Source: Planctomycetota bacterium | GTDB taxonomy: Bacteria > Planctomycetota > UBA1135 > UBA2386 | Direction of reading: 5' to 3' | NCBI GenBank assembly: GCA_016794485.1 | Contig: JAEUHV010000257.1 | Location: forward strand, 1-50,210 | DNA: 50,210 nt | Shown here: piece by piece, positions 1-50,210 of the stretch | How the letters are laid out: every line of letters starts with the position of its first letter | Numbering within the stretch: the first letter of the stretch is position 1 | Program-made: the position numbers and the translations under genes | The notes under the pieces: model-generated | Told to the model about the DNA's origin: nothing | Databases searched by the model: none | The model's input: only the letters and a program-made list of their open reading frames with translations

Positions 1-213
1 ACGGCCCCGGCCTTGAGCCCGGGCCGCTTCTTCCCTATCCTGCCAGCCCGTCGCCGGGTGTTCGCACCCTTCGCATCGATCAGCCCCAAACCAGCGTCTC
101 AAGTCTGGACGCCACGGAGCCGATGCCAGGGCAGTGTGCAATCGCACGACACCCCCGACGCCATTGATCCATGCCGCGTGGACCCCGTCCGCGCTGCCAA
201 CGAGAACGAACGA

Positions 214-1437
214 GTGAGTTTTGCTTCCCTGGGGCTCAAGGAGCCCATCCTCCGCGGCGTGCGCGCCGCGGGCTACGAAACGCCGACCGAGATCCAGTCC
301 AACGCGATCCCGAAGATCCTGGGCGGTGCCGAACTGATCGGCCTGGGCCAGACCGGCAGCGGCAAGACCGCCGCCTTCGGCCTGCCGATGCTCAACAAGC
401 TGTGCGGTGGCCCCCCGGGCCTGCGCGGCGTCATCATCGTCCCGACGCGCGAGCTCTGCGTGCAGGTCGCCGAGAACCTGCGCACCTACGCGCAGTTCGC
501 CGGTCTGCACGTCTGCACCGCGTTCGGCGGCGTCGACATGTCGATCCAGGAGAGCGCGTTCAAGCGCGGTCTCGACGTCGTGGTCGCCTGCCCTGGCCGC
601 CTGATCGACCACCTCGAACGGCGCAACATCAGCTTCGCGAACGTGCAGATGGTCGTGCTCGACGAAGCCGACCGCATGCTCGACATGGGCTTCATGCCGC
701 AGATCCGGCGGATCTTCCTGCGCCTGCCGCAGGAACGGCAGAACCTGCTGTTCAGCGCGACGATGCCGAAGGAGGTCGAGGGCCTGGTCAACGACTTCCT
801 GCCCGGCGCCGAACGGGTGCAGATCGGTTCGCGCAGCCAGTCGGCCAACACGATCACGCACCGCTTCGTCGCGGTGAACGCGCACGACAAGCAGCACGCG
901 CTCGAACGGCTGCTGCAGCGCGAGTCCGGCCGGGTGCTGGTGTTCGTCAACAAGAAGCTCGGCTGCGAGCGGCTCGGCAACGCGTTGAAGCGCGTCGGGC
1001 TGCCCGCCGACGCGATCCACGGCGACAAGAGCGCCGAGGCGCGCTACTCCTGCCTGCAGGCGTTCGCCCGCGGCAAGACGCGCTTCCTGGTCGCGACCGA
1101 CGTCGCCGCCCGCGGCATCGACGTCGACGACATCGAACTGGTCGTCAACTTCGACTTCCCGTTGGCCCTCGAGGACTACATCCACCGCTCGGGCCGCACT
1201 GGCCGCGCCGGCAAGACCGGGCGCGCGATGTCGCTGGTGGCGCCGATGGAGAAGCGGTTGTTCGCGGTGGTGCAGGCGCACTTGCAGGGCAAGGAAGTGG
1301 CGAGCGTGCCGTCGGCCGGGCGCGGCTACGGGATGCCGAAGCGCCGCGAGGGTGGTGGAGGCGGCAGTGGTGGTGGTGGGCGCGGGCGCGGTGGGCGTTC
1401 GCGCGGGCGCTCGAGCCGCACGGCTGCCGCGCACTGA
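214..1437 (+). CDS. DEAD-box ATP-dependent RNA helicase, RhlE-like, with Gly/Arg-rich tail
   Basis: It should unwind structured RNA in the cytoplasm, in ribosome assembly or mRNA turnover. All family motifs are visible in the 407-residue product: Q motif near 23-33, Walker A GQTGSGKT (45-52), PTREL (77), PGRLIDHLE (127), DEADRMLDMGF (150), SAT (181), VATDVAARGID and HRSGRTGRAGKTG toward the end of domain 2. The last ~30 residues are almost only Gly, Arg and Ser, an RGG-like RNA-binding tail found in cold-shock helicases. I chose the GTG at 214 because the product then begins SFASLGL, the usual RhlE N-terminus. The frame is open back to position 13, but that 67-residue extension looks like non-coding translation. 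No clear Shine-Dalgarno sequence is seen. The family is certain; the exact ortholog (RhlE, CsdA, SrmB) is not. Confidence 0.93.
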   Translation: MSFASLGLKEPILRGVRAAGYETPTEIQSNAIPKILGGAELIGLGQTGSGKTAAFGLPMLNKLCGGPPGLRGVIIVPTRELCVQVAENLRTYAQFAGLHVCTAFGGVDMSIQESAFKRGLDVVVACPGRLIDHLERRNISFANVQMVVLDEADRMLDMGFMPQIRRIFLRLPQERQNLLFSATMPKEVEGLVNDFLPGAERVQIGSRSQSANTITHRFVAVNAHDKQHALERLLQRESGRVLVFVNKKLGCERLGNALKRVGLPADAIHGDKSAEARYSCLQAFARGKTRFLVATDVAARGIDVDDIELVVNFDFPLALEDYIHRSGRTGRAGKTGRAMSLVAPMEKRLFAVVQAHLQGKEVASVPSAGRGYGMPKRREGGGGGSGGGGRGRGGRSRGRSSRTAAAH

Positions 1438-1548
1438 AGCAATTGCCTTGCGCACGGCCGCGGCCTCGCGTTGACGGGCTTGCCCAGCCGTGTGTCGTAG
1501 TTCCTTTCGCGGCTTCCACTCCGGCCGACGAACGAACGCGCTCGCGGT

Positions 1549-1575
1549 GTGACAACGCGTCGTGCTGTGCATAGT
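1549..1575 (+). promoter_or_regulatory. possible sigma70-like promoter close to the start codon
   Basis: GTGACA (1549-1554) and CATAGT (1570-1575) are separated by 15 bases and lie just before the ATG at 1582. This would give a very short or leaderless transcript for the secreted repeat protein. A second weak candidate starts with TTGACG at 1471. Neither is convincing without transcript data. Confidence 0.2.
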
Positions 1576-1581
1576 GACGGC

Positions 1582-4029
1582 ATGCGTGCCGTCTCGTCGT
1601 TGCTGGCGATTGCCAGCTTTGTCCCGTTTGCCACCGCCCAGTGCGCGAACGTCTGGCAGTCGCTGGGCGGCATCCCCGGCGTGAGCAGTGGGATTGGTGC
1701 CACGGCAATGCACGATCCAGATGGCCCGGGCCCCGCCACTCCCGTGGTCGCGTGTGGTGGCGGTTTCTGGTCGGCAGGCTCACTCCGGGTCGGATGCGTT
1801 GCCGCATGGGATCCCGCGACCGGGCAGTGGTCGACGTTCGGCACAGGAGTCAACGGTGGGGTGAATGCCATCGCGAGCTTGCCGAATGGCGCCCTGGCCG
1901 TGGCCGGGACGTTCACGATGGCTGGCGGTGTGCCAGCCGACGGCATCGCGATCTGGTCGGGTGGCGCATGGGCTCCCGTCGGCACCGGCGGAAGCGGGGT
2001 GTACGAGCTGCTGGCGATGCCGAATGGGGACCTCATCGCCGGCGGTTCGTTCGCGGCAATCGGCGGCGTGCCTGCCGTCGGACTGGCGCGTTGGGACGGC
2101 GTCGCCTGGTCGGCCCTGAACACGACCCCCAACGTCGTCGTCGACGCCATGCACGTGATGCCGAACGGCGACCTCGTCGTCGGTGGCACCTTCTCGGCGA
2201 TCGGTGGGATCGCTGCGGACCAGGTCGCGCGCTGGAACGGCTCGACCTGGTCCGCGTTCGGTTCCGGTTTGACGGGCAGCGTGCGTGCGTTGGCCGTGCT
2301 GCCGAATGGGGACCTCGTCGCCGCCGGGGACTCGCTCGGTTGGGTGAGCGGCGGCGGTGTGGTGCGATGGAATGGAACCACCTGGGCGCCGCTCGGGATC
2401 GGGCCGACCCAAGGCGTCTACTCGCTCACCGTGCTTCCGAACGGCAACCTCGTCGCCAGTGGTTCGTTCGATCAGGTCGTGCCGATCGCGCTCTCCCACA
2501 TTGCGCAATGGAACGGTACTGCCTGGGCAACCCTCGGCTCGGGCTGCAATGGGTGGGTCATGGCGACAGAGCTGCTGCCCAACGGCGAGGTCTTCGCGGC
2601 GGGATCGTTCTTGTTGGCTGGCGGAGCCGGGGCGTACTCGGCCGCGCGTTGGACCGGAACCGGGTGGCTGACCGCAGGGCCGGGGATCAACGACTTCGTC
2701 ATGTCGACGACCGCGTGGCCGGATGGCTCGCTCGCCATCGGCGGCTACTTCACCCAGGCGGGCAGCGTGGCCGCGCGTCGGGTCGCGTTGTGGGATGGCT
2801 CCGCGTGGTCGGCGCTCGGCTCCGGGATGAACGGTCCCGTCTGGTCGATCAGCGCCTTGCCCCAAGGCAACCTCGTCGCCGCAGGCCAGTTCACCCAGGC
2901 CGGGGGGACGACCGCCAACTACGTCGCGCGCTGGAACGGAACGAGCTGGCAGCCCTTGGGCACCGGGCTCAGCTCCTTCGCCACCACCACCTTGGCGTTG
3001 CCCAACGGCGACATCCTGGTCAGCGGCAACTTCCAGCAAGCCGGATCGGTCGCCGCGAGTTGCATCGCCAGATGGGACGGCACTGCCTGGTCGGCGCTCG
3101 GCGCCGGACTCAGCCACGCAGCCTATGCCATGGTGGTGTTGCCGGGAGGCGACATCGTCGCGGGTGGTGAGTTCATCACTGCGGGTGGTGTGCCCGCCAA
3201 CTACATCGCGCGCTGGAACGGCTCGGCCTGGCAGCCGCTCGGTACCGGCCTCGGCGGCGGCGTTCGGGCGCTGGCCCTGCTGCCGTCGGGCGACCTGCTC
3301 GCGGGTGGCTACTTCGATTACGCGGGCAGCATCGTCGCGCACAAGGTGGCGCGCTGGAACGGACAGGCGTGGTCGGCGATGGGGAACCCGGGCCAGGTCG
3401 TCCTGTCGCTGCAGGCCTTGCCCAACGGCGATGTGCTGGCGGGCGTCAACGGCCTGCTGCGACGTTGGGACGGCGTTTCGTGGAGCGCGTATGGTGCGGC
3501 GGACTTCGTCGTCGCGATGACTGCAGCACCCGACGGCAGTGTCGTGTGTGGCGGTTGGCTGAACTCGAATGGCACGGGCGCCGTGTTGCGCGGCGTCGCC
3601 CGACTCACGACGCCGTGTCCGGCAACTGCGGTGCCCGCAGGCCCCGGCTGCCCGAGCAGTGGCGGGGCCAACGCGCTGGCCGCTGCGTCGCTGCCGTGGG
3701 CGGGAGCGCCGTTCCGTTCGCGCGGTTCGGGCTTGCCGACGTCGGGGGTCGTGCTCGCCCTCACGGGACTGGCCCCCGCGTCCACGCCGCTGGCGACGTT
3801 GCACGCGGCGGCCCAACCCGGTTGCACGCAGATGGCGTCCGCCGACGTCGTGCACCTGCTGCCCAGTTCTGGCGGCACTGCCGAGTACGACTGGACGCTG
3901 CCGAACACGCCGGCGATCGCCGGCATCACGTTCCGCCACCAGATGATCCCGGTCGAGTTCGGCGCGAACGGTTCGATCGTCGCGATCACCGCGACCAACG
4001 CGCTGCAGCTCACCGTCGGCTACTTCTGA
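1582..4029 (+). CDS. secreted delta-60/kelch-like repeat protein with planctomycete-type C-terminal module
   Basis: The 815-residue product starts with a Sec signal peptide (hydrophobic to about residue 17, then ATAQ). About 13 repeats of roughly 40-47 residues follow, with the pattern LPNGDLVAGG-F-AGG-VARWNG-WSALG-G. Each would form a beta blade or strand set, so a propeller or solenoid is likely. The last ~130 residues form a separate beta-rich module with LPNTPAIAGITF and ending near TNALQLTVG; a similar ending occurs in two other secreted proteins of this window (8892-10760 and 18388-19641). The Cys after the signal peptide lacks a proper lipobox. I chose ATG 1582 because the signal peptide begins there; an in-frame start at 1549 would bury it. 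The biological role is unknown; extracellular or surface binding is an inference. Its 3' end overlaps the convergent DUF2149 gene by 10 bp. Confidence 0.8.
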   Translation: MRAVSSLLAIASFVPFATAQCANVWQSLGGIPGVSSGIGATAMHDPDGPGPATPVVACGGGFWSAGSLRVGCVAAWDPATGQWSTFGTGVNGGVNAIASLPNGALAVAGTFTMAGGVPADGIAIWSGGAWAPVGTGGSGVYELLAMPNGDLIAGGSFAAIGGVPAVGLARWDGVAWSALNTTPNVVVDAMHVMPNGDLVVGGTFSAIGGIAADQVARWNGSTWSAFGSGLTGSVRALAVLPNGDLVAAGDSLGWVSGGGVVRWNGTTWAPLGIGPTQGVYSLTVLPNGNLVASGSFDQVVPIALSHIAQWNGTAWATLGSGCNGWVMATELLPNGEVFAAGSFLLAGGAGAYSAARWTGTGWLTAGPGINDFVMSTTAWPDGSLAIGGYFTQAGSVAARRVALWDGSAWSALGSGMNGPVWSISALPQGNLVAAGQFTQAGGTTANYVARWNGTSWQPLGTGLSSFATTTLALPNGDILVSGNFQQAGSVAASCIARWDGTAWSALGAGLSHAAYAMVVLPGGDIVAGGEFITAGGVPANYIARWNGSAWQPLGTGLGGGVRALALLPSGDLLAGGYFDYAGSIVAHKVARWNGQAWSAMGNPGQVVLSLQALPNGDVLAGVNGLLRRWDGVSWSAYGAADFVVAMTAAPDGSVVCGGWLNSNGTGAVLRGVARLTTPCPATAVPAGPGCPSSGGANALAAASLPWAGAPFRSRGSGLPTSGVVLALTGLAPASTPLATLHAAAQPGCTQMASADVVHLLPSSGGTAEYDWTLPNTPAIAGITFRHQMIPVEFGANGSIVAITATNALQLTVGYF

Positions 4030-4313
4030 CCACCCGGAGCCTGCCCTTCCGGAACGTAGATCAGCCGCCCGTCGGCGAGCCGGTAGGCGACGCCGAGCCG
4101 TTCGCCCTGGCCCGACCGCTGCACGCCCGTGTCGACGAAGCCCTCGAGCTTCTGCCCATCGGGCACCGCCCGCGCAGCCTTGGCCCGGGCCGTCGACAGC
4201 GACACCAGCAGCGCCACCGTCAGCACCAGGATCGCGTCGAACAGGTTCGGCACGAACGCGACCGGATCGACGTCCTCGCCGGTGCGCAACGACGAACGGC
4301 GGCGCCGCCTCAT
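4020..4313 (-). CDS. DUF2149 family small membrane protein
   Basis: A 97-residue protein with an Arg-rich N-terminus, the motif GEDVDP (12-17), one transmembrane helix (about 24-40, beginning NLFDAILV) and a short soluble C-terminal domain. This matches the DUF2149 pattern, a family encoded beside CobN-like chelatases and MotA/TolQ/ExbB channels. By topology it resembles ExbD/TolR: a short cytoplasmic tail, one helix with an Asp near its start, and a periplasmic domain. I infer that it pairs with the ExbB-like protein encoded just upstream to make a proton-driven motor. Its ATG overlaps the upstream stop as ATGA (4310-4313). It ends inside the convergent repeat-protein gene. Confidence 0.8.
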   Translation of the reverse strand: MRRRRRSSLRTGEDVDPVAFVPNLFDAILVLTVALLVSLSTARAKAARAVPDGQKLEGFVDTGVQRSGQGERLGVAYRLADGRLIYVPEGQAPGGQK

Positions 4314-4834
4314 GCGCGGTCCTCGCCGTGGGCCGCGAGCCACGCATCGACGTCGACCAGGTCGGCCGCGTACCACTGCCGCCGCACGCTGCCCATCACC
4401 GCACACAAGAGCCCGACCAGCAGCCCGACCACGGTCGCCGTGAACGCGACCACGAGCGAACGCGCCAGCTGCGCCACGTCGTCTTCGCCGAGTGCCAGCA
4501 GGGCCGGGCCCATCGGGATCAGCGTCGCCATCAGCCCGAGCGTCGGCCCCGCGCGCGCGACCAGGTTGAGTCGCGTCACCATGCGTCCGCCTTCGACCTC
4601 GCACCGGTCGGCCAGGGATTCGAGGCCGTTGCGGTCGGTGCCGAGCGCCTGCGCCTGCCGGTGGAAGCGGGCGACCAGCCCGTGGTCCGGGCCCGCGGCA
4701 CGTCGGTCGCGCAGTTCGCGCAGGAAGCCGCCGGTCGCGAGCAGCGTCCAGGCCAGGAGGCCGAGCAGGGTGAGCACGACCGGCACCATCAGCAGGGTCG
4801 TGGCTTCGTGCAGCAGGTGTTCGAGGGCGTTCAT
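4310..4834 (-). CDS. MotA/TolQ/ExbB-family proton channel protein
   Basis: A 174-residue inner-membrane protein with three predicted helices (about 15-36, 95-116 and 126-149) and a cytoplasmic loop between the first two, the ExbB/TolQ layout. The second and third helices carry the family's typical pattern (RAGPTLGLMATLIPMG, then FTATVVGLLVGLL). Members use the proton motive force to drive a partner protein. Here the partner is probably the DUF2149 product, and the powered client the CobN-like protein. The ATG overlaps the cobN-like stop as ATGA (4831-4834), so the two are translationally coupled. It is shorter than typical ExbB (about 220-240 residues). Confidence 0.88.
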   Translation of the reverse strand: MNALEHLLHEATTLLMVPVVLTLLGLLAWTLLATGGFLRELRDRRAAGPDHGLVARFHRQAQALGTDRNGLESLADRCEVEGGRMVTRLNLVARAGPTLGLMATLIPMGPALLALGEDDVAQLARSLVVAFTATVVGLLVGLLCAVMGSVRRQWYAADLVDVDAWLAAHGEDRA

Positions 4835-7800
4835 CGCAGGACTCCGAGGCGCAGGCGGAACCCGACCAGCAGCAGGAGCACGGCCGCGGCGGCGACCAGT
4901 GCGCCCGACCAGGCGAGGGCGGGGGCGGTGGTGGCTGGTGGGGTCGGCGTCGGCGTCGGCTCGCGTGCCGGTTCCTTCGCTTGCATCTCGATGCCCTGCA
5001 CCGTGCCCGTGGCCGCGCCGGAGGCCGTGGCGGGCGCGACGACCGGGGCCGCGTCGGAGGCGGTCGCCGGCACCACGCTCGTCGTCGGTGCGGCCTTCGC
5101 GGCCGTTGCGTCGACCGTGGCGGTTGCGTGCGCCTGCACGAACTGCTCGAGCGCCGTGTTGCCGGCGGCGGTGAAGCCGCCGCCGTCGCCGTGCGCCGCG
5201 CGCGACTGCTGCAGCGTGTCGGCGAGCAACGCCAGCGTCTCGGGCTTCGCGTTCCACATGCCCTTGCGCGCGGTTTCGAGCAGGTTCTCGGCGATGCCCT
5301 GCAGCGCCCACGGGTTCTCCTTGGCGAAGAACTCCTTCAGGCCGAGCTTCAGCGAGTCGCGCACGTAGACGTCGGCAAGCTGCTCGAACGTGCTGTCGGG
5401 GATGGCACCGCTGCGCATCGTCTGCCAGCCGTACGCGTTCGACGTGATCACCTTGAGCTGGTCGGCGCCGGCGTAGCCTTCCTTCATCATGCCTTCGAGC
5501 CACTTGCGGTTCAGGGCGCGCACCCGGAAGTCGCGGCGCAGAGCCTGTTCGGCGTCGACCAGCGAAGCGCGGCCCATGTCGCGCAGGTCGTTCATGACGA
5601 AGCGCGGCTTCCGGCCGTCGCTCAGCGTCTCGATCGCCATCGCCAGCGTGCCACCGTGCAGCCACATGTACTTGTCGGTGGTCGGGCCGCGCGTGGTGTC
5701 GGCCCAGCTGCGCAGCACGTACTCGCTGTCCTTCAGGGCGCTGCGGAACGCGAGGTTCGCCTCCTCGCCCCAGGCGCCGTCGGTGTAGGCGTACTTCTCG
5801 CCGGCGAGCCAGGCCTCGGCGAGCTGCTTCTGGTCCTTCCAGTCGCCGGAGCGCTGCACCAGGTACGAGTACGACGCGTTGGCGCCGCCCGGGGGGCCGC
5901 CGAACATGCGCGCCTTGGCGAGCAGTTCGGCGCGGGCTGCTTCGACACCCGCCGCCTGAAGTTCGGCGGTGCGGGCCAGGGTCGCCGCGCGCACGCGGTT
6001 GTCGGGTTCGTCCTGCGCGATCGCCAGGCGAACGGCGCGGTCGAGAAGCTTGGCGCGGTCGGCCAGCATGTCGTTGTAGCGGCTGCCGCCCTGCAGGAAG
6101 ACGTCGATGCGCGGCCGGCCGAGCTTCTCGCGCGGCACCAGCGCCACGTCGACGACGTTGCCGCGGTTGTCGCGCACCGGCTCGCAGCCGAGCATCCACA
6201 GCACCTGCGCCTCCATCACGCCGAAGTCGCGGAACGAGTTCATCGCGCGGATGTTGAACGCGATCTTCGTCGGCCAGTCGCCGTGTTCGGCCTTGTGCTT
6301 CTGCAGCAGCTCGTCGGCGAGCTGCACGCCGATCTGCCAGGCTTCCTTGGTCGGCAGCTCGCGCGGGTCGAGCAGGAACATGTTGCGACCGGTCGGCACC
6401 GACTTCGGGTTGCGTTCGGGGGACTGGCCGGGCCCGGGCGTCACGAAGCGTCCGTCGAGGGCGCGCAGCAGGTTGTCGATCTCGAGCCGGGTGTCCGCGA
6501 GGCCGCGGTCGATCGCGGCGACCTCGTCCACGGCTTCCCGCAGCTTCGTCGGCGCGGTCGTGCCGGCGGCGGCGCCGCACGCGCGCAGCGCATCGTCGAG
6601 CGGCAGCTGGTCGCGCAGATGGCGGCGCAGCAGTTCCCCGGCGAGGTCGCGGCCGCGGGCGCGTTCGTGGTCGCCGGCGAACGGGCCGAGTCCGGGCACT
6701 TCACCGAGTGCGTCGAGCAGTGCCTGGCCGCCGCAGTGCACGAGCCACGGCAGGCGCAGCGCATCGTCCGGAGCCTGGCCCAGGCGGTGCAGCGTGGTCG
6801 GCGTGAGGTCCTCTTCGATCACGTGCAGTTGCGCGCAGACGAGGTCGAGTTGGCCGTCGTCGAGCAGTGCGCCCTCGGCGAGCTGCAGGTCGAGGTCGCG
6901 GTCCATGCCTTGCAGGCGCACCTGCTGCGTCACCGCCGAGCGCAGCTTCTCACGCAGCACCCCGGGCTCGAGGCGCTGCATGCGGTGCAGGTCGCGGTGC
7001 AGCGCGGCGAGGCCGTCGGCGAGACCGGCTTCCTGCGTCGGCGGAACCAGGTGGTCGACCAGGGTCGCGTAGGCGCGGCGCTTGCTCAGGATCGATTCGC
7101 CGGTGTTGTTGACGACCCACGGCGAGACGTTGGGCATGTCGCCGAACAGGATGTCGGGCCAGCAGAGCTGGCTCATGCCGACGTTCTTGCCCGGCAGGAA
7201 GAACTCGCTGCCGTGCGTGCCGAAGTGCACGTAGGCGTGCGCCCCGAACGTGTGCTCGAGCCAGAAGTAGGCGGCGAGGTAGCTGTGCGGCGGCGGGATC
7301 GCCTTGTCGTGCGTCTGTGACGGGTCGTAGGCCTCGCCGCGCAGCGGCTGCGGCATCAGCACGACGTTGCCGAGCCGGAGCATCGGCACGACGACGAACT
7401 TCTGGCCACGGCGTTCGACGACGCAGATGCGACCCGGCGCCGGGCCCCAGTGCTTCTCGAGGTCGGCGCGGGCGGCCGGCGGCACGCGGGCGGCGAGCCA
7501 GCGTTCGTAGTCGGCTTGCGGCACCAGCGGCACGAGCCCGCTGTCGGCCAGCCGTTCGGCCTCGCCGGGGCCGCTGATGCCGACGACGCGGCCGCTGCGT
7601 TCGGCCATGGCCACCAGCGTGTCCTCGTCGGCCGGCACGTCGACGCGGTAGCCGCGGTCGCGCATCGCCCGCAGCACCGCCAGCAGGCTCGGCGGCGCGT
7701 TGAGCATCATTCCGGTCGGGCTGCCGCGCATCAGCGAGCTGCGGCTCGCCTCGCGGTCGTAGTAGACGATGGCGATCTTCTTGTCGGCGGCCGGCACGGT

Positions 7801-8871
7801 GCGGAGCCTGGCCTCTGCGAGGGCACGGCCGACCACGCGTTCGATGCGGTCCGGGATCGGCGTGAAGTCCTCGTCGCTGCCGCCGCCGCGCACCGTGCCG
7901 CAGGTGGGGATCGGCGTGGTCGCGCCGAGCATCTCCTGGGTCGCGACCTGGAACATGATCTCGCTCGGGGCGATGCCGTTCGGCGACTGCTGCCAGTCGG
8001 CGATCGACTGCGTACGGAAGAACACCGAGTGCAGGTGCACCGCGTCGAGGGCAGAGCGAAACGGCACCTTCTCGGTCGAGTGGCAGGTGTGGATCACCAC
8101 CGCCGGCTTCAACTGCAGCATCAGCTTCTCGTAGGCGTAGCCGTCGAGCCCTTCGCCGCCGTCGATCGCGGCGAACGCGAGCGCGCCGCGGCGGTCGAGC
8201 GCCTCGACCAGCGCCTGCACCACGCGCGGCTGCTGCAACAGGAAGTGCGTGCTGTGCACGGCCACGGCGACGCGGGGCGCGTGGTCGACGTCGATGCCGC
8301 GCGCCTTGGCGTCGGCGAGCAGCGCGTCGACGTCGCGGAACGGTTCCTCGCGGCCGGGGCGATGCAGCACGCCGAGGTCGAGCGGCAGCGGCTCGGGGGC
8401 GGTGTCGGGTTCGCCGCGCACCTTCTGCCGCAGGGACTGCAGCAGGGCGGCGAGGTTCTCGCGGCGCGGTGCCTTGTAGTACGCGGTCAGCTTCGCGTCG
8501 TTCTCGACCAGCGCCTCGCCGCCGTGCGTCGTCAGCGCCGCCGCCCCGGACAGCGCGAACACGCGCAGGCTCGGGTGCAGGCGCTTCGCCGCGAGCAGCG
8601 CGGTCGCCAGTTCCTTGGGGTCGCGCAGGTGCTGCAGCACGACCGCGTCGGCGCGCGCGAACTCCGCGGCGCCGTTGGCGACCTTGTCGTCGTCGACGTA
8701 GCGGCAGGCGACGCCCGCGTCCGCGGCGAGCGCCTCGAACTTCGCGAAGGCGCCGCCGTGCAGGCCGACGAACGTCACCACGACGGGGGCCGGCGCGGAT
8801 TGCGCCCGCAGGCCGGCGCACGCGGTGAGCACGGCCAGGGCCGCGGCGGCGACGAACCGGCCGCGCGGCAT
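4831..8871 (-). CDS. exported, membrane-anchored CobN/ChlH/HmuS-type chelatase subunit
   Basis: A 1346-residue homolog of the large subunit of cobalt/magnesium chelatases (CobN, BchH). Family motifs are clear: HFGTHGSEFFLPGKN (about 547-561), CWPD, GDMPNVSPWVVNNTGE (about 575-590), KRRAYATLVDH, and MFGGPPGGANASY in the C-terminal half. Unlike cytoplasmic CobN it has an export signal: hydrophobic residues 6-17 end in LTAC, a good lipobox, with RAQ/S as an alternative cleavage site. It ends in a Pro/Thr/Ala-rich linker (about 1265-1318), one transmembrane helix and a basic tail. The catalytic body should therefore be periplasmic. No BchI/BchD-like AAA partner is nearby; instead it is coupled to an ExbB-like channel and DUF2149. 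That context matches HmuS-type proteins, proposed to insert or remove metal in haem-like tetrapyrroles. Substrate and direction cannot be read from sequence. Confidence 0.88.
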   Translation of the reverse strand: MPRGRFVAAAALAVLTACAGLRAQSAPAPVVVTFVGLHGGAFAKFEALAADAGVACRYVDDDKVANGAAEFARADAVVLQHLRDPKELATALLAAKRLHPSLRVFALSGAAALTTHGGEALVENDAKLTAYYKAPRRENLAALLQSLRQKVRGEPDTAPEPLPLDLGVLHRPGREEPFRDVDALLADAKARGIDVDHAPRVAVAVHSTHFLLQQPRVVQALVEALDRRGALAFAAIDGGEGLDGYAYEKLMLQLKPAVVIHTCHSTEKVPFRSALDAVHLHSVFFRTQSIADWQQSPNGIAPSEIMFQVATQEMLGATTPIPTCGTVRGGGSDEDFTPIPDRIERVVGRALAEARLRTVPAADKKIAIVYYDREASRSSLMRGSPTGMMLNAPPSLLAVLRAMRDRGYRVDVPADEDTLVAMAERSGRVVGISGPGEAERLADSGLVPLVPQADYERWLAARVPPAARADLEKHWGPAPGRICVVERRGQKFVVVPMLRLGNVVLMPQPLRGEAYDPSQTHDKAIPPPHSYLAAYFWLEHTFGAHAYVHFGTHGSEFFLPGKNVGMSQLCWPDILFGDMPNVSPWVVNNTGESILSKRRAYATLVDHLVPPTQEAGLADGLAALHRDLHRMQRLEPGVLREKLRSAVTQQVRLQGMDRDLDLQLAEGALLDDGQLDLVCAQLHVIEEDLTPTTLHRLGQAPDDALRLPWLVHCGGQALLDALGEVPGLGPFAGDHERARGRDLAGELLRRHLRDQLPLDDALRACGAAAGTTAPTKLREAVDEVAAIDRGLADTRLEIDNLLRALDGRFVTPGPGQSPERNPKSVPTGRNMFLLDPRELPTKEAWQIGVQLADELLQKHKAEHGDWPTKIAFNIRAMNSFRDFGVMEAQVLWMLGCEPVRDNRGNVVDVALVPREKLGRPRIDVFLQGGSRYNDMLADRAKLLDRAVRLAIAQDEPDNRVRAATLARTAELQAAGVEAARAELLAKARMFGGPPGGANASYSYLVQRSGDWKDQKQLAEAWLAGEKYAYTDGAWGEEANLAFRSALKDSEYVLRSWADTTRGPTTDKYMWLHGGTLAMAIETLSDGRKPRFVMNDLRDMGRASLVDAEQALRRDFRVRALNRKWLEGMMKEGYAGADQLKVITSNAYGWQTMRSGAIPDSTFEQLADVYVRDSLKLGLKEFFAKENPWALQGIAENLLETARKGMWNAKPETLALLADTLQQSRAAHGDGGGFTAAGNTALEQFVQAHATATVDATAAKAAPTTSVVPATASDAAPVVAPATASGAATGTVQGIEMQAKEPAREPTPTPTPPATTAPALAWSGALVAAAAVLLLLVGFRLRLGVLR

Positions 8872-8891
8872 CGCGGCCCCGAGACGTGCGG

Positions 8892-10760
8892 TCACCACAG
8901 GAGGTGCGCCAGGCCGTTGCTGAGCTTGATGTCGCCGTTCGTCTTCAGCAGGACGTCCTGCATGAACATCGTCAGGCCGCGCAGGGCGGGCACGTCCGGC
9001 AGCGCGATCGGCGAGTAGAGCCGACCGTCGGCGGGCACGAAGCCGAGCGGCAGCGCGATCGGGTTGGCGTCGACGCGCAGGACCCCGTACGGCGTGCCCA
9101 GTTCGACGTCGGTCAGCGACAGCAGCGCGACGACGAAGGCCCCCGGGTTGCCCAGCTGGTTGTGCTGCAGCGGCTGGCCGAGCACCTGGAAGCGCGAGAA
9201 CTCGGGGAAGCGGCCGAAGGTGCTGAGCGAGCCGGTCGCCGAGTAGACGTAGACGTGGCTCGTGGTCTGCAGGAAGGCGATCGACGAGTTGACGTTCTGC
9301 GCGGTGAACGTGCCCTGCATCGGGATGCTCTCCCACTCGTAGTTCCACAGGCTGAAACCGAACGCGTTGGTGCCGTCCTGGCCGATGCCGACGAGGCGGT
9401 GCACGCCGAAGGTCGGGTTCAGGCCGGTGTTGACGCGCACCCAGCGGCTGTAGCGCGGGTCGAACACGTCGACGCCGCTGCCGTCGCGGATGCCGATGAT
9501 CGAGCCCTGGGTGAGCATCACGATCGTTCCGGTCGAGGCGAGGTCGGCGAACGTGCCGGTGCGCGCCGAGTAGGCCTGGTAGCCGGTCGGCGTCGTGCGC
9601 AGGATGCACTCGAAGTCGGCGGCGATGGCAAGTGCGGGCACATTCGGCGATTGCGCCCATTCGTTGCGGATCGCGGAGTAGGCGAAGCCTTCGCCGTTCG
9701 TTCCGGTCGCGAAGCCGGCGGTGTCGCCGAGCGTCAGCACCGAGGGCGCGTAGCCGGGGGCCACCGCCGATGCCCCGCGCAGGCCGCTGAAGCCGGTCAA
9801 CGTGGCGCCGTCGTCGACCAGCGCGTAGCTGCCGAACGAGCCGGCGGCCACCGCGACCAGCGGATTGGGTGCGCACGGGATCGGCGTCACCACGCCGGTG
9901 CCCGGGGCGTAGCCGTAGACCTCGCCGGTCGGCGTCTGGATCGTGGCGACCGCCGGGCCGAACGTGGTCACCGTGCCGACCGGAAAGCTCGACACGGTGA
10001 ACATGCCGCGCAGCGCGCTGAACCACAGGCGGTCGGTGCCGTTCGGCGACAGCGACGCGAAGCCGTCGCGCGAATCGATCGCGAGGCCCGTGGTGGGGTA
10101 GCCGATCGTGTCCCAGGTGTTCGTGTAGGTGCTGAACGCGGCGACCACGTCGGGGCCGCTGAACGTCGCGAACGCGCCGTTGCGCCAGGTGAGCACCTGG
10201 CCGGCTCCCTGCGTCGGCAGGGACACCCATTGGCCGAACAACGCGCTGAACGCGTGCGCGCGACCGCCTTCGAACGCGGTGACCACGTGCGAGTTGATGC
10301 CCATCTGTGGCGCCGTCTGGCAGGCAAGGTGCTGCCACTCGCCGAAGAAGGCCGAGAACGCCCAGACGTCGTTGCCGTCGACGACGTACGACGTCCACGA
10401 CGACGAGATCGAGCCGATGTTGACGATCGCGGTCGGGCTCACCGGCAGTTCGGCGACACGGGCCGTGAACGAGCTGTAGCCGAACACGCTCGAGCCGTCG
10501 CGCCACAGGCACTGCTTGTTGGCGAGGCCGACGAGCGTCGGCGCGGTCACCGGCTGCACGACCCACTTGCGGTGTTGGCCGGAGAAGAAGTGGTACTCGG
10601 TCGGCGTCTCGATCAGCACGATGGAGCCGATGCCGCGGACCTGCGTGGTGCCGGCGGGGCGGGGGTACTCGTTCCAGTAGGCGCCGTCGCTGGCCTGCGC
10701 CAGGACGGGGGCGGCGGCGAACGCGGCCAGCAGGAACACTCGGGAGAAGAAGTTCGGCAT
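8892..10760 (-). CDS. secreted propeller-like protein of unknown function in the chelatase operon
   Basis: A 622-residue exported protein with a Sec signal peptide (residues 1 to about 22, ending VLAQA). The body repeats a unit of about 45-60 residues centred on aromatic motifs such as FSAFFGEW, FSALFGQW, YTNTWD, YSAIRNEW and YSARTG, suggesting a beta-propeller or similar solenoid. The last ~85 residues (LPDVPALRGLTMF to the end) resemble the C-terminal module of the repeat protein at 1582-4029. Its stop lies 20 bp before the chelatase ATG on the same strand, so co-transcription is likely. I do not recognise the family. An extracytoplasmic partner of the chelatase is possible but rests only on gene order. 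Confidence 0.7.
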   Translation of the reverse strand: MPNFFSRVFLLAAFAAAPVLAQASDGAYWNEYPRPAGTTQVRGIGSIVLIETPTEYHFFSGQHRKWVVQPVTAPTLVGLANKQCLWRDGSSVFGYSSFTARVAELPVSPTAIVNIGSISSSWTSYVVDGNDVWAFSAFFGEWQHLACQTAPQMGINSHVVTAFEGGRAHAFSALFGQWVSLPTQGAGQVLTWRNGAFATFSGPDVVAAFSTYTNTWDTIGYPTTGLAIDSRDGFASLSPNGTDRLWFSALRGMFTVSSFPVGTVTTFGPAVATIQTPTGEVYGYAPGTGVVTPIPCAPNPLVAVAAGSFGSYALVDDGATLTGFSGLRGASAVAPGYAPSVLTLGDTAGFATGTNGEGFAYSAIRNEWAQSPNVPALAIAADFECILRTTPTGYQAYSARTGTFADLASTGTIVMLTQGSIIGIRDGSGVDVFDPRYSRWVRVNTGLNPTFGVHRLVGIGQDGTNAFGFSLWNYEWESIPMQGTFTAQNVNSSIAFLQTTSHVYVYSATGSLSTFGRFPEFSRFQVLGQPLQHNQLGNPGAFVVALLSLTDVELGTPYGVLRVDANPIALPLGFVPADGRLYSPIALPDVPALRGLTMFMQDVLLKTNGDIKLSNGLAHLLW

Positions 10761-10805
10761 TGCGGGGTGCGGGGTGGTTGGGCAGGGCGCCGACGGGGTG
10801 CTGGC

Positions 10806-10819
10806 GCGGGGCGCCCCGC
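10806..10819. repeat. 14-bp perfect palindrome upstream of the chelatase operon
   Basis: GCGGGGCGCCCCGC lies about 46 bp upstream of the ATG at 10760, within the 176-bp gap before the trehalose gene. It could be an operator or a leader hairpin, but perfect GC palindromes arise easily in such DNA. Confidence 0.3.
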
Positions 10820-10910
10820 AAGGCAACCGCCGTGCCGCCGTCGCCGCCTCTGGGCCAGCCGGTCCCGGTCGCTTCGCCGTGGCCGGACCGTGTCCACAGA
10901 TCGCCCGCCG

Positions 10911-10929
10911 CGGGACGACAACCGTCCCG
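10911..10929 (-). terminator. hairpin after the trehalose gene
   Basis: CGGGACG and CGTCCCG form a perfect 7-bp stem with a 5-base loop, starting 7 bp beyond the stop codon of the synthase/phosphatase gene. No T-run follows on the minus strand, so it is at best a non-canonical terminator or an mRNA-stabilising hairpin. It separates the trehalose operon from the chelatase operon. Confidence 0.4.
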
Positions 10930-10936
10930 ATCGGGC

Positions 10937-13144
10937 TCAGTGGGCGGAGGTTTCGCCCTGGGCCCGCGGCAGCAATGCGCGCAGCAGCAACCGCACCGTG
11001 CCCGGGTCGGGCACCTGGAAGCGCGCGGCGCTGTCGCCGCCGCCGACGTGCACCGTCACCGCGCCGGCCGGAGCCGCGAGGAACATGTCTTCGTCGGTGC
11101 GGTCGTCGCCGAACACGACCACGGCCGCCTGCGGATTCGCCGCCGCGAGCCGCGCCAGCACCTGCCCCTTGTGCACGCCCTGCGGCCGCACCTCGAGCAC
11201 GCGGTTGCCCTCGACCACGGCGACGCCGACGTTGCTGAGCAGTTCGAGCAGGTGCAGGCGCAGCTCCATCGCCACTGTCGTCGCGAACGCGGGTTCGACC
11301 TGGCGGTAGTGCCACGCCACCGACTGCGCCTTCACCTCGAGGAACGCGCCTGGAATGTGTGCCGCGACCCGCTGCAACAGGGCGACGACGCGCGGCCGCC
11401 AGTCGGGCTCGCCGCCGGGCGGCGCCGACCACTCGCCGACGGCGGTGCGCGACACCAGTCCGTGCTCGGCGTGCAGGCCGATGCCGAGGCCGGCGAACCA
11501 GCGATCGAGGAACGACCGGTCGCGGCCGCTGACGACGTGCACCTCGAGGCCGGGAGTGGCCGCCAGCCGGCCGAGCAGGTCGCGCAGGGCCGAGTCCGGG
11601 GTCGCGAGCTCCGGCCGCAGGGCGAAGTCGACCAGCGTGCCGTCGTAGTCGAGCACCAGCAGCACGCGGCCAACTTCGCGCGCGCCATGCAGGGCTTGCG
11701 CGATCGACGGCAGCGACGCCACCGGCTCGACCGGGTGGGTCGGATGGGTCGCGAGTTCGCCGAGGAACGTGCGCACCCAACCGTGCACGTCGTGGCGGAT
11801 GACGGCCGGGCGCAGCGAAGTCATGCGCCGCCGTCGTTCGGCTTCGGGCATGTCCACCGCCGTGGCGATCGCCCGGGCGACGCCGTCGATGTCGTACGGA
11901 TTGCACTGCAGCGCCTCGGGCATCTCGGCGGCGGCGCCGGCGAACTCGCTGAGCACCAGCACGCCGTCGCCGTCCTCGCGCGTCGCGACGAATTCCTTCG
12001 CCACCAGGTTGAGGCCGTCGCGCAACGGCGTCACCAGCATCACGTCGGCGGCGAGGTATTGCACGGCGACGTCGCGCGGCGACAGACCGCGGTTGATGTA
12101 GCGGATCGGCTGGTGGTCGGGTGTGCCGAAGCGGCCGTTGATGCGGCCGACCAGTTCGTCGACGCCGCGCTTGAACGTCTGGTACTCCTTCACGTCCTCG
12201 CGCGATGTGACCGCGACCTGGATCAACTGCACCCGCGGCGCGTCCTTCGGGCGTTGCTCGAGCAGGCGTTCGAAGCCGAGCAGTCGGCGCGGCAGGCCCT
12301 TGGTGTAGTCGAGGCGGTCGATGCCCAGCACCACGCGCGCCGAACCGAGGCTCGCGCGCAGCGCCTGCGCCTCGGCTTGCACGGCAGGGTCGGCGGCGAA
12401 CGTCGCGAACGTGCCGACGTCGACGCCCATCGGCAGCGCGGCGAGACGCACCTCGCGGCCCTGGTACAGGCAGCGGTCGATCTCGACCTCGATGCCGAGC
12501 AGGCGCAGCAACGATGCGGCGAAGTGGCGCAGGTAGCTGAGCGTGTGGAAGCCGATCAGGTCGGCGCCGAGCAGGCCGCGCAGCAGTTCCTCGCGCCACG
12601 GCAGCACCCGGAACACCTCGGTCGACGGGAACGGGATGTGCAGGAAGAAGCCGATGCGCGCGTCCGGCAGCCGTTGCCGCAGCAGCGCCGGCAGCAACAT
12701 CAGATGGAAGTCGTGCACCCACACCACGTCGCCAGGCTTCCACGCGGCGGCCACCGCGTCGGCGAACCGTTCGTTGACCGCGACGTAGTCGCGCCAGTTC
12801 GGGGTCGTCAACGGCAGGCGTTCGATCAGGTAGTGGAACGTCGGCCACAGCACGCCATTGCTGAACTCGTTGTAGTAGTTGTCGACCTCGGCCCGGCTGA
12901 GCTCGATCGGCACGAAGCGCTGCTCGCGCAGCCTGGCCAACACCGCCTGCTTCTGCGGGGCGCGCATTCCGCGCAGCGGTCCGGGCCAGCCGAACCAGAG
13001 CCCGGTGCCGCTCTCGTGCGGCACGCGCAGGCCCGTCGCGAGCCCGCCGGTGCTCGGGACGGTCCGTGGCCCGTCGTCCCCGTTCGACACCGTGACCGGC
13101 AGCCGGTTGGCGACGATCAGGATGCGCCCGCTGTCGCCGTTCAT
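10937..13144 (-). CDS. bifunctional trehalose-6-phosphate synthase/phosphatase (OtsA-OtsB fusion)
   Basis: The 735-residue product joins two enzymes of trehalose synthesis. Residues 1 to about 465 are a GT20 synthase (UDP-glucose + glucose-6-phosphate to trehalose-6-phosphate): an N-terminal VANRLPV motif, then WVHDFHLML, FFLHIPFPS, GIDRLDYTKG and TPLRDGLNLVAKEF. From about residue 485 a HAD phosphatase follows, with DYDGTLVDF (about 495; nucleophile and acid Asp), VVSGRD and GDDRTDEDMF. The HAD motifs are intact, so the phosphatase is probably active. The ATG at 13144 overlaps the upstream GH15 stop as ATGA; an ATG six bases earlier is an alternative start. Product trehalose would serve as a compatible solute. 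Such fusions occur in several bacterial phyla and in eukaryotes. Confidence 0.95.
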   Translation of the reverse strand: MNGDSGRILIVANRLPVTVSNGDDGPRTVPSTGGLATGLRVPHESGTGLWFGWPGPLRGMRAPQKQAVLARLREQRFVPIELSRAEVDNYYNEFSNGVLWPTFHYLIERLPLTTPNWRDYVAVNERFADAVAAAWKPGDVVWVHDFHLMLLPALLRQRLPDARIGFFLHIPFPSTEVFRVLPWREELLRGLLGADLIGFHTLSYLRHFAASLLRLLGIEVEIDRCLYQGREVRLAALPMGVDVGTFATFAADPAVQAEAQALRASLGSARVVLGIDRLDYTKGLPRRLLGFERLLEQRPKDAPRVQLIQVAVTSREDVKEYQTFKRGVDELVGRINGRFGTPDHQPIRYINRGLSPRDVAVQYLAADVMLVTPLRDGLNLVAKEFVATREDGDGVLVLSEFAGAAAEMPEALQCNPYDIDGVARAIATAVDMPEAERRRRMTSLRPAVIRHDVHGWVRTFLGELATHPTHPVEPVASLPSIAQALHGAREVGRVLLVLDYDGTLVDFALRPELATPDSALRDLLGRLAATPGLEVHVVSGRDRSFLDRWFAGLGIGLHAEHGLVSRTAVGEWSAPPGGEPDWRPRVVALLQRVAAHIPGAFLEVKAQSVAWHYRQVEPAFATTVAMELRLHLLELLSNVGVAVVEGNRVLEVRPQGVHKGQVLARLAAANPQAAVVVFGDDRTDEDMFLAAPAGAVTVHVGGGDSAARFQVPDPGTVRLLLRALLPRAQGETSAH

Positions 13145-14943
13145 GCCCATGCCCGCACCTCGCCGTCGCGCGCCGCCAGCAGCGTGCCGATGGTGGTCGC
13201 CGCGTTGATCAGGCCGACGTGGGTGTAGGCCTGCGGGAAGTTGCCGAGCAGCGCCCCCGTGGCCGGGTCGACGTCCTCGGAGAACAAGCCGAGCGGGTTG
13301 GCGCACGACGCCATGCGGTCGAAGATCGCGATCGCGTCGTCGAGGCGACCGGCCAGCGCCATCGCCTCGGCCCACCAGAAGCTGCAGATCGTGAACGCGC
13401 TCGTCGTCGTGCCGAAGTCGTCGTCGTTCTTGTAGCGCAGCATGAATCCCTGGTCGGTGAGCAGCTTGCCGTACGCGTCGAGCGTCGCGACGAAGCGCGG
13501 GTCCTTCGCGCCCAGGAGGCCGATCGACGGCAGCAGCAGGTTCGACGCGTCCGGGCTCACGCCGTCGAGGCCCTGGGTGAAGTAGCCGAGTTCCTTGCTG
13601 AAGCCGCGCCGCAGCACTTCCTCGCGTTCGCGCTCGGCGATCGTGGTCCAGGTCGCGGCGAGGTCGTTGCGGCCGAACCGCCGCGCCAGCCGCGCGCCGC
13701 GTTCGATCGCCGCCTGGCACATGGCGCGCGAGAACGTGTGGTGCTTCAGCATGGTGCGGTACTCCCAGATGCCGGTGTCGGGTTCGGGCGCAGCGGCGAT
13801 CGCTTCGTTCACCAGGCGTTCGACCAAGGGCATCAGGGCGGGCACGTCCTGGTCGACCAGCCGCGGGTCGGTCACCAGTGCCTCCAGGCTCAGCAGCAGT
13901 TCGCCCATCAGGTCGTTCTGCCGCTGCATCCACGCGGCGTTGCCGATGCGCACGTGGCCGTTGCCGCCGAATCCGGCCAGGTGCGGCAGCATCGACTCGT
14001 GCAGTTCGCGGCGGCCGTCGAGGCCGTACACCGGTTGCAGGGGGCCCGAGGCGGCGACGTCGACCAGGAACCGCAGGAACGCCGCACCTTCGCCGAGGTG
14101 GCTGAGCCGCCGCAGCGCCTCGACCACGAACGCGGCGTCGCGCAGCCAGCAGTAGCGGTAGTCCCAGGTGCGCTCCGTGCCCATCGCCTCGGGGATGCTG
14201 GTGGTCGTCGCGGCGATGATCGCACCGGTGTCGAGGTGCGCGTGCAGCTTGAGGCACAGCGCCGAACGCAACACCTCCTGCTGGCGGAACGGCGGCAACG
14301 AACAGGTGCGGGCCCATGACCGCCATCCGGCGACCGTGTGGTGCAAGGCGCGCTGGACCACGGCCAGATCGGCGCGGTGGTCGTCGTCGCCGAGCCGCAG
14401 CACGAAGTACACGGGTTCGTGCAGCACGAACGGCTGGCCGGCGAGCACCTTCGCGACGGGGGCGTTGGTGTCCAGCCGGAGGCGCAGCGCGCCGGCGTCG
14501 ATGCGGATTCCGCCGTCGACGGGGCACAGGTGCGGCCGCGAGCGGCCGTAGTCGGGGCGCGGGTCGAACTGCACCGCGAGCCGGACCTGGCCGCGCAGCG
14601 GCAGCACGAGCCGCACCAGCTCGTACGGGGCGCGCACGCCGAGGCCGTCCGGGATGCGCGGCGCGAAGTCGACGACTTCCCAGGCGGCGTCGGCGGTCGT
14701 GAACGTGTTGCGCAGCACGTTCGTGTTGGGGTCGTAGCGCAGCGAGCCGGCCACCGGACCCGACCCCGGCGTGATGCGCCAGGTGCCGCCGTTCGCCTGG
14801 TCGAGCAGGCTGCCGAACACCGATGGCGAATCCCACTGCGGCAGGCAGGCCCATTCGATCGCGGTGTCGGGTGCGACGAGGGCCAGCACGCGCCCGTTGC
14901 CGATCACGCCGTGGTCGAGACGCGGTGCCGTCGGGGTTCCCAT
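13141..14943 (-). CDS. GH15 family glucoamylase/trehalase-like glycoside hydrolase
   Basis: A 600-residue protein with no signal peptide. The N-terminal beta domain (from about residue 10, GVIGNGRVLALV) is the trehalase-like type, followed by an (alpha/alpha)6 catalytic barrel with ERTWDYRYCWLRDA (about 255-270), the GH15 signature, and CSFWWAEAMALAGR near the C-terminus. GH15 members hydrolyse alpha-glucosides: glucoamylase, glucodextranase or trehalase. Translational coupling to the trehalose synthase/phosphatase suggests trehalose or an alpha-glucan as the substrate, possibly to keep the intracellular pool in balance. The gene abuts the antiporter gene upstream (stop at 14944, ATG at 14943). 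Confidence 0.9.
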   Translation of the reverse strand: MGTPTAPRLDHGVIGNGRVLALVAPDTAIEWACLPQWDSPSVFGSLLDQANGGTWRITPGSGPVAGSLRYDPNTNVLRNTFTTADAAWEVVDFAPRIPDGLGVRAPYELVRLVLPLRGQVRLAVQFDPRPDYGRSRPHLCPVDGGIRIDAGALRLRLDTNAPVAKVLAGQPFVLHEPVYFVLRLGDDDHRADLAVVQRALHHTVAGWRSWARTCSLPPFRQQEVLRSALCLKLHAHLDTGAIIAATTTSIPEAMGTERTWDYRYCWLRDAAFVVEALRRLSHLGEGAAFLRFLVDVAASGPLQPVYGLDGRRELHESMLPHLAGFGGNGHVRIGNAAWMQRQNDLMGELLLSLEALVTDPRLVDQDVPALMPLVERLVNEAIAAAPEPDTGIWEYRTMLKHHTFSRAMCQAAIERGARLARRFGRNDLAATWTTIAEREREEVLRRGFSKELGYFTQGLDGVSPDASNLLLPSIGLLGAKDPRFVATLDAYGKLLTDQGFMLRYKNDDDFGTTTSAFTICSFWWAEAMALAGRLDDAIAIFDRMASCANPLGLFSEDVDPATGALLGNFPQAYTHVGLINAATTIGTLLAARDGEVRAWA

Positions 14944-16134
14944 TCACCGATGGTGCAGGGGAGCGGTGGTCGTCGTCGACGGTCCCACTTCGCGAAGTTG
15001 GCGAGGTGACCAGCCGAACACGAGGAACATCACCACGAAGCCGAGGGCGAAGCCGACCGCGACGTGCCAGCCGTGGCGCAGCCACGCGCCGACGGACTTC
15101 GCCTGGTCGAACACTCCGGCCACCGCGACTCCGGCCGAGGAGCCGAACCACAGCATCGAACCGCCGTAGCCGACGGCGAACGCGAGCAGGCCCCAGTCGT
15201 AGCCGCCCTGGTCGATCGCCAGCTTGGTCAGCGGGATGTTGTCGAAGATCGACGACACGAGGCCGAGGGCGAACGTGGTCGGCATGCTCGCCTCGGGCAG
15301 TTCGTGCACCGGCATCAACGACGCCGTCAGCACCAGCGCCAGCAGGAAGCACGTGCCCGGCAGCGCCCGGCGAACGACCGTGACGTCGAACGGCCGCAGC
15401 AGGCTGGCGAGCAGCAGCGTGCCCCAGACACCGACCGCGGGCAGTTCCCACACGAGGTTGGTGGCGATCGTCGCCGCGATCACCGCGCCGACGATCGCGA
15501 GGCGGGTGCCGTCGACCGGCTTCGCCGCCGCGGTGCTTCGCACCAGCGGTTGCAGCGCGTGCTGCTGGCCGCTCGCGAACCAGCCGAAGAACACGAACGC
15601 GACGACGGCGCCGAGCGCGGCCGGCGCGATCCACAGCGGCGATGCACCGGCGAACCACAGCATGGTCGTGGTGGTGTCGCCGATCACCGAACCGGCACCG
15701 CCCGCGTTCGCGGCCGCGACGATCGCCGCGAGGTAGCCGACGTGCAGGCGGCGCTGGAACAACGTCGAGGCGGCCGAGGCTCCGATCAGCGCTGCGGCGA
15801 TGTTGTCGAGCGCGGCCGACAGCACGAACACGACGAGCAGCAGCCCGAAGGCTCCGGCGCGACCGTTCGGCAGGCGCGCCGTCAGCCGCTCCGCGGCGTG
15901 GCTGCGTTCGAAGTGCGCGGCCAAGGCGGCGAATCCCAGCAGCAGGCCGGCGAGGTTGGCCAGGATCCGGCCTTCGTGCTCGAGATGGTGCGGCAGGTCG
16001 AAGCCTGGCACGAAGCACGACACCACGATCGCCGCAGCGAGGCCGCCGAGCGCCGTGCGCAATGCGTGGCGGTGGCTCACGGCAATGCCGGCGAGCGTGA
16101 GCAGGAAGATGCCGAACAGCAGGGTAGAGGTCAT
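14944..16134 (-). CDS. NhaD-type Na+/H+ antiporter / ArsB-related transporter
   Basis: A 396-residue polytopic membrane protein with about ten to eleven helices. Two half-repeats each carry a DN motif: LDNIAAALIGAS in the first half and FDNIPLTKLAID in the second. GGAGSVIGDTTTTMLWF closely matches the NhaD signature. The family exchanges sodium or lithium for protons and belongs to the ion transporter superfamily with ArsB and citrate carriers. Its place directly upstream of the trehalose genes suggests a salt/osmotic stress unit: ion export plus compatible solute. The start at ATG 16134 gives a hydrophobic N-terminus; upstream in-frame sequence is not membrane-like and was excluded. Confidence 0.85.
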   Translation of the reverse strand: MTSTLLFGIFLLTLAGIAVSHRHALRTALGGLAAAIVVSCFVPGFDLPHHLEHEGRILANLAGLLLGFAALAAHFERSHAAERLTARLPNGRAGAFGLLLVVFVLSAALDNIAAALIGASAASTLFQRRLHVGYLAAIVAAANAGGAGSVIGDTTTTMLWFAGASPLWIAPAALGAVVAFVFFGWFASGQQHALQPLVRSTAAAKPVDGTRLAIVGAVIAATIATNLVWELPAVGVWGTLLLASLLRPFDVTVVRRALPGTCFLLALVLTASLMPVHELPEASMPTTFALGLVSSIFDNIPLTKLAIDQGGYDWGLLAFAVGYGGSMLWFGSSAGVAVAGVFDQAKSVGAWLRHGWHVAVGFALGFVVMFLVFGWSPRQLREVGPSTTTTAPLHHR

Positions 16135-16184
16135 GACGAGGTCCGCGCTGGCGGCCCGACCAGCGCAGACCTGCCGAAACCACG

Positions 16185-16228
16185 TCCGGCACCCTTGTAA
16201 GGCCGCTTGCTTAGGTGAACGTGCCGGA
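16185..16228. promoter_or_regulatory. 8-bp inverted repeat in a divergent intergenic region
   Basis: TCCGGCAC (16185-16192) and GTGCCGGA (16221-16228) are perfect inverted arms separated by 28 bp. They sit 51 bp upstream of the antiporter ATG and 122 bp upstream of the XRE-VOC gene. This is a reasonable place for an operator bound by the XRE-VOC protein or another dimeric regulator. No consensus promoter is obvious between the arms. Confidence 0.4.
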
Positions 16229-16349
16229 AGGTGCAAGGGCGCCGCCTCCGGCAAATCCGGCCCCGGCCGCAGGACCCGCCACGGCGATGGCGGAGAACTG
16301 TCGCCGGGCGGACGTGGTCGTGAATGCAGCCGTCGACTACGAACGCGGC

Positions 16350-16922
16350 ATGGCCGGAAACCGCATTCGCACGTTGCGCGAGCAGCGCGCGTGGACCCAG
16401 GAACAACTCGCTTCTGCCGCCGGGCTCGCCGTTCGCACCGTACAGCGGGCGGAAGGCGGCACCATGTCGGCGGCGACGCGCCGGCGGCTCGCCACGGCAC
16501 TCGCCGCGGCGCCGGCAGACCTGCAGCCCGAACCGATGCCCGCGATTCAGCCCGTGCTCGTGTATCGCGATTCGAAGGCTGCAGTCGACTGGCTGGTCCG
16601 CGCGTTCGGCGCGGTCGTGCGCGAACGCGTCGTCGACGACGAGGGCCAGGTCGCGCACGGCGAACTCGTGTTCGGCAGCGGGGTCGTGTTGGTGACGCGG
16701 GCCGTGCCGCGGTCTGGATGGGTGGGTCCAGAGTCGCTGCGCGGCAAGCGCGCCGGGTTCCTGGTGGTGACGGTGGGCGATGTCGATGCGCACTGTGCCA
16801 TCGCGCGCCGCGCCGGAGTTGCCATCCATGCCGAGCCGGAGACGAGTTGGGGGCAGCGGCGCTACCGGTGCCGCGATCTGGAAGGGCACGAATGGTGCTT
16901 CACGCAGCGGGTGCCCACGTGA
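16350..16922 (+). CDS. XRE-family helix-turn-helix fused to a VOC (glyoxalase/bleomycin-resistance) domain
   Basis: A 190-residue two-domain protein. Residues about 4-58 form an XRE-type HTH (IRTLREQRAWTQEQLA, then GLAVRTVQRAEGG). Residues about 70-190 form a VOC fold: RDSKAAVDWLVRAFGA, HGELVFGSG, DVDAHCAIARRAG and a final RYRCRDLEGHEWCF, typical of the PhnB/glyoxalase-like group. The VOC part could bind a small ligand that controls DNA binding, or be a true enzyme fused to a regulator. I chose ATG 16350 because the HTH begins there; GTG 16215 would add 45 Ala/Pro-rich residues. The next gene starts at its stop (GTGA overlap). Confidence 0.82.
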   Translation: MAGNRIRTLREQRAWTQEQLASAAGLAVRTVQRAEGGTMSAATRRRLATALAAAPADLQPEPMPAIQPVLVYRDSKAAVDWLVRAFGAVVRERVVDDEGQVAHGELVFGSGVVLVTRAVPRSGWVGPESLRGKRAGFLVVTVGDVDAHCAIARRAGVAIHAEPETSWGQRRYRCRDLEGHEWCFTQRVPT

Positions 16923-17485
16923 ACAGGTGGTTGTTCGCCGCAGCGCTCGTCGCCATGGCGGTAGTGCGCGCGCCGCACGTTCGCCGCAGCGTTCGCGTTC
17001 CCGTCGCCACGAACCGCGAGACCCGCGTCGACCGGACCCTGGTCGTGGGGGTCGGGATCGGCATGGCCCTCGGCGTCGTCTGGCTGTGCGGCGCCCTCGG
17101 CTTCGCCGACCGGCCGCACTCGCCCGCCGCCACGGGCCTGGGAGGCGCGTTGCTCGCAGGTGGACTCGTCCTGCTGCACTGCTGCCATCGCGACCTCGGC
17201 ACGAACTGGTCCAACACCCTCGTGCTGCGCTCCGGGCACGCCCTCGTCACCTGCGGGATCTACCGGCGAGTGCGGCACCCAATGTACCTGGCGCTGCTGC
17301 TCTACGGCCTCGGCCAGGCGTTGGTGGTGGAGAACCTGCTGGCCGGTCCGGGGTTCTTCGTGCCGTTCGCGGCGTTGGTCGCCCTGCGGCTCCCAGCCGA
17401 GGAACGCATGCTGCACGAGCGCTTCGGCGAGGCCTGGACTGCCTACGCCGCGGGGTCGTGGCGGCTGGTGCCGTGGATCTGGTAG
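16919..17485 (+). CDS. isoprenylcysteine carboxyl methyltransferase-like membrane methyltransferase
   Basis: A 188-residue membrane protein with about four or five hydrophobic segments. The C-terminal half has the ICMT/PEMT pattern: a helix followed by GIYRRVRHPMYLALLL, then LRLPAEERMLHERFGEAW and a final WRLVPW. Family members methylate lipids or small hydrophobic molecules using S-adenosylmethionine at the membrane face. The start is a GTG that overlaps the preceding TGA (16919-16922), so it is coupled to the XRE-VOC gene. The bacterial substrate is unknown. Confidence 0.82.
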   Translation: MNRWLFAAALVAMAVVRAPHVRRSVRVPVATNRETRVDRTLVVGVGIGMALGVVWLCGALGFADRPHSPAATGLGGALLAGGLVLLHCCHRDLGTNWSNTLVLRSGHALVTCGIYRRVRHPMYLALLLYGLGQALVVENLLAGPGFFVPFAALVALRLPAEERMLHERFGEAWTAYAAGSWRLVPWIW

Positions 17486-17506
17486 GGCACAGCCGCGACG
17501 TGCAAC

Positions 17507-18268
17507 TCAGCCGAGCAGCGCGCGCGCAGTCGCCACCGGGTCGCTGGCGTGCACCAGTGAGCGGAACACCGCGTCGAGATGCACGTCGGCCTTGGCGCCG
17601 ACCTGCTGCCGCAACTGCGCCGCGGTCCCGCACGCGAGCAGCTTGCCCTTGTCGAGCACGGCGATGCGGTGTGCGGTGGTCTCGACGACGTCGAGCAGGT
17701 GGCTGCAGTGCAGCACCGAGCCGCCGCGGGCCGCGAACTCGCGCATCAGTTCCTTCACGACCAGCGTCGTGGTGACGTCGAGGCCGGACAGCGGTTCGTC
17801 GAACACGAGCAGCTTCGGTTCGGTGATCAAGGCGCCCGCGATCGAGACCTTCTGCAGCATGCCCTTGCTGAATCCGACCATCGGCTCGTCGCCCCGGGCC
17901 AGCAGCCCGAAGCCGGCGAGCAGCCGTTCGCCGCGTTGCCGGATCGTCGCGTCGGCGACGTCGAACAGGCGGCCCTTCAGCAGCAGGAACTCCCACGGCG
18001 TCAGCACTTCGTGCAGGCGCGCGACCTCGGGCAGGTAGCCGACCGCGGCGCGGGCCCGGTTCGGGTCGGCGACCACGTCGATGCCGTCGAGCGTGATCGT
18101 CCCGTGGTCCGGCCGCAGCAACCCGACCAGGCACTTCACCGTCGTCGACTTGCCGGCCCCGTTCGGGCCGAGCAGGGCGAGGATCTCGCCCTTGCCAATG
18201 GACAGATCGAGTCCGTGCAGGGCGACGAACGAGCCGTAGGACTTGCGCAGTCCGACGATGGCGAGCAT
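17507..18268 (-). CDS. ABC transporter ATP-binding protein without an adjacent permease
   Basis: A 253-residue ATPase of the ABC-2 type (CcmA/NatA-like). Walker A is GPNGAGKST (about 35-43), the Q-loop region is VGYLPEVARLHE, the signature is FSKGMLQKV (a variant of LSGGQ seen in this subgroup), Walker B is LLVFDEPLSGLD and the switch His lies in HCSHLL. It would power an inner-membrane exporter. No permease gene is next to it: convergent ICMT-like on one side, divergent secreted protein on the other. It may share a permease encoded elsewhere. It differs clearly from the second ABC ATPase at 47160-47894. Confidence 0.9.
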   Translation of the reverse strand: MLAIVGLRKSYGSFVALHGLDLSIGKGEILALLGPNGAGKSTTVKCLVGLLRPDHGTITLDGIDVVADPNRARAAVGYLPEVARLHEVLTPWEFLLLKGRLFDVADATIRQRGERLLAGFGLLARGDEPMVGFSKGMLQKVSIAGALITEPKLLVFDEPLSGLDVTTTLVVKELMREFAARGGSVLHCSHLLDVVETTAHRIAVLDKGKLLACGTAAQLRQQVGAKADVHLDAVFRSLVHASDPVATARALLG

Positions 18269-18313
18269 CGCCGCATCTTGGCGCGCGTTCCGGGCCGGCG
18301 ACAGCCCGAGGCG

Positions 18314-18331
18314 GCACGAACTGCACGAACT
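18314..18331. repeat. two tandem 9-bp direct repeats in a divergent promoter region
   Basis: GCACGAACT occurs twice in direct succession (18314-18322 and 18323-18331) in the 119-bp region between the ABC ATPase start and the secreted beta-helix gene. It could be a binding site for a regulator that recognises direct repeats. No other copy was noticed. Confidence 0.3.
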
Positions 18332-18387
18332 TGAAGGGCGGCGGCGGCGCCTTGCGTTCGGTCGGTGTCCAAGACTTCAGGCCTCCC

Positions 18388-19641
18388 ATGATCCGCACCC
18401 TGCTCGCCGTCTCGTCCCTGCTGGCCGCCGTCGCGGCCCAGCGCACCGTCGTGGTCGACCAGGCCAATGGCCCGGGCACCAACCACACCACGTTGGTCGC
18501 CGCCCTCAACGACCTGCAGGCCAACGACCGCATCGTCGTGCGGGCCGGCACCTACGACGGCATGGCGAAGAGCACGCAGCACTCGTTCAGCATCCACGGC
18601 GAGGGCTACCCGACGATCGTGCCGCCGGCGAGCACGCCGTGGATCGGCTACGCGATGCAGTTCACGTTCTGGGGTGGCGCCGGCCAGCGTGCCAACCTCG
18701 CCGGGCTGCGGTTCGAGTCGAACACCACCGGGCAGTGGGCCTTGACGGTGGCGACGTTCCAGAACAACTGGCCGGCGCCGACCGTGCACCTCGAAGACTG
18801 CCGGGTCGAGTCGGTGTCGCCGCAGGCGGACCGCGTCGGGCTGCTGGCCCAGGCGATCGGCTTGACGGTGAAGTCCTGCGAACTCGACACCACGCAGGTG
18901 ATCGACGCGGTCGCGTCGTTCGAGACGACGACGATCCATGGGCACGACGCGTCGGTGTGGAACGGTTTCACGCAGCGCGCGCAGACCGCGATCGACCTGA
19001 TCCGTTCCGAGGCGTGGTTCATCGACTGCAACGTGATCGCCGGCAGCAGCCTCGGCGCCAACGCCGAACCGGCCGCGTGTGTCGGCTTCAGCGATTCGTC
19101 GGTGACCCGGTTCTCGCAGGTGCACGCGTGCTGGAACTCGACGTTCGTCGCCGATGCCCTGCCCGGTCCGGGCTGGCCGGTGCCGAACGTGTTCCAGGAC
19201 TACACGTCGTTCTGGCCGACGGATCCGGTGGTCGAGTACGACCCGGTGGTGACCTTCCAGCCGAGTCCGCTCGGGGCCACGTTCGGGGCGGGCGTCGTGC
19301 CGACCGCGAAGACGTCGATCACGCACCAGGCGACGATCGACGCGCCGCTCGGCGGTTCGCATTCGATGTTCGTGCGCGCGGCGATCGGCGACATCGTGAT
19401 GAGCTGGGCCAGCATGGCCTCGTTCGCGACGCCGGTCGGGTCGTGGGAGCTGTTCCTGGATCCGCTGTCGGCGGTGCCGATCGGGGTGGGGGTGCTGACC
19501 ACCAGCCAGGTGCAGTTGTTCGCGATCGCGATCCCGAACAACGCGGCGCTGCTCGGCAGCGTGGTCGAGACCTTGCCGGTGTCGCTGTCGCCGGCCGGTG
19601 TGCTGGACATCGGCAATCCGTCCGCCGGCATGATCCGCTGA
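18388..19641 (+). CDS. secreted right-handed beta-helix-like protein with shared C-terminal module
   Basis: A 417-residue exported protein with a signal peptide (1 to about 19, SLLAAVAAQ). The start of the mature part (TVVVDQANGPGTNHTTLVAALNDL and DRIVVRAGTYDG) is typical of pectate-lyase-like or DUF1565-type parallel beta-helix proteins. The middle continues with short beta repeats (GLTVKSCEL, AWFIDCNVIAG). The final ~100 residues carry a separate module (SWELFLDPLSAVPIG, AIPNNAALLGSVV, GVLDIGNPSAG) that I align with the ends of the products at 1582-4029 and 8892-10760. No catalytic residues could be assigned. ATG 18388 is chosen because the signal peptide begins there. Confidence 0.75.
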   Translation: MIRTLLAVSSLLAAVAAQRTVVVDQANGPGTNHTTLVAALNDLQANDRIVVRAGTYDGMAKSTQHSFSIHGEGYPTIVPPASTPWIGYAMQFTFWGGAGQRANLAGLRFESNTTGQWALTVATFQNNWPAPTVHLEDCRVESVSPQADRVGLLAQAIGLTVKSCELDTTQVIDAVASFETTTIHGHDASVWNGFTQRAQTAIDLIRSEAWFIDCNVIAGSSLGANAEPAACVGFSDSSVTRFSQVHACWNSTFVADALPGPGWPVPNVFQDYTSFWPTDPVVEYDPVVTFQPSPLGATFGAGVVPTAKTSITHQATIDAPLGGSHSMFVRAAIGDIVMSWASMASFATPVGSWELFLDPLSAVPIGVGVLTTSQVQLFAIAIPNNAALLGSVVETLPVSLSPAGVLDIGNPSAGMIR

Positions 19642-19665
19642 GGGCATATCGCGGTGCCGTCTTGT

Positions 19666-19684
19666 GCGGCGCACCCCGCGCCGC
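19666..19684 (+). terminator. hairpin between the beta-helix and dehydrogenase genes
   Basis: GCGGCGC and GCGCCGC form a perfect 7-bp stem around a 5-base loop, 25 bp after the beta-helix stop and 16 bp before the next ATG. No T-run follows. It may attenuate read-through or act in the 5' leader of the downstream gene. Confidence 0.35.
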
Positions 19685-19699
19685 GAACCTTCCCGCCGC

Positions 19700-20950
19700 A
19701 TGCCGCGCATCGCCCTCTCGCTCGTCACCGCCTTCTTGTCGCCGTTCGCCGCAGCCCAGGACGAGCCGGAACCACCCGCACTGCCGGCCGGCCCGGCACT
19801 CGCCTACGAGAACGCGTTCCCGGCGCAGGCCGGGTTCGACCGCCCGCTCTACGTCGCGTTCACCGCGACCGACGCCGGCAACGCCTACGTCGTGACGCAG
19901 GCCGGCCACGTGTTCGCGGTCGCGCGCGACGGCAAGAGTGCCGAGCGGCACGTGTTCCTCGACTTGACCGCGAAGGTGTTCACCGACAACTGGGAGGAAG
20001 GCCTGCTCGGCTTCGCGTTCGATCCGGCCTACGCCGACAACGGCCACGTCTGGACGTGCTGGAGCGAGAAGATCGCCAACACGAAGGGGATGATGGGCAA
20101 CGGCAAGGAAGCGAAGAGCAACCGCCAGTCGGTGGTCGCGCGCTACACGGCGAAGAAGGACGGCAACGGCCGCATGGTCGCCGACGTCGCCACCGAGCTG
20201 CGCGTGCTCGAGTTGTTCCAGCCGTTCGGCAACCACAACGGCGGCACGATCGAGTTCGGCCCGGACAAGATGCTGTATCTCGCGTTCGGCGACGGCGGCG
20301 CCGCCAACGATCCGTTCGGCAACGGCCAGTCGCTCTCGACCTTGCTCGGCAAGGTGCTGCGCATCGACGTGCGCGCGGCGAGCAAGGAGAAGGCGTTTGC
20401 GATTCCGGCCGACAACCCGTTCGTCGGCAAGGAGGGCGCGCGCGGCGAGATCTGGTGCTACGGCCTGCGCAACCCGTGGCGCATCACGTTCGATCGCGCG
20501 AACGGCGACCTGTGGTGCGGCGACGTCGGCCAGAACCGCATCGAGGAGGTCGACCGGCTGGTGAAGGGCGGCAACTACGGCTGGAACACGATGGAGGCCC
20601 ACGAAGTGTTCCAGCTGCGCAAGGACAAGACGCCGCCGACGCCCGACATGATCGCGCCGGTGGCCAGTTACCCGCACGCCGAGGGACTGTCGATCACCGG
20701 CGGCTACGTCTACCGCGGCCAGGCGATCCCGGGGCTGCAGGGCTGGTTCGTCTACGGCGACTTCCAGACGCTGCGCATGTGGGCTTGCCAGGAGGACCGC
20801 GCCGGCGGCAAGCACCGGGTCGTGACGTTGGCAACGGCACCGCAGCAGGTGTCGAGCTTCGCCGAGGAGCCGGACGGCGAACTGCTGCTGACCGGGTTCG
20901 AGGGCAAGAAGGGCGGCAAGGTCTGGCGCCTGCGAGCGGCGAAGAACTGA
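19700..20950 (+). CDS. exported PQQ-dependent glucose/sorbosone dehydrogenase-like beta-propeller
   Basis: A 416-residue protein with a signal peptide (MPRIALSLV to AAAQ). The body is a six-bladed propeller of the GSDH/Yli type: RPLYVAFTATD, EEGLLGFAFDPAY, HNGGTIEFGPDKMLYLAFGDGG, GLRNPWRITFD, GDVGQNRIEEVD, NYGWNTME and GGYVYRGQAIPGLQGWFVYGDF. Relatives oxidise aldose sugars in the periplasm with PQQ; several homologs have no proven activity. No electron-acceptor subunit or PQQ-synthesis gene is in the window. The family is certain and the substrate is not. Confidence 0.88.
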   Translation: MPRIALSLVTAFLSPFAAAQDEPEPPALPAGPALAYENAFPAQAGFDRPLYVAFTATDAGNAYVVTQAGHVFAVARDGKSAERHVFLDLTAKVFTDNWEEGLLGFAFDPAYADNGHVWTCWSEKIANTKGMMGNGKEAKSNRQSVVARYTAKKDGNGRMVADVATELRVLELFQPFGNHNGGTIEFGPDKMLYLAFGDGGAANDPFGNGQSLSTLLGKVLRIDVRAASKEKAFAIPADNPFVGKEGARGEIWCYGLRNPWRITFDRANGDLWCGDVGQNRIEEVDRLVKGGNYGWNTMEAHEVFQLRKDKTPPTPDMIAPVASYPHAEGLSITGGYVYRGQAIPGLQGWFVYGDFQTLRMWACQEDRAGGKHRVVTLATAPQQVSSFAEEPDGELLLTGFEGKKGGKVWRLRAAKN

Positions 20951-20995
20951 CCGCTGCCGCGAACCACGGGGGATCGGGTAACGTTCGCCGCCCCG

Positions 20996-21778
20996 GTGCG
21001 CGCCTCCTTCCTGCTCCTGTCCTGCCTGCTGCACGGTGCCGTGCTCGGCACGGCCCTGGTCGTGCACGCGCACGCCGGTGGGACGGTGCGGCCGCGCGCC
21101 AACGTCGAGGTGCGGGCGCAGCGCGGCAGCGAAGCGACGATGACGCTGGTGGTGCGCGAACGGGCGCCGCGGATCGAGTTCGAGGCGCAGCCCGCCGACG
21201 ACGCGGCTCGGCGTCCGGTGGCCACGCGCGAGCCGGCTCCGGAACCGCCGCCCGAACTGTCGCCGGTCGAGTTCCCGGCGGAGACCGCGGCCGAACTGCT
21301 GGCGCGGCTCGGCGCCGGGGCGCAGCGCGAACTCGCCGAAGCCGAACGGCAGCGACCCGTGGCGTCGCCGGACGTGCCGCCCAAGGTGCCGCTGGGCACG
21401 GTCGGCAAGCACCGGGCGATGCCGCCGGCGGCCGACACCGATTCCCGGCCGGCCCCGAAGGTCGCCGAGGTCGCGCATGCGGAAGCTCCGTGGATCGACG
21501 CGGTGCGCGCCGCGGACAACGAAGCGCCGCGGTTTCCGGAGGCCGAGCGCCGCGCCGGGCACGAGGGCACCGTGGTGGTCGCGGTCGAGGTCGACGCCGC
21601 CGGCCGGGTCGTGTCGGTCGAGCTGCAGTCGGGTTGCCGTTGGCCCGGCCTCAACCGCGAGGCCCTGCGCGCGGTGCGTGGCTGGCGGTTCGAGCCGGCG
21701 CGGCGCGTCGGCGTGGCGGTGCCCACGTCGACCATGGTGACGGTCGAGTTCCGGCTGCAGGACGCGGCGACGAAGTGA
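20996..21778 (+). CDS. TonB-type energy transducer
   Basis: A 260-residue protein beginning with GTG. One N-terminal helix (about 3-25) anchors it in the inner membrane. A Pro/Glu-rich periplasmic stretch follows (PAPEPPPEL near 79). The C-terminal domain (about 178-258) has the TonB fold pattern: PRFPEAERR, EGTVVVAVEVDAAGRV, ALRAVRGWRFEPAR and VTVEFRL. TonB passes energy from ExbB/ExbD to outer-membrane receptors. No ExbB/ExbD pair adjoins it; the only ExbB-like gene in the window is in the chelatase operon at 4310. The stop codon lies in a palindrome shared with the convergent glycosyltransferase gene. Confidence 0.85.
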   Translation: MRASFLLLSCLLHGAVLGTALVVHAHAGGTVRPRANVEVRAQRGSEATMTLVVRERAPRIEFEAQPADDAARRPVATREPAPEPPPELSPVEFPAETAAELLARLGAGAQRELAEAERQRPVASPDVPPKVPLGTVGKHRAMPPAADTDSRPAPKVAEVAHAEAPWIDAVRAADNEAPRFPEAERRAGHEGTVVVAVEVDAAGRVVSVELQSGCRWPGLNREALRAVRGWRFEPARRVGVAVPTSTMVTVEFRLQDAATK

Positions 21779-21788
21779 CCGCGGTCAC
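21775..21788. repeat. 14-bp palindrome containing the stop codons of two convergent genes
   Basis: GTGACCGCGGTCAC is a perfect palindrome. The TGA of tonB (21776-21778) and the reverse-strand TGA of the glycosyltransferase (21785-21787) both fall inside it. As RNA it could form a 5-bp stem with a CGCG loop. It may be a weak bidirectional end signal or simply a chance result of two GTGA ends meeting. Confidence 0.4.
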
Positions 21789-23002
21789 CGCGCGAACGTG
21801 ACGCCGAGCCGGGCCAGCACGTCGTCGTAGCGTTCCAGCATGCGTTGCCAGCGCCACTCGCGCCGCACCCATTCGCCCGCGGCTCGGCCCATGCGCCGCG
21901 CGTGGGTCGGATCGGCGAATGCGGCGGCGACCCCGGCGATCGTGGCTTCGGCGCCGTCGGCGATGGTCAGTGTGCCAGCCGGCACGTCGCCGAGGCCTTG
22001 CGCCGCCTGTGGCGACGACACCACGGACAAGCCCATGCTCATCGCCTCGAGCACCTTGTTCTGCACGCCGCGCGCCAGGCGCAGCGGCGCGATCGCGACC
22101 GCGGCCCGGTCGAAGAACGGCGGCGTGGTCGGCACGCGGCCGGTCACCGTGATGCCGGGGCGTTGCGCCAGGGCCTGTACGCGCGGCACCGGCTTGCTGC
22201 CGACGACCAGCAGGCGCGCGTCGGGGAAGCGTGCCCGCAGCGTCGGCCAGCACGCGTCGGCGAACCAGCACACGCCGTCGACGTTCGGCTCGTAGTCCAT
22301 CACGCCGGTGAACACCGCGGTGTGCGCATGGCGATCGGCGTCGCCGGCGCTGGTGAAGTGGTCGGTGTCGACGCCGTTCGGCAGCACGACCGGTTCGACG
22401 CCCGGGATGCGTTCGCGGAACAGTTCGCGTTCGACTTCGCTGACCACCGCCGAACACGGGAACGCGCGCGCGACCCGGTCCTCGAACGCCAGCAGCCGGC
22501 GGGCTTCGCGGCCGTAGATCCAGCGGCCGAGCGGACCGCTGGTCGCCGCGTATTGACGCCACTTGTCGGAGTCGAGTTCGGCGAACTGCATCACCTTCGC
22601 GCGCGCCGGCACGTCGAGTGCGTACTGCGCCATCGACGACGAGTAGACGTGCACCAGGTCGATCGGCCCGGCCGCCGCCTGGCGTGCGACCGCCGCCGCG
22701 AGTCCACGGTCGCGGAAGAACGGCAGGGTCAGGGCCTCGCCGGTGAGCAGGCCCCGCAGGCTGGTCAGCTTGCGCGATTTTCGCGAGAGGAACGGGGCCA
22801 CGACCTCGCGGCAGTTCTTGGCGAGAAACGCCACACCTTCGGCGTCGCGCTCCTCCTCGGCGAAGCAACCGACGAAGACATCGGCGCCGCGCTGCAGCAG
22901 GTGCTGCAGGAAGTGCCACGTGGTGATGCGGTCGCCGCGGTCGGGCGGCCACGGCACCCGCTGGCACAGGAAGACGACGCGGATGGGACGGGTCGGGTTC
23001 AC
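21785..23002 (-). CDS. glycosyltransferase, TIGR03087 (PEP-CTERM/XrtA-associated) type
   Basis: A 405-residue GT-B glycosyltransferase. The start VVFLCQRVPWPPDRGDRI and HFLQHLLQRG match TIGR03087, a family often found in exopolysaccharide loci beside exosortase systems. The C-terminal half has the nucleotide-sugar site pattern: VVLPNGVDTDHF, FTGVMDYEPN, LLVVGSKP and GVQNKVLEAMSMG. It should add a sugar to a lipid-linked glycan in the cytoplasm. I chose the GTG at 23002, which puts the conserved RVVFLCQRVP near residue 7. An ATG at 23074 would overlap the divergent HDOD gene and add low-complexity residues. Confidence 0.85.
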   Translation of the reverse strand: MNPTRPIRVVFLCQRVPWPPDRGDRITTWHFLQHLLQRGADVFVGCFAEEERDAEGVAFLAKNCREVVAPFLSRKSRKLTSLRGLLTGEALTLPFFRDRGLAAAVARQAAAGPIDLVHVYSSSMAQYALDVPARAKVMQFAELDSDKWRQYAATSGPLGRWIYGREARRLLAFEDRVARAFPCSAVVSEVERELFRERIPGVEPVVLPNGVDTDHFTSAGDADRHAHTAVFTGVMDYEPNVDGVCWFADACWPTLRARFPDARLLVVGSKPVPRVQALAQRPGITVTGRVPTTPPFFDRAAVAIAPLRLARGVQNKVLEAMSMGLSVVSSPQAAQGLGDVPAGTLTIADGAEATIAGVAAAFADPTHARRMGRAAGEWVRREWRWQRMLERYDDVLARLGVTFAR

Positions 23003-23060
23003 CAGACCTGCGTCAAGGTCGAGGATCGGTGCCCCCGATACAAGCACCGGAGCACCGGCA

Positions 23061-23933
23061 ATGTCACAGTCCACGGGTCAGCCGACCAACATCCTGGGTC
23101 TGGTCAACAGCACCATCGACCTGCCCACCATGCCGGAGGTGCTCGTCAAGCTGAACGACGTCATGGGCCGCGCCGATGCGTCGGCCGCCGACGTCGCCAA
23201 GGTCGTGTCCGCCGACCCGGCCGTCGCCACCAACATCCTGCGCATCGTGAACTCGGCCTACTACGGCCTGCAGGTGCGCGTGTCGTCGGTCAGCCTGGCG
23301 ATCTCGGTGATGGGCTTCAACATGACCAAGAAGGTCGCGTTGAAGGCCGCCGTGTTCTCCTCGTTCGGCAAGCGGCGCGAGAAGATCCAGCACTTCGATC
23401 CGTCGCAGTTCTGGAAGCACGCGGTGTTCGTCGGGGTCGCGGCCCGCGCCCTGGCGACCGCGTCGCCGACGTTCGCCGACATGCACCCGGAAGACGCCTA
23501 CATCGCCGGCCTGCTGCACGACATCGGCAAGATCATCCTGATGGAGAAGGCGGCACCGAAGTACCTGGCGATGCTGCGCAAGACGGTCGCGCAGAACCGG
23601 GCCGAGATCGACGTGGAGACCGAAGACTTCGGCTTCACGCACGCGGACGTGGGCTCCGTGCTGGCGATCAAGTGGTCGCTGCCCGAGGATCTGGCGATCG
23701 CCATCCGCTACCACCACGCGCCCGCCAAGGACCCGTTCCATCGTTCGCTCAGCTCGCTCATCCACCTCGCCGACCATCTCGCCTGGCGTGGCAGGAATCC
23801 GTCGACCGTCGGCACACCGATGGTCGTGCTCGACCACGAGGTCTACGCGCACATCGGTCTCGACCCCGCCAAGGTCGAAGAACTGCTGCCGCAGATCCAC
23901 GAGGACTTCGCGGCATCCGAATTGCCCTGGTAG
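23061..23933 (+). CDS. HDOD domain signalling protein
   Basis: A 290-residue protein that is almost entirely one HDOD domain: LPTMPEVLVKLNDV (about 19-32), VVSADPAVATNILRIVNSAYYG, then the LLHDIGKIIL segment (about 151-160), which keeps an HD pair here. HDOD proteins are related to HD phosphohydrolases and are usually regulatory scaffolds in motility, stress or nucleotide signalling. It has no attached output domain. It is divergent from the upstream glycosyltransferase (58 bp between starts) and is followed after 33 bp by the flippase gene, so it may control or be co-expressed with the glycan genes. Confidence 0.88.
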   Translation: MSQSTGQPTNILGLVNSTIDLPTMPEVLVKLNDVMGRADASAADVAKVVSADPAVATNILRIVNSAYYGLQVRVSSVSLAISVMGFNMTKKVALKAAVFSSFGKRREKIQHFDPSQFWKHAVFVGVAARALATASPTFADMHPEDAYIAGLLHDIGKIILMEKAAPKYLAMLRKTVAQNRAEIDVETEDFGFTHADVGSVLAIKWSLPEDLAIAIRYHHAPAKDPFHRSLSSLIHLADHLAWRGRNPSTVGTPMVVLDHEVYAHIGLDPAKVEELLPQIHEDFAASELPW

Positions 23934-23966
23934 CCGGAACGGCTCCGCCATGCCTGCGAGGCGCGC

Positions 23967-25394
23967 ATGAATTTCCGGCGTTGGGTGGTCTTCACCTTCC
24001 TGATCCACCTGCTCGTGGTGGCGGTGGACAAGGGTGGCGGCCTCGTGCTGTACCTGCTGACCGCGAACCAGCCCGAGCAGCACGGCAAGGCCGGCATCGC
24101 CGCGTCGCTGCCGTTCATCCTGATGGCGATCGCCAACCTCGGGCTCGCCACGTCGCTGGTCTACTTCGTGCGTCGGGGCCGGTTCACCGCGCAACAGTGC
24201 TTCGAGACGACCATGGGCATGGCGCTCGTGTGGGGCACCCTGGTCGCCGCCGCGGCCGGCGCGTTCGTCTTGTGGGGGCTGCCGGCGATCGACCCGGACT
24301 GGGTGATGGATCCGCGCGGCGTGGTTCCGGTGTGCGCGGCGGTGCCGCTGCTGCTGGTCGCCAGCTACGCCAACAGCACGCAGTTGGCGGCGGAACGGGT
24401 CGGCGACTACGGGCTCGTGCACCTGGTCACGTCGCTCGCGTTCCTGCCGGCGTTCTTCGCGGTGTTCTTCTGGTTCGGCGGGACGTTGGCCGACGACCAC
24501 GTGCCGCTGTCGGTGGCGTGGGGCCGGTTGTTCTCGACGGCGATCGTCGTCGTGGTGTCGCTCTGGCTGGTGCGCAAGGTGGTGACGCTGCGGGTGCGCT
24601 TCCACCGCGAGTTCCTCGGCGAGGCGTTGCGGTACGGCTGGAAGGCGAACCTCACCTCGACGCTGGTCTACCTGAACCACCGCCTCGACCTGGTCGTGCT
24701 CGGGTCCGTGGTCTACTCGACGGCGATCGGGGCCGGGTTCACCAAGTCCGACGCCGAACGCAGCATGGGCACCGAGGTCGCGTACTACTCGATGGCGGTG
24801 ACCTGGGCCGAGCTGGTCTGGCACTTCCCGGAGGCGATGCGCGACCTGTTCTTCAGCAAGGTCGCGGGCAGTTCGCACGCGCAGGCCCGTGCCTTGACGC
24901 CGGTGCTGGCGCGGCTCGGCTTCGCCGTGTCGTTGCTCGGTGCCACGGCGATCGTGCTGCTGATGGACCCCATCATGAGCGGCATCACCGTGCTGGCGCG
25001 CGGCAGCGACACCGCGTGGTTGTCGTGGAGTCCGAACGTCGGTGCGGCGCTGTGGTGGCTCGTGCCCGGCACCGCCGCGTTCACCGTGTCGAAGATCCTG
25101 CAGGCGGACCTCGCCGCACGCGACCAGCTGCAGACCTGCGTGAACGCCCAGCTGTGCGTGTTCGCGACGATGCTCGGCTTCGACTTCCTGCTGATCCCCG
25201 AACACGGCGCGAAAGGTGCGGCGCTCGCGTCGACCATCGCCTACGTCGTGGGCACCGTGTGGACCCTGGTCGCCTACGCCCGCCAGACCGACACGCCGGC
25301 ATGGCGCTGCCTCGTCGTTCATCGCGCCGACTTCCGCTACATTCGCGACATCGCCGTGGCGGTGTCGAACAAGCTGCGGAGGAAACGCGAATGA
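23967..25394 (+). CDS. polysaccharide flippase-like membrane protein (Wzx/MATE fold)
   Basis: A 475-residue polytopic membrane protein with about 12 to 14 hydrophobic helices and basic cytoplasmic loops, as in Wzx/oligosaccharide flippases (MVF/MATE superfamily). Segments such as FILMAIANLGLATSLVYFV and GLVHLVTSLAFLPAFFAVFF resemble the N-terminal bundle of the family. The flanking glycosyltransferases support a role in moving lipid-linked glycan across the inner membrane. GAGG before the ATG is a plausible ribosome site. The next gene starts by ATGA overlap. Confidence 0.78.
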   Translation: MNFRRWVVFTFLIHLLVVAVDKGGGLVLYLLTANQPEQHGKAGIAASLPFILMAIANLGLATSLVYFVRRGRFTAQQCFETTMGMALVWGTLVAAAAGAFVLWGLPAIDPDWVMDPRGVVPVCAAVPLLLVASYANSTQLAAERVGDYGLVHLVTSLAFLPAFFAVFFWFGGTLADDHVPLSVAWGRLFSTAIVVVVSLWLVRKVVTLRVRFHREFLGEALRYGWKANLTSTLVYLNHRLDLVVLGSVVYSTAIGAGFTKSDAERSMGTEVAYYSMAVTWAELVWHFPEAMRDLFFSKVAGSSHAQARALTPVLARLGFAVSLLGATAIVLLMDPIMSGITVLARGSDTAWLSWSPNVGAALWWLVPGTAAFTVSKILQADLAARDQLQTCVNAQLCVFATMLGFDFLLIPEHGAKGAALASTIAYVVGTVWTLVAYARQTDTPAWRCLVVHRADFRYIRDIAVAVSNKLRRKRE

Positions 25395-26263
25395 CCCGCA
25401 CCGTTCCCGTCACCGTGGTGGTCCCGGCCTACAACGCGGCCCGGTGGTTGCCCACGGCGTTGGATTCCGTGCAGCAGCAGACGGCGCTGCCCACGGCGGT
25501 GGTCGTCGTCGACGACGGCTCGGACGACGACACTGCCGCGATCGCGATGCGGGCCGGGGCCTTGCTGCTGCGCCAGGACCGCCGTGGCCCGGGGGCGGCA
25601 CGCAACCGCGGCATTGCCGCGGCCGCAACGGAGTTCGTGGCGTTCCTCGACGCGGACGACTGGTACACCCCGGACAAGCTCGAGCGGTCCGTCGGCGAAC
25701 TCGAACGTTTGAAGGCCGCGGCGCTGGCGACCGACGCGTGGGTCGTGCGCGGCGATCGCATCGAAGCGCGCAAGAACCAGCGCCGCACGGTGCCCAGCGT
25801 CGTGACGATGGAGCGGCTGCTGCAGGGCAACCCGGTGATCTGCAGCACGGTGGTGGCCCGGTTGTCGGCGGTGCGCGCGGTGGGCGGCTTCGACGAGCAC
25901 CCGGACCTGGTCGCGACCGAGGACTTCGATCTGTGGCTGCGGCTTGCGCGCCGCGAACCGCTGGCCTACTTGCCCGACCCGATGACGTTCTATCGCGTGC
26001 ACACCGGCAGCCTGTCGGCGAACGAACGGTTCCTGCGCGGCGTCGACCGGATCCTCGACCGCGTCGCCAAGGAATACGAAGGCGAGGCGCACTTCCAGAA
26101 CCTGGTGCGCCGTCGGCGCGCCGACGTGCGGCTCGACCTGGCGTGGGACCTGCTGGAAGCGGGCAAACGCCAGGAAGCGAAGGACCTGATCGACGAGGCC
26201 CGGCGGCTCGCGTCGACGTGGAAGGGGCTGCGCATGCGCTTGCGCACGCTATTGGCGCGATGA
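25391..26263 (+). CDS. GT2 family glycosyltransferase
   Basis: A 290-residue GT-A enzyme. The N-terminal nucleotide-sugar domain has VTVVVPAYNAARWL (about 7-20), VVVVDDGSDDDT, GPGAARNRGIAAA and the metal-binding FLDADDWY (about 85-92). Further motifs are GNPVICSTVV and TEDFDLWLRLA, the latter holding the expected catalytic acidic residues. No membrane helix is seen. It probably extends the glycan translocated by the flippase encoded just before it. ATG 25391 overlaps the flippase stop, and GGAGG at 25378-25382 is a strong Shine-Dalgarno sequence. Confidence 0.92.
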   Translation: MTRTVPVTVVVPAYNAARWLPTALDSVQQQTALPTAVVVVDDGSDDDTAAIAMRAGALLLRQDRRGPGAARNRGIAAAATEFVAFLDADDWYTPDKLERSVGELERLKAAALATDAWVVRGDRIEARKNQRRTVPSVVTMERLLQGNPVICSTVVARLSAVRAVGGFDEHPDLVATEDFDLWLRLARREPLAYLPDPMTFYRVHTGSLSANERFLRGVDRILDRVAKEYEGEAHFQNLVRRRRADVRLDLAWDLLEAGKRQEAKDLIDEARRLASTWKGLRMRLRTLLAR

Positions 26264-27069
26264 ACCCTCCGGCCGTGCGCCCAGCCCCCCTGCTGCTCGG
26301 GGTCGTGCACCTGCCGCCGCTGCCGTCGGCGAAGGACCACCGCGGGATGTCCGAGGTCTGGGCCCGGGCGCTGGCCGACGCCAGGGCCTACGCCGAGGGC
26401 GGCTTCGACGGGATCGTCGTCGAGAACTTCGGCGACGCGCCGTTCCACAAGGGCACGCACGCCGATCCGGTGCCGCCCGACGTGCCGGCGGCCTTGGCGG
26501 TCGCCGCCGACCGCATCGTCGCGGCGACCGGGTTGCCGATCGGGATCAACTGCCTGCGCAACGACGGCGTGGCTGCACTCGGCGTGGCCGCGGTCACCGC
26601 GGCGCGGTGGGTGCGGATCAACGTGCTGTCCGGCGCCTACGTGACCGACCAGGGGTTGATCGAAGGAGAGGCCGCCCGGGTGTTCGCCTACCGCCGCCGG
26701 CTCGGCAGCAACGTCGAGGTGCTCGCCGATTTCCTGGTCAAGCATGCTGCCCCGCTGGCGCCGATCGACGTCGCCACCGGGGCGCGCGACCTGGCCGAAC
26801 GCAGCGGTGCGGCCGGTCTCGTGTTGTCCGGCTCGCGCACGGGTGAGCCGGTCGATGTCGCATTGCTCGACACCGTGCGCGCGGCGGTGGGGGCGTTCCC
26901 GATCTGGCTCGGGTCCGGGCTGTCGCTGGCCAACGCCGCGAGCCTGTGGCCACGATGCGACGGGGCGATCGTCGGCACGGCCTGCAAGCAGGACGGCCGG
27001 GTCGACCGTCCGGTCGACGTGGCGCGGGTGCGCGCCTTGCGTGCGGCGTGTCCGCCGCGTCCCGTGTGA
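26260..27069 (+). CDS. BtpA/SgcQ family protein (TIM barrel)
   Basis: A 269-residue cytoplasmic protein. GVVHLPPLPSAKDHRG (about 13-28), FDGIVVENFGDAPF, LPIGINCLRNDG, WVRINVLSGAYVTDQG and LVLSGSRTGEPVD are all typical of the BtpA family. BtpA was named for photosystem I biogenesis in cyanobacteria; the SgcQ branch sits in sugar-catabolism gene sets, and true functions remain poorly defined. Here it lies between two glycosyltransferase genes with ATGA coupling upstream, so I infer a sugar or sugar-nucleotide related role. It is the odd member of the block. Confidence 0.88.
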   Translation: MNPPAVRPAPLLLGVVHLPPLPSAKDHRGMSEVWARALADARAYAEGGFDGIVVENFGDAPFHKGTHADPVPPDVPAALAVAADRIVAATGLPIGINCLRNDGVAALGVAAVTAARWVRINVLSGAYVTDQGLIEGEAARVFAYRRRLGSNVEVLADFLVKHAAPLAPIDVATGARDLAERSGAAGLVLSGSRTGEPVDVALLDTVRAAVGAFPIWLGSGLSLANAASLWPRCDGAIVGTACKQDGRVDRPVDVARVRALRAACPPRPV

Positions 27070-27103
27070 AGGGCGCATCCCGCGACAGCCGAAAAGGCCG
27101 GGT

Positions 27104-28117
27104 GTGAAGGTCCTGTTGCTGACTCCGGCGCCCACGAGCCTGCACCTCGGCGGATTCGCCACGGTCGCGCGTTGGCGCGAGGGCCTGCAGGCGCGCGGCC
27201 ATTTGTGCGAGTTGTTCGGCAGCACCGATGAAGGCGGCCTCAAGCAGTCGCTCGAGGGCACGCTGGGTCGCTTCAAGCCCGATCTCGTGCACGCGCACGA
27301 CGCGGCGCGCACGGGGCAGCAGCTGCTCGGCCTGCGCACGCCGTGGGTGGTGTCGCTGAGCGGCGAGGACCTGCACCACGACATGCTCGACGAGCAGCGC
27401 GGTGCCCTCGTGTGCGAAGTCGTGCGGCGCGCACACCGTGTCCTGGCGCCGTCGGCGGCCGCCGCGCGCGAGGTCGAGGAACGGGTGCCCGACGCGGTCG
27501 GCAAGATCGACGTCGTGCCGCGCTCGGCGCGTCGCCTCGCCACCAACGGCACCGACCTGCGGCTGTCGCTCGGCATTCCAAAGCAGCGCTTCCTGGTGTT
27601 CCTGCCCGGCGGGCTGCGACCCATCAAGGGGCAGCACCGCGCCGTGGCCGTGGTCGGCATCCTGCGGGCCGCCGGAGCCGACGTGGAGATGATCATCGCC
27701 GGTCCCGACCAGGACCCGGTCTACGCGGCCGACCTGCGCGCCCTGTGCCAGCAGCAGCCCGGCGTGCGGGTGCTGCCGACGCTCGCCGCCGACCGCATGG
27801 GGGCGGCCTACCTGGACGCCGACGTCGTGCTCAACACCTCGCTGAGCGAAGGGGCCGCGCCGACGATCCTCGAAGCGGGGCTGCTCGGGCGGCCGATCGT
27901 GGCGTCCGCGGTCAGCGGCAACCAGGAACTCATCCGCCATCGCGAGACCGGTCTGCTCTACGAGTCGGAAGAGGACATGGCCAAGCAGATCCTGGCCCTG
28001 TGGCGCAACCGTTCCGCGGCCGGCGCCCTCGGCGTGCGCGTGCGCGAAGACTTCCAGCGCCGCTTCGATGTGGAGCGCGAACTCGGCGCGCTGCTGTCCG
28101 CCTACGCCGCCGCCTGA
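27104..28117 (+). CDS. GT4 family glycosyltransferase
   Basis: A 337-residue GT-B glycosyltransferase starting with GTG. The N-terminal half has a glycine-rich loop (HLGGFATVARW) and DLVHAHDAARTG; the C-terminal half has FLPGGLRPIKGQ, EMIIAGPDQDP and the E-x7-E motif EGAAPTILE that binds the donor nucleotide sugar, then GRPIVASAVSGNQELI. It should act on the same cell-surface glycan as its neighbours. It is 34 bp from the BtpA gene and is the last + strand gene before a hairpin at 28218-28248. Confidence 0.9.
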   Translation: MKVLLLTPAPTSLHLGGFATVARWREGLQARGHLCELFGSTDEGGLKQSLEGTLGRFKPDLVHAHDAARTGQQLLGLRTPWVVSLSGEDLHHDMLDEQRGALVCEVVRRAHRVLAPSAAAAREVEERVPDAVGKIDVVPRSARRLATNGTDLRLSLGIPKQRFLVFLPGGLRPIKGQHRAVAVVGILRAAGADVEMIIAGPDQDPVYAADLRALCQQQPGVRVLPTLAADRMGAAYLDADVVLNTSLSEGAAPTILEAGLLGRPIVASAVSGNQELIRHRETGLLYESEEDMAKQILALWRNRSAAGALGVRVREDFQRRFDVERELGALLSAYAAA

Positions 28118-28217
28118 TCGGCTGGGTGGGGCGGGGCGTGGCCTGCGCCGCTGCCGCGGGCAGAATGCGATGTTCTCGCGGTTGGAGTCCCCGCGTAGCG
28201 GCGGCGCCAAGGAGCAC

Positions 28218-28248
28218 GATCCGCGCCGCCTCTCGGGCGGGGCGGATC
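28218..28248. terminator. strong hairpin between convergent genes
   Basis: The arms GATCCGC-G-CCGCC and GGCGG-G-GCGGATC pair over 12 of 13 positions (one G-G mismatch) around a 5-base loop. It lies 100 bp past the GT4 stop and overlaps the stop codon of the convergent DUF2779 gene, so it could end transcription from both sides. There is no T-run on either strand. It is the best terminator-like structure in the window. Confidence 0.55.
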
Positions 28249-29827
28249 ACTCGGGGTCGGGCAGCTTCTTCGGCAGGGGCTTCGGCAAGGCCTTCGGCTT
28301 CACCTTGGCGACCTCGGGCTTGGGCTTTTGCGCCGGCGGCGCGACTCCGGCGTAGGTGTTGAACAGCTGCAGCAGCCGTTCGGTCGTCCACACGAGGCCG
28401 GCCACGATGTCGGCGCCGAGCTTGTCCTTGGTCGCCTGGCGCACGCGCGGTGCCCATGCCTTCTGCAGCGCTTCCAGCACGGCGTCCTCACCGACGACGG
28501 CCAGGTCCTTGCCGCTGCCGTCGCCGAGCAGGGCTTCGACGCTGGCGCGCAGGTCCTGGTGCGTGCGCACCTTCGGATGGAACACCCCGGCGTCGAACAA
28601 CTGCATCAAGTCGAGGTGCGGCGTCGAGACGAGCGCACGCGCCGCCGCCTTGGCGTTCGGCAGGTCGTCCAGCAGGGAGCGCAGTTCGTCCAGCGCGTCG
28701 TCGTCCCACACGACGATGGTGCCGCCGACTTCCAGGTGCTTTTGCAGCGACGTGGCGAACCCGGGGCGCGGGTCGGTGCGGTCGATGTGCACGAACGTCG
28801 CGGTCTCGAGCCGGCCATCGGCGTGCACGGTGTGCGCCGACCACGCGTACGGCACCAGCCGCCACGGCCGTTGGCCGTCGAAGCGCGGCAGCGGATCGGT
28901 GACGGCGCCGATGGCGAGGAAGTGCAGCGGCTTGCTGCACTGGGTGAGCTCGTCCTTGACGAACGGTTCGACGATCGGCTCGCCCGACTTGATGCACTGC
29001 AGGGTCTTGCGTTGCCGGAAGGTGAGGTTCGGCCGCGCTTCGTCGAGCCCGGCCAGGTCTTCGATGCCTTCCTTGTGCAGTTCGAGCTCGAGCTGGCGGG
29101 TCAGCTCGGGCAGCTCGCGCAGCGGCAACGGTGGTGCTTCCTTGGTGCAGCGCGCGACGTGCGGGCACGGGAACGGGTTCGTGCAGAACGTGCCCATCGG
29201 CAGCTGCAGCACGCCGTCGTCGGCGATCGCGGTCCGGCACGTCTGCACGCGGCGCCGGGTCGGTTCGAGCTGCTTCTGCACCTTCGCGGTGACGTCGCTG
29301 CTGCGCAGCAGCTGCATCGGCGGGAAGTCGGTCCCTTCCTTGTGCACGTATTTCGGGTTGACCTGCAGCAGATACGCGGCGCGCATCTTCAGGCCCGATT
29401 GTTCGAGCACGAGCGCCTGCAACGCGAGGTCGTTCACGTAGCGGTGCTTCACCTTCGTGCCCGACTTGATCTCGTACAGGTCGCACAGGCCTTCCTTGTG
29501 CAGCACCAGCACGTCGCTGCGCGCCTCGACACCGTCGGCGACGAACGTCGCGCCGAACAGCACCATCGCGCCGGCCGCGATCTTGGCCTTGGTCTCGGCG
29601 GCGGCGGCCGTGGCCTCCGTCGCTTCGATCGCGATGCCCTTCGGGAACGCCGTGCGAGCAAGGGCGCGCAGCTGCTCGCCGGCCGCCGACATCGCGGCAC
29701 GCAAGGCCGAGGGGGTCTCGGGCACCGGCTCGTGGTAGTCGAGCCACAAGCGCTTCTGGCATTGTTGGCCGGCCTCGAACAGGAACTTGTCGAGCAGACG
29801 AGGGCGGGGCGGCGTTTTCTTCGTCAA
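28247..29827 (-). CDS. DUF2779 family protein: Cas4-like Fe-S PD-(D/E)xK nuclease with degenerate exonuclease-like half
   Basis: A 526-residue protein. The N-terminal half looks like a Cas4/RecB-type nuclease: QQCQKRLWL near 20-28, an Asp near 105, E-I-K at 119-121, then three further cysteines (about 215, 221 and 227) that with Cys23 could hold an iron-sulfur cluster. The C-terminal half follows the DUF2779 pattern (PRFDGQRPWRLVPYAWSAH, GGTIVVWDDDA). In the family the segment before PRFDG usually contains a catalytic D-x-E (FLDFET-like); here it reads FLAIGA, so the RNase-H-like exonuclease site appears lost. The C-terminus is Lys/Pro-rich. No ATG or GTG exists before the conserved start; I chose TTG 29827, with TTG 29893 as the alternative. 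The role is unknown; DNA repair or defence is plausible. Confidence 0.72.
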   Translation of the reverse strand: MTKKTPPRPRLLDKFLFEAGQQCQKRLWLDYHEPVPETPSALRAAMSAAGEQLRALARTAFPKGIAIEATEATAAAAETKAKIAAGAMVLFGATFVADGVEARSDVLVLHKEGLCDLYEIKSGTKVKHRYVNDLALQALVLEQSGLKMRAAYLLQVNPKYVHKEGTDFPPMQLLRSSDVTAKVQKQLEPTRRRVQTCRTAIADDGVLQLPMGTFCTNPFPCPHVARCTKEAPPLPLRELPELTRQLELELHKEGIEDLAGLDEARPNLTFRQRKTLQCIKSGEPIVEPFVKDELTQCSKPLHFLAIGAVTDPLPRFDGQRPWRLVPYAWSAHTVHADGRLETATFVHIDRTDPRPGFATSLQKHLEVGGTIVVWDDDALDELRSLLDDLPNAKAAARALVSTPHLDLMQLFDAGVFHPKVRTHQDLRASVEALLGDGSGKDLAVVGEDAVLEALQKAWAPRVRQATKDKLGADIVAGLVWTTERLLQLFNTYAGVAPPAQKPKPEVAKVKPKALPKPLPKKLPDPE

Positions 29828-29930
29828 GGCAGATCGTCGAGGGGTCGCACGGCGGGCGTCTGTCCGTGGGCGGCCATCCGGCGCAAAGGCCAACCGCGCG
29901 CGCCGGAGTGTATCGCCGCGACAGTCCCGC

Positions 29931-30638
29931 TCAACGACGGCTTCGCGTGTGGCGCCACAGCAGCAGCATGACGAGCCCGACCGCGCCTCCGGTGAGGATC
30001 GGCGTCCACAGCCGGTCGCTCAGCGAGGTCTGGCCCTTGCGCACGCGCGCAAAGGTCAGCGTGGCAAGCCAGCGGCGGAACTCGGGTTCCAGCGTGGCGA
30101 AGCGATCGGGGGCGCAACTGAACGACAGCGTCACCTGGGAACTGCCGGCCGGGGAATACACGTCGAGGCAGCGGTAGGGCGGCCGGCCGTCGGTCCGGGT
30201 CGTCGTGCGCGTGGCGACGACGACCTCGACCTGCTGCTCGCCGACCAGTTCCTTCCGGATGCCGGACAGTTCGTGCCGTTCCCCGGTGGCCGTGCCCCGA
30301 TCGGCCCACATCGTGGTCAGTTGCGCGACGAAATCGTCGGCGACGTACCACTCGGCCTGCTGTTCGACGACGTAGAGCCACGGCCCCGTGAAGTCGCCGG
30401 CCAGCCAGCGATCCACCGGACCGACGGCATAGAAGCTCTGCGGTTGCGCCAGCCGCAGCGGTTCGGGCGCGTTCGCCAGTTCGCCGATGCGCCGCGCCTC
30501 GTTCGGCGCCACCTGGCGCCAACCGGCCGGCAGGCCGATGTGGAAGGTGCCGTTGCGGTTCTCGAAGCGCTGCAGTGGTTCCTGGCCGAGGGCTGCCGCG
30601 GCGAGCAGCATGGGAACGGCGAACCGGCATGTCGGCAT
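29931..30638 (-). CDS. exported protein with C-terminal membrane anchor, function unknown
   Basis: A 235-residue protein with a signal peptide (about 1-19, LLAAAALGQ), a soluble periplasmic domain (FHIGLPAGWRQVAP, LYVVEQQAEWYVADDFV, VTLSFSCAPDRF) and a final transmembrane helix (about 212-229) with a basic cytoplasmic tail. The domain resembles small lipid/protein-binding beta folds such as PsbP/DUF1795-like proteins, but I am not sure of that. It begins 7 bp after the histidine kinase gene, so the two are likely co-transcribed, and it could be an accessory or sensing protein for that kinase. Confidence 0.65.
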   Translation of the reverse strand: MPTCRFAVPMLLAAAALGQEPLQRFENRNGTFHIGLPAGWRQVAPNEARRIGELANAPEPLRLAQPQSFYAVGPVDRWLAGDFTGPWLYVVEQQAEWYVADDFVAQLTTMWADRGTATGERHELSGIRKELVGEQQVEVVVATRTTTRTDGRPPYRCLDVYSPAGSSQVTLSFSCAPDRFATLEPEFRRWLATLTFARVRKGQTSLSDRLWTPILTGGAVGLVMLLLWRHTRSRR

Positions 30639-30645
30639 CGGCCCA

Positions 30646-31437
30646 TCATCGAGCGGCGGTGGGTGCCGGCGCAACGATCCCGCGATCGGCCGCGGTGAGC
30701 CGGGGCAGTTCCAGCCAGAACGTGGCGCCGCGTGGCGACCGGGGTGCGAAGCCGAGCCGGCCGTGCATGGCCTCGGCGAGGCGCGCGCTGACGAACAGGC
30801 CGAGTCCGCTGCTGCGGGTGTGCGCATGGTCGCCGTGCGCGAACGCTTCGAACAGGCGCGGTTGCAGGGCCGGCGGGACGCCAGGGCCGTCGTCGGCGAC
30901 GACGAAGTGCACGGTGTCGCCGACCTCGCGGGCGGCCAGCTGGACCGTGCCGCCGCGGTCGCAGTACTTCACGGCATTGCCGACCAGGTTGAGCAGGATC
31001 TGCCGCACCCGGCGGCTGTCGCCGCGTACGCAGAGCCCGGGCTCGCACGAGCCGATGAGGCGCAGGCCCCGCTGTTGTGCGAGCCGGCCGAGCAGGCTCA
31101 GGCATTGGTCGACGGTCGCCGCGGCCGGCAGCGGCTCGTCGGTGACGTGCAACCGGCCGTCCTGCAATGCCGCCGCGTCGAGCACGTCGTCGACGAGACC
31201 ACCCAGATGGTGTGCGGCGAACTCGGCTTCGGTCAAGAACTCGTCGGCCTCGGGTCCGCCGGCCGGACTCGCGCGCAACAACTCCAGGGCCGTCGACACC
31301 GACGCCAGCGGCGTGCGCAGTTCGTGCGCCACGTGCGCCAGGTGCCGGTCGCGGTCGCGCACCAGGTTCTGCAGGCGCCGCCCCTGCCATGTGATCGCGC
31401 CCAGCGACGCGATCGCCACCACGATGCTCCAGTCCAT
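30646..31437 (-). CDS. small membrane-tethered histidine kinase without a sensor domain
   Basis: A 263-residue kinase with a single N-terminal helix (about 4-17), HisKA with HVAHELRTPLA (phospho-acceptor His38), and HATPase with N box VGNAVKYC, G1 DDGPGVPP and G2 SSGLGLFV. It has no periplasmic loop or PAS/GAF domain, so a partner protein probably does the sensing; the anchored exported protein encoded just downstream is a candidate. No response regulator gene is adjacent. A strong Shine-Dalgarno sequence AAGGAGG (31445-31451 on the minus strand) precedes the ATG by 7 bases. Confidence 0.9.
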   Translation of the reverse strand: MDWSIVVAIASLGAITWQGRRLQNLVRDRDRHLAHVAHELRTPLASVSTALELLRASPAGGPEADEFLTEAEFAAHHLGGLVDDVLDAAALQDGRLHVTDEPLPAAATVDQCLSLLGRLAQQRGLRLIGSCEPGLCVRGDSRRVRQILLNLVGNAVKYCDRGGTVQLAAREVGDTVHFVVADDGPGVPPALQPRLFEAFAHGDHAHTRSSGLGLFVSARLAEAMHGRLGFAPRSPRGATFWLELPRLTAADRGIVAPAPTAAR

Positions 31438-31532
31438 TCGATCCCCTCCTTTGCTGCGACCGGTATCGGAGGGTTGGCCACGGTCGTGAACGTGGCGTGG
31501 CAACGGAATCCCGGAACGGGAGCGGTGCGCGT

Positions 31533-33476
31533 TCAGGCCGGTGTCGTGTCGGGCAGCGGCACCGGGACGTCCCACAGGGTCGTCAACGCGCGCAGCAGGT
31601 CGGTTTCGTCGGCATCGAGCACGCCGTCGTCGGCGGCGGCTTCGGCGCACGCGGCGACGAGGTTGCGTTTGCCGAGCGGTGACACCGCCGCGAGGGCTTC
31701 GACCGCGGGTTCGAGTTCGCGCACCGAACAGCGTGCGCGCGGCAGCAATGCCAGTTCGGTCGGTATCGCCAACGCCTGCTTGCCGCGGGCGAACGCGCGT
31801 GCGGCGCGGGCCTCGTCGCCGTGGGCGCCGGTGTGGGCGAGCACCGACAGGACCACCGCGGCTTCGGCCGAGTGGGTGACGAGGGCGTGCGGGCGACCGG
31901 GGCGCTGCGGCAGTTCGCCGGCGCTGCGCACGCACCGTTCGACCGTGCGCAACAGCGCGAACTCGAACGGCGACAACTCGCCGTCGGCCAGCGCGAGACG
32001 GCGCAAGGTCGGGCCGAGCGTCGCGCGTTCGGCCTCGGGCAGGCGCCGCAGGGCCGGCACCGCCAGTTCGACCAGCGGCAGGCGGGCGTCGCGGGACATG
32101 CGCGCGATGGCCTGGAACGACGAGCGCACCTCGTGCACGAAGCCGACTTCGGCGCCATCGCGCCCGAGGCCGTCGAGTTGTTGCTGGCGCCGGGCCGGGT
32201 CGCGGTCCAGCAGGGCCGCTGCGACCAGGGCCTTGGCCTGGAACGGCGTGTGCGCGGCGGTCGCGAGATCGAGCGGCAGGTTGGCCAGCAGGTTCTTGGC
32301 CGCGGTGACGTGGCGTTCCTCCGGCGCGCCGATCGCAGCGGTGATCTGCGATGTCGCCACGCGCCGCGTCGTTGCCGATGCCGCTGGCGTGGCCGCCGCC
32401 GCGCCCGGGGCCGCCGCGGCGACGAGTCCGGCGAACTGCGGCGGCAGGGGCGTGCGCGCTGCGGCTTCGACCAGCGATCCGCTGCTGGCGGCCAACCGCA
32501 GGAAGCCGGGCAGGATGCGTTCGACGCGACGTTCGACCGGCGGATGGGTCGCGAACGCGCCGCCGAGGAACCGGCGCACGCCGTCGGCGAACATCATGTG
32601 GCTCGCCTCCTCCGCGTGCGGCGACTGCAGGCGGCCGTTCAGTCCGCCGATCTTCGCGAGCGCCATGCCGATGCCGCGCGGGTTGCGGGTGTACTGCACG
32701 GCACTGGCGTCGGCGAGATACTCGCGCTGGCGCGACACCGCCGACTGGATCAGGCGGGCGAAGAACACGCCGAGGTAGCCGATCACGATCATGCCGATGC
32801 CGATCAGCACGATGGCGACGACACCGCCCTTCTTGTCGCCGCGGCCCGAACCGACGACGCGCACCAGGATCCGGCCCAACGTGGCGATGCAGACGATGCC
32901 GAACAGCACGCCGATCAGTCGGATGTTGAGGCGCATGTCGCCGTGGAACACGTGGCTGAACTCGTGCGCGATGACGCCCTGCAGTTCGTCGCGAGTGAGC
33001 TGGTCGAGGCAGCCGCGCGTCACCGCCACGGCGGCGTCGGCCGGCGACCAGCCGGCGGCGAACGCGTTGATCCCGGTCTCGCCGTCGAGCACGTAGATCT
33101 CCGGCACCGGCGTGCCCGAAGCGATCGCCATCTCCTCGACGAGGTTGCGCAGCATGCGCTCCTTCGGGTCCTGGGTGTCCGGCGGCACTTCGCGGCCGCC
33201 GAGCATCTGGGCGACCTTGCCGCCACCGCTGCGCAGCAGCGCCGTCTTCCACGCCATCGCCACGCCGATCACGGCCAGCGTGCCGGCGGCGACGATGCCG
33301 AACAGGGCCGGCTCGAACACGCGCAGCTCGCCGTTGTTCGCCGCCTGGCACGCGGTCCAAGCGACGAAGTACAGCAGCAGCACGATCGTCGCCACCGCGG
33401 CGGTGAACAGCCACAGCAGGCGTCGCGACGCCGCGCGCGCACCTTCCTGGTGGCCGAAGAAGTCCATTCCGTTCAT
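31533..33476 (-). CDS. M48 (HtpX-like) membrane zinc protease with TerB-like C-terminal region
   Basis: A 647-residue protein. Two helices (about 20-41 and 54-76) precede the M48 catalytic domain with HEFSH (171-175) and the third zinc-ligand Glu in REYLADA (251-257). Two more hydrophobic segments lie around 187-200 and 220-241. HtpX-type proteases degrade damaged inner-membrane proteins. A long C-terminal extension (about 330-647) is not part of standard HtpX (about 290 residues). It is Ala/helix-rich and contains two TerB-like acidic segments, LALADGELSPFEFALLR and AAADDGVLDADETDLLRAL. The extension may bind metal or a partner and regulate the protease. Its ATG overlaps the methyltransferase stop (ATGA, 33473-33476). 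Confidence 0.88.
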   Translation of the reverse strand: MNGMDFFGHQEGARAASRRLLWLFTAAVATIVLLLYFVAWTACQAANNGELRVFEPALFGIVAAGTLAVIGVAMAWKTALLRSGGGKVAQMLGGREVPPDTQDPKERMLRNLVEEMAIASGTPVPEIYVLDGETGINAFAAGWSPADAAVAVTRGCLDQLTRDELQGVIAHEFSHVFHGDMRLNIRLIGVLFGIVCIATLGRILVRVVGSGRGDKKGGVVAIVLIGIGMIVIGYLGVFFARLIQSAVSRQREYLADASAVQYTRNPRGIGMALAKIGGLNGRLQSPHAEEASHMMFADGVRRFLGGAFATHPPVERRVERILPGFLRLAASSGSLVEAAARTPLPPQFAGLVAAAAPGAAAATPAASATTRRVATSQITAAIGAPEERHVTAAKNLLANLPLDLATAAHTPFQAKALVAAALLDRDPARRQQQLDGLGRDGAEVGFVHEVRSSFQAIARMSRDARLPLVELAVPALRRLPEAERATLGPTLRRLALADGELSPFEFALLRTVERCVRSAGELPQRPGRPHALVTHSAEAAVVLSVLAHTGAHGDEARAARAFARGKQALAIPTELALLPRARCSVRELEPAVEALAAVSPLGKRNLVAACAEAAADDGVLDADETDLLRALTTLWDVPVPLPDTTPA

Positions 33477-34102
33477 TGCCCCTCGAGTTCGAACAGGGTC
33501 GCTCCGGCGGCCTCGTGCACGAACACGCCGCCGCCACCCGCGGTGAACTTGCGGGCGAGTCGGCGACGGTACCACGCACCGGGGCGCAGATGCACGTTCC
33601 CATCGGTGCGGGTGCGGTCGCAGACGTGCTGCCAGTCGTGCGCCGTCAGCGCCTCGAGGTACAGGGCGCCCGTGGTCCAGGTCCCGAGGTTCGTCAGTGC
33701 GCGGGCGGCCTGGCGGTCGTCGAGGTACTGCAGGACGCCCTGGCACACGACCAGGTCGAACGTGGCGCGGCCGAGCTGGCGGCGCGGCTCGAGGTCGACC
33801 ACCGACCCGTGCGTCCAGCCGTGCTCCCGGCACAGGTGCTCGCTCCACTCGACGCCGAACCAGCGGGCCCGCGGCCAGCAATCGGCCGCCGCGGCGCGCC
33901 AGTGGCCGACGCCGCAGCCGACGTCCAGGATCGTGCGCACGCCGATGCCGAGATGGTCGAGGTAGGCGGCGACGAACTTCGCCAGCTTGTGCACGGTCGC
34001 AGGGTCGCTGACACGCGTGGCGGGGTCGTCGTAGTACCGGCGGTAGTACTCGGCGTCGAACGTGGTTTGCGGCCGCGGGCGGCGGCGCTGGCTGTGGCCC
34101 AT
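33473..34102 (-). CDS. class I SAM-dependent methyltransferase
   Basis: A 209-residue protein with a Rossmann-type SAM site: [15 protein letters not shown] (about 58-72), [16 protein letters not shown], and [15 protein letters not shown] as the post-II motif. The N-terminus has [16 protein letters not shown], seen in some bacterial small-molecule methyltransferases. Substrate unknown. GGAGGA (34111-34116 on the minus strand) is a good ribosome site for the ATG at 34102. It starts the likely operon methyltransferase - M48 protease - kinase - anchored protein. Confidence 0.87.
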
Positions 34103-34193
34103 CGCGTCGATCCTCCGCCGATGGCACCGGCGCTTCCAGTGTGGAGGTGGAAGGCTCCAGTGGCCGGCGCGACAGATTCGATGCTGGCTGCCG

Positions 34194-36128
34194 ATGGATC
34201 CGTTGCCCGCGCAGTCACCACCCACGACGTGCACCCGATGGGTGCGCCCAGGGTCGGCTGTGGTCGTCGGCGCCGTGCAGTGCGGGCTGGTCGCGGCGAT
34301 CGCCGCCGGCCTGCCAGGACCGGCGCCGGCCGCGGCGCTCGTCGTGTTGGCCTTGACGGTGATCGCGGCAACGGTGGTGACGTGGCGCGAGTTGCGCTGC
34401 ACGGCCGCCGCGCACGCCGCCGAAGTGGCGCGCAACCAGTTCGCGGTCGAAGCCGCACTGCGGCGCAGCGAGGAGTTCGCGCGCCTGCACGCCGCGTTCC
34501 TCGAGTTCGCGCGCCTCGACCACGCCGACTTCGAGGCCGCCGCGCGCGTGCTGCTCGCCCGCACCTGCTGCCTCTTGCGCGTGGCTCGCGCGAGCCTGTG
34601 GTTGTTCGACGCCGAACGGCGCAACCTGGTCTGCAAGGTGTTGTGCAAGGACGTCGAACGCTTCGAGTCGGGCCTGGCGCTGCCGGTGGCGTCGTTCCCG
34701 CGGTACTTCGCGGCGCTGCTCGGCGAGCGGTTCCTCGCCGCCGACGACGCGCAGGCCGACCCGCGCACCAGCGAGTTCGCCGCGACCTATCTGCAGCCGC
34801 TGGGGATCACATCGATGCTCGACTGCGGCCTGTGGCAGCAGCAGAACGTGATCGGCGTCGTGTGCCTCGAGCACGTCGGGGCGCCGCGCCACTGGAGTGT
34901 CGAGGAGCGCGATTTCGTCGCCTCGGTCGCGGACATCGCCATGCTGGTGGTGGAGGCGTCGCAGCGGCGCGCGGCGAACCAGGCGCTGGAGCAGGCCAAG
35001 GTCGCGGCCGAGGCCGCCAACCAGGCCAAGGGCGAGTTCCTCGCCAACATGAGCCACGAGATCCGCACGCCGATGAACGGCATCCTCGGCTTCACCGAGC
35101 TGCTGGGCCAGTCGGGGTTGACGGACCAGCAGCGCGACTGGGTCGGCACGATCGACCAGTCGGCGCGGTCGCTGCTGACGGTGATCAACGACGTGCTCGA
35201 CACTTCGCGGCTGGAGGCCGGCAAGCTCGAGATCGAGCGGGTGCCGTTCGACCTCGGACTCATCGTCGACCAGGTGCGGGCGATGTTCGCTCCATCGGCG
35301 CGCACCAAGGACCTGTTGTTGCGGGTCGAGTGCCCGGAGCACGCGTGGGCCATCGGGGATCCGGTGCGCGCGCGGCAGGTGCTCACCAACCTGATCGGCA
35401 ACGCCCTGAAGTTCACCGCCGCGGGTGAGGTGACGGTGCGCGTCCGGTGCGACGGCGCAAAAGCCCGGATCGAGGTCGAAGACACCGGCATCGGCATCCC
35501 GACCGACAAGCTCGGGCTGCTGTTCCAGAAGTTCAGCCAGGTCGAGAGTTCGACCGCGCGACGCTACGGCGGCACCGGCCTCGGCCTCGCGATCAGCAAG
35601 CGGCTGGTCGAGGGCATGGGCGGCACGATGGGGGTGCGCAGCGAGGACGGCCGCGGTTCGACGTTCTGGTTGGAGTTGGCCGCCTGCGAACCGGTGCCGG
35701 TGAAGGCCGCCGCGCGCGTGGTGCCCGACCCGGCCCACTTCGCGGCGCCGGGCCAGCGTCGGCGCATCCTGCTGGTCGAGGACAACGCGGTGAACCAGCG
35801 GCTCGGCCGGGCGATGCTCGAGAAGCTCGGCTACGAGGTGGCGCTCGCCGCCGACGGCCGCACGGCGGTCCAGGCCGCCGCGCAACAGCCGTTCGACGCG
35901 ATCCTGATGGATTGCCAGATGCCGGTCATGGACGGGCTCGAAGCGAGTGCGACGATCCGCGCCGAAGAACAGGCCAATGGCCAGCGGCACGTGCCGATCG
36001 TGGCGCTGACCGCGCACGCGTTGGCCGGCGACCGCGAACGCTGCCTTGCGGCCGGCATGGACGACTACCTGACGAAGCCGGTGCAGTTCGCCAGCCTGCG
36101 CGACGCGCTGACGCGCTGGCTGCCGTAG
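34194..36128 (+). CDS. hybrid sensor histidine kinase with GAF and receiver domains
   Basis: A 644-residue protein. Two N-terminal helices (about 20-40 and 45-64) are followed by a GAF domain (about 100-255), HisKA with [12 protein letters not shown] (His288), HATPase ([24 protein letters not shown]) and a C-terminal receiver with [11 protein letters not shown], phospho-acceptor Asp573 in [18 protein letters not shown] and YLTKPV. All catalytic residues are present. The receiver is in the same chain, so signal output needs a phosphotransfer protein encoded elsewhere. ATG 34194 is chosen as the nearest start before the first helix; an ATG at 34062 is possible but would overlap the divergent methyltransferase gene. 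Confidence 0.93.
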
Positions 36129-36150
36129 CTCGTCGGCCGTCGCGCGTGCG

Positions 36151-36912
36151 ATGATGCGGTGCGTGCCGCACCCCGCCCTCGCCAGCACCGCGCATCGTCC
36201 GTGGCCACTGCCGGACCGTCCGTGGGTCTTGTCGATGGCGTGGCACGACCTGCTGTTCCTGCATTGGCCGGTGCCGGCGGCCGCGTTGCAGGCGCACCTG
36301 CCGCCTGGGCTCGAACTCGAGACGTTCGCCGGCTCGGCCTGGCTCGGGGTCGTGCCGTTCCGCATGGTGCGCACGCGCTGGCGCTTCCTGCCGCCGGTGC
36401 CGACCGCGGGCACCTTCGACGAACTGAACGTGCGCACCTATGTGCGGGCCGGCGGGCGATCCGGCGTGTGGTTCTTCAGTCTCGACGCGGCGAGTCGGCT
36501 CGCGGTCGAAGGGGCCCGGCTCGGCTTTGGCCTGCCGTACTTCCGCGCGCGGATGGCGTGCCGGGTCGAGCACGGCAACGTCGAGTACCGCAGCGAACGG
36601 CACGATCGGCGCGGACCGCCGGCGGTGTTTGCGGCCGGCTGGAGCCAGCGTGGGGGCGGTGCGGTGGCTGCACCCGGGTCGCTCGAGCAGTTCCTGGTCG
36701 AACGGTATGCACTGTTCGCGTGGCGGCGCGGGCGGCTCGTGTGCGGCGAGATCGCGCATGCGCCGTGGCGTCTCGCCCCCGCCGAAGTGCGGATCGATGC
36801 GTGCGACATGGGGCGGATCCTGGGTTTGGCGCTGCCGCCCGCACCGGTTTCGGCCCTGGCGGCGGCGGCGCTGGACGTCGCCGCGTTCGCACCGCGGCCT
36901 GCCCCCGCTTGA
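36151..36912 (+). CDS. DUF2071 (YqjF-like) protein
   Basis: A 253-residue cytoplasmic protein. [29 protein letters not shown] (quoted here only as the pattern W-x-D-L-F-HWPV-LPPGLE-T), then [27 protein letters not shown] and LPYFRARM follow the DUF2071/YqjF family closely. Function is unknown, though the fold is related to acetoacetate decarboxylase-like barrels. It is 22 bp downstream of the hybrid kinase and its last codons overlap the likely infA promoter. Two adjacent ATGs (36151, 36154) can start it. Confidence 0.85.
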
Positions 36913-36938
36913 TCGGCCACCGCCGGACTGCCTAGAAT
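36909..36938 (+). promoter_or_regulatory. sigma70-like promoter for infA
   Basis: TTGATC (36909-36914) and TAGAAT (36933-36938) are spaced by 18 bases. The -10 box matches the consensus at five of six positions and the -35 box at four. Transcription would start near 36945, about 47 bases before the infA GTG. The -35 box overlaps the stop codon of the DUF2071 gene. Confidence 0.55.
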
Positions 36939-36991
36939 CCTCGGCCCGCCGTGGTTCGGACATTCCCGCGCTGCGCCGGTCTGGAGTATTT

Positions 36992-37207
36992 GTGCCCAAA
37001 GAAGAAGCGATCGTCCTGGATGGGACGGTCATCGAGACTCTCGCCAACACGAAGTTCCGCATCCAGGTGGATGGCGGCCACACCGTGCTCGCCCACATCA
37101 GCGGCAAGATGCGCAAGAACTACATCCGCATCATTCCCGGTGACCGCGTCACCGTGGAACTGTCGCCGTACGACCTGACCCGCGGCCGCATCACCTACCG
37201 CGCGTGA
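36992..37207 (+). CDS. infA: translation initiation factor IF-1
   Basis: A 71-residue S1/OB-fold protein matching bacterial IF-1 along its whole length: [16 protein letters not shown] at the start, [19 protein letters not shown] in the middle and [20 protein letters not shown] at the end. It binds the A site of the 30S subunit and helps IF-2 and IF-3 at initiation. The start is GTG with GGAG at 36982-36985. It is not in the usual ribosomal protein cluster; the next gene, an acetyltransferase, begins inside its stop codon (GTGA). Confidence 0.97.
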
Positions 37208-37710
37208 CCGGCAGCGAGCCGGTTGCGATCCGTCCGGCGACTCCGTCGGACGTGCCGGCGATCGCGGCATTCATCCGCGCGCTCGCCCGCTACGAGAAGC
37301 TCGAGCACCAGTGCGATGCCGACGAAGCCCGCCTGCGCGCGCACCTGTTCGGGGAACGCCCGGCGTGCAGTGCCCTGATCGCGTGGCTCGGCGAAGAGCG
37401 CGTCGGCTTCGCGTTGTACTTCGCGACCTATTCGACCTTCCGCACCATGCCGTGCCTGTGGCTCGAGGACCTGTTCGTGCCGCCCGAACGGCGTGGCCAC
37501 GGCGTCGGGCTCGCGCTGTTGCGCGCCTTGGCCGCCGAAGCGGTGGCGCGCGGATGCCCGCGGCTCGACTGGGCGGTGCTCGACTGGAACGTGTCGGCGA
37601 TCGGCTTCTACGAGAAGCAGGGCGCCAAGGTCCTGTCCGACTGGCGCGTCTGCCGCCTCGAAGGCGCAGCCCTCACCCGATTGGCCAACGCTCCCGCCCA
37701 GCGCCGTTGA
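37204..37710 (+). CDS. GNAT family N-acetyltransferase (diamine-acetyltransferase-like)
   Basis: A 168-residue protein of the GNAT fold. [26 protein letters not shown] at the N-terminus (pattern IR-A-D-I--I--LA-YEK), [18 protein letters not shown] (acetyl-CoA binding loop R-x-x-G-x-G near 97-102) and [14 protein letters not shown] are typical of the spermidine/spermine or thialysine acetyltransferase branch. It would acetylate a small amine. It starts with GTG overlapping the infA stop, so it is co-translated with infA. Confidence 0.88.
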
Positions 37711-37713
37711 GCC

Positions 37714-37730
37714 ACGCCCGCCGCGGGCGT
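37714..37730 (+). terminator. hairpin after the acetyltransferase gene
   Basis: ACGCCCG and CGGGCGT form a perfect 7-bp stem with a 3-base loop, starting 4 bp after the stop. A second possible stem, GGCTCC (37732-37737) with GGAGCC (37764-37769), touches the stop of the convergent gene. No T-run is present. Confidence 0.45.
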
Positions 37731-37768
37731 CGGCTCCAACCGGGCGTTCGCGTGCGTGTTTGCGGAGC

Positions 37769-39019
37769 CTAGTAGCCGGCCTTCTTGGCCAGCCACTTGC
37801 GCCACGGTTCGTCCAGGTCCTCGACGCGAAGGCCCATCGCCTTGTCGAACGCCGAACTGCTGTCGCCCTTGCGTTCCTTCAGCGCGGTGCGCACGAACTT
37901 CAGGAACGGCTCGCGCGTGACCGGCTGGTTGTCCGGTTCGAGCAGCCACGCGACGAACGTCGTCGCCGCACTCCAGTTGGTCGCCGTCGCGGTGTCGTCG
38001 GTGAGGTAGTAGCTGCCGTACATCGGCAGGTGCAACAGGTGCGTTAGGCGGTAGCCGCGGCCGAGCGCCTGCAGCGACTGCACGTCGAGCCCCCTCGGTT
38101 CGGTTGGGGCGGCCATGCCGTTCGGTCCCTGCATCGAATTCTCCAGCCACATGCCGAGCCCGATCTCGAGCCACGCGCAGACGCGGTCGCGGTCGTCGCG
38201 GCCGTTCGCTTCGCCGATCAGGGTGCGGTAGAGCAGGCCCTGCGCGCCGACGAAGAACAGCCGTTCGGGCCGCACCGGCTGCGGACCCGAGTAGAACGTG
38301 CGGGCGACGTCGCCGTGCGGCGGGGGCACGAAGTACGGCAACGGCCGGAAGCCCCACTTCTGGAACTCGTCGACGTTGCGCGCCGCGTGCACCTCGATCG
38401 GCTGCAGGACTTCGGCAAGGCCGAGGTCCTTGCCGAACCGGGCGAACCAGTGGGCGCCGGCGGACTCGAGGTCGAGCAGCGCGCCGACGTTGGTGGCGAG
38501 GCCGGCGGTGCAGGTCAGCGCGAAGCGTTCGCCGACGAGGCGCAGCGGCTGCTTCTGCAGCACGAGTTCGAGTTGTTCGCGCGTGTGCTTCTTGCCGTCG
38601 TGTTCCCACAACCAGCCCTTCGGGCCCTTCTGGTGGCCGAGGAACGTGTGCGCGGCTTCGTCGTCGTCCTGCAGCGCCAGCCACATCGCCTGCAGCCGCG
38701 CCATCCCAGCGAGCCCCTGGACCTTGGCGTGGTCGACCAGGAACGACTGCGCCTTCCTGCTGTCCTTCTGTCGCACGCGCCGTTCGCAGAACGCCGCGAG
38801 GCGATCACCGACCAGGTCCATCGTCGCGACTTCGGCCCGCGGAATGCGCACTCGGCGGCCGCCCTGCAGCACCACGATCTCGGTGGCGGCGAACGGTTCG
38901 ACGACGCGACCCTGCACGACCTTGCCGTCGGTGCGGGTGACGTTGTCGCGCTGGTCGTCCTGGGAACGGAGCCCGCCCAGGGCGGCGAGGCCGACGAACA
39001 GCAGGGCAGTGCGGGCCAT
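37769..39019 (-). CDS. exported protein with SH3-like N-terminal domain, function unknown
   Basis: A 416-residue exported protein with a signal peptide (1 to about 20, ending LRSQ). Residues about 26-65 (RTDGKVVQGRVV, TEIVVLQGGRRVRIPRAEV) look like a small SH3/Sm-like beta barrel that recurs in planctomycete exported proteins. The C-terminal half (VCAWLEIGLGMWLEN, TTFVAWLLEP, EPFLKFVRTALKERKG) recalls DUF1570/peptidase-MA-like domains, but I see no HExxH, so peptidase activity is not supported. It stands alone, convergent to the acetyltransferase and divergent from the next gene. Confidence 0.7.
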   Translation of the reverse strand: MARTALLFVGLAALGGLRSQDDQRDNVTRTDGKVVQGRVVEPFAATEIVVLQGGRRVRIPRAEVATMDLVGDRLAAFCERRVRQKDSRKAQSFLVDHAKVQGLAGMARLQAMWLALQDDDEAAHTFLGHQKGPKGWLWEHDGKKHTREQLELVLQKQPLRLVGERFALTCTAGLATNVGALLDLESAGAHWFARFGKDLGLAEVLQPIEVHAARNVDEFQKWGFRPLPYFVPPPHGDVARTFYSGPQPVRPERLFFVGAQGLLYRTLIGEANGRDDRDRVCAWLEIGLGMWLENSMQGPNGMAAPTEPRGLDVQSLQALGRGYRLTHLLHLPMYGSYYLTDDTATATNWSAATTFVAWLLEPDNQPVTREPFLKFVRTALKERKGDSSSAFDKAMGLRVEDLDEPWRKWLAKKAGY

Positions 39020-39102
39020 GGGAGCGAATGGTAGCGCCGTTGCGCCGTATCTTCCGCGCGGCTTGACACGGCCTGCGCAATGCCCGGGGATCCTGGCAGT
39101 CC

Positions 39103-40029
39103 GTGCGATACCTGGAAACCTGCAGGCGTGTCCTGGTTCGGGCGGCTGCGACGCTGTGCGTCGGCGTGCTCTTCGTGGTGACCTTGGCGTGGATGCCGCG
39201 GGCCGCCCGGGCGATCCTGCGGGTGACCCCGGGGCCGCATCCGGCGTTGCCGGCCGACGAGCTGGTCGTGCATTCGTTCAACGTCTTCGGCCTGCCGTGG
39301 CCGGTCGGCGATGTCGCGACGGCCCGGTGCGCCATCTTGGCCGGACGCATCGTCGACGAACGTCCAGACGTGGTGGCGTTGCAGGAGGTCTGGGACGCGA
39401 CGGCGCGCGAACCGTTGCTGGTGCCCGGATACCACGCAGCGTGGTGTGACTCGCCGCAGGGCCTGCTCGGGCAGAGTGGCCTGCTCACGTTGTCGCGGTT
39501 CCCCGTGCTCGAGGCGAAGTCGTTCGCCTTCACCGGTGGGTCGGGGCTCGAGGCGCTGGTCGGCAAGGGGGCTTTGCGCACCGTGCTGGCCGTGTCGCTC
39601 GACCAGCGGCTTGCGGTCTGGAACGTGCATCTGCAGAGCGGCGATGCCCAGGCGACGCGATTGCGCCAACTCGACGAGCTGTGCGGCTGGATCGCCGCGG
39701 CGGGGGACGAACCGCGCGTCGTCGTCGGTGACTTCAACTGCGGGCCCGGGTGCGCCGAATGGCCGACGTTCGTCACGCGGCTCGGCGCGGTGGGCGTGGT
39801 GCTCGGCAGCGGCGACCAGTGCACCTACGACTGCCGCGTGAATCCCCTCGCCGCGCCGGAGCCTCCGGCCGGCATCGACCATGTCTTCGTCGATCGACGC
39901 GCGCACGGTGGCCACGCGCCCGGATGGCGCATCCACGATCGCCCGACCGACGGCCGCTTCCTGTCCGACCATTTCGGGGTCGCGGTGCGGTTGCCGATCC
40001 GATCGTCGGCGTTCGCGTGGACGCGATGA
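39103..40029 (+). CDS. endonuclease/exonuclease/phosphatase family protein, membrane-anchored or exported
   Basis: A 308-residue protein starting with GTG. An N-terminal helix (about 10-31) anchors or exports it. The catalytic domain carries the EEP motifs: HSFNVFGLPW (metal Asn), VVALQEVWD (metal Glu), WNVHLQSG, VVVGDFNCGPG and FLSDHFGVAV (catalytic Asp-His). Members include DNase I, sphingomyelinases and inositol-phosphate phosphatases. An extracytoplasmic location and the following membrane protein suggest a lipid or phosphoester substrate rather than DNA, but that is inference. TTGACA at 39063 could be a -35 box; no good -10 box follows. Confidence 0.85.
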   Translation: MRYLETCRRVLVRAAATLCVGVLFVVTLAWMPRAARAILRVTPGPHPALPADELVVHSFNVFGLPWPVGDVATARCAILAGRIVDERPDVVALQEVWDATAREPLLVPGYHAAWCDSPQGLLGQSGLLTLSRFPVLEAKSFAFTGGSGLEALVGKGALRTVLAVSLDQRLAVWNVHLQSGDAQATRLRQLDELCGWIAAAGDEPRVVVGDFNCGPGCAEWPTFVTRLGAVGVVLGSGDQCTYDCRVNPLAAPEPPAGIDHVFVDRRAHGGHAPGWRIHDRPTDGRFLSDHFGVAVRLPIRSSAFAWTR

Positions 40030-41216
40030 ACTCGCTGGCCGGAGCCTGGCTGGTGCCGGTGCCCGTCGTCGCCTGGTACGTGCTGCGCGCTCTCGGGCTT
40101 CCCGTCGGCGCCGCCGAGGACGTCGTGACCTTGCTGGTGATGGTGCCGCTCGGCGGGCCACACGTCGTCGCGACGCTCGAACGCACGGTGTTCGCTGCCG
40201 AGTTCTGGCGCGAACATCGCGCCCAGGCCGCCGCCGCGGCCTTGGTGCTCGTGGGCACGGCCGTCTGCGCGGTGACGAGCGTGTTCCTGGGGGCGCGCAT
40301 CGCCGGTGCGCCGCCGATGGCGTGGTTGCTCACGTTCTTCTTCTTCTGGGCCGGGCTGCACGTCGTGCAGCAGCACGGCTACGTGGCGCGCCGCATGGCG
40401 GCGGCCGAGAGCGGCGTGCGGCCGGCGACGATCTGGTCGGAACAGCTCCTGCTGGCGCTGTCGCTGTACCCGGTGTCGTTGTTCCGCATGTCGATGGCCG
40501 AAGGCGGCGCGAACGGTGGCGGCGCGGCGGATCCGGCGGCGCTGGCGACCGTGATCGTGCGGGCGCTCGGTGGCAGTTCGGCGTTCGCGGACGACTATGT
40601 GTTCCGCATCGGCCGCAACGCGCCGATCCTGCCGGACTGGGCGCGCCATCCCGCCCTGTGGATCGCGGTGACGGTCGCGTTCCTGCTCGCCGCCGTCGTG
40701 TTCGCCGCCGCGGCGCTGCGGGACCACCGGGCCGGGCGGCCGTTCGGGCGGCGACGGGCGCTGGTGACGACCGTGGCTTCGACGTGCTTCCTGGTGCCGC
40801 TGCTGCCGAACCTGGACAGCGCCTTCCAGGGCGTCAATGCATGGCACAGCCTGCAGTACCTGGCCCTGTCGCGGGTGCTGCAACACGACGCCTCGTGCGC
40901 TCGTGGCGACGGCGCGCACCCTGCGGTCACGCTCGAATCCCCGCTGCGGACGTGGCTGCGAGGGCTGGGCCTCACCCTGGTCCTGGTCGGCGTGATGCTC
41001 GGCGCCGCGTTCGTGATCGAGGTCGCCAGCGGCGGCGCGTTCGTGATGTTCGGCCACGACGTTCCGCCGCGCGACGCGTCGGGGCAGCCGCTGTATCGCC
41101 CCGGTTCGGTGTTGCTCGCCTACTGGCTGGTGGGCTTCGGATTCCTGCTGGTGCACTACCTGCTCGATTCGCTGCACTTCGTGCGGCCGCCCGCGCGAAC
41201 GATCACGGCAGGATGA
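40026..41216 (+). CDS. polytopic membrane protein with conserved-looking histidines, unknown family
   Basis: A 396-residue protein with about nine or ten transmembrane helices. Histidines lie in or next to helices in several motifs: LGGPHVV, GLHVVQQHGYVARR, NAWHSLQYLAL and LVHYLLDSLHFVRPP. Such a pattern recalls membrane metal-dependent oxygenases (Brp/Blh-like or fatty-acid hydroxylase-like), but I cannot assign it to either. Its ATG overlaps the EEP gene stop (ATGA, 40026-40029), so the pair is co-expressed. The 3' end overlaps the convergent GH3-family gene by 14 bp. Confidence 0.68.
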   Translation: MNSLAGAWLVPVPVVAWYVLRALGLPVGAAEDVVTLLVMVPLGGPHVVATLERTVFAAEFWREHRAQAAAAALVLVGTAVCAVTSVFLGARIAGAPPMAWLLTFFFFWAGLHVVQQHGYVARRMAAAESGVRPATIWSEQLLLALSLYPVSLFRMSMAEGGANGGGAADPAALATVIVRALGGSSAFADDYVFRIGRNAPILPDWARHPALWIAVTVAFLLAAVVFAAAALRDHRAGRPFGRRRALVTTVASTCFLVPLLPNLDSAFQGVNAWHSLQYLALSRVLQHDASCARGDGAHPAVTLESPLRTWLRGLGLTLVLVGVMLGAAFVIEVASGGAFVMFGHDVPPRDASGQPLYRPGSVLLAYWLVGFGFLLVHYLLDSLHFVRPPARTITAG

Positions 41217-42717
41217 ACATGCCCAGCAACTCGTCGCGCGCACTCGCGTCGAGCACCCGCGGCACCTTGACCTGGCCACCGATGCGGCCGCGCCGCCGCA
41301 GGAACTCGACGAACGCACCGGCCGGCAGGCATTCCACCACAGGCTCGCGCAGGCCGTAGGTGCGGTGGGTCGCGTAGTCCTCGTTGCCCTGCTGCAGCGT
41401 GGTGTCGAGGATGCGGGCGAACGTCTGCAGATCGGCGGGTTCGCGATGGAACTCGACGAACCAGCGATGGCCGCCCATGGGTTCGCCGGGTTCGGGAAAG
41501 CGCACGCCCACGACGAACTCGCTGACGATGGCCGAAGTGGCGGCAGCCGCAGCCGCGATGCCGCGTTCGAGTTCGCCGCCGCTCACGTGCTCGCCGAACG
41601 CGTTCAGCGTGTGCGCGATGCGGCCGGCGAAGCGCAGTCGAAGCGGCCGGGTCGAGGTGAAGCGCACCACGTCGCCGACCAGGTAGGAGACGATGCCCGC
41701 GTCGGTGGTCAGCGCGATGGCGTAGTCCACTCCAGGCTCGACCTCGGCGGCGCCGAAGCGGCGTGGGGCCGCGTTCCCGAGTTCATCCACCGGCACGAAC
41801 TCGAACACCGAGCCGCGGTCGAGCAAGGGCAGCATGCCGGCATCGGCGTCGCCGTCCTGCACCGCGAGCATGCCGCCTTCGGACGCGGAGTAGGTGTCCG
41901 TGTAGCGGATCGGCCGCCCGACCAGTTCGTGCAGGCGATCGGCATACGGCGCGAACGTCACCCCGCCGTGCACGAACAACTGCAGGTTCGGCCACACGTC
42001 GGCGAGGCAGCGGGCCGGGCGACCCGCGGCGCGCGCGTGTGCGAGCACCGACTCGCCGAACAGCACGATCCACGACGGCACGCCGGCGAGCATGCGCAGG
42101 TCGACGCCCATGGTCTGCGCCGCGGCAGCGGCCACCTTCTCCTCCCACGACGGCATGCCGCGCACGCTCGCGTCCGGCGTGTGCAGCGAGCGCAGGCAGC
42201 GTGGCACGTGCAGGGCCATGATCCCGGTGTTGTCGCCCACGAACACGTCGCCTTGGCGCCGCAGTGCGGTCGAGCCGCCGAGGAACAGCAGTTTGCCGTC
42301 GAACAGGTCGCCGCCGTGTGCGGCGAGGTGCGGCACCAGCGCGTCGAAGCCGCCGCGCCGATTGCTGGCGATGGTGGCGTCGCTGACGGGCAGGAACTTC
42401 TCGCCCGACGTCGTGCCGGAACTGATGGCCCAGAACCGGACCAGGCCGGGCCAGCAGACGTCGCGTTCGCCGGCGCGGGCCCGTTCCCACCAGGGTCTGC
42501 GCGCCGCGTAGTCGCCGAGCGGCACCGCGGCCGCGAGGTCGCGCAGCGAGCGCACCCGGTGCAGGCCGTGTTCGCGGCCGAACGCCGTCGGAGCGATCCG
42601 CGCCAGCAGGTTGGCCAGCAGGTGCTCCTGCGCAGGCCCCGGGGCGTGGGCGTTGGCCTGCATCGTGCGCAAACGGCGGCGTGCGATGCGGGCAGCGGCG
42701 GCTCCGAGGCAGCTCAC
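41203..42717 (-). CDS. GH3-family adenylate-forming enzyme (acyl-acid amido synthetase-like)
   Basis: A 504-residue protein of the GH3 family (named after plant auxin/jasmonate amido synthetases). Visible motifs are FGREHGL (about 46-52), the ATP loop SSGTTSGEKF (99-108), TDTYSASEGGMLAVQ in the centre, and a C-terminal domain starting near ISYLVGDVVRF-like GIVSYLVGDVVRF with FGEHVSG. GH3 enzymes activate a carboxylate as the acyl-AMP and join it to an amine. The bacterial substrate is unknown. I chose the GTG at 42717, because GH3 proteins have a basic helix before the FGREHG motif; ATG 42663 is an alternative. It overlaps the GMC oxidoreductase stop (GTGA). Confidence 0.87.
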   Translation of the reverse strand: MSCLGAAAARIARRRLRTMQANAHAPGPAQEHLLANLLARIAPTAFGREHGLHRVRSLRDLAAAVPLGDYAARRPWWERARAGERDVCWPGLVRFWAISSGTTSGEKFLPVSDATIASNRRGGFDALVPHLAAHGGDLFDGKLLFLGGSTALRRQGDVFVGDNTGIMALHVPRCLRSLHTPDASVRGMPSWEEKVAAAAAQTMGVDLRMLAGVPSWIVLFGESVLAHARAAGRPARCLADVWPNLQLFVHGGVTFAPYADRLHELVGRPIRYTDTYSASEGGMLAVQDGDADAGMLPLLDRGSVFEFVPVDELGNAAPRRFGAAEVEPGVDYAIALTTDAGIVSYLVGDVVRFTSTRPLRLRFAGRIAHTLNAFGEHVSGGELERGIAAAAAATSAIVSEFVVGVRFPEPGEPMGGHRWFVEFHREPADLQTFARILDTTLQQGNEDYATHRTYGLREPVVECLPAGAFVEFLRRRGRIGGQVKVPRVLDASARDELLGMFILP

Positions 42718-44240
42718 GTGCGACCAGCCAGGCGTTCGCGGCTGCGAAACGCCGGTCCCTCGGTGACTTCGGACTGCGCTCGGGTGCCGGTGATGCGGTT
42801 CGCGGCGAGATCGGCGACGGCCATGATCGAGAGCATCGGGTTGACCTTCACCGAGTGCGGGAACAGGCTCGCATCGGCGACGTAGAGGTTGCGGAGGCCG
42901 CGCACGCGGAAGTCGGGTGCCACCACGTCGCGGCGCGGATCGCTGCCGGCACATGCGCCACCCTGCGGATGCGAACTGCCGAAGCCCATCAGGTCGGTCT
43001 GGGTGCGCATCGCGGCATCGATGCGCGTCAGGTCTTCAGGGCGTTCGATCACCGGGTCGGTGCCGCTCGGCACGAAGACGCGCCGCGCTCCCGCCGCCAG
43101 CATCGCCGCGGCGGCCGTGCGGCAGCCCGATCGGAATGCGGCCATGTCCCGTGGCCCCATGCGGAACCGGATGTCCGCGTGGTCGAACAGGGGGCGAACC
43201 AGGCGATGCCCGAGGCCGAGGTAGACCTCGCCGGTCGGTTGGGTCGGGACCAGCACGCCCAGCGCGGCCAGATGGCGGAACCGACGCATGCGCGCGGCGT
43301 GGTCGCCGAAGAAGCCCGGCAGCGTCAAGGCCAGCGACACCGGCGGATTCTGGATCTGCTCGATGACGAAGTCGTCGTGCAGCGAGTGCACGCACATCTG
43401 GTCGCCCTTCCATCCGTCGAGCGGTTCCGGGAACTCGCCGAACACGATCGCCCCGGCGTTGAACGACGTGCGTTTGCCGGCGCGGCCGCGGTGCAGCCCA
43501 CTGCGCAGGAGCAGCTCGGGGGTGTTGATCGCACCGCCCGCGAGCACGTAGACGTCGGCCACGATGCGCACCTTCTGGCCGGTCTGGCGTTCGTGGGCGA
43601 CGAGGCCGACGACGTGGCCCTTCCGGTGCTCGATGCGCACGACTTCGAGTTCGGGGATCACGTTCGCACCGCGCGCGATCGCCATCGGGATCCACGTCTG
43701 CGCCGCGTCGAGCTTCTTGCCGTAGCGACAGCCGATGTTGCAGTAGCCGCAACCGATGCAGTCCTGCATCGCCTTGTGGAAGCCACCGGCGGGTGCACCG
43801 ATGCGGCGCAAGCCGTCTGTCAGCCGCCACGTCGCCGGGTTGTGCACATCCGTCGGCAGCGGGGCCACGCCGATCACGCCCTCGACCCGATCGAACGCGT
43901 TCGCCAGTTCGCCGGGCGGCAAGTCGAAGCCGTGCGCGGCGAAGCTCTGCCGCACCGACTCCGGCATGCGGAAGCAGACGGCGTTGGTGAGCACCGTCGA
44001 GCCGCCGACGCAGTCGCCCTGCAGCACGAACATGTCGGCATCGACGTTCGTCTGCGCGCCGCCGTCCTTGTAGAGCCGGGCGATCATCGCCGGTTCGTCG
44101 TGCGACATCTGGCGCGGATGCAGCCAAGGGCCGCGTTCGACCACGTTCACGCGCATTCCGGCGGCTGCCAGCCGGAATGCCATGACGCTGCCACCCGCAC
44201 CCGAACCGACCACCACCGCCTCGCTCCGGATCGTGGTCAT
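42714..44240 (-). CDS. GMC family FAD oxidoreductase with a four-cysteine motif
   Basis: A 508-residue flavoenzyme. VVVGSGAGGSVMAFRLAA (about 9-26) binds the FAD dinucleotide, and GDCVGGSTVLTNAV (75-88) is the GMC signature region. Cys161, 164, 167 and 171 form C-x2-C-x2-C-x3-C (CIGCGYCNIGCRYGKK), a segment found in the cholesterol-oxidase-like bacterial branch; it could hold an Fe-S cluster. SSHPQGGACAGSDP and the closing NPMLSIMAVADLAA supply the C-terminal FAD/catalytic region. It should oxidise an alcohol. It is coupled by ATGA to a small subunit-like gene upstream and by GTGA to the GH3-family gene downstream. Confidence 0.9.
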   Translation of the reverse strand: MTTIRSEAVVVGSGAGGSVMAFRLAAAGMRVNVVERGPWLHPRQMSHDEPAMIARLYKDGGAQTNVDADMFVLQGDCVGGSTVLTNAVCFRMPESVRQSFAAHGFDLPPGELANAFDRVEGVIGVAPLPTDVHNPATWRLTDGLRRIGAPAGGFHKAMQDCIGCGYCNIGCRYGKKLDAAQTWIPMAIARGANVIPELEVVRIEHRKGHVVGLVAHERQTGQKVRIVADVYVLAGGAINTPELLLRSGLHRGRAGKRTSFNAGAIVFGEFPEPLDGWKGDQMCVHSLHDDFVIEQIQNPPVSLALTLPGFFGDHAARMRRFRHLAALGVLVPTQPTGEVYLGLGHRLVRPLFDHADIRFRMGPRDMAAFRSGCRTAAAAMLAAGARRVFVPSGTDPVIERPEDLTRIDAAMRTQTDLMGFGSSHPQGGACAGSDPRRDVVAPDFRVRGLRNLYVADASLFPHSVKVNPMLSIMAVADLAANRITGTRAQSEVTEGPAFRSRERLAGRT

Positions 44241-44797
44241 CCGACTTCCTTGTGCGCGACAGGTGTGGCGAGCCGTTCGTGCCGCGACGTCGACGAGCGC
44301 TTCGTCATCGGGAGGAAGCCGAGCTCGTCGGCGACGTGCGGGTCGGAGTAGTAGCCCATGCGGACCAGCTGCCGGACCAGCGACGGGATCGCCAACAGGC
44401 CATGCGTCGTGGCGAGGTGGCGTTCGACGAACGTGCGCCGCCGCATCGGATCCTGCCGCGACAGGGGGCGATGGAGACGCAGCAGTGGTGCGTATTCGAG
44501 TCCGGTGAGCAGCACGAGTGTGCGCCAGCGACGGGGCGACCGGACCGCGGCGAGGTAGCGGTCGACATTGCGCGCGACTACGCCCCAGCCGCCGGCTGGG
44601 GGGCTCGGCAAGGTGGCCTCGGCCATCGCGGCGATCGTGCAGGCCTGGCGCGCCGTCAGGGTCGCGAGCCCGGAGGCGATGCCGTCGCGTCGCGAGCGGC
44701 GCGCGGTCAGGCACCAGAACGGCAGCAGCGGCAGCCACAACGGGGCCAGCAGCAAGCCAGCGACAGCCAGTGTTCCGATGCGCGCATTCAACGACAT
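44237..44797 (-). CDS. small membrane-anchored subunit-like protein of the GMC oxidoreductase
   Basis: A 186-residue protein with an N-terminal hydrophobic helix (about 8-30) and an alpha-helical body (LTARQACTIAAMAEATLP, GVVARNVDRYLAAV, RWRTLVLLTGLEYAPLL). This pattern resembles gluconate 2-dehydrogenase subunit 3 and similar small proteins encoded with GMC oxidoreductases, in which they aid export or electron transfer. No twin-arginine signal of the classical kind is seen. Its stop overlaps the GMC ATG (ATGA, 44237-44240). Assignment rests on pattern and context together. Confidence 0.7.
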   Translation of the reverse strand: MSLNARIGTLAVAGLLLAPLWLPLLPFWCLTARRSRRDGIASGLATLTARQACTIAAMAEATLPSPPAGGWGVVARNVDRYLAAVRSPRRWRTLVLLTGLEYAPLLRLHRPLSRQDPMRRRTFVERHLATTHGLLAIPSLVRQLVRMGYYSDPHVADELGFLPMTKRSSTSRHERLATPVAHKEVG

Positions 44798-44899
44798 GAG
44801 GACAGAAGCGTGCCGTCCACGATGAGGCCTCGCGCAGTCTGTGATGAAGGTTGTGTGCGGACGCCGCGTGGCGACAGGCGCCTGCCATGATCGCCTGCC

Positions 44900-45523
44900 A
44901 TGGGCGACGCACTTCCTGCCACGGCTTCCGAGCGTGGACTCGGCCGTTTGTTCCTGCGCAAGTTCCTGCGCGATCCGAAAGACGTGGCCTCGGTGTGGCC
45001 GAGCTCGCGTTGGTTGGCGCGGGCGATGTTGCGCGATGTCGTGCTCCCGACGGGCGGCGGCGTGGTCGAACTGGGGCCGGGCACCGGAGCATTCACGGCA
45101 CCGATCCTCGAACTGCTCGCAAGCGCCGGGGGTGGTGGCTACCTGGGCATCGAACGCGACGCCGAGTTCTGCGATCTGTTGCGCCGCCGGTTCCCGCGGG
45201 TCGAGTTCGCGTGGGCGGATGCGGCGACCCTGGCGACGCAACTGGCGGCGCGGCCGGGCCTGCAACCGTTCGCCGTGGTGTCGGGCCTGCCGCTCGTGGC
45301 CATGCCGAAGCCCATGGTCGCCGAGCTCGTGCGCACCGCGCATGCCGCCGTGCCCGTCGGCGGCTGGTTTTGCACGTTCTCGTACCAGCATTCGCTGGTG
45401 AATCCGGCGCAGTGGTGGCTGCGACGCCTGCTGCGCACGACGTTCGGTCGCCTCGAGGTCCGGCCGGTGTTGCGGAACGTGCCGCCGGCGCTCGTGTTCG
45501 CCGCGCGGAAGATCGCCGTCTAG
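44900..45523 (+). CDS. phospholipid N-methyltransferase-like SAM methyltransferase
   Basis: A 207-residue protein. FLRDPKDVASVWPSSRWLARAM (pattern F-DP--VAS--PSSR-LA) and VVELGPGTGAFTAPIL are hallmarks of the Rhodobacter-type PmtA/KsgA-like group that methylates phosphatidylethanolamine toward phosphatidylcholine. ISGLP-like VVSGLPLVAM follows, and the C-terminal domain has RTTFGRLEVRPVLRNVPPA. It is soluble or peripheral to the membrane. The 11-bp sequence CGCCTGCCATG is duplicated just before and at the start codon, so an out-of-frame ATG precedes the true one by 13 bases. Its stop overlaps that of the convergent ABC permease gene. Confidence 0.85.
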   Translation: MGDALPATASERGLGRLFLRKFLRDPKDVASVWPSSRWLARAMLRDVVLPTGGGVVELGPGTGAFTAPILELLASAGGGGYLGIERDAEFCDLLRRRFPRVEFAWADAATLATQLAARPGLQPFAVVSGLPLVAMPKPMVAELVRTAHAAVPVGGWFCTFSYQHSLVNPAQWWLRRLLRTTFGRLEVRPVLRNVPPALVFAARKIAV

Positions 45524-47163
45524 CGCGGCCGCAGCATGCGCGCGATGTTGCGCGTCCCCGCCCAGGTGCCGACGCTCGCCAGGGTGAGCCCGTAGAGCAG
45601 CGCCGCACCGACCAGCCAGGGCGTCCATGCGGCGACGTCCGCGGCGCGCACCGGCGAATGGCGCGCGTGGTCGACGAGCCACAGCCAGCCGAACATCGCC
45701 GGCGCCGCGACCGCTTCGAAGCCGAGCACCAGCAGGATCGCGCCGAGGAAGTTCTTGCCGCCTTGCTGCACCTGGCCACCGTCGTCCGGCCGCACCAGCG
45801 GCGGCAGCGTCCCGATCACCGCGAGCACGCCGATCGCGCCGAACGTGCCGCCGAGTGCTGTTCCGGCGGTCGCGACCAGGGCGGCCCGCCCGGCGCCGAG
45901 CAACCACGCGCCGGCAACCAGCACCAGCAGCAGCGGCCACAGCAGGAACACGAACACCGCCTGCAGCTTGCCGCGCAGGATCGCGCCGGGGCTCGCCGGC
46001 GAGGCCATGTACAGCGGCCACTGCGTCGCGTCCCACACCACGAGGCGCCCCATGTGGGCGTACAGCACGAGCAGCACGGCGAGAAACCACTGCGCCAGCA
46101 TCACCGCGCTGTGCACGGCGTGCCGCGGCAGGTTGGCGTTGCCGAGCATGCCGCCGACGAGCACTTCACCCTTCGCCAGCGCGAACACCATCGCCGCGAA
46201 CAACAGGAAGCCGAGCAAGGCACCCGGTTGCTGCACCAGCTGCGCGAACTCCTTCTTGCGCACGACGGCGGTCAGGCGCTGCGGCCAGCGGCGGCGCGCC
46301 GCGCGCCACAGCGGCGGTTCCGCGGCGAGATGGCGTTCGTAGGCGCCCGGATGCAGGGTCGCCACGACGGCGAACACGGCGACGGCGCCGGCCAGCGTGC
46401 CGAGCAGGTGCAGCAGCGCGTCGGTGTCGAGCACGCCGCGTTCGGCCGAGGCGAGCAGCGTTGCGCTCGCCGCCACCGTCCACGGCAGGCCCTTCGGATC
46501 GCCGGCGACGGCGACGACGTCGAGCGCGCGTTCCTGGCCGCTGGCGAACATGGTCAGCAGCAGCCACGCCGAGAACGCGACCGACGCGCCGGCGCCGACC
46601 AGCAGGAACAACAGGCGCAGCCAGCGGCCGGCGAGGAACCGGACCAGCACGATGTGCGCTGCGAGCAGCACCGCCAGCAGCGGCACGGTGCCCGCGACCA
46701 CGGCCAGCGGCACCAGCGCGATCGCCAACGCCGGGGCCGGGCTCTGCAACAGCAGCGTCACGACGAACGGTCCCGCGAGTGCCAGCGCCCAGCACGACGA
46801 CAAGAAGCCGGCACGCAGCAGCACGTGCAGCGGCAACGCCATCGGCCGCAGCGGCGACTGGCGCCAGAGCTGCAGTTCGGGGGCGTCGAAGAGCTGCCGC
46901 TGGGCCAGCGCGAGGCCGAGCCACGTCGCGACCAGCGGGCACGCCATCAAGCCGTAGCCGAGCAGCCCGCGCAGCGTCGCGTCGCCGCTCTGCTGGCGCA
47001 GCATCGCCAGCAGCTGCGGACTGTGCACGATCGCGTCGGCGAACCACGCCGACATCGTGCCGAGCATCAGGAAGCCGATCAGCGTGCTGGTCGCGAGCCG
47101 TCGGCCCTGCGGCAGGGCGGCGAGGTTGCCGAGCGCGCGGAGGTCGGCGGCGACGAGGCTCAC
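45520..47163 (-). CDS. ABC transporter permease (ABC-2-like exporter)
   Basis: A 547-residue membrane protein with about 12 hydrophobic helices and a long cytoplasmic loop in the middle (around the AERHLAAEPPLWRAARRRWP-like region and VVRKKEFAQLVQQPG). The RKKEF-LVQQPG motif after the first helix set is typical of large exporter permeases encoded with CcmA-type ATPases. It starts with GTG overlapping the ATPase stop (GTGA, 47160-47163), which fixes the pairing. The substrate cannot be told from sequence. The end overlaps the convergent methyltransferase gene by 4 bp. Confidence 0.8.
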   Translation of the reverse strand: MSLVAADLRALGNLAALPQGRRLATSTLIGFLMLGTMSAWFADAIVHSPQLLAMLRQQSGDATLRGLLGYGLMACPLVATWLGLALAQRQLFDAPELQLWRQSPLRPMALPLHVLLRAGFLSSCWALALAGPFVVTLLLQSPAPALAIALVPLAVVAGTVPLLAVLLAAHIVLVRFLAGRWLRLLFLLVGAGASVAFSAWLLLTMFASGQERALDVVAVAGDPKGLPWTVAASATLLASAERGVLDTDALLHLLGTLAGAVAVFAVVATLHPGAYERHLAAEPPLWRAARRRWPQRLTAVVRKKEFAQLVQQPGALLGFLLFAAMVFALAKGEVLVGGMLGNANLPRHAVHSAVMLAQWFLAVLLVLYAHMGRLVVWDATQWPLYMASPASPGAILRGKLQAVFVFLLWPLLLVLVAGAWLLGAGRAALVATAGTALGGTFGAIGVLAVIGTLPPLVRPDDGGQVQQGGKNFLGAILLVLGFEAVAAPAMFGWLWLVDHARHSPVRAADVAAWTPWLVGAALLYGLTLASVGTWAGTRNIARMLRPR

Positions 47164-47894
47164 GTGGCCGCTTCCGTGACGGCGACGAACACGTCTTCGA
47201 GGGTCTTGTCGCCGTGCGCTGCGCGCAGGTCGGCGACGGTGCCTTCGCAGCGCAGGCGGCCGCGCGCGAGGATGCCGACGCGGTGGCACACCTGTTCGGC
47301 CAGTTCGAGGCCGTGCGTGCTCAACAGGATCGTGGTGCCGCGTGCCGCCTCGGCGAGCAGCAGTTCCTTCAGCCGCCGCGTACTCAGCGGGTCGAGGCCG
47401 CTGGTCGGCTCGTCGAGCAGCAGCACCGGCGGTGCGGTCGTCAGCACGGCCACCAGGTGGATCTTCTTCCTGGTGCCGTGCGAGTAGCCCTTGCACAACT
47501 CGTCGGCATGGTCGTCCATGCCGAGCATCGCGAGCAGGCGTTCGCAGCGTTCGTCGCGCTGGGCGCGCGGCACGTGCCACAGGCTCGCCACCAGCGCCAC
47601 GTATTGGCGACCGGTCAGGTAGTCGTAGAGCGGCGGCGTGTCCGGCACGAAGCCGAGCTGCGCCTTCAGTTCGCGGCTGCTGGTGGCGTGGTCGAGGCCG
47701 GCGATGCGCAATCGGCCAGCGCTGGGGAGCAGCAGGCCCGTCAGCATGCGCAGCGTGGTGGTCTTGCCAGCACCGTTCTGGCCGAGGAAGCCGTAGATCT
47801 CGCCGGGCTGCACGGCGAGGTCGAGGTCGCGCACGGCCCAGGTGCCGGCGAACTCGCGGCCGAGCTGCTCGGTGAGGATCACGGGCTCGGTCAC
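47160..47894 (-). CDS. ABC transporter ATP-binding protein
   Basis: A 244-residue ATPase with Walker A GQNGAGKTT (about 38-46), Q-loop GFVPDTPPLYDYLTG, a variant signature YSHGTRKKI, Walker B VLLLDEPTSGLDP and switch His in STHGLE. It forms an exporter with the permease encoded immediately downstream. The start is GTG at 47894, overlapping the exonuclease III stop. The YSHG-RKK form of the signature is common in ABC-2 ATPases of this branch. Confidence 0.93.
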   Translation of the reverse strand: MTEPVILTEQLGREFAGTWAVRDLDLAVQPGEIYGFLGQNGAGKTTTLRMLTGLLLPSAGRLRIAGLDHATSSRELKAQLGFVPDTPPLYDYLTGRQYVALVASLWHVPRAQRDERCERLLAMLGMDDHADELCKGYSHGTRKKIHLVAVLTTAPPVLLLDEPTSGLDPLSTRRLKELLLAEAARGTTILLSTHGLELAEQVCHRVGILARGRLRCEGTVADLRAAHGDKTLEDVFVAVTEAAT

Positions 47895-48673
47895 GGGCCG
47901 ACCTCGTCGGTGAACGTCGCGGTCACCGGAACGTGGTCGCTCGGCTGCTTCTGCTTGCGGATGTCCTTGTGCACGACGACGCCGGTGCAGCGTTCGCCGG
48001 CCGGCTTGCTGGTCAGCACGTAGTCGATGCGCAGGCCGTCGTCGACGAATGCGGCGCCGGCGCGGTAGTGCCACCAGGTGTAGATGCCGCCCTCACTGTG
48101 GAACGCGCGCATCGAGTCGGCGAGGCCGAACGCGAGCACATTGCGCATCGCCTGGCGTTCGGGCGCGGAGCACAGGATCTTGTCGCGCCACCACGCCGGG
48201 TCGTGCACGTCGCGGTCGTCGAGCGTGACGTTGAAGTCGCCGACCACGACGAGCTTGTCGTTCGCCGCCCAGCGGCTGTCGAGGAACGTGCGCAGGCGGC
48301 GGAACCAGTCGAGTTTGTACTGGTACTTGTCGCAGCCGACCTCCTGGCCGTTCGGCACGTAGAGGTTGAGCACGTGCCAGTCGCCGATGCGCGCGGCGAG
48401 GACCCGCTTGTCGGCGTCGGGGGCGTCGTCGGGGAAGGACTTGACGACGTCGGTGGGGGCCGCGGTCGTCAGGATCGCGACGCCGTTGTAGCTCTTCTGG
48501 CCGGTGAACACGCACTCGTAGCCTTCGTCCTCGAGCACGGCGCGGGGGAACTGGTCGTCGGTGACCTTGGTCTCCTGCAGGCAGAGGACGTCGGGGCGGT
48601 GGTCGCGCAGGAAGTCGACGACGTGCGTGAGGCGGGCGCGCAGGCTGTTGACGTTCCAGGTGGTGATCTTCAT
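47891..48673 (-). CDS. xthA: exodeoxyribonuclease III / AP endonuclease
   Basis: A 260-residue EEP-fold nuclease for base-excision repair; it cuts at abasic sites and trims 3' ends. Motifs are complete: WNVNSLRAR (metal Asn), CLQETKV (metal Glu), LYVPNG, VVVGDFNV (Asp, Asn), RIDYVL and PSDHVPV (catalytic Asp-His). Length is normal for the family. It begins the operon xth - ABC ATPase - permease, linked by GTGA overlaps; a functional link between repair and export is not implied. Confidence 0.95.
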   Translation of the reverse strand: MKITTWNVNSLRARLTHVVDFLRDHRPDVLCLQETKVTDDQFPRAVLEDEGYECVFTGQKSYNGVAILTTAAPTDVVKSFPDDAPDADKRVLAARIGDWHVLNLYVPNGQEVGCDKYQYKLDWFRRLRTFLDSRWAANDKLVVVGDFNVTLDDRDVHDPAWWRDKILCSAPERQAMRNVLAFGLADSMRAFHSEGGIYTWWHYRAGAAFVDDGLRIDYVLTSKPAGERCTGVVVHKDIRKQKQPSDHVPVTATFTDEVGP

Positions 48674-48751
48674 GCGCAGCAGGGCGGGTCATTCAAGCCG
48701 TCGCGGCCGGTGGGGGAAGGGCGACGCGTCGGGAATGTCGGCTACGGCGGT

Positions 48752-48768
48752 CGGGGCTTCGGTCCCCG
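48752..48768. repeat. hairpin beside the transposase-like gene
   Basis: CGGGG and CCCCG pair around a centre that contains C-TTCG-G on the plus strand, a very stable tetraloop form, with one bulged T. It lies directly after the stop codon (minus strand) of the transposase-like gene, so it may be its terminator or a REP-like end. Confidence 0.4.
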
Positions 48769-48769
48769 T

Positions 48770-49459
48770 TCAAGCCGGGCGTTCCGTGACGGACAGCAGG
48801 CCATGGCGCCTCCAGCCGGTCGTCAGCAGCCAGGTGTGCGCATCGGTGATCGGACGAACCACAGCTTCGATGCCGCGCACGACGATTGTCTCGCGGAAAC
48901 CGTCGAACCACGGCGCCGAGGTGTAGGTGTCGATCGCCTGGGCAACGGTGACGGCGCGACCTTCGGCTGCGTGCTTCTTGCCGTTGCCGAGCACGTAGCG
49001 CAGTGCATTCCGGACCTCGCGCGGCGAGCGCAGGATGTGGTCGTGGTACCGGTCGGCGAAGACCCGCCCGCGGCGATCCCAGTGTTTGTTGAGGGCGCGT
49101 GCGATGCGGACCAGCAGTCCCTGCACGCCGCGTGACAGCGTGGTGCGGCCGTTCGCCTCGACGACGAAGTGCAGGTGGTCGTTGAGCACCGCGTAGTGGA
49201 TGAGCCGGAAGCCGTTGCGATCGCAGCCGGCGGCGAACGCCGCGCGCAACGTGGCGTAGGCCTCGCGGCGTCGCAGCGGCGGCAGGTGTTCGCGCAGCTT
49301 CACCGTGACGTGCACCGGGAACCGCGCCGCGAGCACCGCGCGCGTGTCGTGTGGAACACCCGCCCGGTCGCCGTTCGGCTTGCGGCCGGCGCCAGCCCGC
49401 CGCCCGCCGTGCTGGTTGCGGAACGGCAGCAAGGGGGCTCTGGTGCCGTCGGTCCGCAT
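48770..49459 (-). CDS. REP-associated tyrosine transposase-like protein (Y1/HUH, RAYT)
   Basis: A 229-residue single-strand DNA transposase of the IS200-like Y1 superfamily. The HUH motif is HLH at 95-97 (NDHLHFVVEA). The segment RRGRVFADRYHDHIL (about 129-143) and ALRYVLGNGKKH place the likely catalytic Tyr at 155 by comparison with E. coli RAYT. The N-terminus has GGRRAGAGRKP, common to RAYT-like genes of Planctomycetota and Myxococcota. RAYTs are usually single-copy domesticated genes that act on nearby palindromic REP sequences. I chose ATG 49459 because it gives the compact N-terminus; the frame is open further upstream, without family similarity. Confidence 0.8.
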   Translation of the reverse strand: MRTDGTRAPLLPFRNQHGGRRAGAGRKPNGDRAGVPHDTRAVLAARFPVHVTVKLREHLPPLRRREAYATLRAAFAAGCDRNGFRLIHYAVLNDHLHFVVEANGRTTLSRGVQGLLVRIARALNKHWDRRGRVFADRYHDHILRSPREVRNALRYVLGNGKKHAAEGRAVTVAQAIDTYTSAPWFDGFRETIVVRGIEAVVRPITDAHTWLLTTGWRRHGLLSVTERPA

Positions 49460-49964
49460 GGATCGCCTGGAAGTTTCAGCCACTTGATTCGGCGATGATG
49501 CGAGTGTGTGGCGCATCGAGCAAGGGTTGCGACCGAGATCCACCGTGACGGTCGGCCCGTCCGTGGTGGAATTGCATGGGCCAGGTCTGCCTGCGTGCTC
49601 GAGCCAGTGCGTCGAGAGCGGTCTACCTTGACCAGGCCAGGCGTTGCGTGCTCCGGCGTGCAGCAGCAAAGGAGCGACCCGAGCCAGCCGGTGCGACCAA
49701 GGGCCGGCGAGTGCACTGGTCGTCGCTCGGCGGTCTGGCAGCCTTGTTCAGTCTTCCGCGGAGGGAGCGCATGAGTGGCGATGGGGTCGTCCGAGCGTTT
49801 GACACCTGGCATATGGGGCAGGAGTTCCGCCAGTCATCGGACGGTGGTGAGCCCCGGTGGTTCATCAGGATCGCGTTCTGATCAGGATTTCAAACGTTCC
49901 CGGCCCCGTGAGGCCGTGAGCACGTCGGCTTGCCAGCGACGCGCGCAACAGTTCTGATCTCGGA
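49460..49964. other. 505-bp region with no recognisable gene
   Basis: No open frame here looks like a real protein, and the frames on both strands have arbitrary composition. A hairpin is at 49540-49569. From about 49790 to 49900 the GC content is visibly lower than in the rest of the window, and ATCAGGAT occurs twice 17 bp apart (about 49867-49891). The stretch may be remnant or target DNA of the adjacent transposase-like gene. A frame ending at 49881 (product end EPRWFIRIAF) is too weak to call. Confidence 0.5.
49540..49569. repeat. REP-like imperfect hairpin upstream of the transposase-like gene
   Basis: Arms CCACC-GT-GACGG and CCGTC-CGT-GGTGG pair 5 + 5 bp around a small internal loop, with a 5-base terminal loop. 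It lies 81 bp upstream of the transposase ATG. The form (imperfect 12-13 base arms) fits REP elements, but the sequence differs from the hairpin at 48752-48768. Confidence 0.4.
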
Positions 49965-50210
49965 ATGCGCCCGTCCTGGCTCCTGCCGCTCCTGCTCCTC
50001 CCCGCCTGCGCGACCCCGCCGCGCATCGTCGCCACCGCGAACTACGAAGTGGTCGACGTCGCGACCGTCGCCGACGCCGTCGTCGGGGCCGACGTCGTGT
50101 GCTTCGGCGAGCTGCACGAGACCCCGCCGGTGCATCGCACCCACCACGAGCTGCTGGCCGCGATCTACGAACGCCGCCCCAACCTCGTCATCGCGATGGA
50201 GATGTTCGAG
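49965..50210 (+). CDS. ChaN-family (haem-binding, Tiki-like) lipoprotein, truncated by the window end
   Basis: The first 82 residues of a longer gene. A short signal peptide rich in Leu ends LLPAC (Cys15), a plausible lipobox. The mature start DVATVADAVVGADVVCFGELHETPPVH, seen as the pattern A-D-V-FGE-H-x4-H, followed by RPNLVIAMEMFE, is the classic N-terminus of ChaN-domain proteins (PF04187). Its GE-H residues contribute to the conserved site. Campylobacter ChaN is an iron-regulated lipoprotein that binds two haems. The rest of the gene is beyond the window. Confidence 0.88.
   Translation, partial: MRPSWLLPLLLLPACATPPRIVATANYEVVDVATVADAVVGADVVCFGELHETPPVHRTHHELLAAIYERRPNLVIAMEMFE

Follow-up and report, generated by a model that had tools for sequence, protein, structure and literature searches.

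Our analysis covered a stretch of planctomycete DNA of 50,210 nucleotides, referred to here as the window, and revealed three genes on its minus strand that encode a CobN-like, an ExbB-like and a DUF2149 protein. The genes are joined by ATGA overlaps at 4831–4834 and 4310–4313, as the first-pass annotation had described. The identities proposed there were all confirmed by Pfam matches above the cut-offs. The CobN-like protein spanned the full CobN-Mg_chel profile (PF02514) at 875 bits, the product of the next gene matched MotA_ExbB (PF01618) at 35.5 bits against a cut-off of 22.9, which bears out the claim of an ExbB-like partner of its own, and the third protein matched PF09919 at 53.8 bits against a cut-off of 27.1. 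In the features below, HmuS residues are numbered as in PMC12583661, where HmuS of Bacteroidota was experimentally proven to be a haem dechelatase in 2025.

4831–8871, minus strand: exported CobN/ChlH-type protein (class I chelatase fold), 1346 aa; PF02514 and AlphaFold model
8895, minus strand: alternative GTG start of the CobN-like gene, 24 bases earlier, overlapping the stop of the upstream gene
8800–8871, minus strand: signal peptide, residues 1–24, with a lipobox-like LTAC and also LRA-QS; sequence and hydrophobic N-terminus
8629–8631, minus strand: head-domain His81, within a QHxR motif, at the position of HmuS Met79 (haem-site-1 ligand), where the alignment with HmuS is weak
8080–8082, minus strand: His264, corresponding to HmuS His254 (site-1 haem ligand, neck); residue conservation
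7213–7215, minus strand: His553 of HFGTHG, corresponding to HmuS His538 (catalytic); conserved in all groups
7096–7098, minus strand: Glu592, corresponding to HmuS Glu577 (His-carboxylate dyad); conserved in all groups
5668–5670, minus strand: Tyr1068, at the place of HmuS His1209; residue conservation
4858–4920, minus strand: C-terminal transmembrane (TM) helix of the CobN-like protein, about residues 1318–1338; hydropathy 2.4
4310–4834, minus strand: MotA/TolQ/ExbB-like channel protein, 174 aa; PF01618 and profile of relatives
4020–4313, minus strand: DUF2149 protein, 97 aa, with one TM helix (residues 17–48); PF09919, invariant Asn23 and Asp26
8892–10760, minus strand: secreted protein of 622 aa, whose stop overlaps the alternative CobN start; homologues upstream of other CobNs

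The CobN-like protein begins with a signal peptide, and its gene may start at the GTG at 8895. At the other end, a Pro/Thr/Ala-rich linker is followed by the TM helix, which is common to nearly all relatives, and by a short Arg-rich tail. The signal peptide and the C-terminal helix together agree with the exported body, Pro/Thr-rich linker and single TM helix noticed in the first-pass annotation. Its lipobox-type signal peptide stood in part. The signal peptide and the LTAC sequence are present, but the lipobox was found in only 2 of the 17 window-clade members (the window protein and 1 of the 16 others), and an ordinary signal-peptidase I site (LRA-QS) fits the N-terminus too. Conservation therefore gives no support to lipoprotein status.

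A Pfam search with the 622-aa upstream protein gave no match. Homologues of it are encoded immediately upstream of CobN in three other genomes (G179, locus L045; G363, L212; G229, L213), which adds two further families, and this gene is therefore probably the first of the CobN operon. A DUF1559 pilin-like gene occupies the slot upstream of CobN in many other window-clade planctomycetes. The contig is native to its genome; its exonuclease III is 76% identical to that of the same genus and 69% to that of the same family, and misbinning is not supported.

Among 392 planctomycete genomes, PF02514 was found in 49, DUF2149 in 43 and both in 38, where 5.4 would be expected (hypergeometric P 2e-37). 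Thus 38 of the 43 genomes bearing DUF2149 also have CobN, usually adjacent. Among 40 DUF2149 loci read with their flanks, CobN homologues were present at 34 and MotA homologues at 37. A wider scan of 84,980 species was reduced to its best 80 loci, nearly all of which encode exported CobNs with the C-terminal helix, most of them with both small partners. They belong to Planctomycetota, Verrucomicrobiota, Acidobacteriota, Gemmatimonadota, Desulfobacterota, beta- and gammaproteobacteria, Bacteroidota and methanogens, consistent with the earlier statement that the set occurs in other phyla. Close to the window the set is patchy, since a genome of the same genus (95% complete) and two of the same family have neither CobN nor DUF2149. 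These results indicate that the gene set is real, conserved and widespread, and that it is of the HmuS/BtuS kind and not a new kind. BtuS is an exported CobN-like protein of a third type (Rodionov et al. 2003, as cited in PMC6460266); like it, the window protein has the CobN fold, is exported and is distinct from both CobN and ChlH. The set had been put forward as the best candidate novel system of the window. This is not supported, given the wide distribution of the set and the existing proof that HmuS, its member in Bacteroidota, is a haem dechelatase.

A CobN tree was built with the active-site motif columns excluded; its reference sequences, taken from printed alignments, fill only about half of the columns. 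In this tree all exported CobNs fall together (100/100) and separate from cytoplasmic CobN (7c6o, 9uk9) and ChlH (4zhj), also at 100/100. The phylogeny called for in the first-pass annotation, with CobN, ChlH and HmuS as references, thus places the window protein away from the cytoplasmic cobaltochelatases, and, being in a separate clade, it is not a ChlH orthologue. The exported clade divides into branch II (99/99), with archaea, betaproteobacteria and B12-linked members, and branch I (96/95), with HmuS and one further clade (100/100). The latter splits into two highly supported groups, the window clade, whose cultured planctomycetes include Singulisphaera acidiphila and Botrimarina, and a receptor-linked 'SNHH' subclade. 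HmuS is the closest characterised relative, in line with the earlier reading. The window protein lies in the HmuS branch but not inside the HmuS clade, both that clade and its own having 100/100 support; by sequence, the window clade is a sister clade distinct from the HmuS clade. The latter is anchored as a real hmu operon by a Bacteroidales locus (L155) with HmuY (PF14064), a TonB receptor, CobN, an HmuT-like gene, MotA and DUF2149.

The HmuS-type active-site motif (TWG-LSLDHVYEFMGG) was also found outside Bacteroidota, in three loci of Planctomycetota (L041, L048, L053) and one of Acidobacteriota (L143), and those of them that were placed in the tree fell inside the HmuS clade with full support. 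Three other planctomycete PF02514 proteins (L074, L076 and L079, from genomes G058, G158 and G005) group with ChlH; these ChlH/BchH-like proteins sit in a phylum not known for chlorophyll.

We read the three genes as encoding an HmuS/BtuS-type machine for metallotetrapyrroles in the periplasm, most likely acting on haem and having its own proton motor, and hold this with about as much confidence as doubt. The HmuS system of the Bacteroidota hmuYRSTUV operon (PDB 9d26, 9p4s) likewise has an exported CobN fold with a C-terminal membrane helix, encoded with HmuU and HmuV, of which the MotA/ExbB-like and DUF2149 proteins are the counterparts. It differs from the window set, which has no adjacent HmuY, HmuR or HmuT.

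The AlphaFold model of residues 24–1223 of the CobN-like protein (pLDDT 91.1, pTM 0.91) has as its best PDB match haem-bound HmuS (9d26, TMq 0.86, rmsd 4.8 Å); CobN 7c6o (TMq 0.79, 6.1 Å) and ChlH (about 0.73) match less well. All 17 window-clade proteins retain His254, His506, His538 and Glu577 of HmuS. The site-1 His254 is also present in 5/5 HmuS and 10/10 SNHH proteins, but in 0/14 of the B12-linked group. The position of HmuS His1209 divides the groups differently: the HmuS-type (5/5) and SNHH (10/10) proteins have His there, the B12-linked group has Asp (14/14), and the window clade has Tyr (17/17), followed by a loop that is one residue shorter. The motif LSLDHxxEFMGG, which holds His1209, is absent, the window protein reading TTDKYMWLHGG, and HmuS Glu1212, Trp1202 and Ser1199 are not kept in the window clade. 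The Met-rich insertion of domain IV is also missing, that region of the window protein having no more than 1 Met per 60 residues. At the place of Met79, all 17 window-clade members have His, in a weakly aligned region where the HmuS-type proteins read also lack Met.

Haem demetallation is not simply transferable from HmuS to the window clade, because the second catalytic His has been lost. This loss also makes a serious rival of another explanation, that the protein binds a tetrapyrrole without removing the metal and acts in the periplasm as a carrier or transducer, driven by the motor, that passes haem on. The replacement of His1209 throughout the clade would fit such a role, and so would a related pair of exported CobNs (L039, 10290–14558; L117, 552–4706) in which His538 is lost too, the GTHG histidine being replaced (RFGSFDAQ) and the NKY motif absent, and which retain the MotA and DUF2149 genes. 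To judge from their sequences, these two are possible pseudo-chelatases with the motor kept. However, a pure carrier would have no obvious need of His538, Glu577 and His506, which are fully conserved in the window clade, and Tyr is a good haem ligand and a possible proton donor. We regard the carrier as unlikely, and the window branch, with Tyr for the key His, as probably a variant of the HmuS-type enzyme.

As for the substrate, receptors next to four sets (L032, L033, L043, L111) of the 28-row clade that includes the window protein scored 169–201 bits with haem-receptor models and 99–107 with the B12 model, all below the curated cut-offs. Elsewhere in the window genome there is one full haem-type TonB receptor (contig C233, locus L181; haem model 212, B12 model 92, below the curated cut-off), which is closest to receptors beside branch-I sets. 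It was rejected as the dedicated partner of the CobN set, because relatives without CobN have orthologues of it and the CobN-bearing genomes G179 and G389 do not. Receptor scores are weak evidence in any case, since for the receptor of the real hmu operon at L155 the B12 model gives 174, against 128 from the haem model. Nor is haem use restricted to branch I, since one betaproteobacterial receptor in branch II scores above the haem cut-offs. There are no haem genes within the window. The window genome (MAG 83% complete) encodes a FeoB-type protein, and no ferrochelatase was found in it.

The alternative that the substrate is a corrinoid, in B12 salvage or remodelling, draws on relatives whose exported CobN genes stand beside DUF4430, CbiZ or riboswitches. 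In branch II, cobalamin riboswitches adjoin the sets at L130, L132, L163, L170 and L178, CbiZ those at L052 and L050, corrin genes that at L119, and a B12-type receptor (BtuB model, 314 bits) that at L060. All of this evidence lies in the other branch, which places a B12 function behind haem. Neither the window nor the window-clade loci that were scanned showed a cobalamin riboswitch, CbiZ or any other B12 sign. The BtuS-like, riboswitch- or CbiZ-linked exported CobNs lack His254, which in the window clade goes with HmuS as the branch assignment does, and they have Asp where the window clade has Tyr. A corrinoid substrate is thus rather improbable, and haem demetallation is the leading guess for the window set.

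Inside the exported CobN clusters at L052 (6518–8455) and L067 (1870–3828) we observed a BtuF-like periplasmic binding domain fused to CbiZ, an adenosylcobinamide amidohydrolase; of the two, Pfam was run on L052 only.

A profile of 23 relatives of the ExbB-like protein matches the TolQ, ExbB and MotA structures (best E 1e-4), and the MotA relatives keep the motifs GP-LGL-GTLIPMGP and F-TTV. In 45 DUF2149 sequences the TM helix has an invariant Asn and Asp (consensus ANLFD), and the outer part is short, ending in G-AYRL-G-VYVPE. The set thus resembles ExbB/TolQ/MotA with ExbD/TolR/MotB in combining an ExbB-like protein with a small single-TM partner that has an invariant TM Asp. It differs in that DUF2149 is not detectably homologous to ExbD and in that the moved protein would be CobN, not TonB. 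The DUF2149 Asp aligns with the channel Asp of ExbD at an hhalign probability of only 5.7% (pairwise E 0.0067), and a structure search with the DUF2149 model (pLDDT 77) gave no fold match. Homology to ExbD is therefore not established, and the likeness seen in the alignment is suggestive.

In PMC12583661 (Figure 1 legend) HmuU and HmuV of Bacteroides are drawn as powering the outer-membrane receptor HmuR, and many sets elsewhere do adjoin a TonB receptor. By this model the ExbB-like and DUF2149 pair would have no direct role in chelation. It is improbable for the present family: the window-clade loci mostly keep the pair without an adjacent TonB receptor, L032 being an exception, and several loci have, in addition to the pair, a canonical TonB-ExbB-ExbD system. 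Methanogens lack an outer membrane and should therefore not need a TonB receptor; they encode MotA, DUF2149 and CobN together at five loci (L119, L129, L148, L158, L175), with no receptor within the stretch read. The motor partner there should be CobN and not a TonB receptor. The simplest reading, we infer, is that the pair acts on CobN, with the C-terminal helix as the moved element, and replaces AAA+ partners.

The window protein shares the six-domain fold and an HFGTHG-type motif with CobN of CobNST and with ChlH/BchH, but these are cytoplasmic, ATP-driven with CobS/CobT or ChlI/ChlD, and in a separate clade. The automatic family match as CobN and the full-length PF02514 match notwithstanding, topology and phylogeny refute an ordinary cytoplasmic cobaltochelatase subunit, barring an error in the start codon and signal peptide, and it is hardly credible given scores well below every NCBIfam CobN/BchH cut-off and the finding of no CobS or CobT above cut-off in the seven genomes with window-clade CobN, the window's MAG (83% complete) included. 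The first-pass annotation had noticed no BchI/BchD-like genes nearby; BchI/ChlI was not found above cut-off in the seven genomes, at a cut-off which no control genome passes either.

For the periplasmic haem machine with its own motor we propose the following scheme. The CobN-like protein would be exported and tethered to the inner membrane via its C-terminal helix. A metallotetrapyrrole, most likely haem, would first be bound between head and neck by His264, perhaps together with His81, and would then move into the central cavity, to be held and protonated there by His553, with Glu592, and by Tyr1068. Iron would be released as Fe2+ and passed to a Feo-type transporter. The ExbB-like and DUF2149 proteins would form a proton channel pulling on the CobN membrane helix, in place of the AAA+ ATPase partners of CobN/ChlH.

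The haem machine is favoured by the shared branch with HmuS, the best fold match to 9d26, the four kept residues, the preference of the clade's receptors for haem models and the confinement of B12 evidence to branch II; the motor is favoured by the TolQ/ExbB match of the MotA profile, the invariant TM Asp of DUF2149 and the receptor-free methanogen loci. Against this reading count the missing His1209, Glu1212, Trp1202, Ser1199 and Met-rich insertion, the lack of haem genes in the window and of the usual adjacent TonB receptor, a C233 receptor that is not CobN-specific, the NADH that HmuS requires in vitro to convert haem to PPIX and Fe(II), and a DUF2149-ExbD similarity that is only suggestive. 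The narrower proposal, a planctomycete dechelatase subfamily with His-Tyr in place of the His-His of HmuS and a dedicated motor that pulls on the chelatase by proton-motive force, is doubtful but possible. If it is true, the ExbB-like and DUF2149 pair would add to the AAA+ pairs a third type of drive for class I chelatases, one shared with methanogens.

Direct proof of enzymatic haem demetallation without oxygen came only in 2025, in Bacteroidota (PMC12583661). Our comparison places HmuS in a far wider family of exported proteins, with two or more substrate branches. One clearly delimited planctomycete clade has exchanged a catalytic residue. The motor genes accompany the chelatase even in organisms that lack an outer membrane. 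The role of HmuU/HmuV and the power source of class I chelatases outside the cytoplasm are now directly testable.

Elsewhere in the window, a protein with a TonB C-terminal domain (PF03544, 61.6 bits) is encoded at 20996–21778 on the plus strand, away from the CobN set. Minus-strand genes at 28247–29827 and 48770–49336 encode a DUF2779 protein and a Y1/IS200-like transposase domain protein, respectively. An nhaA-I RNA motif (16146–16194, minus strand; 50.6 bits against a gathering cut-off of 37) lies directly upstream of a CitMHS-type transporter gene at 14944–16134.
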